A stretch of 64,000 nucleotides of DNA from Verrucomicrobiota bacterium (lineage in GTDB: Bacteria; Verrucomicrobiota; Verrucomicrobiia; Limisphaerales; J093). Shown piece by piece: positions 1 through 64,000 of this stretch; position 1 is the stretch's first letter; the number at the start of each line of letters is the position of its first letter. The notes beneath the pieces are model-generated. The model did not search any database, was not told the DNA's origin, and was given only the letters and a program-made list of their open reading frames with translations. Position numbers and translations under genes: made by a program. The stretch lies in the NCBI GenBank assembly GCA_016871715.1, contig VHCO01000013.1, positions 1 to 64,000 on the forward strand, written 5' to 3'.

Positions 1-295
1 CCCCCGGTCCCGACGACGGCGAGCCAGTAATCGCGGGCTTGCAAGGGGACCAGGAAGAATGCGCTGCAAGCCACGCTAAGCCAGGCGCTCAGCCAAGAGG
101 CGGACGGGCGAGGCGGACGGGCGAGGCAGTCTTCATAACCTTGGGTGCAATTACCGTGGCACTTAGATCACCGGTTCTGGGAGTTGTCAAGCAGGTTTTC
201 CAGGCGAGAGGGACTCCACAGGGCTGCGGCCCAGCTCCAGTACGCTCGTTGGAAGCGCGTTTGCCGGGCTCAACGGTGCTCGGTTCTGGGTGAGG

Positions 296-3200
296 TTACT
301 TTGGCCAGCGGCGGAGGCCGCCGCTCTGGATCTGATCGATCGCCTCCGGCGCGCCGGCGACGACATGCACGCTGTGGGCGTCCCAGCAGAGTTCAACGGC
401 CGCTTGGGCATCACGCAGGCGGATTTGCAGGTCGAGTCCGCGGAGGGAGCGTGCGTGGACCAAGACGATCCTCTCGGGTTGGCGGTTCGGACCTAACCGG
501 ATCATGCTCAAGGCGCCCTCGAACTCGAGGCCGGTCTCGGGCTCGGTGAGCGGGAGGTTATGCTGGAAAGGTTGAGGAGGGGAGGCCGCGCGCGGGTTGG
601 GGGCAGCCGGTTCGGTGACGAACCACAGATCGCGGCGTCCGTCGGCGAGGCACAACTCGAGGCCCACATGCGACTCTGGGGCCGGTGCCCCGGTAGCATC
701 ACGGAGCGGCAAGCGGCGTGCGCTGGCGACGATGGGTTGGCCTGCGTGCGGTTCAAGGACTCCGATGAAGGTCGAGGCGAGGGGCGGTTGCGAGGTGCGG
801 CGGCTGACGAGCAGGCGCGGGACCCAGGCCTCGGCGGTGCCGCCGAACATGCCCACGGCGACCCAACCTTCGGCAGCTTGGACTTCGGCGCCGGAGGTGA
901 GGTCGGTGTAGCGAAGCTGAACGGCCTTGGGTGTGGGGAGACATTTCAAGCGATCTTCGATTTCCCAGTTTGCTGTCCAGGGGACGGTGGGTTGGGGATC
1001 GCGGCGGAAATGGCGCATCAACTCGCCGAAGCGCGGATTCTCGGCCGGTTCGAGCGTGAGGTTACGGGTGGTGATGCGGCCGAAGTGACTGTGGAGGAAC
1101 TTGGTGTGTTCTTGGCCACCGACAACGTGGAACAGATCCAAGACATACGCGTCTGCGGCCGAGACATCCACCAGTGCCACGGTCCGCGTGTAGGTGTCGC
1201 TTGGAACCAGGTCCGAGCCTTCGGCTTGCATGAGTTGGCACTGTTGCCCGGGGAACCAGAGGCGGGCGCGGCCTTTGGCGGGGCGCAAGTTGCGGCCGTC
1301 CACCTGGACGGTGTTGTGGGCGGCGGTCTGGGTGTACCAGAGGGCGCGCGGCGCCGACCAACCGCCGTACTGGACCGGCGGGTAGCCGAGGTCGGGCAAC
1401 AGATCGAGGCCGTGGGCGAACAACCCGAGGTTCATCCCGTCGGCGTGGCCGTGTCCTCCACCCGAGTCATAGTCCAGCCAGAGGGCGCGCGCCTGGGCGC
1501 CTTCGCCCGAGCGCAGGATGGCCAAGCACCATTCGGTGAAGTGGACGCTCTTGACGGCGATCGCGCTTCCATGTTGGGCGATCAACTGGGCGATGCGCTG
1601 CTGGAGGGCGGCGGGGTCGTCGCAGAACAGGTCGTGGGGCAACCCGGCCGCCGTCGAGTCGTTGGCCGCATAGAGGAGCCGGACGAAGTCCAGGTCGCTG
1701 GTGGCCAGATACAGGTCCCACAGAAAACTGTACGCCGAGGGTTGGAGGGTCGGGGTGCGGGAGAAGCTCAGGGCGGGGTAACCGGCGGTCTTCTCGGCGA
1801 ACGCCCCTGCATCGCCCGAGTGCGGATAGTATTGGTTCAGGCAACGGGTCTCGAGATGGAACCGGTACATGGCGCGGAGGCGGGGATGGCGGGCGAGGGT
1901 TTCTTTCAGGAAGGCGGGGTCGCAGCGTGCGTAGCGTCCGAGCAGGTCGAGCAAGGCGCGCGGCGCGATGGTCGAGTAACCGGTCAAGCCCTTCTCGCCG
2001 GTCAAGCCATCGACGGCGGTGGCACGGGTAATGATTCGATCAAGGTGTGCCTGGACTTGGGCGCGGTTTGCGGGCCAGCCCTGGACGGTCTCGATGGTGG
2101 CCAGCGTGACATCGGTGGAGGGGTAGTTCGACTCGATCTTGGGCCGGTGTTCGAGGGTGTCGGCGAGCAGTCGTTCTTCGATATTCTGCTGAATGTGCGC
2201 CCACGTGGACTTTGGCCGGGGCAACTGGTGTTGGGCCGCTTTGGCGGCGAGGAACTGGACCAACGCCGCGTCCTGGGCCAACGCCGGGAACACGGCATCG
2301 TAGGCCAGCGCCAGGTCGAGCGCCTCGACACAGGCGTCGTGCCAGGTCGAGACATACCCCGCGCGGGCTGGGCCTTCGTAGAGGACTCCTTGTTTGCCGA
2401 AGTCGAAGGTGGGGTAGAGGTCGGCGACCCGATCGAGCAGCACGCCTGCCTTGTGGGCATAGGCCGGGTTACCCGTCACCACGTAGGCGGCTGCCAGGTG
2501 GCGGATCCCGCCAACGATGGCCTGTTTCCATTGTCCGTAAATGAGGTAAGTGCCGACGAACCGCCAGCGCTGGCCGCCGGCGACATAGCCTTCGCCGTCG
2601 TCGACGCCGAACTGGTGCTGGGGATCGGAGGGCTGGGGATGTTCGAGGTTGAACAGGAGTTGCCGGTCGGCTCGAGTGGGATCGAAGACACCGTGATCGT
2701 CCAGGCCGGACCGATAGAGCGCGGCGAAATCGTTCTTGGGAAAGAGCTCCTGGCACTGCGGGCATTGGACTTTCCACGGCTGCGCTAGGGCGTCGATGCG
2801 CCACTCGTACATCGGCACCGGTTTGCGGCAGGCTGGGCAGTGGCCGTTGGACCAGACCATCCAGGAGCGGCGGATCGTAGGGCCGAACATGAGCCCCCAG
2901 AGGTCGTCGTCGGACCGTTCGAGCCAGGGTGCCGCGGCGGCCACGAGGCGCTCCCGCGCGGTTGCGGCCCAGTCGTGTTGGCGGCAGTTGGCTTGCGCCC
3001 GGGCGACGACCTCGGGTGGGAAGAAGGCGCTGGCCTGCTTACGCGCAGGGGCGGAGGTGGCGCTGTGGGGGTCTTCGCGCGGGTCGCCCCAGCGTTCGAC
3101 GAGCCAACCATAGGCGCTCTGGCGACCGGCGCGGGGGAACCGGTGCGGGCCGTCAAAACGCTGCCACGCCAGGGCGTTGGTCGCCCCGTACAGACCGTAG

Positions 3201-4288
3201 ACCGAGCGAACGTCCTGCAACAGGCCCTCGAGACTGTCGCTGCCCGGGAAGATTGCGTCTTGGCTGGCGTACCAGACGAAGAGCGGGCGCGGCGCCACCA
3301 GGGCACAGATCTCCTGCCAATCGAAAGGGATGTCCTGGACCGCGGGCAGGTACAGGCCGAGCTGCGGTAGGAGCGCGGTTGCATGCGACCAGCGCTCAGG
3401 GGTCGGGTCAGTCCGGAACGGGGTAAAACCGCAACTGGCGATGGCGAGGGCTAGGCGCGGCTCGAAGGCAGCGGCGAAGAGCGTGCCGTAGGCTCCGTGG
3501 GAGTGGCCGATGCTGCCGATGCGTTGCGCATCGATGAAGGGCAACGTCTGGAGGTAATCGATCACGCGGCTCACGTCCCAGATCATCTTGCCAAAGAAAG
3601 ACCAACCCGAGTGCCGCCGGTAAAAGCGCAGACTGTCATGATAGGGCTGCTGCCCAGGCGGGATCCGGTCGCCAAACCCGATGGCGTCCGGGGCAATGCA
3701 GACATAGCCGCGCCGCACCAATTCGAGCGCAAACGCAAGCTCGGGATCGCCCTCGATGCCGCAGGGTTCGGCTTTGCCCTGGCTCACCGTCTGGTGAAGG
3801 CAGATCATGGCGGGCGTTGGCCCAGTCGGCAGCGGCTTGGGCAACAACAGAAAAGCCGGGATCCAATCGTCCGCTTCGGCGCGCACCTCGATTCGGCGGC
3901 GGACATGGTCTGCGAGCTCTTCTTCGCCCAAGACGCGGGCTTCGGGGGGCGGGGCGGTCAGGCCGTTGGGTTGGCCCAGGACCTGCCCGATGGCGGCGCG
4001 GAGTTCGGCGCGGCGCTTTTCCCAGTTGCGCACAGAGCGGATGGCGGCCGAGCCGCCCTCTTCGTTGGCGAGCAGGGGAAGGAGTTCGTGTTGGCCGCTC
4101 TGACGGGTGGTGAGCTCGGGCTTCGTCCAAGTGGTCACTTGCCACCAGCGGTGCCAGTCATGACCCTCCCACGCCGCAAGGTGGAGGGTCCCAATGAAGG
4201 CGAGGCCGGCCAGGGTAAGCCTGAGCGCGCGTCGGGCGATCCGAGGGGTTCGATCGGGTGTGCGCATGGATGGCTGGAGGATGCACAC
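296..4288 (-). CDS. Predicted bifunctional protein: N-terminal alpha/beta hydrolase (acetyl-xylan-esterase/dienelactone-hydrolase-like) fused to C-terminal heparinase II/III-like polysaccharide lyase
   Basis: Single 1330-aa ORF; N-half has GHSHGAYG nucleophile-elbow-like motif and 'PRPLFVWYASQD'; C-half has 'GGGHGHADGMNLGLFAHGLDLLPDLGYP...AAHNTVQVDGRNL', typical of heparinase II/III-like domains. Confidence 0.85.
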   Translation of the reverse strand: MCILQPSMRTPDRTPRIARRALRLTLAGLAFIGTLHLAAWEGHDWHRWWQVTTWTKPELTTRQSGQHELLPLLANEEGGSAAIRSVRNWEKRRAELRAAIGQVLGQPNGLTAPPPEARVLGEEELADHVRRRIEVRAEADDWIPAFLLLPKPLPTGPTPAMICLHQTVSQGKAEPCGIEGDPELAFALELVRRGYVCIAPDAIGFGDRIPPGQQPYHDSLRFYRRHSGWSFFGKMIWDVSRVIDYLQTLPFIDAQRIGSIGHSHGAYGTLFAAAFEPRLALAIASCGFTPFRTDPTPERWSHATALLPQLGLYLPAVQDIPFDWQEICALVAPRPLFVWYASQDAIFPGSDSLEGLLQDVRSVYGLYGATNALAWQRFDGPHRFPRAGRQSAYGWLVERWGDPREDPHSATSAPARKQASAFFPPEVVARAQANCRQHDWAATARERLVAAAAPWLERSDDDLWGLMFGPTIRRSWMVWSNGHCPACRKPVPMYEWRIDALAQPWKVQCPQCQELFPKNDFAALYRSGLDDHGVFDPTRADRQLLFNLEHPQPSDPQHQFGVDDGEGYVAGGQRWRFVGTYLIYGQWKQAIVGGIRHLAAAYVVTGNPAYAHKAGVLLDRVADLYPTFDFGKQGVLYEGPARAGYVSTWHDACVEALDLALAYDAVFPALAQDAALVQFLAAKAAQHQLPRPKSTWAHIQQNIEERLLADTLEHRPKIESNYPSTDVTLATIETVQGWPANRAQVQAHLDRIITRATAVDGLTGEKGLTGYSTIAPRALLDLLGRYARCDPAFLKETLARHPRLRAMYRFHLETRCLNQYYPHSGDAGAFAEKTAGYPALSFSRTPTLQPSAYSFLWDLYLATSDLDFVRLLYAANDSTAAGLPHDLFCDDPAALQQRIAQLIAQHGSAIAVKSVHFTEWCLAILRSGEGAQARALWLDYDSGGGHGHADGMNLGLFAHGLDLLPDLGYPPVQYGGWSAPRALWYTQTAAHNTVQVDGRNLRPAKGRARLWFPGQQCQLMQAEGSDLVPSDTYTRTVALVDVSAADAYVLDLFHVVGGQEHTKFLHSHFGRITTRNLTLEPAENPRFGELMRHFRRDPQPTVPWTANWEIEDRLKCLPTPKAVQLRYTDLTSGAEVQAAEGWVAVGMFGGTAEAWVPRLLVSRRTSQPPLASTFIGVLEPHAGQPIVASARRLPLRDATGAPAPESHVGLELCLADGRRDLWFVTEPAAPNPRAASPPQPFQHNLPLTEPETGLEFEGALSMIRLGPNRQPERIVLVHARSLRGLDLQIRLRDAQAAVELCWDAHSVHVVAGAPEAIDQIQSGGLRRWPK

Positions 4289-4467
4289 AAGGACCCCGGT
4301 CGTCCAGCAACTGCGAACTCATGAGGTCCCGAGCGGGACGAAGCACCAGCGGGCGGGCGCACGGTCTGCCGCGCGTCGCCAACCGTCTCGGACCCGGGAG
4401 GCTGCGCGCCGTTCGCCGCACGCGGGCGGGCGACTTACCCCAACGCAACGGCGTAGGGCGCCGCCGG

Positions 4468-5313
4468 TTACTCCTTCGGTTTCTCGGCCGCGCCACCGGT
4501 TTTGGCTGCGGGCTTACGGCCGTAGGGGGTGAAGAGGTTGAAGTAGATGGCGCAGAGCGGCCGCTCGCTGTCGGACTGGCTCAGGATGACCGTGAGGTGA
4601 CGGTCCAGGGCGATGCCGTGACGCAGGTTGGGCCCGCGGTTTTCGTAGGCCTTGATCGCCTTATCGACCAGCGAGTTCAGGGAGCCCAGGCAATCGCCCG
4701 GGGCTTTCTCGAGACACACCACGTACTTCTCGAACGCTCGGACGGCCTCACCGACTTCCTGTTTGAATGTCTCGCCTGTCACGACGAGGACGCTAGGTCG
4801 GGGAGGGCAACCTTTAAAGCGAAAAGTAGTTGCGCGGGTCAGGCGGCCGGTGCGGTGGCGCAGGGGGGGGCTCATGCCGAGCGCAAGGCTGACCGGTGGC
4901 AACGGCTGCAAGAACCGAAATGTGCGTGAGCGACGGAATGGGCGAAAGACTACCGCCATCGGATTGAATGCGCGCCAACCGCCAAAGCGGTAAAACGCCA
5001 GGCGCGCCAGCGAGAGACGCCACCGAGTGCGTTGCGACCAATTGAGAACGACGGCGCGCTCGCCGAGGTCGGGCAGAATGTGCCGCTCGATGTAGTTGTG
5101 CCAAATGGGACTCTCGGAGTACACAAAGAGGACGTCGCGACCACGGCTGTACCACCACGACCAGATCACGATGTGTAGGCAAACCGTGGAGACCATGAAG
5201 AACACGAACCAGAGCGCGACAACGGCAACAAGCAACGGCACGAACGGTATCACTACGGCGACCTGCCACCATTTGGCTCTTGGTTTGGAGGTCGGAGTAC
5301 TCATGGCGTGCAA
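4468..5313 (-). CDS. Conserved-looking hypothetical protein with N-terminal transmembrane segment
   Basis: 281-aa ORF, hydrophobic N-terminus (VAVVIPFVPLLVAVVALWFVFFMVSTVCLHIVI) then 'RGRDVLFVYSESPIWHNYIERHILPDLGERAVVLNWS'. Confidence 0.7.
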   Translation of the reverse strand: MHAMSTPTSKPRAKWWQVAVVIPFVPLLVAVVALWFVFFMVSTVCLHIVIWSWWYSRGRDVLFVYSESPIWHNYIERHILPDLGERAVVLNWSQRTRWRLSLARLAFYRFGGWRAFNPMAVVFRPFRRSRTFRFLQPLPPVSLALGMSPPLRHRTGRLTRATTFRFKGCPPRPSVLVVTGETFKQEVGEAVRAFEKYVVCLEKAPGDCLGSLNSLVDKAIKAYENRGPNLRHGIALDRHLTVILSQSDSERPLCAIYFNLFTPYGRKPAAKTGGAAEKPKE

Positions 5314-5813
5314 GTCGGCCTAACGCCCCGGCTCAGGCAGGCCGGGCCAGCGATGCTCAACTGCCAACGGAGACGTCATCCCGACCTTGCCTGAAAAGAC
5401 GGCGTGGCTCACCGGGACGTGCTTGTCTGCATGATGTTCTCAACCTCCCAAGCAAGCTGAGGACGATGTAAGCGATGGTCAGTCGATTCTTCATAGGTAC
5501 TTAAAGCATTTTGAGTGTAGAGCAGTAACAACATCTGTGAAATTGTCAACGTGGGTGCTTGTGTTGGCCGCCGAACGACCTCAGCGCCCTGGCCGAACGA
5601 TGCCGCTTCGCGTCGGGCGGTCCAGGCCACGGGCCGCAGACCCCACTCGGCTCGGAAGTCCCGGCATGACATGGCCCGGCGGTGGCCCGAAGAGCAGCCA
5701 ACGCCAGCTCGCCGCTAGGCCCAAAGGCGAGCCATCATGCGGCCGGCTTCGGTGGTCCCTAAGCCGCAGCAAGTGCTTGCCCTCATGACAGCACCCGCGC
5801 TATCTTGGTGCCG

Positions 5814-6242
5814 ATGGGTCCGGTCGTGGTGATCGATACCAGCGTGTTCGTGTCGGCCCTCATTGGCGCCGCTGGGGTCAACCGCCAGGTGCTTCGTGCC
5901 TGCCTGGAGCAGAGGTGCGAGCCGCTGATGGGCGAGAAACTCCTTCGCGAGTTAGAAGCGGTTTTGGGCCGCCCAGCGGGCTTCCGGGCCTGCCCGCTGA
6001 CGGCTGGCGAGCGGGAGCGCCTGTTGGACGCGTTCCTGAGCGTCTGCACTTGGGTGCCGATCTACTACCTGTGGCGGCCGAACCTGCCCGACGAGGGTGA
6101 CAACCATGTGGTTGAGCTGGCGGTAGCCGGGGGAGCGGTGGCGATCGTGACGCAGAACGTCCCGGATTTTCGCCGAGGCGAACTGCGGTTCCCCCAGCTT
6201 TCGGTACTGACTGCGGCCGAGTTCTTAGCGCAATTGAGGTGA
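5814..6242 (+). CDS. PIN-domain protein, putative toxin of a type II TA module
   Basis: 'VVVIDTSVFVSALIGAAGVNRQVLRACLEQRCEPLMGEKLLRELEAVLGRP' and 'PDEGDNHVVELAVAGGAVAIVTQNVPDF' match PIN-family pattern (VIDTxVxVSA, D.D...ELA). Confidence 0.85.
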   Translation: MGPVVVIDTSVFVSALIGAAGVNRQVLRACLEQRCEPLMGEKLLRELEAVLGRPAGFRACPLTAGERERLLDAFLSVCTWVPIYYLWRPNLPDEGDNHVVELAVAGGAVAIVTQNVPDFRRGELRFPQLSVLTAAEFLAQLR

Positions 6243-6245
6243 ACC

Positions 6246-6494
6246 ATGGCGGCGATGACGATTCGAGTTCCGGATGCGAAGCATGCGCGGTTGAAGCGAA
6301 TGGCAGCACGGCAGGGCGTCAGCCTAAACAAGTTGATCGAGGAATGGTCCAACGTCGCCCTGGCGCAATTCGATGCGGAGACGCGATTCCTGGTGCGCGC
6401 TGGGCGCGGGGATCCCCACGCAGGGTTAGCGTTACTGGACCAACTCGACGCCGTCTTCGGGCGCCCCGGCCGGAAGGCCACAACCCAAGGGTAG
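6246..6494 (+). CDS. Small ribbon-helix-helix/HicB-like antitoxin
   Basis: 'MTIRVPDAKHARLKRMAARQGVSLNKLIEEW' RHH signature; begins 3 nt after the PIN ORF stop. Confidence 0.8.
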   Translation: MAAMTIRVPDAKHARLKRMAARQGVSLNKLIEEWSNVALAQFDAETRFLVRAGRGDPHAGLALLDQLDAVFGRPGRKATTQG

Positions 6495-6696
6495 ACTCCC
6501 GCAGCGCACTCTACAGGCGCCGTCGGCGCCTGCTGTGGTCGTAGCGGCCGCCGTCCTCAGCGGATCCGACCTCGAGGATGGTCTCCGTTGCGCCGTGGAC
6601 AGCGCGCGCCAGACGCGCCCAGGATGGCATGCGGTTCGGTTGCGGAGGCGAGATTGTCGTTTAACGCGCGGGTTCTTTGCGGTTCAATGGCCCGCC

Positions 6697-7989
6697 ATGA
6701 AACTGCTGGTGATCGGTTCAGGCGGCCGCGAGCACGCCCTGGTATGGAAACTGGCGCAATCGCCGCACGCGACGCGGATCTGGTGTGCGCCGGGCAATGC
6801 AGGTATCGCAGGCGAACGCGTTGGGTCGAACGGCGCGCCGGTCGAGTGCGTGCCGATCGGGGCGGAAGACCTCGAGCGCCTGTTGGCCTGGGCGCAGGAC
6901 CAGCAGCCCGACCTCACGGTGGTGGGCCCGGACAACCCGCTGGCCCTGGGGATCGTGGACCGCTTTCAACAGCACCGCCTGCGGATCTGGGGACCGAACC
7001 GGCGCGCCGCGCAATTCGAGTCCTCGAAAGTCTTCGCCCAGCAGTTCATGGAGCGGCACGGCATCCCGACGGCCCAAGCCGGCGCGTTCACCGACTTCGG
7101 CGCGGCGTCGCGTTTTGCGGCGCAGTTAGGGGGGCGCTGTGCGGTCAAGGCGGACGGCCTGGCGTTGGGCAAGGGCGTGTCGATTTGCCGGGACATGGCG
7201 CAGGCGGACGCGGCCCTCGAGGAGATGCTGGTGACGAAGGCTTTCGGCCTCGCTGGTGAGCGCGTCTTGATTCAAGAACTGCTCGAGGGCGTCGAGGTCT
7301 CGCTGCACGCCCTGTGCGACGGTCAGACCGCGCGGCTCTTTCCCACGTCGCAAGACCACAAGCGCGCCCTGGACGGCGACCGGGGGCCAAACACCGGCGG
7401 CATGGGCACCTTCTCGCCGGCGCCGTTCTTGAGCGAAGCCGAGTTGCTGGCGACGCGGGAGCGGCTGATGGCTCCCTGGCTGGCGGGCTGCGCGGCCGAA
7501 GGCATCGACTACCGCGGCATCCTCTACCCGGGCATCATGCTCACGTCCGGCGGGCCGAAGGTTCTCGAATACAACGCGCGCTTTGGCGATCCGGAGACGC
7601 AGGTCTACCTGCCCCGACTGGAGAGCGACCTGCTCGAGCTCTTGGAAGCCAGTGTCGAGGGCACGCTGGATCGATGCGAACTGAAGTGGAGCTCGCGCGC
7701 GGCGGTATGCGTGGTGATGGCCTCGGCTGGCTATCCCGGCCACTACCCCAAGGGCAACCCCATAGACGGACTCGAGGCGGTTGGCCAACTCCCCAACACC
7801 AAGGTTTTTCATGCCGGCACCGCGCTGGCCGGCGACCGGATCGTGACCAACGGCGGTCGCGTGCTGGGTGTGACCGCGTGGGCGAGCGATCTGCGGCAGG
7901 CCCGAGACGCCGCCTACGCGGCCGTCGAGCGTATTCAATTCGAGGGGGCCCACTACCGCCGCGACATTGGCGCCCAAGCACTCGGGTAG
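6697..7989 (+). CDS. purD: Phosphoribosylamine--glycine ligase
   Basis: 'MKLLVIGSGGREHALVWKLAQSP...' and 'PNTGGMGTFSPAPFL', 'LEYNARFGDPETQVYLPRL'; start chosen at ATG 6697. Confidence 0.97.
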   Translation: MKLLVIGSGGREHALVWKLAQSPHATRIWCAPGNAGIAGERVGSNGAPVECVPIGAEDLERLLAWAQDQQPDLTVVGPDNPLALGIVDRFQQHRLRIWGPNRRAAQFESSKVFAQQFMERHGIPTAQAGAFTDFGAASRFAAQLGGRCAVKADGLALGKGVSICRDMAQADAALEEMLVTKAFGLAGERVLIQELLEGVEVSLHALCDGQTARLFPTSQDHKRALDGDRGPNTGGMGTFSPAPFLSEAELLATRERLMAPWLAGCAAEGIDYRGILYPGIMLTSGGPKVLEYNARFGDPETQVYLPRLESDLLELLEASVEGTLDRCELKWSSRAAVCVVMASAGYPGHYPKGNPIDGLEAVGQLPNTKVFHAGTALAGDRIVTNGGRVLGVTAWASDLRQARDAAYAAVERIQFEGAHYRRDIGAQALG

Positions 7990-8344
7990 CATCGAGGTCA
8001 ACTTCAACCAAACGCTGGACTTGCGCCGGTTGACGCCCGAGACGGCGGCGCTGCTGCGCCGGATTCGGTGTGCGAACCTGACGTTCACACGCCGCAACTA
8101 CTATTTCAGTCTGAACGACGCGCGCGGGCTCGAAGCCTTGCGCGAGCGCTCTGGGTGGTTGAACGTCAACGGGTGTGACAACGTCGAGTTCGTGTGCATG
8201 TATGGGTACGACACCGCCTTGGCCGGAAGCCGCGTGAGACAGGAGCCAGCGGTCCAGGTTGGAGACTTTTCGGCCTTTGCCCGGTGGCGCCTCGCTAGTG
8301 CATCTCGACGTCGCAGGTGCCCAACCCGCGGCGGTAGTAGTTGA
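7967..8344 (+). CDS. Hypothetical protein
   Basis: 125-aa ORF overlapping the purD end; C-terminus overlaps the convergent 8295-9224 gene, so the end or frame may be imperfect. Confidence 0.45.
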
Positions 8345-9224
8345 ACTGGACGTTGGGATGGTCGGCGAGCAGGGACATGGGCACCGCCGTGTCGACGACG
8401 CGCTGAGCGATCATGAACGCGGTGAGGCGCTGGCCGAAGGGATTATCGTGGGTGCCCGCGTGCCAGATCGACACCTTCTCCGCTTGCCAGGTCTCGACCG
8501 GTCCCACACTGATGGCTTGGGTGGGGACCAACGCGATGTTGCCGCCGCCCGACGTCCGCGCATTTTGCGCGATGGTCAACGGGTGCAGATCCACCACGCG
8601 CGTGGCGAGGCGCCGATACTCGGCGGGCGCCGGGGGTGCGTCTTTGTATTTGCCCTTGCGCCGCACCGGGTCATTGAACGCCCAGTGTTTCACATCGCCT
8701 TGGCCGCCTTGCATGACCGCGCACCGGACCCCAGACCAGCTCTGCCGATAGGCCGTCGTATCCGCCTTGGGGAAATGGAGGTGGCGGTCGGGCATGCGCA
8801 ACTCCTTGCGGATGCGGTTAAAACACAACTCTCGATCGGCTCGTTCGAAGGACAGTGGGTGATTGGCGGGGGCTTCCCGGCCGTCGAGGAACCATTCGTC
8901 CATGCCCCAAAAATGGGCCGAGCGCACGTTCAACTCGAGGGCGTTCACCAGGCGCGCCACCAGCGGCAGTTGCTCGGTGGGGCCGATGGGGCCGCAGATA
9001 CCGACGGGGTTGTCCTCGGTGGACTGTCGCCACGCACTGACATATTCGAGGGCCTCGGCCAGGTAGAAGTCCTCGAGGGTGTCGTAGAAGACCACCCGGA
9101 AACCCGGCCGAGACAACCGGAACAGTCGTTCCGGGGTGAGTTGGGCAACGGCACGAACCAGATCGTCGTCCAAGGTGGTGTAATCCCACCACTCGGGGGC
9201 GACAGCGCTCAGTTTGCGTGGCAT
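8295..9224 (-). CDS. Glucosamine-6-phosphate deaminase/isomerase-like protein
   Basis: '[34 protein letters not shown]', '[11 protein letters not shown]', overall NagB-like layout. Confidence 0.75.
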
Positions 9225-9509
9225 AGGTGGCCGGCACCCTAGACCCTGGCGAATCGAGCGGCAACGCCTAAGTGTCTCCTACGTGTTCCCGTGCGGCGAG
9301 TCTTTGAAAAGGGAGGTCGTGCCAACCTCCGCCTTTGGGTGTTCACCCAACACGCCCAGGGCCTCTGGGTGGGTTGGTGTCCAGTCGTGAGGCTGTCGGC
9401 TGACGATCGCAGCCCAAGACCGGTCGGCTCAGTCAGGGCAGATTTAGGCTCGTCGGGGACTTGGGGTAAGGCTTAGAGTGGTGGCGCAAGCGAAAGAAAG
9501 GACCCCTCT

Positions 9510-9642
9510 ATGTATTGCCGGAATTGCGGAGTGCAACTGGACCACGGGTGTGATCGGACTCATTGAAGGCATCCTCTACCTCACCAAGTCGGACGAGGAG
9601 TTTGTGCGGTTGTACGTCGAGAACCAACGCCAGTGGTTCTGA
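9510..9642 (+). pseudogene. Collapsed zinc-ribbon + TM2-domain protein remnant
   Basis: ATG 9510 encodes MYCRNCGVQLDHG (zinc-ribbon start); +1 frame continues TTGVIGLIEGILYLTKSDEEFVRLYVENQRQWF*, typical TM2 C-terminus; middle is missing. Confidence 0.55.
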
Positions 9643-9790
9643 CCCGATGGACCCTATGGGGTCGGTTGAACCGGGTGGGGCGGTAGCCGGTCCGTCCGAA
9701 CCGGTTCCTCGCGGCGGATGGGACCGGCCCGGGGGGGGGGCGGGGTGAGCGAGAGCAGCCTCGCGCACACGCGCGAGGAGTGACCCGGCT

Positions 9791-11017
9791 TCAACTAGCC
9801 CCTTCGAGGCGATGGCAAAACATGCCGTCGCGCAGCTTCGGCTCGAACCAAGTGCTCTTGGGCGGCATGATCTCGCCCGCATCCGCGATGGACATCAGGT
9901 CCTCGACGCTCGTCGGAAAGAGCGAGAAGGCACACGCATAGTCCCCCCGGTCGATGAGCCGCTCGAGCTCGCCCGTCCCGCGAATGCCGCCCACGAAACC
10001 CAAGCGCGGACTGGTCCGCGGATCGGCGATGCCGAAGATGGGCGCGATGATTTCGTGTTGGAGTCGCGATACATCCAGGTTTTGGACGGGGCGGGCGGCG
10101 GTCGTTGGCGCGGGTTGGGACTCGAGGCCGTACCAGCGACCGGCCAGGTACAGGCCCAGCGTGGACTGGCGCAGGGGCTGGGGTGGGGCATCGGGCACGA
10201 CGCGCCACACTCCCGCCAAGCGCACCAGCAACTCGTTGGGGGTGAGCCCATTGAGATCCGCCAAGACGCGGTGATAGGGCAGGATTTGGAGTTGTGTGTG
10301 CGCGAAGATGACTGCCAGGAAATGGGCGCTACCACCGGCACCCCGCCGCTGTCGAGACACGCGCGCGGCCGCCGCGGTCCGATGATGTCCGTCGGCGATG
10401 TACAAGGTCGGCAGCCGCTCGAACGCGGCCCGGACGGCCTCGTTCAAGGCGGCGTCCCGCAGTGTCCAGGACGAGTGCCGCACGCCGTCGGCAGCCACAA
10501 AATCGATCTCGGGCGGGCGGGCTGTAGCTTGGGCGACTAGATCTTCGAGCGCGGGCTCGGCGCGGTAGAGGAGGAAGGCGGGCCCCGTCTGCGCATCGAG
10601 AGCCTCGAGGTGCCGCACGCGGTCGTCTTCTTTGTCGACGCGGGTCAGTTCGTGTTTCTTGATTGCACCGGCCAAGTACGCTTCGCAGCTCGCCACGGCC
10701 ACGATGCCGGTCTGAGCGTGGTGGCCCATGACTTGTCGGTAAAGGTGGTAGGCGGGGGCCGGATCGGGCACGAGTGCGGTCTGCTGAATCAACCGCTGGA
10801 AATTCTCGCGCCCTCGAGCGTACACCATCGATGCGTAGGGGTCGGTGCCGGGCGGCAGGTCGATCTCGGGCTTGCTGACGTGCAGGAAACTGAGCGGGTT
10901 ATGGGCTGCCAACGCCCGGGCCTCCTCGGAGGACATGACGTCGTAGGGCAACTCACAAATCTGCGCGGCCAGTTCCGGTCGCGGGCGCAGGGCGGCGAAT
11001 GGTTGAATGTCGGCCAT
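9791..11017 (-). CDS. DUF1015 family protein
   Basis: 'MADIQPFAALRPRPELAAQICELPYDVMSSEEARALAAHNPLSFLHVSKPE' and 'LYIADGHHRTAAAARV'. Confidence 0.9.
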   Translation of the reverse strand: MADIQPFAALRPRPELAAQICELPYDVMSSEEARALAAHNPLSFLHVSKPEIDLPPGTDPYASMVYARGRENFQRLIQQTALVPDPAPAYHLYRQVMGHHAQTGIVAVASCEAYLAGAIKKHELTRVDKEDDRVRHLEALDAQTGPAFLLYRAEPALEDLVAQATARPPEIDFVAADGVRHSSWTLRDAALNEAVRAAFERLPTLYIADGHHRTAAAARVSRQRRGAGGSAHFLAVIFAHTQLQILPYHRVLADLNGLTPNELLVRLAGVWRVVPDAPPQPLRQSTLGLYLAGRWYGLESQPAPTTAARPVQNLDVSRLQHEIIAPIFGIADPRTSPRLGFVGGIRGTGELERLIDRGDYACAFSLFPTSVEDLMSIADAGEIMPPKSTWFEPKLRDGMFCHRLEGAS

Positions 11018-11185
11018 CGAAGCGCCGCCACAGTAGTCTCGGTCGGGGCGGATGGCACGCTGATTCTTGGCGTGGACCGCCGCGGTCGGTCGTCGCTGGT
11101 TGGGGCCGCGCGCTGGCGCGCAGTTGCAAGCGCCGGCAGTTGGCTTTCGAGGCCAGACTTGCGTTCGGCAGGTGGATGTCCCTAA

Positions 11186-12562
11186 TTGGTGCGCATGCAG
11201 TCTGGGTTTGAATCGGTTGAAGGATCGGTGGTGGCGCCGCTAGGCTTTCTGGCGGGAGGCGTCTTCTGCGACATCAAGCGCCTGGGGACCGGCAAAGGGT
11301 CGGCCAAAGGCCAGAAGCGCGACCTGGCTTTGATTGTCTCGGAGGCGCCGGCCGCCGCGGCGGGGATGTTCACGACCAACCAGGTTTGCGCGGCGCCGGT
11401 CAAGCTCTGCCTTGATCGGGTGAGCCGGGGTATGGCGCGGGCGATCGTGGTCAACTCGGGCAACGCCAATGCGTGTACGGGCCGGCGTGGTCTCGAGGAC
11501 GCCGAGCAGATGGCCGCCGCCGCCGCCCGCGCCCTGGGGTTGACGGCGCGGCAGGTCCTGGTGGCTAGTACGGGCCGGATTGGCGTGAACCTGCCGATGA
11601 ACCGGGTGAGGGCCGGGATTAAGGCGGCTGCGCAATGCTTGGGGAAGACCGCCACTCACGCCGCCGCCGCCGCGGAGGCGATCCTGACGAGCGACACCCG
11701 CGCCAAGCAGGTCGCGCTCGAGTTTAGGCTCGGCGGCCGGATCGTGCGCGTGGGCGGCATCTGCAAGGGGGCGGGTATGATCCAACCGGGCATGAGCCGG
11801 ACCGGCCGGCGTCCCGCGGCCGCGCCGCGCCCGAAGCGGCACGCCACCATGCTGGCGTTTTTGACAACGGACGCAGCAGTGGAAGTGCCCGCTCTCCAGC
11901 GCGCGATCGAGGAAGCGGTGGCGCAGAGCTTCAACCGCATTACGGTGGACGGCGACATGAGCACGAACGACACGGTCCTGTTGCTGGCCAATGGCCAGGC
12001 CGGGAACGCGCCGCTCACCGTCCGCGCTTGGGACCAGCCACGCTCGCCTCGTGCGCAAGCCGCCTTCGCCCGGCGCTTTCAGGCGGCGCTCAACCAGGTT
12101 TGTCTGGACTTGGCCCAGCAGATCGTGCGCGACGGGGAGGGCGTGAGCCGGTTTGTGACCGTGCGGGTAACGGGAGCCAAGAACGACCGGGACGCCGAGG
12201 CCGCCGCTCGCGCAGTGGCCAACAGCGCTTTGGTGAAGACCAGTTGGTGCGGTGGCGATCCGAACTGGGGTCGGATTATGGACGCCTTGGGCTATAGTCC
12301 GGCCAAAGTGGTGGAGGGCAAAGTGGACATTGGCTACAGCGCCGCCGGGAGCGGTTCGGCGCTCTGGAGCCTGAAAGGCGGCCAACCGACGCGGGCGACC
12401 TTTGGTCGGCTCTGTAAGATTGTGGCTGCCAAAGAGTTCGATTTGCACATCCGACTTCATCTGGGCCGCGGCTCGGCCGTTCTCTACGCTGCCGATCTCA
12501 CCGAGCAATACGTCGAGTTCAACCAAGGCGACGTGAACGATCCGGCGGCGTTGGGTGGGTAG
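11186..12562 (+). CDS. argJ: Bifunctional glutamate N-acetyltransferase/amino-acid acetyltransferase
   Basis: 'FTTNQVCAAPVK', 'VVNSGNANACTG', 'ATMLAFLTTDA', 'NRITVDGDMSTNDTV', 'CGGDPNWGRIMDALGYS'. Confidence 0.96.
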   Translation: MVRMQSGFESVEGSVVAPLGFLAGGVFCDIKRLGTGKGSAKGQKRDLALIVSEAPAAAAGMFTTNQVCAAPVKLCLDRVSRGMARAIVVNSGNANACTGRRGLEDAEQMAAAAARALGLTARQVLVASTGRIGVNLPMNRVRAGIKAAAQCLGKTATHAAAAAEAILTSDTRAKQVALEFRLGGRIVRVGGICKGAGMIQPGMSRTGRRPAAAPRPKRHATMLAFLTTDAAVEVPALQRAIEEAVAQSFNRITVDGDMSTNDTVLLLANGQAGNAPLTVRAWDQPRSPRAQAAFARRFQAALNQVCLDLAQQIVRDGEGVSRFVTVRVTGAKNDRDAEAAARAVANSALVKTSWCGGDPNWGRIMDALGYSPAKVVEGKVDIGYSAAGSGSALWSLKGGQPTRATFGRLCKIVAAKEFDLHIRLHLGRGSAVLYAADLTEQYVEFNQGDVNDPAALGG

Positions 12563-12645
12563 GCGGGCGGGGTCGGATCGGGAAGTCGAGGTGGCTTTCA
12601 GATCTTGGTTGCCAAGGGGCGGCCGACGGGTTTTTGTTGCGGCCG

Positions 12646-13521
12646 ATGCAGGACCTTATCGCCAAGGCTACGACGTTACTGGAGGCGTTGCCCTACATTC
12701 AGAAGTTCAGCGGGGCAACCTTCGTGATCAAGTACGGCGGTAGCTTCATGGACTCGCCGGACCCGGCCGTCCGCACCAGTGTGGCGCGGGACTTGGTGTT
12801 TCTCGAGGCGGTGGAGATCAATCCGGTGGTGGTGCATGGGGGCGGCAAGGCGATCACGCGGGCGATGGAGCAGGCCGGCCTCAAGCCACAGTTCGTGCAG
12901 GGGATGCGGACCACGGACGAGGCGACGGTGCAGGTGGTGGACCGGGTGCTCTCGCGCGAGATCAATCCGGAGATTGTGACGGCCATCAATTCACTCGGGG
13001 GCGTCGCCAAGGGCTTCGCGGGCACCGAGGTTTTTACATGCCGTAAACTGCGCTTGACGGGAAAGGCGGGTGAACCGATCGACCCGGGTTTCGTGGGCGA
13101 GGTCACGGGGGTCAACACAGCCCCGCTGCTCGAGTGCATTGAACGGGGCGTGACACCGGTCATCAGTCCGGTGGCGCGGGGTGACGATGGCCGGGTGTAC
13201 AACTGCAACGCGGACGTGGCGGCTGCGCGGGCGGCGATTGCGCTGCGGGCGCGTCGGTTGGTCTTCATGAGTGACGTGCCGGGTTTGCTGCGCGATCCCA
13301 AGGATCCGGCCAGCGTGATAGCGCACCTGCGGACCGGCGAGGTCAGTGCGTTGCGGCTGTCGGGCGTGATCGACCAGGGGATGATCCCGAAGGTGGATAG
13401 CGCCGTGGCAGCCATCCAGAGTGGGGTGGACAAGGTCTCGCTGGTGGATGGGCGTGTGCCTCACGCCGTCCTCCTCGAGATCTTCACCGACGCCGGTGTG
13501 GGAACTGAGGTGGTGTTGTGA
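12646..13521 (+). CDS. argB: Acetylglutamate kinase
   Basis: 'FVIKYGGSFMDSP', 'VVVHGGGKAIT', 'YNCNADVAAARAAIALRARRLVFMSDVPGLL'. Confidence 0.96.
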   Translation: MQDLIAKATTLLEALPYIQKFSGATFVIKYGGSFMDSPDPAVRTSVARDLVFLEAVEINPVVVHGGGKAITRAMEQAGLKPQFVQGMRTTDEATVQVVDRVLSREINPEIVTAINSLGGVAKGFAGTEVFTCRKLRLTGKAGEPIDPGFVGEVTGVNTAPLLECIERGVTPVISPVARGDDGRVYNCNADVAAARAAIALRARRLVFMSDVPGLLRDPKDPASVIAHLRTGEVSALRLSGVIDQGMIPKVDSAVAAIQSGVDKVSLVDGRVPHAVLLEIFTDAGVGTEVVL

Positions 13522-13605
13522 GCGGTCGCCGGTGTGTGGGGCTGGCGCCACACGCGCCGAGAGCGCGTGACGGCGAGGCCGTGGTGCGCCAGGAAAGGGA
13601 CCATC

Positions 13606-14637
13606 GTGTTGCCCGAACATATCCATAACGAAGCCGAGTTGGAGGACGTGTTGACGCGCCCTTCGCAGGCCTTGGTCGAGTTGGCTAAGACGCTGACGAG
13701 CCCGCTGGTCGTGCTCGGCGCAGGGGGCAAGATGGGACCTTCCCTTGCGGTGCTGGCTCGCCGGGCGGCGGAAGCCGCCGGGCAATCGCTCGACGTCGTC
13801 GCCGTCAGCCGCTTTCGCGACGAACCGGTCCGGCAGCGCCTCGAGGCCAACGGCGTCCAGACCGTGAGCCTGGATCTCCTCGAGGCACGCTCGCTGGAGT
13901 CGTTGCCCGACGCCGAGAACCTCATCTATCTCGTCGGGCTCAAGTTCGGCACCTCGACCAATCCCGCCGGCACTTGGGCGGTCAACACGCTGGTCCCTAG
14001 CCGCCTCCTGGAACGTTATCCGCAGGCGCGCGTCGTGGCGCTCTCCACCGGCAACGTCTATCCCCTGGTCGAAGTGCGTCGTGGCGGCTCCGTCGAGACC
14101 GACCCGCTCACCCCGCACGGCGAGTACGCGAACGCTGCGGTCGGCCGGGAGCGTATCTTCGAGTACGCGGCCGCGCGGCAGGGCACACGCGTGGCGTTGT
14201 TGCGCCTCTTCTACGCCACCGAACTGCGCTACGGTGTCCTGGTCGACCTCGCCAGGAAAGTGCAGGCAGGCGAAGCCATTCCACTGGCGACCGGCTACCT
14301 GAATTGTATCTGGCTCGGTGACGCTAACGACATGACCTTGCGCGCCCTGCGCCTGGCCGCGGCTCCACCCTCGGTCTGGAACTTGTGCCGACCCGAGATG
14401 GTGTCCGTGCGCGATGCGGCGTGTCGTCTGGGCGATCTGCTCGGCCGACGCCCGCTCTTCACTGGGGCCGAGAGCCCGACGGCGTTGTTAGGTGACCCGC
14501 GCCGCATCTGTGGGGCGTTGGGACCGCCGGCGACCGACCTGGCCACGCTCCTCGAATGGACGGCGCGTTGGGTTAGCCACGGCGGGCGGGATCTGGGGCG
14601 GCCGACCCACTTCGAGGTGCGCGATGGCAAGTACTGA
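13606..14637 (+). CDS. NAD-dependent epimerase/dehydratase family protein
   Basis: 'PLVVLGAGGKMGPSLAVLARRAAEAAG' Rossmann fold; 'VVALSTGNVYP'; GTG start at 13606. Confidence 0.8.
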   Translation: MLPEHIHNEAELEDVLTRPSQALVELAKTLTSPLVVLGAGGKMGPSLAVLARRAAEAAGQSLDVVAVSRFRDEPVRQRLEANGVQTVSLDLLEARSLESLPDAENLIYLVGLKFGTSTNPAGTWAVNTLVPSRLLERYPQARVVALSTGNVYPLVEVRRGGSVETDPLTPHGEYANAAVGRERIFEYAAARQGTRVALLRLFYATELRYGVLVDLARKVQAGEAIPLATGYLNCIWLGDANDMTLRALRLAAAPPSVWNLCRPEMVSVRDAACRLGDLLGRRPLFTGAESPTALLGDPRRICGALGPPATDLATLLEWTARWVSHGGRDLGRPTHFEVRDGKY

Positions 14638-15691
14638 GCCCTGGCGCCGACGGTTGGCCGAGGGCTTGGTGATCCCCGCCTGTCCGCTCGCCCTCACGCC
14701 CCAACGCCAATTCGACGAGCGCCGGCAGCGTGCCCTGTTCCGCTATTACCTGGCCGCGGGCGCGGGCGGTGTCGCCGTGGGTGTCCACACGACCCAATTC
14801 GCCATCCGAGAGCCGAAGGTGGGTCTGTTCCGACCGCTCCTGGCGCTGGCGGCGGAGGAGTTCGATCGCGCGGGGAGGCCCCCAGCCGATGCTGGACCGG
14901 TGCGGATCGGCGGGATTTGCGGCCCGACGCGCCAGGCCGTGGCCGAAGCCGCCTTGCTGCGGGAGTCGGGTTTTCACGCTGGCCTGTTGAGCTTGGGCGT
15001 GCTGCGGGACGCGACCGAGGCCAGCCTGATCGAGCATGCGCGGGCCGTGGGTGCCGTGCTGCCGCTGGTCGGCTTCTACCTGCAACCAGCGGTGGGCGGA
15101 CGCGTATTGCCCTTTTCGTTCTGGCGCAAGTTCGCCGAACTCGATCCCGTGGTGGCCATCAAGATCGCCCCGTTCAACCGTTACCAGACGCTCGACGTCC
15201 TCCGGGCCGTGGCGGAGTCCGGGCGGGCTGACCTAGCCCTGTACACGGGTAACGACGACAGCATCGTCCTGGACCTGCTGACGCCGTTCCGGTTCCGCTG
15301 CGGGAACGACTGGATCGAGCGGCGCATCGTGGGTGGTTTGCTGGGCCATTGGGCGGTCTGGACGCAGCGGGCGGTCGAGATCCACCGTCGATGCCGGCAA
15401 GTGGCGCGTGCCGGGGGACCGATCCCAGCCGAGCTCATGCGGTTGAGCGTCGAGGTCACCGACGCCAACGCGGCGTTCTTCGATGCGGCCAACGGTTTTG
15501 CTGGGTGCATTGCGGGTCTACACGAGGTCCTGCGCCGGCAGGGGCTCTTTACAGGCATCGAATGCTTAGATCCGCGGGAGGGGCTCAGCCTGGGGCAACG
15601 CGAGGAGATCGACCGCGTCTGTGCCGCGTACCCGCACCTGACCGACGACGACTTCGTCGCGCGGCATCGCACGGCGTGGCTCGCTGAGTAA
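14624..15691 (+). CDS. Dihydrodipicolinate synthase (DapA) family aldolase/lyase-like protein
   Basis: 'GLVIPACPLALTPQRQFDERRQRALFRYYLAAGAGGVAVGVHTTQF'; 'VVAIKIAPFNRYQTLDVL'; overlaps the upstream gene by 14 nt. Confidence 0.8.
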   Translation: MASTEPWRRRLAEGLVIPACPLALTPQRQFDERRQRALFRYYLAAGAGGVAVGVHTTQFAIREPKVGLFRPLLALAAEEFDRAGRPPADAGPVRIGGICGPTRQAVAEAALLRESGFHAGLLSLGVLRDATEASLIEHARAVGAVLPLVGFYLQPAVGGRVLPFSFWRKFAELDPVVAIKIAPFNRYQTLDVLRAVAESGRADLALYTGNDDSIVLDLLTPFRFRCGNDWIERRIVGGLLGHWAVWTQRAVEIHRRCRQVARAGGPIPAELMRLSVEVTDANAAFFDAANGFAGCIAGLHEVLRRQGLFTGIECLDPREGLSLGQREEIDRVCAAYPHLTDDDFVARHRTAWLAE

Positions 15692-15831
15692 CGGGTATGG
15701 TGTCGGTATTCGTAACGGAGACGGGCGGAAAGGCGAAGGAGGGCCAAGCGAAAGCGAAGAACTTGGAGGATCGGGCGCCCTTGCTGAGGCGCTGATGAGG
15801 TGAAGGCGGAGGCCTTAACGACTTGGGTGTC

Positions 15832-16040
15832 GTGTCAACTACAAGAAACCCGGCGAAATAGGGCTACCGGCTGTTCTGCGGTGCAGCAGTGTCAACTACT
15901 AGAAACCCGACACAATAAGTGATGCGCCCTGAGATCCTAACGGGAACTCGCGCCCGGGCTGCCAGCTTTGGGAGGGAGCCGTTGGGACCTGGGACAATCG
16001 ACGTCACCGTCGCTGTCAACAATACACAACCCGGCATAAT
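15832..16040 (+). repeat. Three degenerate copies of a ~29-bp repeat GTGTCAACTACtAGAAACCCGrCrcAATA
   Basis: 15832-15860 GTGTCAACTACAAGAAACCCGGCGAAATA; 15889-15917 GTGTCAACTACTAGAAACCCGACACAATA; 16012-16040 GCTGTCAACAATACACAACCCGGCATAAT. Confidence 0.75.
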
Positions 16041-16271
16041 TGCTGGTTCCCGCGTGGTTCGACGCCACGTCGGAACGCATTGCACCGAAAGATGTTGCGT
16101 AATGGCTTCATCGGCCACGCAGAGACCCAGGACCCAGGGGGTAAGGTGGTGGACAGGAAGTTCGGCGCTCCAGAAGCGCAACAAAGTCGGATGCGCCCGG
16201 GCCAGGTTCGGACAGAGTTCAGGGTTGCACTGGGGTGGTGAGCGTGATTGACTCAGTAGGAAATCACAGTC

Positions 16272-17876
16272 TTGGTGAGTCACATCAACTCTTTTCTTAT
16301 GACAAAGACCCCTCTCTATACTGGGACGCGTGCTTGTTTCGGTTGTCCTTTGAACCGACGCAGTTTCTTGAGTCGTAGCGGAGCGGCCGTGGCTGGGGCG
16401 GCGAGTTTGCTGGCTGCGCCATCCTGGGCGCGAGGAGCGGAGGGTACGAGCCAGCCGCGGATTCGGATCGTCTACTCGCTGCACGGCGCGCAGCAGACGG
16501 GGCCAGATTGGCCGAACAAGGGTTTCGATTTTCAGCCGGTGATGGACCGGGTGGAGCGGGAGTTGCGCCAGCGTTGTCCACGGTTCGAGTTTGTGTCGGC
16601 GCTGGCCACGGGAGAGGAGCAGGCCCGCAAGTTGTTGGCCGAGGACCAGGCTGCGGGCGGCATCGATGGGTACTTGGTGTACCAGATGAACTGCTGGAAT
16701 CGAGTGGTGCAGACGCTGGCAACGTCGGGGAAGCCGGTGCTTTATGCGGATTTCCAGTATGGTGGCAGTGGCGGTTTCTTGGTGTACAACGCGGCGTTTT
16801 TGCGGGCGAAGTCGGCAAATGTCGGTTTTGTGGCCTCGTCGCGTCTCGAGGATTTGGCCGAGGCGGTGAAGTGTTTCGCGCTGGTGAAGCGCGGCGGGTC
16901 GACCCAGGAGTTTGTGGCGGCGACGGCCCAGGTGCGCCAGCGGCGGACGCCGCCGCCGGGCGAGATGCTTTGTCATGCGGACAACCTCAAGCCGTTGTCC
17001 ACGGGCGAGTGCCTGCGCCGCCTCAAGGAGTCGAAGATCCTGGCGGTGCGCAGTCAGGAGTCGGGTCCGGCGGCGCCGGCGATGGGGATGGCGGTACAGA
17101 ACGTGGCGTTTGCTGAGGTGAACGAGGCCTGGAAGGCGGCGGATCGGGACGAGGCGCAGGCGGTAGCGGACCGTTGGGAGAAGTCGGCGACGAAGGTCGA
17201 GGGGGTGAGCCGGGAGACGCTCGACAGTTCGGCGGCGATGTATTTGGGGATGAAGGCGGTCTTGAAGAAGCACGGCGCCAACGCCATCACGGTTAATTGT
17301 CTGGGTGGATTTTATGGCGGGCACATTCACGCGTATCCGTGTTTGGGCTTCTTCGAGTTGAACAACGAGGCGTTGGTGGGGGGGTGCGAATGCGACGTGC
17401 GTTCGACCGCCACCATGGTGGCGCTCACGGCGCTGACGCAGGGTAGGCCTGGTTACATTTCGGATCCGGTGATTGACACGGCCAAGCGGCAGATCATTTA
17501 CGCGCACTGTGTAGCTTCGAATCGGGTGTTTGGACCGCAAGGGCCGGTGAATCCGATCGAGATCTTGACTCACTCGGAGGATCGGCAGGGTGCGTCGGTG
17601 CGGTCGATCTTGCCGGTCGGGTACATGACGACCACGGTCGAGTTCGAGCAGAGCCGCAAGGAGGTGTTGCTGCATTTGGCCAAGGCGGTGGCCAACGACC
17701 CGGACGACCGGGCGTGCCGGACGAAGCTGTGCGCCGAGCCGGTGGGGGATCTTGAGAAGCTGTTTCGGGAATGGGACCAGTGGGGTTGGCATCGGGTGAC
17801 CTGCTATGGCGACTTGAAGGAACCGATCTACGCGTTGGCGGAGGCTTTGGGCTGGAAGGTGGTCGAGGAGGCGTAG
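16272..17876 (+). CDS. Predicted Tat-exported sugar-isomerase-like protein (L-fucose/L-arabinose isomerase superfamily)
   Basis: N-terminal 'LNRRSFLSRSGAAVAGAASLLAAPSWA' Tat signal; 'AITVNCLGGFYGGHIHAYPCLGFFELNNEALVGGCECDVRSTATM' resembles FucI-type C-terminal domain. Confidence 0.75.
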   Translation: MVSHINSFLMTKTPLYTGTRACFGCPLNRRSFLSRSGAAVAGAASLLAAPSWARGAEGTSQPRIRIVYSLHGAQQTGPDWPNKGFDFQPVMDRVERELRQRCPRFEFVSALATGEEQARKLLAEDQAAGGIDGYLVYQMNCWNRVVQTLATSGKPVLYADFQYGGSGGFLVYNAAFLRAKSANVGFVASSRLEDLAEAVKCFALVKRGGSTQEFVAATAQVRQRRTPPPGEMLCHADNLKPLSTGECLRRLKESKILAVRSQESGPAAPAMGMAVQNVAFAEVNEAWKAADRDEAQAVADRWEKSATKVEGVSRETLDSSAAMYLGMKAVLKKHGANAITVNCLGGFYGGHIHAYPCLGFFELNNEALVGGCECDVRSTATMVALTALTQGRPGYISDPVIDTAKRQIIYAHCVASNRVFGPQGPVNPIEILTHSEDRQGASVRSILPVGYMTTTVEFEQSRKEVLLHLAKAVANDPDDRACRTKLCAEPVGDLEKLFREWDQWGWHRVTCYGDLKEPIYALAEALGWKVVEEA

Positions 17877-17973
17877 GCCGGAGCTCCTGAGGGGTGCGGG
17901 TGGGCAAGCTAGGTGGGGGCGCATTGGAAAACCTGCTTTCGCAGCGAGCCGCTTCCGCATAGGCTGCCGGGGC

Positions 17974-18891
17974 GTGAAACCTAGTACACACAACCGGCCG
18001 GCGCGGCCTGGCCGCCGTGGTCGGGGGCGACGATCGCCGCCGCCGGTTCCGTGGCGGTTGGTGGTGAGCTTGGCGGTGGCGATGGTGGCGCTCGGGACGG
18101 TGGTCATGCTGCCGCCGGGTTGGTGGGAAGACCGGCTGCGACCGCGGGCAAGGCCTCGGTCGGCGACGCCCACGAACCTCGCGGTTGGCCCGGTCACGTC
18201 CGCCGCGCCCGCGACGGTACCTGCGGTTGCGACCCCGACGAACGTTGCCGCGGTCTCGTTAACGAACCGCCCGGCGACGCGGTCGCTGCCGGAAGCGGTT
18301 CTGGCCCTACCGCCTGAGGAGCGGGCGATCGCACTGTTGAGCCAGGGGAACCGGTTGTTGAGGGTTGGGCAGGCGGCTGAGGCGGAGTGGTTGTATCGGC
18401 AGGCTGCGGACCTGACGCCGGAAGACGAGGATGTGTTTTACAACTTGGGCATTTCGTTGGCGCGCCAAGGGCGGACCAACGAGGCGATCCAGGCGTATGA
18501 GCGGGCCTTGACGCTTTTCCCTGAGTATGCCGAGGTGCATAACAACTATGGGAATCTGCTCGTGGACCTTGGGCGGTTAGACGAAGGGGTGGAACATTTC
18601 GAACAGGCGCTCGAGACGTTGCCGGACTACGCAGTGGCTCACAACAACCTGGGCAACGCGTTGCTGAGACAAGGCAAGGCGGACGCGGCGCTCGATCGGT
18701 TCACGCGGGCGGTGCAACTGGACACGAACTATTGGCAAGCGCACTTCAACCTGGGGAATCTTCTTGCCAATCGGCAGCGGTCGGCGGAGGCGGCGGCGCA
18801 TTTCCGGGAGGTACTGCGGCTGCAGCCGGAGTTTACGCCCGCGCGCACGGCGCTCGAGGGGGCGGCTCCCGCGACCGTGCCCGAGCCATGA
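17974..18891 (+). CDS. TPR-repeat protein with N-terminal membrane anchor
   Basis: Repeated 'AVAHNNLGNALLRQGKADAALDRFTRAVQLD'-type TPR units; hydrophobic N-terminal helix. Confidence 0.88.
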   Translation: MKPSTHNRPARPGRRGRGRRSPPPVPWRLVVSLAVAMVALGTVVMLPPGWWEDRLRPRARPRSATPTNLAVGPVTSAAPATVPAVATPTNVAAVSLTNRPATRSLPEAVLALPPEERAIALLSQGNRLLRVGQAAEAEWLYRQAADLTPEDEDVFYNLGISLARQGRTNEAIQAYERALTLFPEYAEVHNNYGNLLVDLGRLDEGVEHFEQALETLPDYAVAHNNLGNALLRQGKADAALDRFTRAVQLDTNYWQAHFNLGNLLANRQRSAEAAAHFREVLRLQPEFTPARTALEGAAPATVPEP

Positions 18892-18954
18892 CTGCGAGAC
18901 TGGTAGGGGGCCGGTGGCGGTGTGTGTGGAGTCTAGCCTAGCGGGTTTTAGGCT

Positions 18955-20043
18955 GTGCATCTGACGCGTTTACGGCTTCGCAGCTTCCGCAACTACGGGC
19001 GGTTGGAGGCGGAGTTTGGGCCTGGGTTTCACGTGTTGCTCGGGGGCAATGCGCAGGGGAAGACGAACCTGCTCGAGGCGATCTATCTGTTGGCGACGCT
19101 GCGGTCGTTTCGGGGGGTGGGTGGGGCGCAGATGGTGCGGCACGGGGACAAGGGCTATTTTGTGGGCGGGCAGGTGCTCGGTCAGGGCGCGCATGCGATG
19201 CGGATGTACTGGTCGCCGAGCGAGCGGCGGTTGAGCTTGGACGGTCAGCCGGTGCGCAAGCTGACAGACTACCTCGGGACGCTGCGCGCGGTGGTGTTCT
19301 GCACCGAAGATCTCCAGCTTGTGAAGGGGCCCGGGACGCGGCGGCGGCGGTTCCTGGACTTGCTGTTGGCGCAGACCGACGCGGGTTACTTGCCGTTGCT
19401 GCAGCGGTACACGCGAGCGTTGCGGTCGCGCAATCTCGTGCTCAAGGCGCGGTTGGTGGATGAGGCGTTGCTCGAGAGTTTCACGCGGGATGTGGTGGGT
19501 GTGGGCACCCAACTGACCCAACTCCGGCGCGAGTTGGTGCCGCGGTTTTCGCCGCTGGTGCGGTTGGCCTATCGGCGGATCGCGCACGGCGCCGAGGAGT
19601 TGCGAGTCGAGTATCGACCGAGCGTGAAGCAGGACTTCGCCGTCGAGTTGGCGCAAGCGCGAGGGCGTGAGCGGACCTACCGCACGACGCTGGTGGGGCC
19701 GCACCGGGATGAGCTGCAATTGTTGCTGGACGACCGGCCAGCAGTTCAATACGGGAGCGAAGGCCAGAAGCGGACGTTGGCGATCGCGCTCAAGACGGCC
19801 CAAGCCGAGTATGTGGGCGGGCGGCACGGGACACCGCCGGTGCTGTTGATCGACGATGTGATGGGCGAGTTGGATGCGCGACGGCGCCAGGGCTTGTTGC
19901 CGTTGCTCGAGCGGGCGCATCAGGCCAGCGGCCAGGTCTTCATGACGTGCACGGAAGTGAATTGGCCAGAGGAACTCGGGTCGCGGCTGCAACGCTGGGA
20001 GGTGAAAGCGGGCACGATCGAGGCCGATCGGTTGGTGCGCTGA
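18955..20043 (+). CDS. recF: DNA replication and repair protein RecF
   Basis: 'LTRLRLRSFRNYGRLEAEFGPGFHVLLGGNAQGKTNLLEAIYLLATLRSFRG', 'LLIDDVMGELDARRRQGLL'; GTG start. Confidence 0.95.
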   Translation: MHLTRLRLRSFRNYGRLEAEFGPGFHVLLGGNAQGKTNLLEAIYLLATLRSFRGVGGAQMVRHGDKGYFVGGQVLGQGAHAMRMYWSPSERRLSLDGQPVRKLTDYLGTLRAVVFCTEDLQLVKGPGTRRRRFLDLLLAQTDAGYLPLLQRYTRALRSRNLVLKARLVDEALLESFTRDVVGVGTQLTQLRRELVPRFSPLVRLAYRRIAHGAEELRVEYRPSVKQDFAVELAQARGRERTYRTTLVGPHRDELQLLLDDRPAVQYGSEGQKRTLAIALKTAQAEYVGGRHGTPPVLLIDDVMGELDARRRQGLLPLLERAHQASGQVFMTCTEVNWPEELGSRLQRWEVKAGTIEADRLVR

Positions 20044-20145
20044 GCGCTGAGGGGTGGGTCGTCGGAGCCGGAAGCAGCTCTTGGTCGAGGCCGCCTTCGC
20101 CTGGCGCGAACGGCAGCGGGCCCAGGCCAAGGCCCATGGGACGGA

Positions 20146-21309
20146 TCAACGCCACGCTCGAGTCGCAGCGCCGGCCTGGGTGGACTCGAGGAGCCGGCGC
20201 GCGTTCTCTCGACGCAGCGCCTGGGCTGGCGCTGGGTCCAGGGCGGATTCTCTGAGTTTAAGCAGCGCCGATTCGAAATAGAACAGGGGCGCGTGCGACC
20301 CGAACAGGACGCGGGAAACCGGTACCTGCGCCAGGAGGTTCTCGAGGCCGCCGACGCCCTCGAGCATCGCGATCTCGACGTAGACCTCGCCCGCCGCTAG
20401 CAGGGCTTGCAGTGCTCGACCGCGCACAGTCCGGAGCGCGTTGAGCAGCACAAGCTTGAGCCCGGAAGTTTGGCTGACGAGCTGGGCGAGCGGGGCGGGG
20501 TCGACCGGCTCGACCTGCAGCCGGGGGTGCATCATGCGTTCGTCTTCCATCACCAACGCCAGTTGCACGATCAGACCGCGTTGGGTCGCCGCCTCGAGCA
20601 GGCGCGCGAAAACGGGTTCATCCAGCCGGTAACCGTGATAATTCGGATGCAACCGGATGCCCGGCATGCCGTGGTCCTCAGCGCAGCGACGCAACTCTTC
20701 CTCCCAGTCCGGCAGGGTCGGGTTGATCGACCCGAAAGGCACCAGCACGCCGCGCCTATGTCGTCGACATGCTCGGGTCAGGCGCGCGTTGACCGCGGCG
20801 ATGTCCTTGTGCAGGAGCCCCTCGAAGCTACCTGCCCAGGCTTGGCTCACGTTATGGCGGCGGAGTTTCGTCATCAGCGCGTTCGGTTCGTCTCCGGGGA
20901 GCCGTCGCGTCGGCCATTGGCCCAGGTTCACGTTCGCGTCGATCAAGCCTGAGTCCGGGCGAGGCTGCGAGCCGGCGGCCTGCACCTTGGGCCTCAGGCT
21001 GCTGAGGGCCGCAGCGGCCATTAGAATCCGAAGGAAACCGCGCCGGTGGAGTGAGGTCAAACTAGAGGGGCGACTGACGGATGAGAGTGCGAGATAGCCA
21101 TGAGCCTGCGGGTAGGGGTAGGGCGCGCAGTCCTCTGCGCGCCGCCAAGCGCTGTGGGCACAGGAGGCCGCCGCGGCGCGCAGCGGAGTGCGCGCCCTAG
21201 CGTCAATCAGTCCATAGCCGTAGTTTCCGAGTAGTTTCTGGTAGCCCGGGGTTTCGCTGGTCTGGCGGTGCCGGTGTCCTTGCGGGGTCGGGCGCAGCAT
21301 CTTCTTCAT
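20146..21309 (-). CDS. Amidohydrolase-family protein (TIM-barrel), probable Tat signal internal to the ORF; N-terminus contains a palindromic repeat element
   Basis: 'DANVNLGQWPTRRLPGDEPNALMTKLRRHNVSQAWAGSFEGLLHKD', 'GIRLHPNYHGY'; 'HRRGFLRILMAAAALSS' Tat-like; ATGA overlap with the upstream gene; true start uncertain. Confidence 0.75.
   Translation of the reverse strand: MKKMLRPTPQGHRHRQTSETPGYQKLLGNYGYGLIDARARTPLRAAAASCAHSAWRRAEDCAPYPYPQAHGYLALSSVSRPSSLTSLHRRGFLRILMAAAALSSLRPKVQAAGSQPRPDSGLIDANVNLGQWPTRRLPGDEPNALMTKLRRHNVSQAWAGSFEGLLHKDIAAVNARLTRACRRHRRGVLVPFGSINPTLPDWEEELRRCAEDHGMPGIRLHPNYHGYRLDEPVFARLLEAATQRGLIVQLALVMEDERMMHPRLQVEPVDPAPLAQLVSQTSGLKLVLLNALRTVRGRALQALLAAGEVYVEIAMLEGVGGLENLLAQVPVSRVLFGSHAPLFYFESALLKLRESALDPAPAQALRRENARRLLESTQAGAATRAWR
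21118..21200 (-). repeat. Palindromic dispersed element, copy 1
   Basis: GTAGGGCGCGCAGTCCTCTGCGCGCCGCC ... GCGGCGCGCAGCGGAGTGCGCGCCCTAG; both ends are palindromes and inverted copies of each other. Confidence 0.85.
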
Positions 21310-22160
21310 ACTCGGATCCCTTTTGTCGCGAGGATGGGCCGTAGCAGTCGCCTGAGGTTCTCGCCAAGGATGAGGCGCTTGGCCGCGGGGGGAATGTCGG
21401 CGCCGTGGACCTTCGCCAGTTGCGAGGCAAAACTGCGTCCACCGGCGTCGCTACCGTAGAGCACGCGTTCGGCGCCGAGCTCGCGCACGGCCATCTCGGT
21501 GAAGCCCGCCGTAGGATCGCCGCCAGCCAGATCGGCATACACATTCCGATGCGGTCGGATGGCGCGCAAACCAAGTTCCCAATCGCCACCGGCATGCCCG
21601 CAGATGAGGGTGGCCTGGGGATGGCGAGCCGCCAGTTCGGCCAGGTCCATGGGCGTGGATTCACCAGGCAGGTTGCCGGTGATCTTGAGCCAGGTGTGCT
21701 GGAAAACGATCGCCTTCAGCTCGGTTGCGCGGGCGACGAGCGGGTCGAGCTCGGGCGCATTGCAGCGCTGGGCGACCCAGAGTTTCACGCCGACCATGGG
21801 CCCGTCCCGCACGCACCGGTTCAGTTCGTCCAGGCTGGCTTGGGTGTGCTTCGGGTTTAGATAAACGAAGCCGAAGGCGCGATCGGGGAAATGCTGCAGC
21901 GCTCGGAGCACCTCGTCGTTCTCCCGCCGCATCTTCTCGGGGGACGGATCGTAACTCCACTCGAGGCCCATGAAGACGCACAGGCGCGCAATGCCCAAGC
22001 GGTCGGCATACTCGAGCAAACGCTCCAGGCGCGCCTCTGGGGTGGCGCCCGGCACTCCGCTCAGATGGCAGTGGAGGTCCCAGATGTCCATGCGTACCGT
22101 GTTGAAGGCGGCCGGGAAGGGAGCGGCGGAAGCCACTTCGGCATCAACCGGCCGGCTCAC
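21306..22160 (-). CDS. Amidohydrolase-family metal-dependent hydrolase
   Basis: 'IWDLHCHLSGVPG', 'LICGHAGGDWELGLRAIRPHRNVYADLAG', 'RVLYGSDAGG'. Confidence 0.88.
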   Translation of the reverse strand: MSRPVDAEVASAAPFPAAFNTVRMDIWDLHCHLSGVPGATPEARLERLLEYADRLGIARLCVFMGLEWSYDPSPEKMRRENDEVLRALQHFPDRAFGFVYLNPKHTQASLDELNRCVRDGPMVGVKLWVAQRCNAPELDPLVARATELKAIVFQHTWLKITGNLPGESTPMDLAELAARHPQATLICGHAGGDWELGLRAIRPHRNVYADLAGGDPTAGFTEMAVRELGAERVLYGSDAGGRSFASQLAKVHGADIPPAAKRLILGENLRRLLRPILATKGIRV

Positions 22161-22906
22161 TCTCGATCCGGGTCGACTCCGAGTCGGCGGAGCTTCTCGG
22201 CCAGTCGAGCGGCTCGGGTGTCGGCAGCCTCTGCCCGTTGGCGTTCCTGCTCCGCCCGTTGGCCTGCCTGGGCGGCACGCTGGCGTTCCTGTTCAGCCCG
22301 CTGGCGTTCCTGTTCAGCCCGCTTGAGCAGTTCCGTGTGCGTCTCGAAGGCCGTCCCGTCGGGGCGCTCGACTTTCAGGCCCTCGGTGCTTGGCCAAAAC
22401 CGAACCTTCAATCGTGGGCTTTGGTAACCCTCGAGGTGGGTTACCGGTTCGAGGGCTTCCCCGCGCCGCAGCCACGCCCGGAGTTCGTGCTTCTCCGGAT
22501 CGTAAACGTAGTATTCCTCGATGCCGTAGCGGGTGTAGGCGTTGAACTTGTCGAGCAGTTCGAGGGCGGTGTTATTGGGCGAGAGCACCTCGAAGACCAC
22601 TTGAGGGGCGATCCCGCCTTCCTCCCACTGTTTGTAACAGCCGCGATAACCCATCGGCCGACCAAAGGCGACCATCGCGTCCGGCGCAAATGCGATGTCC
22701 ACCCGGCCCTCGACCGGGTACCAGAGCAGATCGCCGGCGACAAAGACATTGGGATCTTCGGCAAAAAGGGCCTTGAGATTCTCGACCAGGAGCACGATCC
22801 ACTTGAACTGCTCGGTGTTCTCAGCCATGGGTTTCCCGTCGCTCTCCGGGTAGTAGACCTCCCCCGGTTTGGGCCAGGTGCGAAAGGTGGGCGCGTTGAC
22901 CGGCAT
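22157..22906 (-). CDS. Uma2-family (DUF820) putative restriction-endonuclease-like protein with C-terminal coiled coil
   Basis: 'PNVFVAGDLLWYPVEGRVDIAFAPDAMVAFGRP', 'GIAPQVVFEVLSPNNTALELLDKFNAYTRYGIEEYYVYDPE'; C-terminal RAEQERQ heptads. Confidence 0.88.
   Translation of the reverse strand: MPVNAPTFRTWPKPGEVYYPESDGKPMAENTEQFKWIVLLVENLKALFAEDPNVFVAGDLLWYPVEGRVDIAFAPDAMVAFGRPMGYRGCYKQWEEGGIAPQVVFEVLSPNNTALELLDKFNAYTRYGIEEYYVYDPEKHELRAWLRRGEALEPVTHLEGYQSPRLKVRFWPSTEGLKVERPDGTAFETHTELLKRAEQERQRAEQERQRAAQAGQRAEQERQRAEAADTRAARLAEKLRRLGVDPDRE
22229..22330 (-). repeat. 21-bp coding tandem repeat (RAEQERQ heptads) in the Uma2 gene
   Basis: Repeated 'gctggcgttcctgttcagccc' units. Confidence 0.8.
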
Positions 22907-23244
22907 GGGATATAAAGCTAGGTCCCTGGCTGCTGGGGGGCAAGCGCAATTGAGAAGCGGATCAGACGAACAGACGAAGCACCCCCCTCGCTCGGTGATC
23001 GAACTGTCGACGCGATACCCAGCAGCCCGGGGTGCACCGAGTTGGGCTTCGCAGCGGACCCTTGCCCGCGGATACCACTACCGCGTGCCCACGCCCGCCG
23101 TCAGCACGGGCCCCTGCAGCTTGAGTGGCGGCTCCATCCGGCTTCGGCAAAAGGCCGAGTCGCTTAACTCAGCACCGAGCAGCAAAGAAACCGATTGGCG
23201 AGTTGGGGGAAGCCGGGGTGTGTGCGCTGCCCGAGGTACTCTGG

Positions 23245-24201
23245 TCATGTCGTCCCGCCGGCGTGCCCAATGCTGAACGAGTACGAAGCACCGCGTCGGC
23301 TTGCGGGATCGAGCTGTCGTTGGATGTCGTCGCGGGTCTTGCGATCCAGCCTTGACCAGGTATCGCAAGCCTCATGGTCCTCGTCGAACCCATTGCCGCA
23401 CAGAATCCCGATCAAGTTTGAGATGACGTAGCGGGTGTGGCCCTTGTCCGGACGCTGGAGCTTGTCCCACAGGAAGACGCGCGCCGAAAGGCCCACTCGG
23501 GCGAGCGGCTTCTCCAAATCCCGGAACCGCCCTCTCCAGTAATCGCACCCTCTGTCCCGCTGATCGTGGCTATCCTCGTACCACACCCGATGGAGTTGAA
23601 TGAGAGGCGGACATTCAGCGCGTCGGCAGGCCAGGAGCAACTCGACGAATCTGGCATAGCGCCTCTTGCTCGGATCGAGATGCGGATCGATGAACATCAG
23701 GTGTGTCGCGTGTCGGAGCACGAGGTCAAGGTGACGCAGGTAATCACCGGTGGTTCGGTTCAAAATGACCGACTCACGACGATCCTGCCACCACGGACTG
23801 TTGCTGAGATGGCCAATCCGCGCCACCAACGCTTCTTGAGTGAATTGATCACCAAGCGCATCGCTGACCACGATCCCGGTCAGCGGTTGTTGCCGGTCTG
23901 ACGCCAACGACTCACGGCACCAGTCGGCCTCCTGCTGCGGGGGGGTGGACAACGCTGCCGGTGCCAAGACCAGACGCCCCTGCTTCTGGAGCTTGTGGAC
24001 CAATTCGAGGCCGCGTCGGTGCCACCGCCCCGAATTGTCCAGGAGATGGGCGAGCCAGTCTCCGTCTCGTAGATCCCGGACCAGACCCTGGCTCAGCAGC
24101 GCTTCCTTCACATGCGTCAAGCGGATGTCGCAAACCTCCTCCGACGAGTAGCTCGCAGCCGCAAAGATCTCGGGAGTCAGGCAGTATTCCCCAAGGAGCA
24201 T
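23245..24201 (-). CDS. Uncharacterised protein with degenerate PLD-like motif, partner of the adjacent AAA ATPase
   Basis: 'ATHLMFIDPHLDPSKRRYARFVELLLAC' and 'KGHTRYVISNLIGILCGNGFDED' resemble the FIDPYFDP...HDRYxxTxxGGIxxGxGxD layout of PLD-like (MIT_C-type) proteins; ATG 24201 lies 4 nt after the ATPase stop. Confidence 0.7.
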   Translation of the reverse strand: MLLGEYCLTPEIFAAASYSSEEVCDIRLTHVKEALLSQGLVRDLRDGDWLAHLLDNSGRWHRRGLELVHKLQKQGRLVLAPAALSTPPQQEADWCRESLASDRQQPLTGIVVSDALGDQFTQEALVARIGHLSNSPWWQDRRESVILNRTTGDYLRHLDLVLRHATHLMFIDPHLDPSKRRYARFVELLLACRRAECPPLIQLHRVWYEDSHDQRDRGCDYWRGRFRDLEKPLARVGLSARVFLWDKLQRPDKGHTRYVISNLIGILCGNGFDEDHEACDTWSRLDRKTRDDIQRQLDPASRRGASYSFSIGHAGGTT

Positions 24202-24205
24202 AGCC

Positions 24206-25903
24206 CTATGGAAGCATTTCCCGAAGCCCCTCCTCGAAGAACCCGCCAGGCCAGGCCTTGACGAGATCACCCCGCTCGTTGAGTGGGAACTCGCGGACAA
24301 GGCCGTGATCGCCATCTCTCTCCACGTAGAGGACCGCCACGTCGGTCGGCTTTACAGGAGCCAAGTTCTTCTCCTTTGGCAGCTTCCCCAAGTGCGTCTC
24401 GCGGATCCGTCGCATGATCCGCAGGATCAAATGCTCGCTGTGGGTCTCGATGAGGAACGTGTTCCTCCGCTCGCCTAGGGCGGACTCGATGAACACGTCC
24501 CCCAGTTCGGCCTGCATGCCGGGGTGAAGGTGGATCTCCGGCTGTTCGATCGCGACGAGCTTCTGCTGGTTGCCGTAGGCCTGAACGAGCACGGGCAAGA
24601 CCTGGCTGATGCCGATGCCGACGTCGCGGTGCGAGACCATGGCTCCGTTACGTTGGTCCAGAAGAGCCAGGGACCGCCGCCACTCGAGGCTTTTATCGCT
24701 GCACAAATTGCAGATGAAGTCCTTTGCGGGCCCGCCGCCTGCGGGCTTGTCGGTATCGAGCATGTCCTTGTTGGGGAAATCCCTGCGAATCGCGCGGAGT
24801 TCGCGAGCGATCGCCGATTTCGCACCTTCCAGGTCGAGCCAGGACCTGGTCGTCAGAGCATAGGGGACCTGCAGGCTGCCCTTGGGACCAAGCCATTTGT
24901 TCACTTCGCCCCGAACGGCCTCGTCCCGACGCACGACCTCCCACGCGAAGGCGCCTCCGGCGACCCAGTTGGCGTCGCTCGGATCGCGCGCTTCGAAGTA
25001 CCTGGGAGGCAAGGAGCGCAATGGGCCAAGGTACTGCAGGCTGCGCAGATCCCGAGTGAGCAGCCCGTTAACCGCCTCCAGGAGACGTTCCAACGAGCGC
25101 AGGAGTCGGCAGGACGCACCGACCCTGGTTTCGGGCAGGCTCGGCCGAGCCCACTGAGCCTTTAAGTCAGCGTCGCCTCCCAAGTATTCGATTCGCCGCG
25201 GGATCAAGTCGCCAGCGTCCGCGACCAAACCAATGTCGCCTTGGAGACTCTCCCAGGCGAGATCGGATCGCCTTGGCAGCGACTCCCGCAGCATCCAATC
25301 CTCGTCCGGCCGAGATTCCTGCGACTCGGCGACCGCCTGGAAGACCGGATGGTCCAGGGACAGTCGTTCGATCCGATAGCCTCTCCGGGCCCATTGGTCC
25401 AGTGCGCCCAGGTTGTTAGGACCCAGGGCTTGAACCAGTGGCTCGGCCTGCCGATGGACGAAACTGACCAACTCGCTATCTCCTGCTCTTACACGACCGC
25501 GAAGGACCCTGGGCGCGCCCTCGCGGAGCCGGTTGCCGCAGTAGTCAGACTCAGCCCCTACCTCGATCTCTAACGAAACCTCTCTTCCCAGGCGCAACGC
25601 TTCGGGTAGGTTCGTGCTATCCGCTGGTATCGCCAGATCGAAGTGCAGGGTGACGGGTGTCTCCAACCGCTGGCGATGGACATACGCGCCAAAACCGCCT
25701 AGATCTACGGAGTCGCCGCCGAGGGCGGTGCGGCGGGCGTTCCAGTCGCCTGTTTCCAACGCGTGACGGGTCAACAGCAACGCGTGGATCAGGCTCGACT
25801 TGCCCGAGCTGTTGGCGCCGAAGATCAGCGTGATCGGGCGGATGGGGACCTTTTGGATTCCGCCGAAGGCTTTGAAATTCCCGATCGAAAGCGACGTCAG
25901 CAT
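24206..25903 (-). CDS. AAA family ATPase (AAA_15/OLD-like) with DUF3696-like C-terminus
   Basis: 'MLTSLSIGNFKAFGGIQKVPIRPITLIFGANSSGKSSLIHALL' Walker A; 'KLVAIEQPEIHLHPGMQAELGDVFIES' Walker B; 'NTFLIETHSEHLILRIMRRI'; C-terminal 'FPLNERGDLVKAWPGGFFEEGLREML'. Confidence 0.9.
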   Translation of the reverse strand: MLTSLSIGNFKAFGGIQKVPIRPITLIFGANSSGKSSLIHALLLTRHALETGDWNARRTALGGDSVDLGGFGAYVHRQRLETPVTLHFDLAIPADSTNLPEALRLGREVSLEIEVGAESDYCGNRLREGAPRVLRGRVRAGDSELVSFVHRQAEPLVQALGPNNLGALDQWARRGYRIERLSLDHPVFQAVAESQESRPDEDWMLRESLPRRSDLAWESLQGDIGLVADAGDLIPRRIEYLGGDADLKAQWARPSLPETRVGASCRLLRSLERLLEAVNGLLTRDLRSLQYLGPLRSLPPRYFEARDPSDANWVAGGAFAWEVVRRDEAVRGEVNKWLGPKGSLQVPYALTTRSWLDLEGAKSAIARELRAIRRDFPNKDMLDTDKPAGGGPAKDFICNLCSDKSLEWRRSLALLDQRNGAMVSHRDVGIGISQVLPVLVQAYGNQQKLVAIEQPEIHLHPGMQAELGDVFIESALGERRNTFLIETHSEHLILRIMRRIRETHLGKLPKEKNLAPVKPTDVAVLYVERDGDHGLVREFPLNERGDLVKAWPGGFFEEGLREMLP

Positions 25904-26145
25904 GGCGGCCCTTTCTTCTTTTGTTGCGGTTGTGATCGAGTGGGTCTGGCGCCCGCTGCTCGACGATTCGATGAAACGGATGGACGGTCTGCACCCGCCA
26001 CCAGCCAATCGGGCATGTCGCTGAATTCGCCAGCCACAGGGACCCGGCCCTTCCAACAACGGGGTCAATATGGGGGTTGGGACTGCCTCGGTCCATGCCG
26101 AAAAACCCAAGTGACTTGACTCTCCGGTCATGCGATAAGCCGCCG

Positions 26146-27054
26146 ATGAGCAGCTCGTTGCTTTCGCGGAGGGGTTTGTCGTTGGAGCGGCTGGCCAGTT
26201 TCGTCGCTGTCGGGGATGCCGGTGGTCTCAGTGCTGCGGCGGAGGGCGACGCTGTTCGCCAAAGCCAGTTGAGCCGACAACTCAAGGAGCTCGAAGAGTT
26301 CTTTGGCGTCACGTTGATCGAACGGCGGCGGGGCGTCTTCCGGCTCACCGCGGCAGGTCGCGGATTGATCGAGGTTGCCCGGCCGGCGCTGGTTCGGTTG
26401 GAGGACTTCGACCGACGCTGCACTGCGCAGTTGACCGAGGTTCACTTGGGCGCCGGTGAAAGCGTGCTGGTCTGGCTAGTGTCGCCGCGCCTCAGGACTC
26501 TCCTCGACAAAGATCCCAACCTCGGCTTCACGTTTCACAATCTCCGGTCCGAGGAGATTCTGACGCGTCTCCGCCAGGGGCGGCTCGACTTCGGCATCGT
26601 GCGCTGTTCCACGGTGGGGGCGGGGTTGACGAGCGCGCCCCTGGGCAAAGTGGAGTACGCGCTCTTTATGTCGGCTGGCGCGACCCGGAAGCGCAGGGGG
26701 ACAACCGCTGCCCAGAAGCTCGGTCAGGTTCCGCTGGTGCTGCTGGAGGGGGGCGGTTCAGTCGGCGACGCGCTGACCGATTGGGCGGCATCCAACCGCA
26801 TCAGCCTGCGAGTCCGGTTGCGTTGCACGTCGCTGGTCCAAGCAGCCGCCGCGGTTCAGGACCTCGGCCTGGCAGCGGTGCTGCCCGTCTGGGCTGAGGT
26901 GGCGTTCGCCCCAGGGACAACGGAGCACATGAGCCTGCCTGCGCTACGGTCCGTCGACGCTCCGCTTCACCTGATTTGGAGCAAGCGGCAACTGGGAGTG
27001 CGGCCTGTTCTCGTGGGCTTGGCCAAGATGCTGGCGAACACCCTGAAGCTCTGA
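26146..27054 (+). CDS. LysR family transcriptional regulator
   Basis: N-terminal wHTH 'LERLASFVAVGDAGGLSAAAEGDAVRQSQLSRQLKELEEFFGVTLIERRRGVFRLTAAGRGL'; substrate-binding-like C-terminus. Confidence 0.9.
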   Translation: MSSSLLSRRGLSLERLASFVAVGDAGGLSAAAEGDAVRQSQLSRQLKELEEFFGVTLIERRRGVFRLTAAGRGLIEVARPALVRLEDFDRRCTAQLTEVHLGAGESVLVWLVSPRLRTLLDKDPNLGFTFHNLRSEEILTRLRQGRLDFGIVRCSTVGAGLTSAPLGKVEYALFMSAGATRKRRGTTAAQKLGQVPLVLLEGGGSVGDALTDWAASNRISLRVRLRCTSLVQAAAAVQDLGLAAVLPVWAEVAFAPGTTEHMSLPALRSVDAPLHLIWSKRQLGVRPVLVGLAKMLANTLKL

Positions 27055-27158
27055 CACGGATGCGCCGTGCGGGCGCGCTCAACGGTTTCTTGCTCCGACG
27101 CTCTTCACGACAGCCCCTACGGGCTTCCACCCTCCACAGGCGCAGGCTTGATCTGATT

Positions 27159-28640
27159 CTACGGGCTCTCCACCGGCCACACCGGCCGGTGGCGCGGGAT
27201 CTCGGACCTAAAATCGCCCAGGCTCGACCAGTAGAGCCGTTGGCCGAGATCCACCTCCGCCACCGCGACTGTGCCCCATTCCTTCGCTTGGGCCAGGACG
27301 CGGCCCTCGCGATCGTAGACGGCCGAGATCATCCAGTGGCTGGACACGTCCGTGTAGGTGCTGCTGACCAGGAAGACGTGGTTCTCGCACGCTCGCGCCG
27401 CAGCCAGCAACGGATTGCAGCCCGCGACCGGGAACGCAATAACTTCGGCCCCACGCGCGCTCAACTGCCGGGCGACCTCGGGAAAGAAACCGTCGTAGCA
27501 GACCATCATACCGACTTTGCCCAAGCGCGTGTCGAACACGGGATAGTCGGTGCCGGGCGTGATCCCGGCTTCGATTTCGGTGCGTGGCAACGCCACCTTG
27601 CGATACGTGCCGATCAGTGCCCCGTCGGGGCCGAGGAGCACCGCGACGTTGTAGATCAAGTGCTGGTCGCGCTCGACCAACCCCACCACGAGGTGCAACT
27701 GGTGCTGGGCCGCCAAGCCACTGAAGTAGGCGGTCGACGGTCCCGGGATCGGCTCTGCCGCCTGTAAGTAGGACAGGCCGTTGCCCGTTGCCGTAATGGT
27801 CTCGGGCAGCACGACGAGGTCGGCCTTCTGCCGCGCTGCTTCGGCGATCAACGGCTCGAATTGGCGGCAACTGTCCAGCGCGGTCTTTCCACCTTTAGGC
27901 ACATAGTGGACCGTGGCCAAGCGCACCCTGCGGGGTGGCGGAGGCGTGACCGCGGCGAGCGATACCTCGCTCCACTCGACGCTTCCCCGCGATACCCAGC
28001 GCAGGTGAAGCTCGAGGATCGCCTGCGTCGCCTTGGCGGGCGCCTGATAAATGTCGCTGATTTCCGTCCAGCCGTCCGGTCTGGTGGCTCGGTCGGCGGG
28101 ATACTCCGGCTCGGCCAACGGGGGTCGGCCTGGCGCGTAGCTATGGGCGCCGGGGGCATCGTGGGGTACGGGCCGACCCCGGTCATCGCGCCAAAGTAAC
28201 CGTGCTGGAGCGCTGCGGCGCGGCGACGCCACGTTGGTCAAGCGCCGCAAGGCGCAGAACCGGTAGTGTTGGCCGCCGGTGACCGGGAAGGTCTTGGCCC
28301 AATGACCGTCGAGCCCGGCGCGGTCATCGCTGCGAATCACCCAGCTCCCACGGCCCGTCGGGCCGCCAGTAGGATCGAACTGGAACTCGGGCCGCAGCTC
28401 AGCGCGGGCGGCCGCCGCCGCCCAACCCGCATGAACCTCCGGGTCACCGGCCGAGGCCAACTCGCCTCCGAACGTCAACAAGACCCAACTCGCCAGGTAG
28501 GGCGCGCAGTCCGCTGCGCGCTGCAAAACGCGGTGAACATGGGCGACCGCGGCGCGCAGCGGAGTGCGCGCCCTACCGTCGATGGGTAGCCGATCTCGGC
28601 GGCTCATAAGTGGCTTGGCCATCCCGTTTGAGGCATTCAC
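27159..28640 (-). CDS. Carbon-nitrogen hydrolase (nitrilase superfamily) with N-terminal extension
   Basis: '[13 protein letters not shown]', '[19 protein letters not shown]', '[29 protein letters not shown]' (Glu-Lys-Cys triad); N-terminus carries palindromic element copy 2. Confidence 0.88.
28497..28576 (-). repeat. Palindromic dispersed element, copy 2
   Basis: GTAGGGCGCGCAGTCCGCTGCGCGC ... GCGGCGCGCAGCGGAGTGCGCGCCCTAC. Confidence 0.85.
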
Positions 28641-30502
28641 TCACGCGCCACTCCTTGCGGCAAGCGGTACCGCCACAGCTCAGCTTTCGAACCGAAGTAC
28701 ACATCGTCGCCCACCAACGCGAAACCGCAGACGACCCGCACGGGCGCGGGGGCTGCAATCTCGAGTTCGCCTCGGGCCGGATCGTACACATAGACACCCT
28801 TCGCGGTCAGACCGACCAACTTGCCGTCCTGGTGCTGGCCGAGCGAAATGTCCACTTGCGCCCCGGGCAAGCGAACCGTTTTCTCGACGCGCAGCGCCTC
28901 GGGATCGAAAACGACCAGACGATCGCCGGCGGTGGTGTAGACTTTGCCGCGCGCCGCGAGCGTGGCCGGGTACTTGTTGGCGTCCGGCACCAAGGCAGCC
29001 TCGAACACCTTCTGTTTCCGCGCCGGATCGAACGCGAAGAACTTCGCTTCTGTTTCCGTTGGGCGCGTGCCGCCACCGCCGAAGTTGCCGCTGCCACCGA
29101 AGAGTAATCCGCTGTCGGGTTCCCAGGCCAACGATACGATGCTCTGGTTGGTCACCACATGCCGGTAATTCTCGATCGTCTTGTTCAGGTCCGGATCCCA
29201 AACTCCGAGGGCGCCGCCCAACTCGCCGTAGGGCGGTTCGCTGCCGATGTAAATCAGGCCGCCCGGCCCGCGAATCATGGCGCGCGGACGCAGGTGCCCG
29301 TCGCCCACGCCGCCGAACGAGATGGGGTTGCAGTCCGTGCCCGATCCGAACTTCCAGAAGGGCTTGGCTGGGTCATACAGGTTCATGACCGCGCCTCCGT
29401 AGTAGCAGAGGTAAAGCTTGCCGGCATGCTCGAGCAGGGAGTAGACCTCGCCCCCCGGCATGGCTCCCAAATGCTCGCTGCGGCCGGTTTGTGGGTCGTG
29501 CCGAAACGCCTCCAGCGGCATCGCCGTGCTCCCGTACACGACATTGCTCGGCCCCACCCCGACCACGAAGATGTAATCGCCCGCACCGGCGTACTCGAAA
29601 GCGCGGTCGGTCACTGTCCCCGAGCGCGGGTCTTTCAACGAGTAGGTGCCACGGCCGAATGCGACCACCTCGCGTCCATCCCGCAACTTGAGCGAGGGGC
29701 GCGCGGGCGCCTGCGGGACGATGGTGGCTGTCTCGTCGTCCAGGCGCATCACGGTCGGCCCGAACTCGGCGTAGACCTGGCCATCCGAACGGCGCGACAC
29801 GTTCACTGTGCTCCAGCCTTTAGCGCCGCTTAGACCCGGCGGCAGAATGCTCCGGTGCCGGCCAGTGGCGGGATCGAACACGACCAAATCGCCCTGGGCA
29901 GTGCCGATCCCGACGTACACCTTGCCGTTGGGCCCGACGGTCAGGCTGCGGGCGTACATCTCGGTCGGGTGCAGCCGGCCTAAGTCTTCCATGGCACCCG
30001 TTTGGGGGTGGTACCGGACCAGCTTGGCATTTGGGTACGTGCAGGCGTATAGCCAGCCATCCTGGCCGAGGTCGAATTGCCACAGATAAGTCTCGGTCGG
30101 CGACGGTCGGCCTATGACCTTCAGGCCCGCCTCCGGTTCGCTGGGATCGAAACGCAGGATGAGCGCTCCGTCCCAGGTGCCCAGGTAGATCCGGCCGTCC
30201 GGTCCGGTCAACAGGGCCCAGGCGCCGGGTCCTTCGGGGGCATCGAACTGACGCCCTTGGCCGGTGTCGGGGTCGACCTGCACGAGGAACAGCTTGCCGC
30301 TGACTTGGTTGAAGTTGAAGTAGAGTGCCTCGCCTCCACGGCCATCGGGTCCGACCACGCAGCCCATGAGACCGCCCTTGCGGACCGGGATTCCCAGAGT
30401 GTCGAAGCGGCCCGGTTGCGCGGTCGCTGTCGCGGTCCAGAGGTCCGACAGGATCCAGATCAGCAGCGTCAACCAGCCTAACGAGAACGAAGGCGTGCTC
30501 AT
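28637..30502 (-). CDS. Exported beta-propeller (PQQ/WD40-like) protein
   Basis: Signal peptide '[23 protein letters not shown]'; repeated '[24 protein letters not shown]', '[28 protein letters not shown]' blades. Confidence 0.85.
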
Positions 30503-30657
30503 GGGCGCGAGAATCGCTCGGTTTAGTCGCATGCTGTGGTCGACCGCCCCGCTGGGCAAGCGGGAAACTGGTGTGAACGGAACTGGCTGAGCCCGGTGGC
30601 AAGCGAGCGGCAGGGGGCAAGAGGCCCAGAAACAGGGCCAACCGCGGTGTGAGGGAC

Positions 30658-30834
30658 GTGTCAACGATTACAAACATGGCTTATTGCATGTGCATGTGTA
30701 CGAACGGGTGGCAGGGACAAGAGGCGGAGGCAGGGGGTAGAGACCGATCGACCGGTCAACGGAGTGTCAACGGAACGGAGGGAGGAGGATGGCTAGCGGG
30801 TGTGTCAACAATTAAAAGAATGTCTTAATGTATC
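30658..30834 (+). repeat. Two related copies of GTGTCAACrATTAnAAnnATGnCTTAnTG
   Basis: 30658 GTGTCAACGATTACAAACATGGCTTATTGCATG; 30802 GTGTCAACAATTAAAAGAATGTCTTAATGTATC. Confidence 0.7.
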
Positions 30835-31268
30835 AGCTTGGTGCCCTTGGGCTAGCGCTGTTATAGCCCCCTGAGCCGCCGCAGCACGGGAGGCGCAGCG
30901 CGAGGCTGGAGGACGAAGGGTACGGGGCGACGAGTGAAGCGAGAGGGGAACAGTGGCGTCCGGCGTCGGGATGCCCTACCATCCCTCGCGGCCCCCCCCC
31001 GCGGCCTCCTCTTGGCCCTTGGCCGCGTTTGGTCATCGGGGCCGGGGTTCGAGTCGGGGTGGGCAGAGCCTGGCGGGGACCGCATGCGGATCCTGAGACG
31101 GGACGGGAGAGCCTTTGGGGCAGCGCGTCTGGGGCAGGGGCCGGCCCTGTGGCCGACCGCAGCACGTGAGGGCAAGGGCCGATGGGCCTTCGGATGACCC
31201 AGAGCCGACGGTCGCTGACGGCGCGGGATGCCGCGGTGCGATCGTGAGATGCCGGTTGGAGAGCGAGC

Positions 31269-32777
31269 ATGAGTGTGGTGTGCGAAGTATCGACCGAAGT
31301 CAGCGCTGCGGCGTTGGCCCAGGCCCTGGAGGGCGAGCCGGGACGGTTCTTGTTTGAAACGACGGCGATCGACGGTTCGCGGGGGCGTTGTTCGTTGGTC
31401 GGCGCGCGCCCGTTTTTGCGCTTTCGGTGCTGGGGGTCGCGCTGCGAGTTCAGCAGCCGGCGGGGAGTGCACCAGACTTTTGGCAATCCTTGGCATGTGC
31501 TCGAGCGTTTGCTCGAGCGGTACGAGTTGGTCGACCCGATCGAGCTGCCCTTTCCTCTGGGGGGCTGTTTCGGTTACTGGGGATTCGACCTGAAGCACTT
31601 TGTCGAACCGCGACTGCCGCGGCGCTTGGACGAGTTGGGGTTGCCCGACGCGGACCTAGGGTTCTACGACAGCCTGGTCGCGTTCGACCATGGAATCGGT
31701 AAGGTGTGGATCATCGCGACCGGACTCGAGTTGGAAGGCAACCCGTGTCTGGCGCGGGCGCAGTTGGCACAGGCGGATTGGAGGCGGGCGATCGAGCGGG
31801 CCGCTCGGGGGGGCGACGTGGAGAAGGGTGGCGGCATGGCCGGGTGCGGTGGCGCGATGGCGGAGGCAGGTTCTAGGGTGGTGACTGAGGCGGAAGCGGT
31901 CGAGTGGTCCGCACGCGGGGAGGGGCCTGTAGCGGGGATGTCGCGCGCGGGTTACGTGAGCCTGGTGCGGAGAGCGCAGGCGTACATTCGCGCGGGGGAT
32001 ATTTACCAGGTGAATCTGGCGCATCGTTTCATGGCGTCGAACCGTTGGGGTGGATGGGACTGGTACCGGGCACTGCGGGCGTGTTCGCCGGCGCCGTTTG
32101 CGGCATATCTGGATTGCGGGCAATTCCAACTGGTGTCGTCATCGCCGGAGCTGTTTCTGCGGCTGAGCGGGTCGCAAGTGGTGACGCGGCCGATCAAGGG
32201 GACCCGGCCGCGGGCGCGCGACGCAGGCGGCGATGTCCGGCTAGGCCACGAGTTGCTGGCGAGCGACAAGGAGCGGGCCGAGTTGGTGATGATAGTGGAT
32301 TTGCTTCGGAACGATCTGGGTCGGGTCTGCGAGTACGGTTCGGTGCAGGTACCGGACCTCATGCGTTTGGAGCGGTTTGCGCAGGTGCAACACCTGGTGG
32401 CCACGGTGGCCGGGCGGCTGCGATCGAGCGCCACGCATCTCGATGCGCTGGCGGCTTGTTTTCCGGGCGGCAGTGTGACGGGCGCGCCCAAGATCCGGGC
32501 CTTGGAGATCATCGAGGAACTCGAGCCGGTTGCACGGGGGCCGTATACGGGTTGTCTGGGGTATCTAGGCTTCAACCGGGAGAGTCTGCTCAGCATCATC
32601 ATCCGGACGGTGGTGTGTCGGCCGGCCGCGGTGTGTTTCCAGGTGGGCGCTGGGATTGTGAGCGATTCGGTGCCCGAGGCGGAGTACGAGGAGACTCTGG
32701 CGAAGGCGGCGGGATTCGAGGCGGCCTTTGCTTGGCTCGAGCAGAGGCGTTTGCCGTTGGCTCGGGCGCGTGGGTGA
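31269..32777 (+). CDS. pabB: Aminodeoxychorismate synthase component I (PabB/TrpE family)
   Basis: 'AYIRAGDIYQVNLAHRF', 'RPIKGTRPRARDAGGD', 'ACFPGGSVTGAPKIRALEIIEELEPVARGPYTGCLGYLGFN'. Confidence 0.92.
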   Translation: MSVVCEVSTEVSAAALAQALEGEPGRFLFETTAIDGSRGRCSLVGARPFLRFRCWGSRCEFSSRRGVHQTFGNPWHVLERLLERYELVDPIELPFPLGGCFGYWGFDLKHFVEPRLPRRLDELGLPDADLGFYDSLVAFDHGIGKVWIIATGLELEGNPCLARAQLAQADWRRAIERAARGGDVEKGGGMAGCGGAMAEAGSRVVTEAEAVEWSARGEGPVAGMSRAGYVSLVRRAQAYIRAGDIYQVNLAHRFMASNRWGGWDWYRALRACSPAPFAAYLDCGQFQLVSSSPELFLRLSGSQVVTRPIKGTRPRARDAGGDVRLGHELLASDKERAELVMIVDLLRNDLGRVCEYGSVQVPDLMRLERFAQVQHLVATVAGRLRSSATHLDALAACFPGGSVTGAPKIRALEIIEELEPVARGPYTGCLGYLGFNRESLLSIIIRTVVCRPAAVCFQVGAGIVSDSVPEAEYEETLAKAAGFEAAFAWLEQRRLPLARARG

Positions 32778-32786
32778 GGTCGGACG

Positions 32787-33644
32787 ATGATTGCGTACGT
32801 CAATGGCCAGTTTGTCTCCGACGAGGCCGCGGTGGTGTCGGTGTACGACCGCGGTTTCTTGTACGGAGACGGTCTCTTCGAGACGATCCCCGTGTGTCAC
32901 GGCCGACCGTTTCGTTGGGGGCAGCACCTCGATCGGATGCACCGCGGTGCGGCGGCGTTGGGGATGCGCGTGCCGCTTGAGCCCTCGGCTTTGTTGGCGG
33001 TGGCGGCGGAGTTGATCCGGCGGAACCGACGGCCGGAGTCGATCCTGCGGCTAGGGCTATCGAGGGGCGTCGGCGCGCGCGGCTATTCCCCTGCGGGTGC
33101 GACCCAGCCGACGCTGGTGCTGACGTTGCACGAGGCGCCTTGCGGGGAGTCGGAGCGAGCTCTGCAGTGGCGTTTGGTTACGGCGCTCTACCGTGTGCCG
33201 GTTGGAGATCGGCTGGGGCAGTTCAAGCACAGCAGCCGGTTGCTGCAGGTGTTGGCGCGCGCGGAGGCGGAGGCCGCTGGGGCTGACGAAGCGGTGGTGC
33301 TGAACACGCAGGGGGAGGTGGTCGAGACAGCGGCGGGCAACCTGTTCTGGGTTTGTGGTGGCGTGGTCGGCACCGCCCCGGTCGCCCTCGGAGCCCTGCC
33401 GGGAATCACTCGGGGGGTGGTGCTCGAGATCTGCGGGCGACTGGGGATCCCAGCCCGCGAAGCCGTGGTGACGCGCGAACAACTCGCTCAGGCAAAGGTC
33501 CAGGCGCTCTTCGTGACCCTGAGTTCTTTCGGGGTAGTCGAGGCGGTTTCGTGGGATGGCGAGTCGGTGGGTCGCGCGGCGGTAGTCGAGCAGATTCGCC
33601 ACGCCTATCGCGGGGTAGTCGAGTTGGAGGCGGCGCGAAAGTAG
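32787..33644 (+). CDS. pabC: Aminotransferase class IV, probable 4-amino-4-deoxychorismate lyase
   Basis: 'VYDRGFLYGDGLFETIPVCHGRPFRWGQHLDRM'; follows pabB. Confidence 0.8.
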   Translation: MIAYVNGQFVSDEAAVVSVYDRGFLYGDGLFETIPVCHGRPFRWGQHLDRMHRGAAALGMRVPLEPSALLAVAAELIRRNRRPESILRLGLSRGVGARGYSPAGATQPTLVLTLHEAPCGESERALQWRLVTALYRVPVGDRLGQFKHSSRLLQVLARAEAEAAGADEAVVLNTQGEVVETAAGNLFWVCGGVVGTAPVALGALPGITRGVVLEICGRLGIPAREAVVTREQLAQAKVQALFVTLSSFGVVEAVSWDGESVGRAAVVEQIRHAYRGVVELEAARK

Positions 33645-33810
33645 TTTTCACGAAAGTAGATTTCACTTGCCAGGTCAAGCGGTGGTTCTTAGGCTTCGAT
33701 TTCTCACAGCATGGGCGTAGCGCTGCGAACGCAGTCTCGCCGGATGCCGCGCGCAGAGTTGTGCCGGTGTTCAAGGGGTTACCTTGATCACCCTCAGCAA
33801 GAAGGAACTT

Positions 33811-36800
33811 ATGAAAGCAACGAGTAGCTGGTTTACTCCGATCTGTCTTGGGACCGCTTTGCTCCTGGGCTCGAGCACGGTTCTGGGGCTGCCGTTGATC
33901 ACCGACGTGGTCGAGACGGGCGGTGACAACGAACCGACGGACACGATTCTGGCCAAGTGGACCGGGATTACTTGGAACACGACGGTGGCCAACGAGCCGA
34001 CTCCGAACACGCCAGTCGGCACGCCGTTCACGGTGCCAACGTTTGGGGAAGACGTGCCTGCTTATGTGGACCGCAATCATCAATGGAACGGCGCGACGGC
34101 CACGCTGCCGCTGCCGGCGTACTTGGTGGGCGGGGAGTACATCATGAGCGGCAATGACAACCGCGACAATGCCAGCTATCGCCTCGACATCACGGTTTCT
34201 GAGGCGGCGCTGGTTTACGTCCTGGTGGATAACCGGCTTTCGGACGGCGCCGGTGGGGATCCGCCGGAAGGGGGATTGCCGGTCGAGTGGTGGGTGGGGA
34301 TGGCGTGGATGGCGCTCGAGGGGTATCAGCCGGTGTTGAACGGGCTGAATCGGGTGGGGGATCCGTTGATTCCAGACGAGATCGGTGTGGACGAGGGTGG
34401 CGACGGGGTGGGGCCGGGTGCTGGGATCAACCAGTACTCCTCGGTGTACTTCAAGGAGGTGCCCGCCGGCACGTTCAGCATCTACCAGGCAGACAACGCC
34501 GGGCGCAACATGTATGGCGTGGTGATCAAGCCGCTGCCGACCTCGGCCAGTAATCCGCCGGTGATCACGGGGGTGGTTCCGGCCAACAACACCCTGTTCT
34601 ACGGCGCTGGGGGCGGTTTGCGATTCGAGGCGACCACGGTCGCGCCGAATCGGTTGGACGCGGCGAACATCCGCCTGACCCTCAACGGGACGGATGTGTC
34701 AGGTGCTTTGACCATTGGAGGCTCGAACACGAGTCGGACGGCGGCGTACTCCGGTTTGATGGCGAACCAGGTATACACCGCGCGGATCACGGTCAGTGAC
34801 CAGGCCGGCCGCTCGGCGACCCAGGACTTAACGTTCGACACCTTCGATCCTGCGGTCGCGGTGACGGTGGACGCAGAGGACTACAACTACGAGAGCGGCA
34901 GGACCTTAGCTAACCCAGTGCCAGCCGGCTACGCCAACTTGGCGGGGACCGCTGAGATCGATTACCACGATTTGAACACCGCCACGACGGCGGCGGAGTA
35001 TCGGTTCAGCGATTTTGTGGGGTTGGCCGTGAGCACGGATGGGGCACGACCGGGCTACGTGGCGGGTGTGGCGACAGACTATCAGGTGACAAGTTTCCTG
35101 GCTGGGGATTGGCTCAACTACACGCGCAGCTTTCCGGATAAGGTCTACCAAGTCTATTTGCGGGCGTCCGCCGGTTCACCGCAACGAGTGCGCTTGGATC
35201 GGGTGGGTGGCAATCCCACGACGGCGAACCAGACGCTGTTTGGGCTAGGCACCTTCGTCGTGCCGCGCACGACCAATCCCTTCGAGTACATCCCGTTGAC
35301 GGATGCAGCCGGCCAACCGGTGGTCGTGCCGATGGCGGGCGCCACGACGGTGCGGTTGACGGGGTTGCGGTCGCCGACGCCCGGGCCCACGCTCAACTTC
35401 CTGCTCTTTGTGCCGGTCAGCGCGCCGGAGGGGCCGCCCTACGTAGGCACGGTGTCGCCGGGCGTGGACGCCGCGGATGTGGCGCTCGATGCAGTCGTGC
35501 GGGCGACGATCGTCAACGGCGTGAAAACGGTGGCGACTGGGAGTGTCCGACTCACGTTCAACGGCAGCGACGTGACGGGGGCGACGACGGTCACGCCTGG
35601 CGCGGCGGGTGTCGAGGTGACGTACGATCCACCGGGCTTGCTGTCGATCGACACGTCGTACGCGGCGCAGCTTAGCTTCCAGGACACGGCGGGCGGGGGG
35701 CATACGAGCGCGTGGACGTTTAGGACACTGGCCTACAAACCGATCATCACGAGCGTAACCGAGCTCTGGGGGGACGACTCGGTGAATACACCGGCCCAGT
35801 ACACGGGGCAGACGTTCAGCCATCCGAACCTGGGCGCGATCACGCTGGGGACGTTCCAGGAAGACGTTCCGGCGTACCGCGACCGGACGCATCAGTGGAA
35901 CGGGGTGACGGCGGCGTTGCCGTTGCCGTCGTACTTGGTGGGTGGGGAGTACATCATGAGTCGCAACGACAATCGTGACAACAACCCCTATGAACTGGCG
36001 GTGAGGGTCACGGAACCCGCGCTGGTTTATCTGTTGGTCGACAACCGCCTGACCGATGGCGACGGCGCTAACCCGCCGGAATCGGGTAACCCGCTCGATC
36101 AATGGCTAGCGATGTACTGGCTGGGGCTGGATGGTTTTACCCCGGTCCGAAACGGTCTCAACCGCACGGCGAACTTCGCTATCCCGGACGAAGTCGGTGT
36201 GGACGAGGGGGGCGACGGCGTGGGGCCGGGCGTGGCGATGAACAACTATGCGTCGGTCTACGTGCGCGAGGTGCCGGCGGGCATCTTCACCCTCTACGCG
36301 GCTGAGAACGCGGGACGCAACATGTACGGGGTGGTGGTGCGGTCGGTGGCGTCGCATGCGTTCACGCCGGCCATCAGCATCACGAGCCCGGCGGACCAGG
36401 CGACCTTCGCGACGGCGCCGGCCGACATTCCCCTTACGGTTAACGCTTCGGTCCGTAACAGCACGATCGCCAAGGTCGAGTACTACCAGGGGGTACTCAA
36501 CCAGCAGAAGATTGGCGAAGCCACCACGGCGCCGTACACGCTGGCCTGGCCAGGTGTGGGGGCGGGGAGGTACACGTTGCGGGCCAAGGCATTCAGCGCG
36601 GCGGGCGCGTCGGCGGTGTCGGCGCCCGTGACGATCGTGGTGGGGAAGGTGATCAGCGTCAACTTCCAGGCCTCGACGGCGGAGGTGCCGCCGGGCTACT
36701 TACCGGACTATGGCTACATCTTTGCCGATCAGGGCAACGGGTACAGTTACGGTTGGGACGACGACAACACGGCGCACGCGCGGGATCGGAACGACACGCG

Positions 36801-37311
36801 TTCGCCGGACGAGCGTTACGACACGTTCAACCACATGCAGAAGACCGACCCGCTGCCGGCGGGTCGGGTTTGGGAGATTGCGGTTCCCAATGGCCGCTAT
36901 GGCGTGCAGGTGGTCGTGGGCGAGGCGAGCAACTTCGACAGTGTCTACGATCTGCAAGCCGAGGGCACGACGATCGTCCAGGGCACGCCCACTACGGACG
37001 TGCGCTGGTTCGAGGCGACGGCCGTCGTGACGGTCAGCGACGGTCGCTTGAGCCTGGGCAATGGCCCGCTCGCAGCCAATAACAAGGTCGGGTTCGTGGA
37101 CATCGCCACCCTGCCGGCGGAAGTTCCCAGGCCGGTCCTGACCGCGCGGTTGGTAGGCGGGACGCTGACGGTCACCTGGACTCACGCCGGTAAACTCCAA
37201 GAGGCTGGCAGCGTCACGGGCCTGTGGGCCGATGTGGCCGGGAACCCGCAGGGGACGTATTCGGTGTCGGCTACCGAACCGCGCAAGTTCTACCGGGTCA
37301 TTGTCCCGTAG
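33811..37311 (+). CDS. Large secreted multidomain protein: duplicated ~165-aa module, CBM-like and Ig-like segments, malectin-like segment, C-terminal 'LQEAGSVTGLWADVAG...FYRVIVP' tail
   Basis: Signal peptide MKATSSWFTPICLGTALLLGSSTVLG; internal repeats 'EDVPAYVDRNHQWNGATATLPLPAYLVGGEYIMSGNDNRDN' and 'EDVPAYRDRTHQWNGVTAALPLPSYLVGGEYIMSRNDNRDN'. Confidence 0.9.
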   Translation: MKATSSWFTPICLGTALLLGSSTVLGLPLITDVVETGGDNEPTDTILAKWTGITWNTTVANEPTPNTPVGTPFTVPTFGEDVPAYVDRNHQWNGATATLPLPAYLVGGEYIMSGNDNRDNASYRLDITVSEAALVYVLVDNRLSDGAGGDPPEGGLPVEWWVGMAWMALEGYQPVLNGLNRVGDPLIPDEIGVDEGGDGVGPGAGINQYSSVYFKEVPAGTFSIYQADNAGRNMYGVVIKPLPTSASNPPVITGVVPANNTLFYGAGGGLRFEATTVAPNRLDAANIRLTLNGTDVSGALTIGGSNTSRTAAYSGLMANQVYTARITVSDQAGRSATQDLTFDTFDPAVAVTVDAEDYNYESGRTLANPVPAGYANLAGTAEIDYHDLNTATTAAEYRFSDFVGLAVSTDGARPGYVAGVATDYQVTSFLAGDWLNYTRSFPDKVYQVYLRASAGSPQRVRLDRVGGNPTTANQTLFGLGTFVVPRTTNPFEYIPLTDAAGQPVVVPMAGATTVRLTGLRSPTPGPTLNFLLFVPVSAPEGPPYVGTVSPGVDAADVALDAVVRATIVNGVKTVATGSVRLTFNGSDVTGATTVTPGAAGVEVTYDPPGLLSIDTSYAAQLSFQDTAGGGHTSAWTFRTLAYKPIITSVTELWGDDSVNTPAQYTGQTFSHPNLGAITLGTFQEDVPAYRDRTHQWNGVTAALPLPSYLVGGEYIMSRNDNRDNNPYELAVRVTEPALVYLLVDNRLTDGDGANPPESGNPLDQWLAMYWLGLDGFTPVRNGLNRTANFAIPDEVGVDEGGDGVGPGVAMNNYASVYVREVPAGIFTLYAAENAGRNMYGVVVRSVASHAFTPAISITSPADQATFATAPADIPLTVNASVRNSTIAKVEYYQGVLNQQKIGEATTAPYTLAWPGVGAGRYTLRAKAFSAAGASAVSAPVTIVVGKVISVNFQASTAEVPPGYLPDYGYIFADQGNGYSYGWDDDNTAHARDRNDTRSPDERYDTFNHMQKTDPLPAGRVWEIAVPNGRYGVQVVVGEASNFDSVYDLQAEGTTIVQGTPTTDVRWFEATAVVTVSDGRLSLGNGPLAANNKVGFVDIATLPAEVPRPVLTARLVGGTLTVTWTHAGKLQEAGSVTGLWADVAGNPQGTYSVSATEPRKFYRVIVP

Positions 37312-37351
37312 TGGGGGTTCGCTTGTGCTGCCTGAAGGCGGCTTTCCCAGA

Positions 37352-37379
37352 GGCCGGGGCTTTTGCCCCGGCCTTTTTT
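37352..37379 (+). terminator. Rho-independent terminator
   Basis: GGCCGGGGC-TTTT-GCCCCGGCC followed by TTTTTT, 40 bp after the 33811-37311 gene. Confidence 0.92.
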
Positions 37380-37472
37380 CGTGGGACCTCATGCCGTTGG
37401 GAACCTGCTCGGCGGGTCGCATCTCGAGGGGGTCTTTCCAAGCCGGCTTACCCAGGGTAGGCTGGCGGCAAC

Positions 37473-39074
37473 ATGTCGCTGCCCATTGCTTTTTCCCTCC
37501 GGGTCCGGCGCGCGCTCGGCGGGTCAAGCGTCTGCGCCGGCTGGATTGGCTGCCTCGGGTTAGGGTTGTGCCTCGCATCCGCGCGGGCGGACGCCAAGGC
37601 TTATTACGAGATCCAGGTGGTGGATCAGGGGACGGGGCGCGGTGTGCCCCTGGTCGAGCTGGAGACGGTGCATCGGGTCCGTTTTGTTGCCGACAACGCC
37701 GGGCGGGTGGCGCTCGCCGAACCTGGCTGGATGGGCCAGCGTGTGTTCTTCCATGTGCGCAGTCACGGCTACGAGTTTCCCAAGGACGGCTTTGGCTATG
37801 CCGGGGCGGTGGTGACACCGGTTCCGGGGGGTAAAGCGGTGATCGAGTTGAAGCGACTGAATGTGGCGGAGCGGCTTTACCGGGTGACGGGCGAAGGGCT
37901 CTACCGTGACAGCGTCCTGCTGGGTGCGCCGGTGCCGCTCGCCAAGCCGTTGGGCAGCGCGCAGGTGGTGGGGCAGGATTCGGCCTTTGCGGAGCTGTAT
38001 CGGGGCAAGGTCCATTGGTTCTGGGGCGATACCTCCCGCTTGCGGTATCCGCTGGGCCATTTCTGGATGGCGGCGGCCGTCTCCGACTTGCCCGATCAGG
38101 GCGGTCTGGACCCGGCGCTGGGCGTGGATCTCCGCTACCTCACCGACGCGGAAGGGTTCAGCCGGCCGGTCTGTCGGTTGGGCTTCGAGCGCGGTTTGAT
38201 CTGGGCTGACGCCTTCGTGGTGTTGCCCGATGAATCCGGCCGCGAACGGCTCTTTTGTCACTATGCGCACATGGAATCGCTGGCGAAGATGCTCGGCCAT
38301 GGTCTGGCTCGTTACCATGATGAGCGAGCCGAGTTCGAGCGCGTGAAGGAACTCGATCTGGCCGATCGCCACCTCTTCCCCGGGCAAGCCCACCCGCTGC
38401 GACACCGGATCGAGGGTGCGGAGTATCTCTACCTAGGCGAAGTCTTCCCCAACGTGCGTGTGCGCGCCGAGCTCAGTCACTTCCTCGATCCGGCCCGGTA
38501 CGAAGCTTGGACATGCCTGGCGCCGGGACCGGTCGAGACCGCGGCCGTGTTGCGGGATGCGGCGGGCGGGGTCCGATATGTTTGGCGACCGCGCGGGGTC
38601 CCGGTCGATGGGGCGCGCGAGCACCAGCTCGTCCGGGCCGGTCGGTTGAAGCTCGCTGAGGCGCGCCACCTACCGGTGGATGTGGACTCGGGCCAGCCGG
38701 TGGTCTTGCACCGGGGCACGGTGCGTTGGAACGAGTATCGGCGGGCTTGGGTGTTGATCGGGACCCAAGGGGGCGGCAGTTCGTATCTCGGCGAGGTTTG
38801 GTATGCGGAGGCGCCCGACCCCACGGGGCCGTGGCGGCGGGCGAAGAAGATCGTGACCCACGACCGTTACAGCTTTTACAACCCGGTGCATCATTCCTTC
38901 TTCGATCAAGACCAGGGCCGCTTGATCTACTTCGAAGGGACGTACGCCAACACCTTTTCTGGAAACCCCGACGCCACGCCGCGCTACGACTATAACCAGA
39001 TCATGTACCGCTTGGACCTGAGCGACGCGAGGCTGCGGCCGGCGCAGGCCAAATCCGACGGCCCGGGTGACTAA
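37473..39074 (+). CDS. Exported hypothetical protein
   Basis: Signal peptide; 533 aa; 'ELYRGKVHWFWGDTSRLRYPLGHFWMAAAVSDLP'. Confidence 0.8.
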   Translation: MSLPIAFSLRVRRALGGSSVCAGWIGCLGLGLCLASARADAKAYYEIQVVDQGTGRGVPLVELETVHRVRFVADNAGRVALAEPGWMGQRVFFHVRSHGYEFPKDGFGYAGAVVTPVPGGKAVIELKRLNVAERLYRVTGEGLYRDSVLLGAPVPLAKPLGSAQVVGQDSAFAELYRGKVHWFWGDTSRLRYPLGHFWMAAAVSDLPDQGGLDPALGVDLRYLTDAEGFSRPVCRLGFERGLIWADAFVVLPDESGRERLFCHYAHMESLAKMLGHGLARYHDERAEFERVKELDLADRHLFPGQAHPLRHRIEGAEYLYLGEVFPNVRVRAELSHFLDPARYEAWTCLAPGPVETAAVLRDAAGGVRYVWRPRGVPVDGAREHQLVRAGRLKLAEARHLPVDVDSGQPVVLHRGTVRWNEYRRAWVLIGTQGGGSSYLGEVWYAEAPDPTGPWRRAKKIVTHDRYSFYNPVHHSFFDQDQGRLIYFEGTYANTFSGNPDATPRYDYNQIMYRLDLSDARLRPAQAKSDGPGD

Positions 39075-39141
39075 CGGTACGGGCATGGTTGTCGCTGGCC
39101 TCTAGCGATGCGGGCATCGTTTTGGCCGGGGTCGGCCCGGT

Positions 39142-39903
39142 TCAGGGCGCCACCTCCTCGTTCGCCCCGGCGGGCCATTGATCCAGCGGCTCCCATCCCA
39201 GGAGTTGGCGGGCCGGCTCGAGATCGAAGATGGCGCGATGCACGGGTCGGCTCGCCACAAACAGGACCGAGTAGCCGGGGGCCAGTGAGGCCTCGATGGC
39301 GCGGACAAAGAACCGACCCGCATCGGCTGGGCTCAGGTAGACATCCGGTCCATGGGCCGTCGCCGCCAATTCGGCGGCGTGTTCAGCCGTGCGCGGGCAC
39401 CAGCCAAGCCGCAGCGCCAGCACGCACATTGCGGAGTTGCGCGCGTAGGCTTTGCCTCCCGCCTCCAGGAAGATCTTGCCGGCCGCGTACCAGTGCTTCG
39501 GGGTGTAGAGGTCCTGGGCGCGGATGGGCCAGGGGCCTTCGAGGAGTTGCCACCAGTTCACTTGGCCGGTGCTAGCCAGGAGCAGGCGCCGAACGCCCTG
39601 GAGCCGGGCAGCCTCGAAGACATTGTAGCCGCCGAGCAGGTTGCTGGGCATGAGTTGCTCGCGGAAGTCAGCTTCATCGGGCTCGCCACCCAAGTGAATA
39701 ATCGCCGCGACGCCCGCGGCCGCTTGCTGCACCGCTTCGCCTTGGGCCAGATCGCCGACGACGAAACCGCTCGTGCCCGGTGTGGGCCGCCGATCGAAAC
39801 CGCGCACGCGCCAGCCGGCAGCCACCAAGGCCGACACGGCGGCGCGCCCAAGGCGGCCCGCCGATCCGGTCACCAAAATCGGAGCCTGACGGTCCAGATT
39901 CAC
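39142..39903 (-). CDS. NAD-dependent epimerase/dehydratase
   Basis: 'PILVTGSAGRLGRAAVSALVAAGWRVRGFDRRP', 'IIHLGGEPDEADFREQLMPSNLLGGYNVFEAAR', 'YAAGK'. Confidence 0.9.
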   Translation of the reverse strand: MNLDRQAPILVTGSAGRLGRAAVSALVAAGWRVRGFDRRPTPGTSGFVVGDLAQGEAVQQAAAGVAAIIHLGGEPDEADFREQLMPSNLLGGYNVFEAARLQGVRRLLLASTGQVNWWQLLEGPWPIRAQDLYTPKHWYAAGKIFLEAGGKAYARNSAMCVLALRLGWCPRTAEHAAELAATAHGPDVYLSPADAGRFFVRAIEASLAPGYSVLFVASRPVHRAIFDLEPARQLLGWEPLDQWPAGANEEVAP

Positions 39904-40095
39904 CCGGGACCATTAGGGCATCGGCCGCGGCCCGACAAGGGCGGAATCCGGCTCGTGTCGCAGCGGCTGGCTTTCTGGCAGTCCTCCGGTGTCCCGGGCG
40001 GCAAACTGTCCGCCGTCGACGGCGCGCCTCGCCGGCCCTGGGGACGAGCACCGTGCCTGAGCTGGCCTCGATCACCGACTGGTGCGCGCGCCGGT

Positions 40096-41622
40096 TTACT
40101 GGGCAGGCTCGCGGGCCAACTGTCGCAGCATCTCGATTAACTCGTCCACCAGGCGCTCGCCGGTGCCCGGTTCGGCATAGCTATGGAGCCCTGTCCAGAC
40201 CTGATAGCCGCCGAGCTTGTGCCCAGCGAGGTCGGGCAGGTAACCGATCCAGTCGTTCGCCAACTCGGCGATGTAAGTGTGGCGGAAGGGCGAGCGATTC
40301 TTGAGGTCCAGGCCAAGTTGGGTAAACAATTCGGCCGGCACACCCACCAGCGCAATATCCCCCAGGAGCAGCGCCTGGAGCCAGGTCTCGCGCTCCTGAC
40401 CGCGCTGGGGCCCCAACTTCCGCCGCATATCGCGAAACACCTCGACGACCGTATCGCCATGGGCTCCGACATACTTGCGGCAATAGCGGCGGACCGCCTT
40501 GTCCTCGCGCGCCTCGTCGAACTGGCGCACCCGGAACTGGAAGGGGCGTTTGAGCGCGGCGAGGCGCGGGACTGGCCGGGGCTGGGCGTGGCGCAGGGCT
40601 GCGAGCACGGCCTCTTGGATGCGCTCCGTCGCTTCCTCTCCGGAGAGCGTCAGGTTGTGGGTCGACCCGGAGGCGCCCTGGAGGAAACAAACCCTGCCCC
40701 CCTGGTCGAGTTCGAGGGCTTGTGCGGCCAGGCCATAGAAGCTGGGCGAGCGGCGGCCCGGCTGCCGGGTGCCGATCGAGTGGGTCGAATGGTTGAAGAG
40801 CAGAGCGCGCAGTCGATCGTCGGCGCCGCGGAAGGCGAGCACGGGCAACTCGGGATCGAAGGGGCCGGTCGGGCGCACAAAAGCGTCTCGCGGGCCCACC
40901 CAGTAGATCTGGCCGTCTTCGAGCAGGACGCGGCTATTCTGCCCCACCGTTTCCTCCCGACCGAGGTGGAAGAAGAGGCGACAACCCTCGGGCGAAAGAG
41001 CTGCATGGGCCTCCTGCACGGCCTGCACGATGCCCCGCTGCACCGCCCGGCAAAAAGTCTCGTCGCGGCCGTACCCGTGCACGGCCATGGTGCTGGGGGC
41101 GTGGTGTGTGTGGGTGCAATGGATGAGGATGTGGGCTGCGGGGATGCCCGTCGTACGTTCGAGTTCCGCCACCACCGGATCGAGCAAGTCCCGAGTGATC
41201 ATCAGAATATCACAGGCCACCACCGCGAACGTGCCGAAGGGCGCCTGTTCGAGCACCACCGCCACGGCGCGCAGCTTGCCTTCTTGGCCCTTGGCTTGCC
41301 CGGCGGTGATGCCGCCCGCGATGGTCATCTCGTCGTGAGCTTCGAACTCAGCGACGCCGGTGCCCACGCGGAGGATGGGGCTGCTGGTTGGGCGTTGGAG
41401 GGGCCGTGCTGCCTCGACCGCGGGTGCGGCGGGGCCGGCCCAGGCGTGACTGATGCAGAGCGCGGTCCACAGGGCGGCTCGAGCTAGCCGCGGCCCTCCG
41501 ATGGGCTCGCCCGCCAGACCCGGGCGGGGGGCCGGCGTGGGTCTAGGTCGGGGCCGGACCAGGTGGTCGAGGCAAGCGACGGACCGGCGCGGTGGCAGGG
41601 ACCTCGAGTTGGGAGCGTGCAT
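40096..41622 (-). CDS. Neutral/alkaline ceramidase-superfamily-like exported hydrolase
   Basis: 'VGTGVAEF', 'VACDILMITRDLLDPVVAELERTTGIPAAHILIHCTHTHHAPST', 'LLFNHSTHSIGT'. Confidence 0.65.
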   Translation of the reverse strand: MHAPNSRSLPPRRSVACLDHLVRPRPRPTPAPRPGLAGEPIGGPRLARAALWTALCISHAWAGPAAPAVEAARPLQRPTSSPILRVGTGVAEFEAHDEMTIAGGITAGQAKGQEGKLRAVAVVLEQAPFGTFAVVACDILMITRDLLDPVVAELERTTGIPAAHILIHCTHTHHAPSTMAVHGYGRDETFCRAVQRGIVQAVQEAHAALSPEGCRLFFHLGREETVGQNSRVLLEDGQIYWVGPRDAFVRPTGPFDPELPVLAFRGADDRLRALLFNHSTHSIGTRQPGRRSPSFYGLAAQALELDQGGRVCFLQGASGSTHNLTLSGEEATERIQEAVLAALRHAQPRPVPRLAALKRPFQFRVRQFDEAREDKAVRRYCRKYVGAHGDTVVEVFRDMRRKLGPQRGQERETWLQALLLGDIALVGVPAELFTQLGLDLKNRSPFRHTYIAELANDWIGYLPDLAGHKLGGYQVWTGLHSYAEPGTGERLVDELIEMLRQLAREPAQ

Positions 41623-41879
41623 GGGCGACAGCATGAGGCACATCCGGTTCTTTGCCAAGCCGCCTGTCCCGCTGCCTTCCACTTGGCATGCAAACAGAGT
41701 TGCCTCAGAGCCAGCGCCCGTGGATGATCTGGGTTTCTGGCTTGGGCGTGGCCTCGGCGGGCCGGGGCAACTGGCCTGCGTGGTGTGCGCGGGTTCGAGG
41801 GCGCCGGCTGGAGCACGGCGCGCCTGTCGGTTGAATAAGGCGGGGTGCCGGTGGGCGGCAGGGCAAATGGAATGACGTA

Positions 41880-42998
41880 ATGCAAACTCGACGAACCGGC
41901 AAGGCCGTGGGCGGCCTCCAAGTGATTCGCCTGCCGAACGGCGATTTCCAGGAGGTGTTTCTTAACATCCCGGCCATTGGGTTCGAGGATCCGACCAGCC
42001 TCTTCCAACGCTTGTACGATTACCTGGCCGATCACCCCCGGCTACGCATCGTGCGGCAGGACGTGTTTGGCGTCGTCAACGATCCGGTTCACGTCAAGCA
42101 CACGAAGGCTTACCGGTTGAACGGCGTCGAGTGGCCGGTCACTTGGGTCGAGGAGGGCAACGGCGGCGGTTGCCCCGTGGCCGGGATCCAGGTGCATGCG
42201 GTCTCGGGGGTCACGGTGCAGCCCGTGCAGGTGGACGGCCGGACGATCGGCACCGCGTTCGAGAATGCGGCCGCGCGCTACTGTGTGTTGGGCGGCATTC
42301 GTTCCGAGAACGCCGAGGAACCTCGGGGCGAGCAGGCCTGGGAGACCCTCGAGATCATGGAGCAAGCGCTCGGGTTAGTGGGCTTGGATTTCTCGCATGT
42401 CTGCCGCACCTGGTTTTACCTGGACGACATCCTCGAGTGGTACGACGAATTCAACCGCGTGCGCAACGAGTTCTTCCGCGAGCGCGGCGTCTTCGATCGG
42501 TTGGTGCCGGCCAGCACGGGGGTGGGTGGGGGCAACTCCGCCGGGACAGCCGTCGTGGCGGACCTGTTGGCCATCCAACCGAAGCACCCTGCGGTGCGGC
42601 TGCGCATGGTGCCCTCGCCGCTCCAATGCCCCGCGCTCGAATACGGCAGTTCGTTCAGTCGGGCGGTCGAGTTCATCATGCCGCGGCAACGCCGGCTCTA
42701 CGTGTCCGGGACCGCGAGCATCGCTCCCGACGGCCGCACCTTGCATGTGGGCGATGTGGCCAAGCAGGTCAAACTGACCATGGAGGTTGTGGCCGGCATC
42801 TTGAACTCGTGCCAGATGGGTTGGGAGCACATCACTCGCGCCATCGCGTATTTCAAACACGCCGAAGACGCCCCGGTCTTCAGCCAGTATTGCGCGCAGC
42901 AGCGGCTGCCGAACCTGCCGGTGATCGTGGCCAAGAACGATGTCTGCCGCGACGATCTTCTGTTCGAGATCGAAGTGGACGCTGCCTGCCTGGAGTGA
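41880..42998 (+). CDS. RidA/YjgF-family two-domain protein
   Basis: C-terminal half: 'RRLYVSGTASIAPDGRTLHVGDVAKQVKLTMEVVAGILNSCQMGWEHITRAIAYFKH'; N-terminal extension. Confidence 0.7.
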   Translation: MQTRRTGKAVGGLQVIRLPNGDFQEVFLNIPAIGFEDPTSLFQRLYDYLADHPRLRIVRQDVFGVVNDPVHVKHTKAYRLNGVEWPVTWVEEGNGGGCPVAGIQVHAVSGVTVQPVQVDGRTIGTAFENAAARYCVLGGIRSENAEEPRGEQAWETLEIMEQALGLVGLDFSHVCRTWFYLDDILEWYDEFNRVRNEFFRERGVFDRLVPASTGVGGGNSAGTAVVADLLAIQPKHPAVRLRMVPSPLQCPALEYGSSFSRAVEFIMPRQRRLYVSGTASIAPDGRTLHVGDVAKQVKLTMEVVAGILNSCQMGWEHITRAIAYFKHAEDAPVFSQYCAQQRLPNLPVIVAKNDVCRDDLLFEIEVDAACLE

Positions 42999-43058
42999 CG
43001 CGACGCCGGCGGCGGGGGCACCCCTCGGCGCGGCGGGGCCGACCCACCGGGCGCGGCG

Positions 43059-44039
43059 TTAGTCGGCGCCGTGTTGCTTGAGCACATCGGCGATTCGCAC
43101 CGGCCGGCCGCCTTGGCGCTTGCTTTCGTCGGCCGCCTCCATGAACGCGAACAGCTCGATGGTCTCCTCCGGCGAGACGGGCGCCACGCCCGATTGAAAG
43201 AACTTCATCACCTCGCGGATTAACGGTGCGTAACCGCCGCCCGGCTTTTGATCGAGGACGGCCTTGGTGCCAAAGAGCGTCACCCGATAAGGCGCGCTCG
43301 CGTTCCGAATCCCAATCATCGTCCCCACTTTACCGTCCGCCCACCGCCCCGTGACCACGTCCGTGTTCGGCGTCGCCGTCCGCACGACGCTCTCACATCC
43401 GGTTCCCAACGCGGTGTAGAGGGCCTCCGCCGCATGCACACCGTACCAGAACAAGTCCGGATGATGGGGTTCGAGGGCGCACGGACCGGTCGAGACTGCA
43501 CCGCGGACATCGCCCACGTTCGCTTGCTTGAGTTCGACCAAGCCTGGGTAATAACGCAACGAAGAGGAGCTGAAGCACGGCACGCCCAGTTCACTCGCCA
43601 GTCGGTAGATGGCGATGGCATCGCGCAGCGACCCCGCCACGGGCTTGTCGATGAACACCGGTTTGCGGGCGCGCAACACCGGCTTGACCTGTTCGAGGTG
43701 CGGCCGCCCGTCGACGCTCTCGAGCATCACGACGTCCACCTCGGCACAGAGCGCCTCGATCGAGTCCAGGATCTTGACCCCATACTGCTCCTGAAGCTGA
43801 CGGGTGTAACCATCGACGCGCGACCAGCTCGACTCGAGGTCGGGGCTACCGCCTTTAAAGGCAGCCACCACCCGTCCGCCCGGCACATGATTGCGGTCGT
43901 TGGCATCGTTCAACAGCTTGGTGAACGCGATCGCGTGCGAGGTGTCCAGCCCGATCATCCCAATCCGCAGCTCCGCCCCCTGAGCCAAGAGTCCGCTGGC
44001 CAGGAGGCCCGTCATCCAGTTCATCGAGAATCGTTTCAT
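43059..44039 (-). CDS. Gfo/Idh/MocA-family oxidoreductase with probable signal peptide
   Basis: 'LRIGMIGLDTSHAIAFTKLLND', 'VLRARKPVFIDKPVAGSLRDAIAIYRLASELGVPCFSSSSLRYYP'; N-term MKRFSMNWMTGLLASGLLAQGAE. Confidence 0.85.
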   Translation of the reverse strand: MKRFSMNWMTGLLASGLLAQGAELRIGMIGLDTSHAIAFTKLLNDANDRNHVPGGRVVAAFKGGSPDLESSWSRVDGYTRQLQEQYGVKILDSIEALCAEVDVVMLESVDGRPHLEQVKPVLRARKPVFIDKPVAGSLRDAIAIYRLASELGVPCFSSSSLRYYPGLVELKQANVGDVRGAVSTGPCALEPHHPDLFWYGVHAAEALYTALGTGCESVVRTATPNTDVVTGRWADGKVGTMIGIRNASAPYRVTLFGTKAVLDQKPGGGYAPLIREVMKFFQSGVAPVSPEETIELFAFMEAADESKRQGGRPVRIADVLKQHGAD

Positions 44040-44368
44040 GAAGTGTGTTCCAGTCCGGCGCTGGCGATCCAACGTCCCAGCGCCAGCACACTCTAGTCCG
44101 GCGCCCCAGCCGGAGCAATGCCGGAACCAAGACGGCGCGCAGTTGGGTGTTTTTCCGAGCCTGTGCCTGTTGGACCTCCGGAGGCTTGAACCCTTGCTAC
44201 GCCCTTGCGCCGATCACAGCGAAGCGGACTGGAGTCCGCGCTCCGGAAGCCGCGGCGATGCGGCACGTAACGGTGCTCGACCGAGTTCGAGAGAACCGAG
44301 GTAGGGCCGCCGCGGAGCGACTCTGGCCTCGACACGCGGGTGCCAAGTTCCAAGACTGCGCTCCATAC

Positions 44369-45514
44369 ATGGCGCGTGTTGTCCTCGATCAAGTCAGTAA
44401 GGTGTTTCCGGGGCCGAAGGGTGAGCTGTTGGCGGCGGTGAACGCGGTGAGTTTGACGGTTGAGGACAAGGAACTCGTGGTGTTGGTGGGACCGTCCGGG
44501 GCCGGTAAGTCGACCTTGCTGCGCCTCATTGCCGGACTCGAGGTCGCCACGGCGGGCACGATCGCCATTGATGGGTGCGTGGTTAACCAGGTTCCGCCCC
44601 AAGACCGCGATGTCGCCATGGTCTTCCAGCACCACGCCCTTTATCCCCACCTGACCGTGTACGGGAACCTCGCCCTTGGTCTGCACTTGCGGAGGGTCCC
44701 CAAGGCGGAGGCGGACCGGCGCGTGCGCACGACGGCGGAATGGCTGGGTTTGACCCCTCTGTTGGAGCGGATGCCGTCGGCGCTATCGGGTGGGGAACGC
44801 CAACGGGTGGCCCTCGGCCGAGCCTTGGTGCGGCAGCCCAAGGTCTTTCTGCTGGACGAGCCTTTGTCCCACCTTGACGCCCCGCTGCGCGCCCAACTGC
44901 GGGCGGACCTCAAGCGGTTGCAGGCGCGTCTAGGCGCGACCGTGGTCTACGTGACCCATGACCAGGCCGAAGCCCTGGCCCTGGGCGAGCGCCTGGTCGT
45001 CCTGCGGGATGGCCAGATCCAACAGGCCGCCGACCCCCTGACCCTCTATCGCCGGCCCGCCAACCGGTTTGTTGCTGGGTTCATCGGATCGCCTCCGATG
45101 AACTTCCTCCGTGGGCGACTCGAACCTCGCGGCGAGACGCTCGAGGTTCGGCTTTGCGCTGCAGCCGGCTCGCCCTCGCCTTTCGCTTTGGCGATCGCGG
45201 CGACACGGGCGGCTGTCCTCGAGGGCGCGGCCGGCCGAGACGTCATCGTGGGCATTCGGCCGGAGGACGTGCGTTTGCAGCCCCACCCCGCTACCAACGC
45301 GGCTACCCCGTCGGTGCTGACCGGCACGGTGGACCTGGTCGAGGCCGCCGGCGCGGAGGCTCATGTGCACGTGCGAGTGTTGGGCCAGGCGATTGTGGCA
45401 CGCGTGCCGAGCGATTCGCCAGCTCGACCGGGGCAAGTCGTGGCGGTCGAGTTCGCCGCTGCCCACGCCAGGTTGTTCGACCCGGCGTCGGCTTCTGGTG
45501 TCGCGCTCGGGTAA
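44369..45514 (+). CDS. ABC transporter ATP-binding protein (MalK/UgpC type)
   Basis: 'VLVGPSGAGKSTLLRLIAGLE', 'LSGGERQRVALGRALVRQPKVFLLDEPLSHLDAPLRAQLRADLKRL', C-terminal 'VIVGIRPEDV' TOBE region. Confidence 0.93.
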   Translation: MARVVLDQVSKVFPGPKGELLAAVNAVSLTVEDKELVVLVGPSGAGKSTLLRLIAGLEVATAGTIAIDGCVVNQVPPQDRDVAMVFQHHALYPHLTVYGNLALGLHLRRVPKAEADRRVRTTAEWLGLTPLLERMPSALSGGERQRVALGRALVRQPKVFLLDEPLSHLDAPLRAQLRADLKRLQARLGATVVYVTHDQAEALALGERLVVLRDGQIQQAADPLTLYRRPANRFVAGFIGSPPMNFLRGRLEPRGETLEVRLCAAAGSPSPFALAIAATRAAVLEGAAGRDVIVGIRPEDVRLQPHPATNAATPSVLTGTVDLVEAAGAEAHVHVRVLGQAIVARVPSDSPARPGQVVAVEFAAAHARLFDPASASGVALG

Positions 45515-45632
45515 AGCGCACTTCGTCAGGCCGCGCGAGTCCTGATCGCGATGGAGCGCGGTCCATCACGTCCACCCAGCGGGTCTGAGGACGCGCGCCC
45601 CGGCCGGTGCCTGCCGGATTTCATCCAGCGCA

Positions 45633-47279
45633 GTGCGTGGCACGCGCCTCGTAAAGGAGTCCGGCAGGAGAGGAAGGACTTTCCTTTTTGTCGATTTGGT
45701 GTATGGGATGGTCCAGACACACCGATTACCCATGCACGGCTTGCTAGACTCACTGCGCCTTTCCACACCGGGATGCCCGGGCCTGTGGACCTACTGGAAC
45801 CTGCGCTTGGCGAAAGGCTTCGCCGCACCCGGCATCGTCAGCAGGCTTTCGTCGGTGCTGGGCATGGCCGCAACGCTGGTGGCGGCCGAGCCGCTCGAAT
45901 TGGGGACGCGACGCGAGTTGTTCGTCGACCGGTTTCTGATCGAGCGCTTGGAAGGGGCCGAGTTGCGGCTGCACCACCCGCAACCGGCGGGAATCGTGTT
46001 TCGGTTCGACCAGCCGTGGGAGGGGATTGTCAGCGGTTACGTCACGGTCCTCCACGAGCCTGGCAAGTTCCACCTCTACTACCGAGGCCGGCCAACGGCC
46101 TCCCAGCGGGATGCCTCAGCCGAGGCGCGGGAGGTTGCTTGCTACGCCCAGAGCGCAGATGGGATCTACTGGACGCGGCCCGACCTCGGGCTATTTGAAG
46201 TGCACGGAACGCGTCGTAACAACGTGATTCTCACCGAACCCAAGAGCGTCACGCACAACTTCTGCCCGTTCCTGGACACGCGCCCCGGCGTGCCCGCTGC
46301 CGAGCGGTTCAAGGGAGTTGGGGGGACGGGGGCCGGCGGCTTGTTCGGGTTCCTTTCGTCGGATGGCATCCGTTGGCGGCCGGCTACCGAGCGGGCCTTG
46401 ATCACGCAGGGGGCGTTCGACTCGCAGAACGTGGTCTTCTGGTCGGCTGCGGAAGAGCGGTACCTGTGCTATTTCAGGACTTGGAAGAACCAGGCGCGCT
46501 GGATCGCGCGCAGCACCTCGACCAACTTCCTGGACTGGACTGAGCCGGTCGACATGTCGTTCGGCGACGCTCCCATCGAGCATCTGTACATCAACCAGAC
46601 GCAGCCCTATTTCCGCGCGCCGCAGATCTACTTAGCCACGGCCGCGCGGTTCAACCCCGGTCGCCGCGCGCTCACCGACGAGCAGGTTGCGGCGCTGGAC
46701 CTGGACCACCCGCGCAACTACGCCGGCCTCAAAGGCGATTGCTCGGATGCGGTCCTACTCTCCAGCCGGGGCGGGCACGTCTATGAGCGGACCTTCCTCG
46801 AGAGCTTTGTGCGACCAGGATTGGATCTGCGCAACTGGGGTGCCCGCGCCAACTACCCGGCCCTGGGCGTCGTACCCACCGGTCCGAGCGAGATCTCGCT
46901 ATATGTGTTGCGTCACTACGGCCAACCGACAATTCACCTGGAGCGCTTGACGCTGCGCCCGGATGGGTTCGCTTCCGTTCAAGCCTCGTACCGGGGGGGT
47001 GAGCTCCTGACCAAAGCGGTGCGGTTTTCGGGCCAAGACCTCGAACTCAATTGCTCGACCTCAGCCGCCGGCGGCTTGCGCGTCGAGGTTCTCGAGCCGA
47101 GTGGCACGCCCATCCCCGGCTACCGGATTGAAGATTGCCCGGAAATCATCGGCGATCAACTGGACCGGGTGGTCCGTTGGCAGGGTGGCCACAGCGTGCG
47201 GCCTTTGGCCGGTCGGCCGGTTCGCCTCCGCATCGTTCTCAAGGATGCCGACCTGTATTCACTGCGATTCCGTGACTGA
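45633..47279 (+). CDS. Exported glycosidase-like five-bladed propeller protein (GH32/43-like fold)
   Basis: 'LFVDRFLIERLEGAELRLHHPQPAG', 'SGYVTVLHEPGKFHLYYRGRP', 'ACYAQSADGIYWTRPDLGLFE'; start uncertain. Confidence 0.65.
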   Translation: MRGTRLVKESGRRGRTFLFVDLVYGMVQTHRLPMHGLLDSLRLSTPGCPGLWTYWNLRLAKGFAAPGIVSRLSSVLGMAATLVAAEPLELGTRRELFVDRFLIERLEGAELRLHHPQPAGIVFRFDQPWEGIVSGYVTVLHEPGKFHLYYRGRPTASQRDASAEAREVACYAQSADGIYWTRPDLGLFEVHGTRRNNVILTEPKSVTHNFCPFLDTRPGVPAAERFKGVGGTGAGGLFGFLSSDGIRWRPATERALITQGAFDSQNVVFWSAAEERYLCYFRTWKNQARWIARSTSTNFLDWTEPVDMSFGDAPIEHLYINQTQPYFRAPQIYLATAARFNPGRRALTDEQVAALDLDHPRNYAGLKGDCSDAVLLSSRGGHVYERTFLESFVRPGLDLRNWGARANYPALGVVPTGPSEISLYVLRHYGQPTIHLERLTLRPDGFASVQASYRGGELLTKAVRFSGQDLELNCSTSAAGGLRVEVLEPSGTPIPGYRIEDCPEIIGDQLDRVVRWQGGHSVRPLAGRPVRLRIVLKDADLYSLRFRD

Positions 47280-47340
47280 TCGGTAGACCGCTCCAGGGAC
47301 AGTCCCGCCACCGCGCCTCCTGCCGCAGCTCCCAGAGGAC

Positions 47341-47367
47341 AAAAAGACGCGGGCACAAGCCCGCGTC
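47341..47367 (-). terminator. Rho-independent terminator for the leftward 47396-48478 gene
   Basis: On the minus strand: GACGCGGGC-TTGT-GCCCGCGTC-TTTTT. Confidence 0.85.
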
Positions 47368-47395
47368 AGGAAGAGAGACAGGGTTTCGGAAGGTC

Positions 47396-48478
47396 TCAGG
47401 CGCGCCGGCGCATCGCCCAGAGGCCGAGCACCCCGAGCCCCAACAAGACGTAGGTTGCCGGTTCCGGCACAACGCTGTACGCAGCCAGGCCGTTGTTCGA
47501 TTCCATCACGTACAGGACGTTGCCCCCGAAGGCGACTGCGCCGGTGCCGTTGACGTTCGCGTTCGAGGTCGGCAACAGCTCCGAATCCAAAGGCGCGCTG
47601 AGGTTCTCCAACCGGTACAGCTTGACGTTGTCGGGATCGGTCGTGTCGATGCCCCCCAGCAGACCGTTCTGCAAATCCAGCCCGAAGAGCCAGACGCTCG
47701 CCGGCAAGTCGCTAATGCTTTGTAGCGTGGTCGCGGTGCCGGCGCCAATGTTGAAACTCATCTCGCGCAAGGGTGTTCCCTGGGTTGACTTGCCCCAAAA
47801 GGTACTGCCAACGCCAAAGCCTAAGCCCAGCGCGAAGGGGCCATTGTTGGCGGCGGCACCCGTGGCGTCACTCTGCAGAAGTGTCGGGTTGAACGTCGCG
47901 CCATCCGTGGTGGTCAGGACCGAAGCGAAGGTCGCGCCCCGCGAAGCGATTAACACCTGCGTATCGGTGCCGGCGCCCCGCACGGCGAGGCTATCGCCAA
48001 ACCGCAGCGCGTTGTTGGCCGTATCCGTCTTCCCGGGAGCGACGTTGCCCGCGAACGCCGCTGTCGGTGCGCTGCTTTCGTTCGCCCAGCGGTAGAGCCG
48101 ATACGGATCGCCCAGGGTGTTCAGCGTGAGGTTACCTGCGAAAATCGCACCGTCCGCGGCCACGCCGACCATGTTGAGCGAATAGGTGCCCGCCCCCGAA
48201 GTGGGGATGCCCGTCAGGTCAAGGCTGCTGAGGTGATTGCCCGTCATACCGTCGAGCACGTTGATGCTCAGGCCCCCCGCACGGCTCAGCACCAGTACGT
48301 GCCCGGTCAACGGGTTATACGCCATGCCCCGTTCGGTGTGGCCCGTGGTCAAGTAGGAACGATCCCCGGGCGCCAAACTCCAGAGGGGCTCGAGCCACTG
48401 TGCTTGGAGGGAGGACACGAATACCAGCGCGGGTGCGCCGGAGACCAACAAGGGCAGCCATTTACGCTTCATAGGCAT
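47396..48478 (-). CDS. PEP-CTERM sorting-signal protein
   Basis: C-terminal 'VPEPATYVLLGLGVLGLWAMRRRA'; N-terminal signal peptide. Confidence 0.9.
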   Translation of the reverse strand: MPMKRKWLPLLVSGAPALVFVSSLQAQWLEPLWSLAPGDRSYLTTGHTERGMAYNPLTGHVLVLSRAGGLSINVLDGMTGNHLSSLDLTGIPTSGAGTYSLNMVGVAADGAIFAGNLTLNTLGDPYRLYRWANESSAPTAAFAGNVAPGKTDTANNALRFGDSLAVRGAGTDTQVLIASRGATFASVLTTTDGATFNPTLLQSDATGAAANNGPFALGLGFGVGSTFWGKSTQGTPLREMSFNIGAGTATTLQSISDLPASVWLFGLDLQNGLLGGIDTTDPDNVKLYRLENLSAPLDSELLPTSNANVNGTGAVAFGGNVLYVMESNNGLAAYSVVPEPATYVLLGLGVLGLWAMRRRA

Positions 48479-48765
48479 TGGCGTTTCACACTCAAACCAC
48501 TACAGAGAGATTGACTGTTAAAACCGGGCGAAGTTTGCTTCGTAACAACCGTAAAGTCAATCAGAAACTACGCCCGATCCCCAAGACCTTTTTCGGGTTG
48601 CCGCCCCAGTCGCCCGTTCGAGTCAAGGCACTGTGTCACCGTGTCAACTACTTTTCTTCTGGTAAATAAAATCCATAGCACGAGGTGTCCGCACCGATCG
48701 CCGGGGGCGGCCCCGTGGGGGCGGGGGGCAGGGGAGGGCGTGAGGGAGGGTGGGGGATGGGTGGT

Positions 48766-49524
48766 CTACTCCGACTGGCGAAGGGCGCGGAGGCGGTCGC
48801 GGAGTCGGGCGGCACGCTCGAAGGCCTGGGTTTCGACGGCCAAGCGGAGTTCGCGTTCGAGGCGCTCGATCTCGGGCAGAGGCCGGATTTGATCGAGTTG
48901 CTCGGCCATCTCTCGGAGGGCGACGAGGGAGCGATCGCGTTCGAAGCGGAAGGTGTCGTCGTCGAGTTCGTCGAGGGTCTCGAGTTTGTGAATGGCGTCG
49001 TGGATCAGTCGGGCGGCCTGGGGATGGTGGCCCTCGCTGAGTTCGAGCATGGCGGCGGCGACGGCGTTCATGCGCAGGAGGTAAGGCCGCCATTTTTCGA
49101 GGTGCTGCTGGTCTTCGGTGCGTCGGGCATGTTGGCGGACGTGGTCGAAGAGGCGGATGTTGCGGGCGGTGTCGCGCACGGTGCGTTTCCAATCCTGGAG
49201 TTGGAAGAGGTGCACATAGCGATAGTAATAGAGGGTTCCCTCGGCGAAGAGTTCAGCGCACTCTTCCTCGCTCAACTCGAAGTCGTCGGCACGGCCGGCG
49301 GCCTTGGCCTTGGCGAAGCGGTGGAGGAAGTAGGCGAGGGCGGATTCCATGCCGTAAGGACGGAGGCTATCCGGGCGACCTTCGAGTTCGTACTGTTCGA
49401 GGCCGAGCGGGGTGCGGACCAGGAGGATTTCGCGGCCATCGGCGCCGTGGGTCAACCGGGCGTCCTTCTCGGGATCGTAAGGCCAATCGGCCAACCACTG
49501 ACGCAGATCGAGCACATCACCCAT
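48766..49524 (-). CDS. UvrB/UvrC-motif-containing protein
   Basis: C-terminal 'EIERLERELRLAVETQAFERAARLRDRLRALRQ' UVR motif. Confidence 0.8.
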   Translation of the reverse strand: MGDVLDLRQWLADWPYDPEKDARLTHGADGREILLVRTPLGLEQYELEGRPDSLRPYGMESALAYFLHRFAKAKAAGRADDFELSEEECAELFAEGTLYYYRYVHLFQLQDWKRTVRDTARNIRLFDHVRQHARRTEDQQHLEKWRPYLLRMNAVAAAMLELSEGHHPQAARLIHDAIHKLETLDELDDDTFRFERDRSLVALREMAEQLDQIRPLPEIERLERELRLAVETQAFERAARLRDRLRALRQSE

Positions 49525-49599
49525 AGGCGTTGTCTTTACCACAAAGGAAGGGGTTTGTCTTGGTCCAACTAGCTCTGGGCGACGGGGAGGGTACGCGAG

Positions 49600-50700
49600 C
49601 TAGCGTTGGACGCGGGCCGTGCCGCCGCGCGCGAGGGCCTCGACTTCCTTGCGGCTGGCCATGGAGGTGTCGCCCGGGGTGGTCATGGCCAAGGCGCCGT
49701 GGGCGGCGCCAAACTCGACTGCTTGTTGGGGGTCGTGGCCGGCCAAGAAGCCGTAGATGAGTCCGGAGGCGAAGCTGTCGCCGCCACCGACACGGTCGAA
49801 GATTTCGAGGTTGGGACGCGGGGTGGCTTGGTAGTATTGGCCATTAGTCCAGCAGACGGCGCTCCAATCGTTGCGGTTGGCGCTGTGGACTGCGCGCAGG
49901 GTGGTGGCGATGACGCGGAGGTTGGGGAATTGCCGGGTGGCCTGTTCGATCATGTGTTGGAAGGCGGTCACGTCGAGGGTGGTGAGGTGTTCGTCGACGC
50001 CGGCAACCTGCAGGCCGAGGCAGGCGGTGAAGTCTTCTTCGTTGCCGAGCATGACGTCGACGTGCCGGGCGATCTCGCGATTGACCTCCTGGGCGCGCGG
50101 CTTACCGCCGATGGACTGCCAGAGGCTGGGCCGGTAATTGAGGTCGTAGGAAACGACGGTGCCGTGTTGGCGGGCGGCCTGGACGGCCTCGATCACCAGG
50201 CGCGGGGTGGTTTCGGAGAGGGCGGCAAAGATGCCGCCGGTGTGGAACCAGCGGACGCCGCGTTGGCCGAAGATGTGGGCCCAGTCGAAATCGCCCGGTG
50301 CAAGTTGGCTGGCGGCGGTATGGCCGCGGTCGGAGATGCCGACTGCGCCGCGGACACCGAAGCCGCGTTCGGTGAAGTTGAGGCCGTTGCGGATGGCGCG
50401 GCCCACGCCGTCGAAGGGGCGCCAGCGGAAGAAGGTGGTGTCGACGCCCCCTTGCAGGATGAGGTCTTCGAGGAGGCGGCCGACGTCGTTGTCGGCGAAA
50501 GCGGTGCAGACGGCGGTGCGGAGGCCGAAGCAGCGGCGCAGACCGCGGGCCACATTATATTCGCCGCCGCCTTCCCAGACGCGGAAGGCGCGGGTGGTGC
50601 GGATGCGGTCCACGCCGGGGTCGAGGCGGAGCATAACCTCACCCAGGGCCAGCAGGTCGTATTGGCAGGTCTGGGCAGGTTTGATGGCGAGTTGGCTCAT
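49600..50700 (-). CDS. PfkB-family sugar kinase, 2-keto-3-deoxygluconate-kinase-like
   Basis: 'DLLALGEVMLRLDPG', 'GGGEYNVARGLRRCFG', 'VVSYDLNYRPSLW', 'DRVGGGDSFASGLIYG'. Confidence 0.88.
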   Translation of the reverse strand: MSQLAIKPAQTCQYDLLALGEVMLRLDPGVDRIRTTRAFRVWEGGGEYNVARGLRRCFGLRTAVCTAFADNDVGRLLEDLILQGGVDTTFFRWRPFDGVGRAIRNGLNFTERGFGVRGAVGISDRGHTAASQLAPGDFDWAHIFGQRGVRWFHTGGIFAALSETTPRLVIEAVQAARQHGTVVSYDLNYRPSLWQSIGGKPRAQEVNREIARHVDVMLGNEEDFTACLGLQVAGVDEHLTTLDVTAFQHMIEQATRQFPNLRVIATTLRAVHSANRNDWSAVCWTNGQYYQATPRPNLEIFDRVGGGDSFASGLIYGFLAGHDPQQAVEFGAAHGALAMTTPGDTSMASRKEVEALARGGTARVQR

Positions 50701-50774
50701 GGGTTCGGGGGCCTTGGGCGGAGTGGGGGGACGGCTCGCGGGTGCGGCGTGGCGGCTTGGCGGGACGGTCTGAC

Positions 50775-51359
50775 TTAGCGGGGCGGTTCGGATTTCTTTT
50801 GGAGGGCGGCCTTGGTGGCGGCCTGGAGCGCGGCCAACTCTTCTTGCAGGGGGGCTTTCTGGGCGCGGTCCATGCGGTCGATGAACAGGATGCCGCGGAG
50901 GTGATCGACCTCGTGTTGGACGACTCGGGCGAGGAGACCGCCGCAGTGGAAGGCGACGGGTTGGCCGTGGCGGTCCAAGGCGGTGACATCGACGGCGCCG
51001 GGCCGGGTGATGTCAGCGTAGATTTCCGGGAAGCTGAGGCATCCTTCGGGGCCGGTCTCGGGGTTGCCGTTGGGGGTGACCTGCGGGTTGATGAGGACCA
51101 GCGGCATGAAGGCGTCGACGTTGGCGGGTTGTCCGTGGAGGTGGAGGGTCGAGGGGCGGTCGGTGACTTCCCGCACGTCGATGACGGTGAGTTGGAGTGG
51201 GCGGGCGACTTGTTGGGCGGCGAGGCCGACGCCGCGGGCGGCGTACATAGTGTCGAGCATATCGGCGATCAACTGTTGGACTTGCGGGTCGATCGTCTCG
51301 ATGGGGGCTCCTTTTTGCCGCAGGGCGGGGTGACCGTAGTGGACAACTTCAAGGACCAT
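50775..51359 (-). CDS. def: Peptide deformylase
   Basis: 'GVGLAAQQV', 'EGCLSFPEI', 'QHEVDHLRGILFIDRM'. Confidence 0.95.
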   Translation of the reverse strand: MVLEVVHYGHPALRQKGAPIETIDPQVQQLIADMLDTMYAARGVGLAAQQVARPLQLTVIDVREVTDRPSTLHLHGQPANVDAFMPLVLINPQVTPNGNPETGPEGCLSFPEIYADITRPGAVDVTALDRHGQPVAFHCGGLLARVVQHEVDHLRGILFIDRMDRAQKAPLQEELAALQAATKAALQKKSEPPR

Positions 51360-51442
51360 GATGGGCGGGGAGCTGGCGGTACTTAGGTGCGCGTTGCGGC
51401 GCGGAGTTTTGGCGGGGGTGGCTTGGCGGTGGGTGGTATGCG

Positions 51443-52615
51443 TTAATAAGTGACGGAGGGGTCTTGCAGCATGCTGGCCAACTGCGGGACGGTGGGGCTC
51501 TTGGCGGTACGGACATAGTAGCCGCTACACGTGACCCCGGTCAGGAGGCTGTCCAGATTACTCAGGCCCAGCAGTTTACCCAGACAAAAGCCGGAATTGA
51601 AGTGGTCTCCGGCGCCGGTGGTGATGAGGGGTTTATCGGTCGTTGGGCCGGGGGTGAGGGTGTGGCCATTGGCGGTGACGGCCAGGGCGTAGGGCACCGG
51701 GTGGACGACCAGGGTTTGGACCGGGACCCGCCGATGGATTTGCTGGGCGAGGTCGGTGAGGGACTCGGGGGTTGGGGCGGGTCGGTCGATGCCCAAGACT
51801 TTGGCGACTTCGTGAGCTTCCTTTTCGTTGAGGCCGAGGGTGACCTCGAAGTATCGGCCGAACTTTGCGATCAGCTCGAGGGCATGGCGGAGGTCGTTGG
51901 GCAGTCGTTTTTCGGGATCGGCCAAGTCGATGAAGAGAGGGCGGAGGTCTCCGTTGAGCTGGGGGCAGAGCTCGGTCAAGAGGGCTTCCCACACGCCGCT
52001 CATGAAGGGGAGCATAGTCCAATTGACGAAGCCGACGAGGTGTGCGGAGGCGAGTTTCTGGGCGAACTTGTCTTTGCCGAAGCGGGCCTGGATATTCTCC
52101 CAGTTCATCTGTCGGAGGGACTCGTGTTTCCCGAGCATGACCTTGCCGTCTTCGAACTCGACGGCGTCGGTGTAGCCGGGTTCCGCGATGGAGTGGACTT
52201 CGGCGCGGCGAGCGAACTCGGCGAAGACGGGATGGAGGTTAGGGTAACCGAGGATGCCGAGGTAGGTGACGTTGAGGCCGAAGCTAGCGAGGGCATTGGC
52301 CATGATGGGGCCGTTGCCGCCCAGCTTGGTCATTTGGGAGACGAGCTCGATGTTGGTGCTATGGCCGGCGGCGGCGCGGATGCGTTCGCCCCACTGGTTC
52401 ATGTGGGTCAGGCGGTGGTATTTCTCGGCGCTTTCGCGTTTATCCACCACGTGCAGGATTTCGTCGACGAAACCGTCCAAGCCGACGAAGGCGGACATCT
52501 GAGAGATGCGGGATGCGCGGGCGAGGAGTTGTTGGGCACACCGGTCACGTTGAGCTTGCGGGGTGGTCATAGGTGTCATGGGGCACGGGGGCGGCTCGGG
52601 CGGGCGGTGGGTCAA
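51443..52615 (-). CDS. PfkB-family carbohydrate kinase
   Basis: 'GLDGFVDEILHVVDKR', 'KLGGNGPIMANALASFGLNVTYLGILG', 'TTGAGDHFNSGFCLGKLLG'. Confidence 0.85.
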   Translation of the reverse strand: MTHRPPEPPPCPMTPMTTPQAQRDRCAQQLLARASRISQMSAFVGLDGFVDEILHVVDKRESAEKYHRLTHMNQWGERIRAAAGHSTNIELVSQMTKLGGNGPIMANALASFGLNVTYLGILGYPNLHPVFAEFARRAEVHSIAEPGYTDAVEFEDGKVMLGKHESLRQMNWENIQARFGKDKFAQKLASAHLVGFVNWTMLPFMSGVWEALLTELCPQLNGDLRPLFIDLADPEKRLPNDLRHALELIAKFGRYFEVTLGLNEKEAHEVAKVLGIDRPAPTPESLTDLAQQIHRRVPVQTLVVHPVPYALAVTANGHTLTPGPTTDKPLITTGAGDHFNSGFCLGKLLGLSNLDSLLTGVTCSGYYVRTAKSPTVPQLASMLQDPSVTY

Positions 52616-53553
52616 TCGACCTGGACGCCGACGAGTTCGAGGATGCGTTCGAGTTCGGCGTCGCTGTAAAAGCGGATTTCGATGGCGCCTTTACCGTGGC
52701 GATAGCGGAGGGATACTTTGGTGGCCAATCGTTCCTGGAGACGGCTTTCGAGGGCGGCGGCGTGGACGTCTTTGGCGCCGGGCGGTTTGGGCGGGGTGGC
52801 GGTAGCGGGGGGGGGCGGTTCGGCCGAGCGGTTCAGGAGGCGTGCGACGAGGTGCTCGGTTTGGCGGACGTTGAGGCCGTCGCGGAGGATTCGTTCGGCG
52901 GCGAGGCGTTGCTCTTCGGGGTGCGACAAGGCGAGCAGGACCTTGGCATGGCCGACGGAGAGTTGGCCGGTGCGGAGGTGGGCCTGGACTCCGGGAGTGA
53001 GCTTGAGGAGGCGGAGGGCGTTGGTGACGGCGACGCGGCTCTTACCGACCTTGATGGCGACCTCTTCTTGGCGCAGGCCGAACTGTTCGACGAGTTGTTG
53101 GTAGCCTTGGGCCTCTTCCAGGGGGTTAAGGTTCTCGCGTTGGAGGTTCTCGATGAGGGCCAGTTCGAGAACGGCGCGGTCGTCGGCCTGGCGGACGACG
53201 ACGGGGACCTGGTCCAGGCCGGCCAACTGGGCGGCACGCCAGCGGCGTTCGCCGGCGATCAACTCGTAATGGTCGCCCTGAGGACGGACCACGAGGGGCT
53301 GTACGATGCCGCGTTCTTTGATGGAGTCGGCCAATTCTTGGAGGGCGGCCTCGGGGAATTCCTTGCGCGGTTGGAAGGGGCAAGGGCGAATGCGGCTGAG
53401 CACCACCTGCTCGATGCGCTCTCGGGCGTCGTGGGCGGCCGAAGAGGCAGGAGTCGAGGTGGCGTTTTCCGGGGTGGGGGAGAGTGTCTTGGGGGCGGGC
53501 TGTGCGCCGCCCAGCAGGGCTCCCAACCCGCGACCAAGCGCCGGTTTCGCCAT
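52612..53553 (-). CDS. parB: Chromosome partitioning protein ParB
   Basis: 'RGLGALLGG', 'RPCPFQPRKEFPEAALQELADSIKERGIVQPLVVRP', 'YELIAGERRWRAAQLAGLDQVPVVVR', HTH 'LRQEEVAIKVGKSRVAVTNALRLLKL'. Confidence 0.95.
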   Translation of the reverse strand: MAKPALGRGLGALLGGAQPAPKTLSPTPENATSTPASSAAHDARERIEQVVLSRIRPCPFQPRKEFPEAALQELADSIKERGIVQPLVVRPQGDHYELIAGERRWRAAQLAGLDQVPVVVRQADDRAVLELALIENLQRENLNPLEEAQGYQQLVEQFGLRQEEVAIKVGKSRVAVTNALRLLKLTPGVQAHLRTGQLSVGHAKVLLALSHPEEQRLAAERILRDGLNVRQTEHLVARLLNRSAEPPPPATATPPKPPGAKDVHAAALESRLQERLATKVSLRYRHGKGAIEIRFYSDAELERILELVGVQVD

Positions 53554-53684
53554 GAGCGGCGAGTTTTGCGGAAGGGGGATGGGCTGTCAATGGCCGGGTG
53601 GCGGGCGGTTTTGGGCGGGGCGGCTTGTAGCTTGCAATGGTTTGGGCTGGGGACTAGATTGGCCGTGAAACAACCCAACCGCAT

Positions 53685-54539
53685 ATGTACAGGCAACGGC
53701 GACAACCGAGCACCTCATGGCACGGCCGGCCGGGGCGGAGTGGCGGATTTACGTTGGCCGAACTGCTGAGTGTGCTGCTGATCGTGGGGGTGGTCTTGGC
53801 GCTGCTGTTTCCGGCCATGGCGCGATCGAAGGCGAAGGCGCAGGGTCTCCTTTGCCTGAGCAACCTGCGGCAGGTCAGTCTGGCCTGGGCGATGTATGCG
53901 GAGGATCACTTGGACCGGTTGCCGGGGGTGGCGGAGGGGTCGCATGCGGGGCGTGGCCGGTGGGTTTCGGGTTGGCTGGATTTCAGCGCGAGTTCGGACA
54001 ACACCAACGTGAACTACCTGATGGACTCGGACTTTGCCCAGCTTGGGCCCTATGCGAAGAGCGCGCGCGTGTACCGGTGTCCGGCCGATCATAGCGCGGT
54101 TCAGATCGATGGGCGGTCGCATGCTCGGGTGCGGAGCCTGTCGATGAACTGTTGGATGAACTATGTGGGCACGGACGCCATTGGTCAGGACTTGTTCCGG
54201 GTGTTTCGGCGGACGAGCGACATTGTGGAGCCGCCGCCTTCGCGGGCGTGGGTATTTTTGGACGAGCGCGCTGACAGCATCAACGACGGGATGTTCCGGA
54301 CCGATTTGAAGGACCGCCGGAAGGCGGCGCGGATTGTGGATTACCCTGCTGGGTACCACAATCGGGCGGCGGGGATCGCGTTTGCGGATGGGCACGCGGA
54401 GTTGAAGCGGTGGCAGGACCGGCGGACGGTGCCGGCGTTGATGACGAGCCAACTGATTCGGCTGGATGTGCCTTCGCCGGACAACCCGGATGTGGCGTGG
54501 CTGCAGGAGCACTCGAGCAGCCCGGTCATCGAGGAGTAA
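53685..54539 (+). CDS. Type II secretion/pseudopilin-like protein with prepilin N-terminus and H-X9-DG-type motif
   Basis: 'GGFTLAELLSVLLIVGVVLALLFPAMARSKAKA'; 'HNRAAGIAFADGHAELKRW'. Confidence 0.9.
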   Translation: MYRQRRQPSTSWHGRPGRSGGFTLAELLSVLLIVGVVLALLFPAMARSKAKAQGLLCLSNLRQVSLAWAMYAEDHLDRLPGVAEGSHAGRGRWVSGWLDFSASSDNTNVNYLMDSDFAQLGPYAKSARVYRCPADHSAVQIDGRSHARVRSLSMNCWMNYVGTDAIGQDLFRVFRRTSDIVEPPPSRAWVFLDERADSINDGMFRTDLKDRRKAARIVDYPAGYHNRAAGIAFADGHAELKRWQDRRTVPALMTSQLIRLDVPSPDNPDVAWLQEHSSSPVIEE

Positions 54540-54546
54540 GGGCGGG

Positions 54547-57036
<2,490 letters not shown>

Positions 57037-57069
57037 AGGCTTCCCTTGCAGCTCGGGTGATTCAAAGTG

Positions 57070-58182
57070 CTATGCCGGGTCCGGTTTGTCTAGGGCGGAT
57101 CCCGGCGTGGGTGGGGTGATGGGGCGGCTGAGGGTGCGAAGGCGTTCGCGGATCATGTCCGCACGGTAAACGTCTCGTTCTTCGGCGCTGAGTTTCTCGG
57201 TATAGCCGAGTTGGAGGTGAGCGGGTTGCGTCACCAAGAACAGTTCGTCCACGAGGGCGCGGTGGGCGCCCGGGAAGAGCTCTAAGTCGATGCCCAGGCG
57301 AAGCAGGGAGAGGAGGTTCATGGCTTCCTTGGACGAGATGCTATGGGCGTTGGCGAGGATGCCGTAGGCGCGGCCGATGTGGTTAAAGACCACCTTAGGC
57401 TTTTTCTCGAGGAGCGTGCCGCGCGCGTTATCTTCGTGTTCGATGATTTGGGCGACGACTTTGCTGAGCCGCTCGACGATGTCGCCTTCGGCTTCGCCGA
57501 GGGTCATCTGGTTGGAGACTTGGAAGACGTTGCCGAGGGCTTCGGTGCCTTCGCCGTAGAGGCCGCGGACGGCCAGGCCGAGTTTGTTAACGGCTTGGAT
57601 GATCTGGTTGATTTGTTGTTCGGCCAGCACGAGGGCGGGCAGATGCAACATGGCACTGACGCGGATGCCGGTGCCGAGGTTGGTGGGGCAGGCGGTCAAG
57701 TAACCCAGTTCTGGGCTGAACGCATATTCGAGGCGCTGCTCGAGGGCGGTATCGACGGCGTCGATGGCGGCCCAGGCTTGGCGCAGCTGCAGGCCTGGCT
57801 GGAGGGACTGCATGCGCAAATGATCTTCCTCGTTGATCATTACCGAGAGGGACTCGTCTTGGCTGAGGGCCAGGCCGCTGCCGACGCCGTTGGCAGCGTG
57901 TTCGCGGCTGATGAGGTGGCGTTCGACGAGCACTTGTTTGTCGAGCGCGGAAAGGTGGTCCAGGGAATCGGCGTAACCACCGGCCATCTCGGGCAGCGCC
58001 GACACCGCCTTTTGCACGGTCTCGAGCGCTTTGATTCGCTCCGGCTTTTTCGCCCAACCGGGAAAGGCGAAGTTCTTGAGGTTGCGTGCCAAGCGGACGC
58101 GGCTGGACATGACGGTCTTATCGGCCGGCCCGGAGCGTTTGGCGTTTTGTGCTGGTGGAGTAAGAAACTCGTGGAGGTTCAT
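57070..58182 (-). CDS. mcsB: Protein arginine kinase McsB
   Basis: 'VMSSRVRLARNLKNFAFPGWA', 'SVMINEEDHLRMQ', 'LTACPTNLGTGIRVSAMLHLPAL'; sits between mcsA and clpC. Confidence 0.95.
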   Translation of the reverse strand: MNLHEFLTPPAQNAKRSGPADKTVMSSRVRLARNLKNFAFPGWAKKPERIKALETVQKAVSALPEMAGGYADSLDHLSALDKQVLVERHLISREHAANGVGSGLALSQDESLSVMINEEDHLRMQSLQPGLQLRQAWAAIDAVDTALEQRLEYAFSPELGYLTACPTNLGTGIRVSAMLHLPALVLAEQQINQIIQAVNKLGLAVRGLYGEGTEALGNVFQVSNQMTLGEAEGDIVERLSKVVAQIIEHEDNARGTLLEKKPKVVFNHIGRAYGILANAHSISSKEAMNLLSLLRLGIDLELFPGAHRALVDELFLVTQPAHLQLGYTEKLSAEERDVYRADMIRERLRTLSRPITPPTPGSALDKPDPA

Positions 58183-58191
58183 GCGGGGCCC

Positions 58192-58698
58192 TCAAGCGGT
58201 CAAGACGCCACCCCCGCCTTCCTTGAGGGCTTTGAGTTCATCCCGCAGCCGGGCGGCTTCCTCGAAATTCTCGGTGTGGATGGCTTGGGCCAACTGTTTC
58301 TGGAGGAGGGCGATGCGTTCCTGGGCGGCGCGGCCTTGGCGGAGGGACTGGGGCACTTTGCCGAGGTGGCGGGTGCCTTTATGCATGGTTTTGAGGAGGC
58401 CCTCGAGGCCTTCGCCGAAGCAGGTGTAGCAGCCGGCGCAGCCGAGCCGGCCAGATTTCTTGAAGGCGGCCTGGGTAAAGCCGCAGACGGAGCATTTGGT
58501 CTCGCCGCCGGCGGCCTGGGCGACCTCTTGAGAGGCGCCCAACCCGAGGAGGAGGTCGGCGAGGTTAAAGCCGGTGGGGTCATCAAAGCCCTTGGCCTTC
58601 GAGCATTCCTCGCACAAGTCCACCTTCTTGATCTTGCCCTCGATCATCTGGGTGAGATGGACTTTGGCCTCGTTCTGTTTGCAGATCATGCACACCAT
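58192..58698 (-). CDS. mcsA: McsA-like protein (CxxC zinc fingers plus UVR motif)
   Basis: 'MVCMICKQNEAKVHLTQMIEGKIKKVDLCEECSKAKG', 'CSVCGFT', 'CAGCYTCFG', C-terminal UVR 'AIHTENFEEAARLRDELKAL'. Confidence 0.93.
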   Translation of the reverse strand: MVCMICKQNEAKVHLTQMIEGKIKKVDLCEECSKAKGFDDPTGFNLADLLLGLGASQEVAQAAGGETKCSVCGFTQAAFKKSGRLGCAGCYTCFGEGLEGLLKTMHKGTRHLGKVPQSLRQGRAAQERIALLQKQLAQAIHTENFEEAARLRDELKALKEGGGGVLTA

Positions 58699-58821
58699 AG
58701 TCAACCGAATGCTTTATCGACGCAAACGCCCCACAAGTCAAGAGCCGCTCCGCAACCGCCCATGCCGTGCGCGCGGCTCGGGCGCGGGGCGGGGGGCAGC
58801 GGCCTGAGCGGCGGTGCGGGG

Positions 58822-59691
58822 CTAGCGGATGGGTTCACCGGTGATGCGAGTCAAGGCGTGGTACTGGTCGGTAAGTTGGCGGGTGAGGGGACCCGGTTTG
58901 CCCGAGCCGATCGCCCGGCCATCGATCTTGACGACGGGGATAATCTCCGCGCCCGTGCCGGTGAGAAAGCATTCGTCGGCGTTATAAAGGTCGTAACGGG
59001 TGAGGGTGGCCTCGGCGACGTTCAAGTCCGCCTCGCGAGCCAGGTCGATGACCGTGCCGCGTGTGATGCCGTAGAGGGCTCCGGCCGAAAGCGGCGGCGT
59101 GAGCAACTGGCGCTGCCGCACGATGAAGAGGTTGTCGCCGGTGCACTCGGCCACGAAGCCTTCGGCATTGAGCATGATGGCTTCTTCGACCCCGGCGATG
59201 TTGGCCTCGATTTTGGCGAGGATGTTGTTGAGGTAGTTCAACGACTTGATGGCGGGGTTGACGGCATTGACCAAGTTGCGTGTGGTGGGGACGGTGACAA
59301 TCTCCATGCCGCGGGCGTAGAGGGCGGGCGGGTAGAGTTGGATTTTGCCGGCGATCACGATGACGGAGGGGCGCTTACAGCGGTTGGGGTTCAAGCCCAG
59401 GGTGCCGATGCCGCGGGTGACCAGGAGGCGGATGTAGCCGTTGCGGACGCGGTTCTGCCGGCAGGCGTCGATCACCGCGCGGGTCATGGCCTGGCGCGAG
59501 AGCGGGATGTCCAGCAGGATGGCTTTGGCGGAGCAGTAAAGCCGATCGATGTGTTCCTTGAGCTTGAAGACGCGGCCGTGGTAAGCGCGAATGCCCTCGA
59601 ATACCCCGTCGCCGTAGAGCAGGCCGTGGTCGAACACGGAGATCTTGGCGTTCTTCTCGTCGTAGTACTTGCCGTCGATGAATATCTTCAT
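58822..59691 (-). CDS. ilvE: Branched-chain-amino-acid aminotransferase (class IV)
   Basis: 'MKIFIDGKYYDEKNAKISVFDHGLLYGDGVFEGIRAYHGRVFKLKEHIDRLY', 'IMLNAEGFVAECTGDNLFIV'. Confidence 0.92.
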   Translation of the reverse strand: MKIFIDGKYYDEKNAKISVFDHGLLYGDGVFEGIRAYHGRVFKLKEHIDRLYCSAKAILLDIPLSRQAMTRAVIDACRQNRVRNGYIRLLVTRGIGTLGLNPNRCKRPSVIVIAGKIQLYPPALYARGMEIVTVPTTRNLVNAVNPAIKSLNYLNNILAKIEANIAGVEEAIMLNAEGFVAECTGDNLFIVRQRQLLTPPLSAGALYGITRGTVIDLAREADLNVAEATLTRYDLYNADECFLTGTGAEIIPVVKIDGRAIGSGKPGPLTRQLTDQYHALTRITGEPIR

Positions 59692-59846
59692 GCCGATTTG
59701 CCTGGCAGACTACGGAAGGGCTGGGCAAGGCGCAACCTTTTAGCCCGCGCCAGGGTTTGCGTTTCCGTGCGGGCGGTGAGTCCCGATTCCCGTGGGGCCG
59801 GTTGGGTGGTCGAGTTACCGATGAGACCTGGGACAGACGGGAGTCC

Positions 59847-59922
59847 GGCGCGCAGTCCTCTGCGCGCCGCCAACCGCTTTGGACACAAGAGGCCGCGGCG
59901 CGCAGAGGACTGCGCGCCCTAC
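59847..59922 (+). repeat. Palindromic dispersed element, copy 3
   Basis: GGCGCGCAGTCCTCTGCGCGCCGCC ... GCGGCGCGCAGAGGACTGCGCGCCCTAC. Confidence 0.85.
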
Positions 59923-60114
59923 CGCGGACTTGTAGTCGGTCGCGGCGACCGGTCGGGGACCGCGTTGCGAGGTTGGTCCTGCCTGGAGCCTTGGGGGCTG
60001 TTCGGTTCGTAGCGGTCGGTTCGCAGGGGCAGAGAATCGTCCAGGATTCGAGGCAGGCTTGCTTGGCGACCGGGGTGGCGAGGTCGGCCGTGTCCTGGCG
60101 GCTTAGCGGTAGGC

Positions 60115-62121
60115 TTAGGCGGAGGGATCCAGCGGGGGACGAATCGGGGCGGTGGACCAGGTGATGTGCCGGCGGATGGTCTCGAGCAGTTCGGCGGGGT
60201 CGGTCCGGTCCAGGCGTTCGAGCGCTTGTTCCCAGCGGTAGGCGAAGCTGCCCGCCCGGTCGTAGCGTCGGTACTTGAACAGGGAATCGAACGCGCGGCG
60301 GCGTTTGCGGTAGTCGCCTTGGATGTGGCGGAACCGCTCGGCGAGGGCCTCGAGGTAGGCACGGGCGAAGGGGCCCGGTTGGGCCAGCGCCATCAACCGG
60401 GTATTGACGGGTCGAGCGTAGCCCGCGCTGAAGTTGGCCAGTGGGGCTTGGTAATCGCCGAAAGCGCCGCTATGATCCGAGACGATCAAGTCGCGGGGCA
60501 GTCCCTGGGCGTCCTCGATCACGACCTCGTCGCCGTCGTCGAAGATGACTTGTCCGTCCTCTTCGCGGGCGCGGCCGGCGATAAGGTTGGGGGCGGCGGC
60601 GGCGCCGAGCAGGCGGGCTAGGCGCAGGGCGTACTCGGGATCGGCCAGCTTCCACTGCGGGAGTTTGGCGGTCACGAAGCCGCGGACGTAATCCCGCTCG
60701 AAGTAGGGTGCCCAGAGGAATTGGCCGCGGAACTCGGTTCGGTGCCCGGCATAGGCTTCCTGGACACGGCGGACGGTGACACAGGGAGGGAGGTTCATGC
60801 CCAGTTGGCGGCAGCCGAGTCGGCGGTCGAGGATGTAATCGGTGTATTCCTCGGTCTCGATCATGGCTTGGAGGAGGCCCTCGCCGTGATCGAGGCGTTC
60901 GCGCACGCCCCATTTCTGCATGCGGATGTAGCGCACCAGGGGCAGGGGAGCGCCGCGCTGCTTGAGTTCGACCAGATACACTCCGCGCCGGCCTTGGAGG
61001 TGGAGGCGCCCGGCTAGGGGCGTCGCCACACGGCCGACGTTGAGGTACTCGAGGTCGCCGAACTCGCGCAGGAAATTGAAGATGAAACCGCGCGCGGTGA
61101 GGTCGCAGAGCCGCGCCAGCTCGGGATCGCCGGGTTGACGCTCGAATTCCTCGAAGACCGAGTCGAAGCTGAATTCGCCTTCCTCGAAGCGGCCCCCGGG
61201 CAACCAGGCGATTTGCAGATAGAACTCCGGGCTCAGCCCTTGCAGCACCTCTTCGGTCAGCGTCTCATCGCGTTGGCCGATCAGCGCCGAGTAGATTCGG
61301 TTGCGCCACTGTTCGTCCTGCGGATCGTCGTTGCGGAAGGGCTGCGGAACGGCCCGGGTGAACGCCGTCGCCAGCGCGCGCAAGTGCTCGCGGCACGCAG
61401 CCTCCGGCAGCGCGGAATAGTCTCGGGGCGGGAAGTTCGCCGGGCCAAAGCCATCGGCGCTGGCGAAGAAGTCCAGTTCCGGGTTGCCATGGCGGTTCTT
61501 GAGCCGGCAATGGTCGGTGATTTCCTGGAGGTGGAAGGCCAGCTCGGGGGCGGGCAGGGTCTCCAAGTGCCGCAGTTCGTGGCAGGTCAGGTAACGGGTG
61601 CCGGTGACTCGATTGTAATAGTAGATGGGCCGGCCTCCGATCGCGAGGCGGGAGGAGGCGATCAAGCGCACCATTTCCGCCCGCGTCTGGGGGAGGGCGC
61701 TGATGCGCCAACACTCGCCGCGCTCCTTGATCGCTTGGCGGACCTGCGCGTTGGTCACAAACAGGAAGCGCACCTTGCGCTTCGAGACCAGTTCCTGCAG
61801 CAAGTCGTCGGCGGCGAAGGCCAGGTCCATGTGTTCCGGATGCGGCCGGATGAGCACATGATCGCTCTCGACGAACAGGTCCACGGAGGCGGCGCATTCG
61901 GCCTCCTCCTCGGCGGGGGTGAGGGTGGGGGCTGCGGCGCATTGCCGTTGATCGTTGAGGTGAATCAGGAACTTGGCGCGCTGCCAGGCGTGGATGCCGG
62001 GCACGGTCACCAGCACGCGGTGGGCGGGGAACGCGGTGGCGATGCGTGTGCACAATTGTCCCTCGGCGTTGCGCTCGAACAGGCCAGGGCCGATGATGGT
62101 CACCGACATAGCCGATACCAT
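60115..62121 (-). CDS. Large uncharacterised protein
   Basis: 668-aa uninterrupted ORF with ordinary composition; 'MSVTIIGPGLFERNAEGQLCTRIATAFPAHRVLVTVPG'; no family recognised. Confidence 0.8.
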   Translation of the reverse strand: MVSAMSVTIIGPGLFERNAEGQLCTRIATAFPAHRVLVTVPGIHAWQRAKFLIHLNDQRQCAAAPTLTPAEEEAECAASVDLFVESDHVLIRPHPEHMDLAFAADDLLQELVSKRKVRFLFVTNAQVRQAIKERGECWRISALPQTRAEMVRLIASSRLAIGGRPIYYYNRVTGTRYLTCHELRHLETLPAPELAFHLQEITDHCRLKNRHGNPELDFFASADGFGPANFPPRDYSALPEAACREHLRALATAFTRAVPQPFRNDDPQDEQWRNRIYSALIGQRDETLTEEVLQGLSPEFYLQIAWLPGGRFEEGEFSFDSVFEEFERQPGDPELARLCDLTARGFIFNFLREFGDLEYLNVGRVATPLAGRLHLQGRRGVYLVELKQRGAPLPLVRYIRMQKWGVRERLDHGEGLLQAMIETEEYTDYILDRRLGCRQLGMNLPPCVTVRRVQEAYAGHRTEFRGQFLWAPYFERDYVRGFVTAKLPQWKLADPEYALRLARLLGAAAAPNLIAGRAREEDGQVIFDDGDEVVIEDAQGLPRDLIVSDHSGAFGDYQAPLANFSAGYARPVNTRLMALAQPGPFARAYLEALAERFRHIQGDYRKRRRAFDSLFKYRRYDRAGSFAYRWEQALERLDRTDPAELLETIRRHITWSTAPIRPPLDPSA

Positions 62122-62234
62122 GCGTTGGAGGTTGGGCTTTGTCTACTGAAGGCCTCGAGTCCCGCGAACCGCCGCGCAAGTCCAATCGCGCCCCAACCTG
62201 GCCTTGCTTCCCAGCGCCACGATCCAGAGCTCGT

Positions 62235-62258
62235 AGCGGCACTCTGGTGAGTGCCGCT
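62235..62258. repeat. Perfect 10-bp-stem palindrome
   Basis: AGCGGCACTC-TGGT-GAGTGCCGCT. Confidence 0.85.
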
Positions 62259-62283
62259 GTTGGGCCCAAGGGTGTGTTCGGCG

Positions 62284-62505
62284 TTAGCTGTCCCCCCCGC
62301 CGTCGAGCTTTAGGCTTGTGACGTGGACCAGGTCCACGATCTCGACGGCTCCATGCTCGTCGGCAATCCCAATCGTCCGGCCGCCAGGCACAATCCACAC
62401 GAAGTCCCGATGCGGAATCTCGAACCGCCTCTGGTCAGACAAATAGATCGTGAACGGCCCGAAGGGAGCCCTCTCTCGCGCCTTTCTGACCTGTTCGGCC
62501 GTCAT
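62284..62505 (-). CDS. Small hypothetical protein
   Basis: 73 aa 'MTAEQVRKARERAPFGPFTIYLSDQRRFEIPHRDFVWIVPGGRTIGIADEHGAVEIVDLVHVTSLKL'; internal ATG 62505 chosen. Confidence 0.75.
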   Translation of the reverse strand: MTAEQVRKARERAPFGPFTIYLSDQRRFEIPHRDFVWIVPGGRTIGIADEHGAVEIVDLVHVTSLKLDGGGDS

Positions 62506-62665
62506 GCGCAGACTATTGGACCTGCCTCCGCAAAAGTCCAGTGCCGACCCATCTGGCGGAACAGGATCCTGCAGTGGCTCTGGGGGATGTCGGCTAGCAG
62601 TTCGAGGCATTCTCGAACCGCATCCACCGTCCGCTTCTGGTATTCCTTCAGGATCATTTCCTGCA

Positions 62666-63315
62666 ACCACCAAGGACACGAAGTTCACGAAGAGGAGAGC
62701 AGGCAGACAACGCGAAACAAGGCCGAGGCGAAGGCGAGAGTGCCCGCAAACTCCAACCCCAGTTCTTCCCAAAAGTCTTGGTGCCCTTCACGCTCTTCGT
62801 GGTAACACATCGTTAGAGGACAAACCGCTTGATCCCGTCTTTCAGCAGCGGCACATCGAAGTTGATCAACAGGCCGGTCTTCAGCTTCGCCAGCTTCAGG
62901 TAGGTGAGAATCTGCGCTTGATGGATCGGCTCGACTGCGGCGACCGCCTTGAGTTCAACGATCAGCCGCCCGTCCACCAGCAGATCCAGACGGTAGCCGC
63001 AGTCAATCAACACGCCCTTGTATTCCACCGGCATCGCTTTCTGGAGCGTGAACGGAATGGCCTTGAGCCGCAGTTCATGGGCGAGGCACTGCTCGTAGGC
63101 CGATTCCAGCAGCCCCGGCCCGAGCTCCCGATGCACCTCGATGGCGCACCCGATGACCGCTTTGGACAACTCGTCAAACCGGATTTTATCCTTCATTGGA
63201 TTTCCTCTCTCGATTGGGTTTTGGTGGGTTTCTTCACCACGAAGAGTATGAAGTTCACGAGGACTCCTTTCTCGGCTCAGGCTTCGTGTTCTTCGTGCTC
63301 TTCGTGGTTGAATCC
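62666..63315. repeat. Four short CACGAAGnn-periodic repeats in alternating orientation around a GxxExxY-type gene
   Basis: 62666-62697 ACCACCAAGGACACGAAGTTCACGAAGAGGAG; 62779-62805 inverted; 63235-63265 CACCACGAAGAGTATGAAGTTCACGAGGACT; 63282-63315 inverted. Confidence 0.8.
62813..63196 (-). CDS. GxxExxY-type protein (PD-(D/E)XK nuclease-like)
   Basis: 'ELSKAVIGCAIEVHRELGPGLLESAYEQCLAHELRLKAIPF', 'GYRLDLLVDGRLIVELKAV', 'QAQILTYLKLAKLKTGLLINF'. Confidence 0.93.
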   Translation of the reverse strand: MKDKIRFDELSKAVIGCAIEVHRELGPGLLESAYEQCLAHELRLKAIPFTLQKAMPVEYKGVLIDCGYRLDLLVDGRLIVELKAVAAVEPIHQAQILTYLKLAKLKTGLLINFDVPLLKDGIKRFVL

Positions 63316-63416
63316 GTTTCTGCTGCGGCCTTGGTGGTTCATCTGTCCAACGTGTTGCCGAGCCTGTGTTTCCGTTTCATCGAGTTTGAAAGACTCCTCG
63401 AGCCGGCAATGAGCGC

Positions 63417-63454
63417 GGCCTCGGAGGCGCCAGTTAGACTGGCGCTCCGAGGCC
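63417..63454. repeat. Near-perfect palindrome
   Basis: GGCCTCGGAGGCGCCAGT-TAG-ACTGGCGCTCCGAGGCC. Confidence 0.8.
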
Positions 63455-63494
63455 GGCGTGAGGGGCCGAACCTGGTTCCCAGGGGCGGTGGGGC

Positions 63495-64000
63495 TTATTG
63501 CCGGGCGCGGAAGTACATCTGGGCGCCCTCCGGGGCGGTCCGGTACGGTGGTGCGGCAGCGCCGGCGACGGCGGACCACGGCCCGGTGATGGCCGGCGCG
63601 GACTCGAGGGTGCCGCCAGTCCAGATAATCTCGACTTGGCCGGCCAAGCGGCTGATGGACATTTGCGGTGGCGCGCCGCCGACGGGTGCGCTGAACCCGA
63701 AGGCGCGCGGGACCGTGCTCAGATAGCCGCCCTGGCTGAGGTAGAAGTCGTCGAACCAGGCGCTCTCGGTGGTGTTGTTGCCGGAGACGAACAGTTTATC
63801 CAGATCCGGACTTGCGCCGCCGAGGATCGGGTCGGGGTTAAACAGGTCACGGTCGCTGAGGTAGTTGGGGAACAGTTCGGTTCGGCTAGCCGCTCCTTCC
63901 TTCTGGATGTAGACGGTATAGATGTCTTCGGGGAGCGGACTGGTCATGGCCACGTTCTCCATATCGATCCAGACGGCGTAGACGGCGCCCGTCTCGAGGG
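63495..64000 (-). CDS. C-terminal part of a large secreted protein (truncated by window edge)
   Basis: 'DIYTVYIQKEGAASRTELFPNYLSDRDLFNPDPILGGASPDLDKLFVSGNNTTESAWFDDFYLSQGGYLS...TLESAPAITGPWSAVAGAAAPPYRTAPEGAQMYFRARQ'; frame appears open to the window end. Confidence 0.75.
   Translation of the reverse strand, partial: LETGAVYAVWIDMENVAMTSPLPEDIYTVYIQKEGAASRTELFPNYLSDRDLFNPDPILGGASPDLDKLFVSGNNTTESAWFDDFYLSQGGYLSTVPRAFGFSAPVGGAPPQMSISRLAGQVEIIWTGGTLESAPAITGPWSAVAGAAAPPYRTAPEGAQMYFRARQ

Follow-up and report, generated by a model that had tools for sequence, protein, structure and literature searches.

A candidate defence module that pairs an OLD-family ATPase with a predicted PIN-like/PLD-like partner and is often found at the end of Type I restriction-modification operons

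Pairs of an ATPase and a nuclease recur widely in bacterial immunity, and it is the effector that sets their mode of action. A sensor or clamp role of the ATPase, working with an effector, is established for PARIS and other OLD-ATPase dyads, and the R-linked ORFs RloA and RloB of Type I restriction-modification (R-M) operons represent an ATPase-containing pair inside hsd operons. PARIS (AriA-AriB), which combines an AAA_15-type ATPase with a nuclease effector, senses anti-restriction proteins such as Ocr (PMC12839542). Here we compare such systems with a gene pair from a Verrucomicrobiota bacterium (assembly GCA_016871715.1), located in what we call the window, the whole stretch of 64,000 nucleotides that was analysed (contig VHCO01000013.1, positions 1 to 64,000).

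The upstream gene of the pair encodes an ATPase with the Walker A sequence GANSSGKSS (residues 29–37), which scores above the curated Pfam cut-offs for AAA_15 (7.4e-18) and AAA_21 (7.1e-16) and ends in a DUF3696 tail (residues 518–562; 22.8 bits against a cut-off of 22, 1.1e-4), in accordance with the OLD/AAA_15-type ATPase and DUF3696 C-terminus named in a preliminary description of this DNA. That description also gave both open reading frames with the correct coordinates and strand (Table 1), and it placed the partner ATG 4 nt past the ATPase stop, where the junction indeed reads CTT CCA TAG, GGCT, ATG CTC CTT; the partner motifs that it quoted also occur in the translation. The best PADLOC matches of the ATPase are PDC-M55A (1.8e-42), NsnB (6.1e-40) and HEC-03B (1.2e-34), compared with which the AriA model matches at 9e-20. 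No TOPRIM family was found on the ATPase in Pfam and NCBIfam scans. The pair differs from Gabija in having no TOPRIM domain on either protein, and from PARIS in that AriB is a TOPRIM nuclease, whereas the partner combines PIN-like and PLD-like folds and is, as had been stated, no TOPRIM effector. Neither a sigma-70 promoter nor a convincing terminator was found in the window stretch. Apart from a LysR gene, the immediate neighbours are ordinary genes (amidohydrolases, CN_hydrolase, Uma2) that form no defence island, a point against a defence role; the downstream Uma2 gene (22157-22906), a candidate third component, was discarded because related loci do not share it. In three other loci (L041, L042 and L043; e.g., L042:6350-8182), the ATPase carries, before its P-loop, an unusual additional N-terminal domain, which in L042 resembles IF2_N (6.7e-5, just under the cut-off).

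Table 1. Features of the ATPase-partner locus, in window coordinates.
Feature	Position	Strand	Basis
OLD/AAA_15-type ABC ATPase, 565 aa, DUF3696 tail, proposed sensor/transducer	24206..25903	-	Pfam, PADLOC
Partner, 318 aa, PIN-like and PLD/MIT_C-like domains, proposed effector nuclease	23245..24201	-	Translation, AlphaFold2, Foldseek
N-terminal PIN-like domain of partner, residues 1-142	23776..24201	-	AlphaFold2 of domain, Foldseek
C-terminal PLD/MIT_C-like domain of partner, about residues 143-300	23302..23775	-	Foldseek, MIT_C match of relative
HxR-x4-N motif HTRYVISN, residues 255-262, variant of HxK-x4-D	23416..23439	-	Alignment of 30 sequences
LysR-type regulator, divergent from ATPase gene	26146..27054	+	Pfam HTH_1 2e-14, LysR_substrate 2e-23
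Divergent intergenic region, 242 bp, putative shared control region	25904..26145	.	Matches L009 arrangement

With Menshen (NsnA-NsnB-NsnC), the pair shares an NsnB-like ATPase with the same C-terminal region and an effector gene directly downstream, and it might be read as a member or variant of Menshen in which the partner is a divergent NsnC. NsnB is second to PDC-M55A among the ATPase matches, NsnC lies directly after NsnB and is similar in length to the partner (305 positions), and a paper on Menshen domain polymorphism is cited for BrxL-HKD in PMC12839542, which we count on the same side. However, the NsnC model matches neither the genome of the window nor any of the partner loci, comparing the partner profile with three NsnC sequences yields a probability of 0.1%, and no match to DUF262 (NsnA-type) was obtained in the neighbourhoods with one query and no profile. 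In addition, one genome (G266) holds a true NsnB-NsnC pair and an ATPase-partner cassette at separate places. Identity of the partner with NsnC is ruled out by the model scans and the profile probability, and membership in Menshen as a whole seems to us very unlikely; the pair further differs from Menshen in being usually tied to Type I R-M genes and, in Verrucomicrobia, to a LysR gene. The likeness to the PADLOC candidates PDC-M55 and HEC-03 is one between ATPases, the window partner having no PADLOC match. PADLOC, NCBIfam and profile comparison gave no exact match to a named defence system, a check that the preliminary description had called for. Because NsnC and TOPRIM are both absent from the pair and the one NsnA-type query gave no match nearby, we place the pair as new within the ATPase-plus-nuclease theme, probably as an unnamed module; the combination with a PIN-like/PLD partner was not found in the catalogues and open papers searched, and an earlier naming is possible.

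The partner of the window by itself has no match in Pfam, PADLOC or NCBIfam. A PADLOC scan of 20 partner sequences gave no significant match, except BrxL for one of them, and a single partner among 16, not the window copy, matches Pfam MIT_C (8.3e-4). An AlphaFold2 model (pLDDT 90.3, pTM 0.88), computed with 20 window and locus sequences as input, is that of a two-domain protein, a PIN-like domain followed by a PLD/MIT_C-like domain. In a Foldseek search of the PDB, the model matches MITD1 (2ymb/4a5z; probability 1.00, TM 0.60 over the length of the MITD1 domain), many phospholipases D, including the Streptomyces enzyme (probability 0.97–1.00), and also SauUSI and TrmBL2. The C-terminal domain of MITD1 (Pfam MIT_C), the closest solved fold by coverage, is eukaryotic and is not known to have an HxR motif, and it differs from the partner family also in that just the one sequence above reaches the MIT_C profile. 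The PLD/MIT_C fold suggested beforehand thus agrees with the model, but not as a description of the whole protein, the N-terminal half being a separate domain.

Modelled alone (pLDDT 91.4), this N-terminal domain has its best Foldseek match in 3ix7, which we take to be a PIN domain (probability 0.99, E 0.0095; none below E = 0.001), and many PIN-type folds follow within the top 35 (ZC3H12B, AF0591, PRORP, FitB, EST1A and SSO1118; all E > 0.009). We read the modelled domain as PIN-like. Its conserved columns are P10, G39, W49 and W94, with no acid among them, and the acidic quartet of PIN domains is not conserved in the partner N-terminus. Because the conserved columns carry no acid, the PIN-like domain should be catalytically dead. 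Profile comparison found no link between the partner N-terminus and the PIN proteins of the sister ATPase cassettes described below.

The PLD-like domain carries its motif in altered form. We aligned 30 sequences, including the BrxL C-termini of L039 and L040 and two divergent partners, in which H255, R257 and G271 never vary, position 172 always holds D or E, and position 204 is H in 25. The eighth position of the motif is D or E in 25 sequences and N in three, among them the window; the copies from Vibrio and Azotobacter carry A or K there. The canonical HxK-x4-D is absent from the partner family, where K occurs in none of the 30 sequences and the pattern is HxR-x4-[D/E/N] instead. Because HxR is invariant throughout the alignment, BrxL C-termini included, the motif is, by sequence, a K-to-R variant of HKD and not the eroded HKD motif proposed earlier. 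This PLD-type domain, with the motif HARHIVTD, also forms the C-terminus of the BrxL-like proteins L039 and L040, which come from the phylum of the window. The partner thereby resembles BrxL with a C-terminal HKD domain (Type 1 BREX) in its H-x-R for H-x-K; in BREX, however, the PLD domain is fused to an AAA+ protein, whereas in the partner it comes after a PIN-like domain, encoded by a gene of its own that accompanies an OLD-type ATPase gene. BrxL-HKD variants with an HRD motif were judged likely active in a 2026 BREX survey (PMC12839542).

The same motif bears on whether the PLD-like domain cuts at all. It could be non-catalytic and bind membranes or nucleic acid, as MITD1 or TrmBL2 do, the pair then having no part in defence. 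Both proteins are among the top folds, the PLD-like domain of MITD1 is non-catalytic, making a binding role possible, and the partner family lacks the canonical K and varies at the position of the acid. Some OLD-family ATPases, moreover, act outside defence, such as Cran1 (PMC12796447). We nevertheless regard this reading as quite unlikely. All 30 sequences, although very divergent, keep H and R, and D172 and H204 are almost as constant, a degree of conservation that would be unusual in a domain with a purely structural role; the linkage of the pair to R-M operons also speaks against it.

The partner gene is immediately preceded by the ATPase gene in 25 of the 25 full-length loci with upstream sequence, a count to which Syntrophus and four plasmid-bearing species contribute; the exceptions to the pairing are fragments, contig edges and odd architectures (L028/L034, L031 and L032). 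Because all 25 loci agree, the pairing is not due to chance, and the conserved pairing anticipated in the preliminary description is borne out by this neighbourhood survey. The pair is found in Verrucomicrobia, in Syntrophus, and on plasmids of Methylocella, Deinococcus, Vibrio and Azotobacter. Its distribution is patchy: among 320 genomes of the order, the partner profile detects relatives in 20, and among 388 genomes sampled from the phylum, in seven. The window partner as query gave no relatives in genome contigs, phages or plasmids, and more conserved members as queries gave relatives in plasmids and other phyla. Phage records and viral contigs yielded no relative at the sensitivity used, so that the link to phage biology is indirect. 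A few copies are decaying: that of G010 (L048) has a split ATPase, in two parts, and the remains of a LysR gene, that of Azotobacter (L107) has a broken hsdM with the pair intact, and L023 (G064) and L030 (G207) have an in-frame stop in the partner match.

The pair is the end of a Type I R-M operon, in the order hsdR-hsdM-hsdS-ATPase-partner, in 14 of 23 informative loci. This order is seen in 11 Verrucomicrobia loci, some of them cut by contig or region edges, with the R-M gene identities of L042 confirmed by Pfam and PADLOC; by annotation, plasmids of Methylocella tundrae and Vibrio coralliilyticus have it too, as does, with a broken hsdM, a plasmid of Azotobacter chroococcum. The window has no hsdRMS genes and thus no hsdS 5' of the pair, and the Deinococcus and Syntrophus copies have no adjoining R-M genes. 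Because N6-methylase genes are too rare in the same 20 genomes (about 0.013–0.018 expected per 20 kb), the R-M linkage, found in 10 of 20, is not due to chance (P about 1e-13, a rough value that assumes independent loci). Control DUF3696 ATPases accompanied by a PIN and an RNA ligase gene, or by an NsnC-like gene, are R-M linked in none of seven cases, several of them on short contigs. The defence context suggested from the window alone is supported by the related loci, which besides Type I R-M include Upx (PADLOC 1.5e-134) with a Schlafen/AlbA-type gene in L051, an HmaA/BrxH-like helicase with a dynamin-like gene in L046, and SIR2 and DUF87 genes in L104, each beside the pair. We note that in three loci Upx is located between hsdS and the ATPase gene (L051:2054-5914, 1286 aa; L052:3648-7466; L053:12221-16081), one R-M operon there holding two defence modules. 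In two solo cassettes, an extra gene lies directly 3' of the partner (L008:8473-9156 and L012:408-1184); the L008 copy has no Pfam or PADLOC match, and its sequence recalls helix-hairpin-helix proteins.

In a tree of the partners, the window copy falls together with two solo and two R-M-linked copies (support 98/99), and the branches that are well supported require R-M linkage to have changed at least four times. The simplest reading is that the R-M genes were lost repeatedly and LysR was kept, and gain is also possible; the window is best explained as a reduced form of the module, without hsdRMS and with LysR kept. The place 3' of hsdS within the same operon, the shared LysR gene and the number of changes on the tree would also suit a control device of Type I R-M, tuning or loading the restriction complex, for example, and not a separate effector, with solo copies using an R-M system elsewhere or being relics. 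Most solo copies, however, keep an intact ATPase and partner with invariant motifs, the Azotobacter pair is intact despite its broken hsdM, and the Deinococcus and Syntrophus pairs stand apart from R-M genes, so that we consider such a device unlikely.

The LysR gene appears to belong to the ATPase-partner unit. Its subfamily adjoins the ATPase gene in four other solo loci (L008, L009, L011 and L012) and hsdR in five R-M operons (L041, L042, L044, L046 and L047), and in 11 of 19 other genomes the contig that bears the cassette also carries the best homologue of the window LysR. Other lineages have a WYL protein (Methylocella) or sigma-54 activators (Vibrio and Azotobacter) in the same place. 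Of the two-gene cassette first described, the pair therefore stands, but not the limit to two genes, as LysR is added here and hsdRMS in most relatives. The divergent arrangement recurs in L009 (12518-12760), with 243 bp between the genes as against 242 bp in the window. A conserved block, CAAGTGACTTGAC..ATAAGCCG, lies just upstream of LysR in the window (26108-26145) and at the LysR-proximal end of the L009 region, and the R-M loci have AGTATTGC..TTCTAGGCT..ATAACT in its place. These blocks are possible operators or promoters; no LysR-type palindrome common to the control regions was found. In another locus (L115:6238-11432, G254:C68), away from the cassette, a LysR of the window subfamily is divergent to an N6-methylase-like protein of 1419 residues, which suggests that this LysR group may serve several R-M types.

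The genome of the window holds a second DUF3696-type ATPase gene (L109, G000:C57:11000-30000, at 9394-12051), followed by a PIN-like gene that keeps the conserved acids and by one for an RNA_ligase protein (PF09414, 2.8e-31). The same three genes follow one another in five genomes of the order, with L108, L110, L111 (where the PIN gene is split) and L114 among the loci. This cassette may be a cut-and-repair RNA module.

For the pair itself, the best reading is that it assists or guards Type I restriction, with a sensor ATPase controlling a PLD-type nuclease. We think it reasonably probable that the pair acts in defence, combining an OLD-family ABC ATPase as sensor or transducer with a dedicated PIN-like/PLD HxR effector and usually forming the end of a Type I R-M operon. 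Before infection, the ATPase would keep the effector inactive, with the PIN-like domain serving as its dock. Infection, perhaps through interference with Type I restriction or through an unusual nucleic-acid state, would change the ATPase and free the PLD domain to cut phosphodiester bonds, either in the nucleic acid of the invader or, as an abortive response, in that of the host. The location of the pair inside R-M operons suggests a second line that would act once restriction is evaded. What the analysis shows is the gene pair, the modelled folds, the invariant motif, the conserved pairing and the linkage to R-M and LysR genes; the roles given to the two proteins follow the analogy with PARIS and other OLD-ATPase dyads, and complex formation, nuclease activity, trigger and anti-phage outcome are inferred. 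A more elaborate version is conceivable, on balance doubtful: a widely transferred guard of Type I restriction, with a LysR-switched ATPase, a dead PIN domain as the hold, and an HxR nuclease freed when restriction is blocked or fails, which can outlast the R-M genes.

In sum, the combination of an OLD-type ATPase with an acid-less PIN-like/HxR-PLD partner, which in several phyla closes Type I R-M operons, is an addition to the catalogues and open papers searched. The HxR variant, which also occurs in BrxL, becomes a testable case of whether such a domain is an active nuclease. A protein annotated as hypothetical is now tied to restriction, with a testable two-layer defence predicted.
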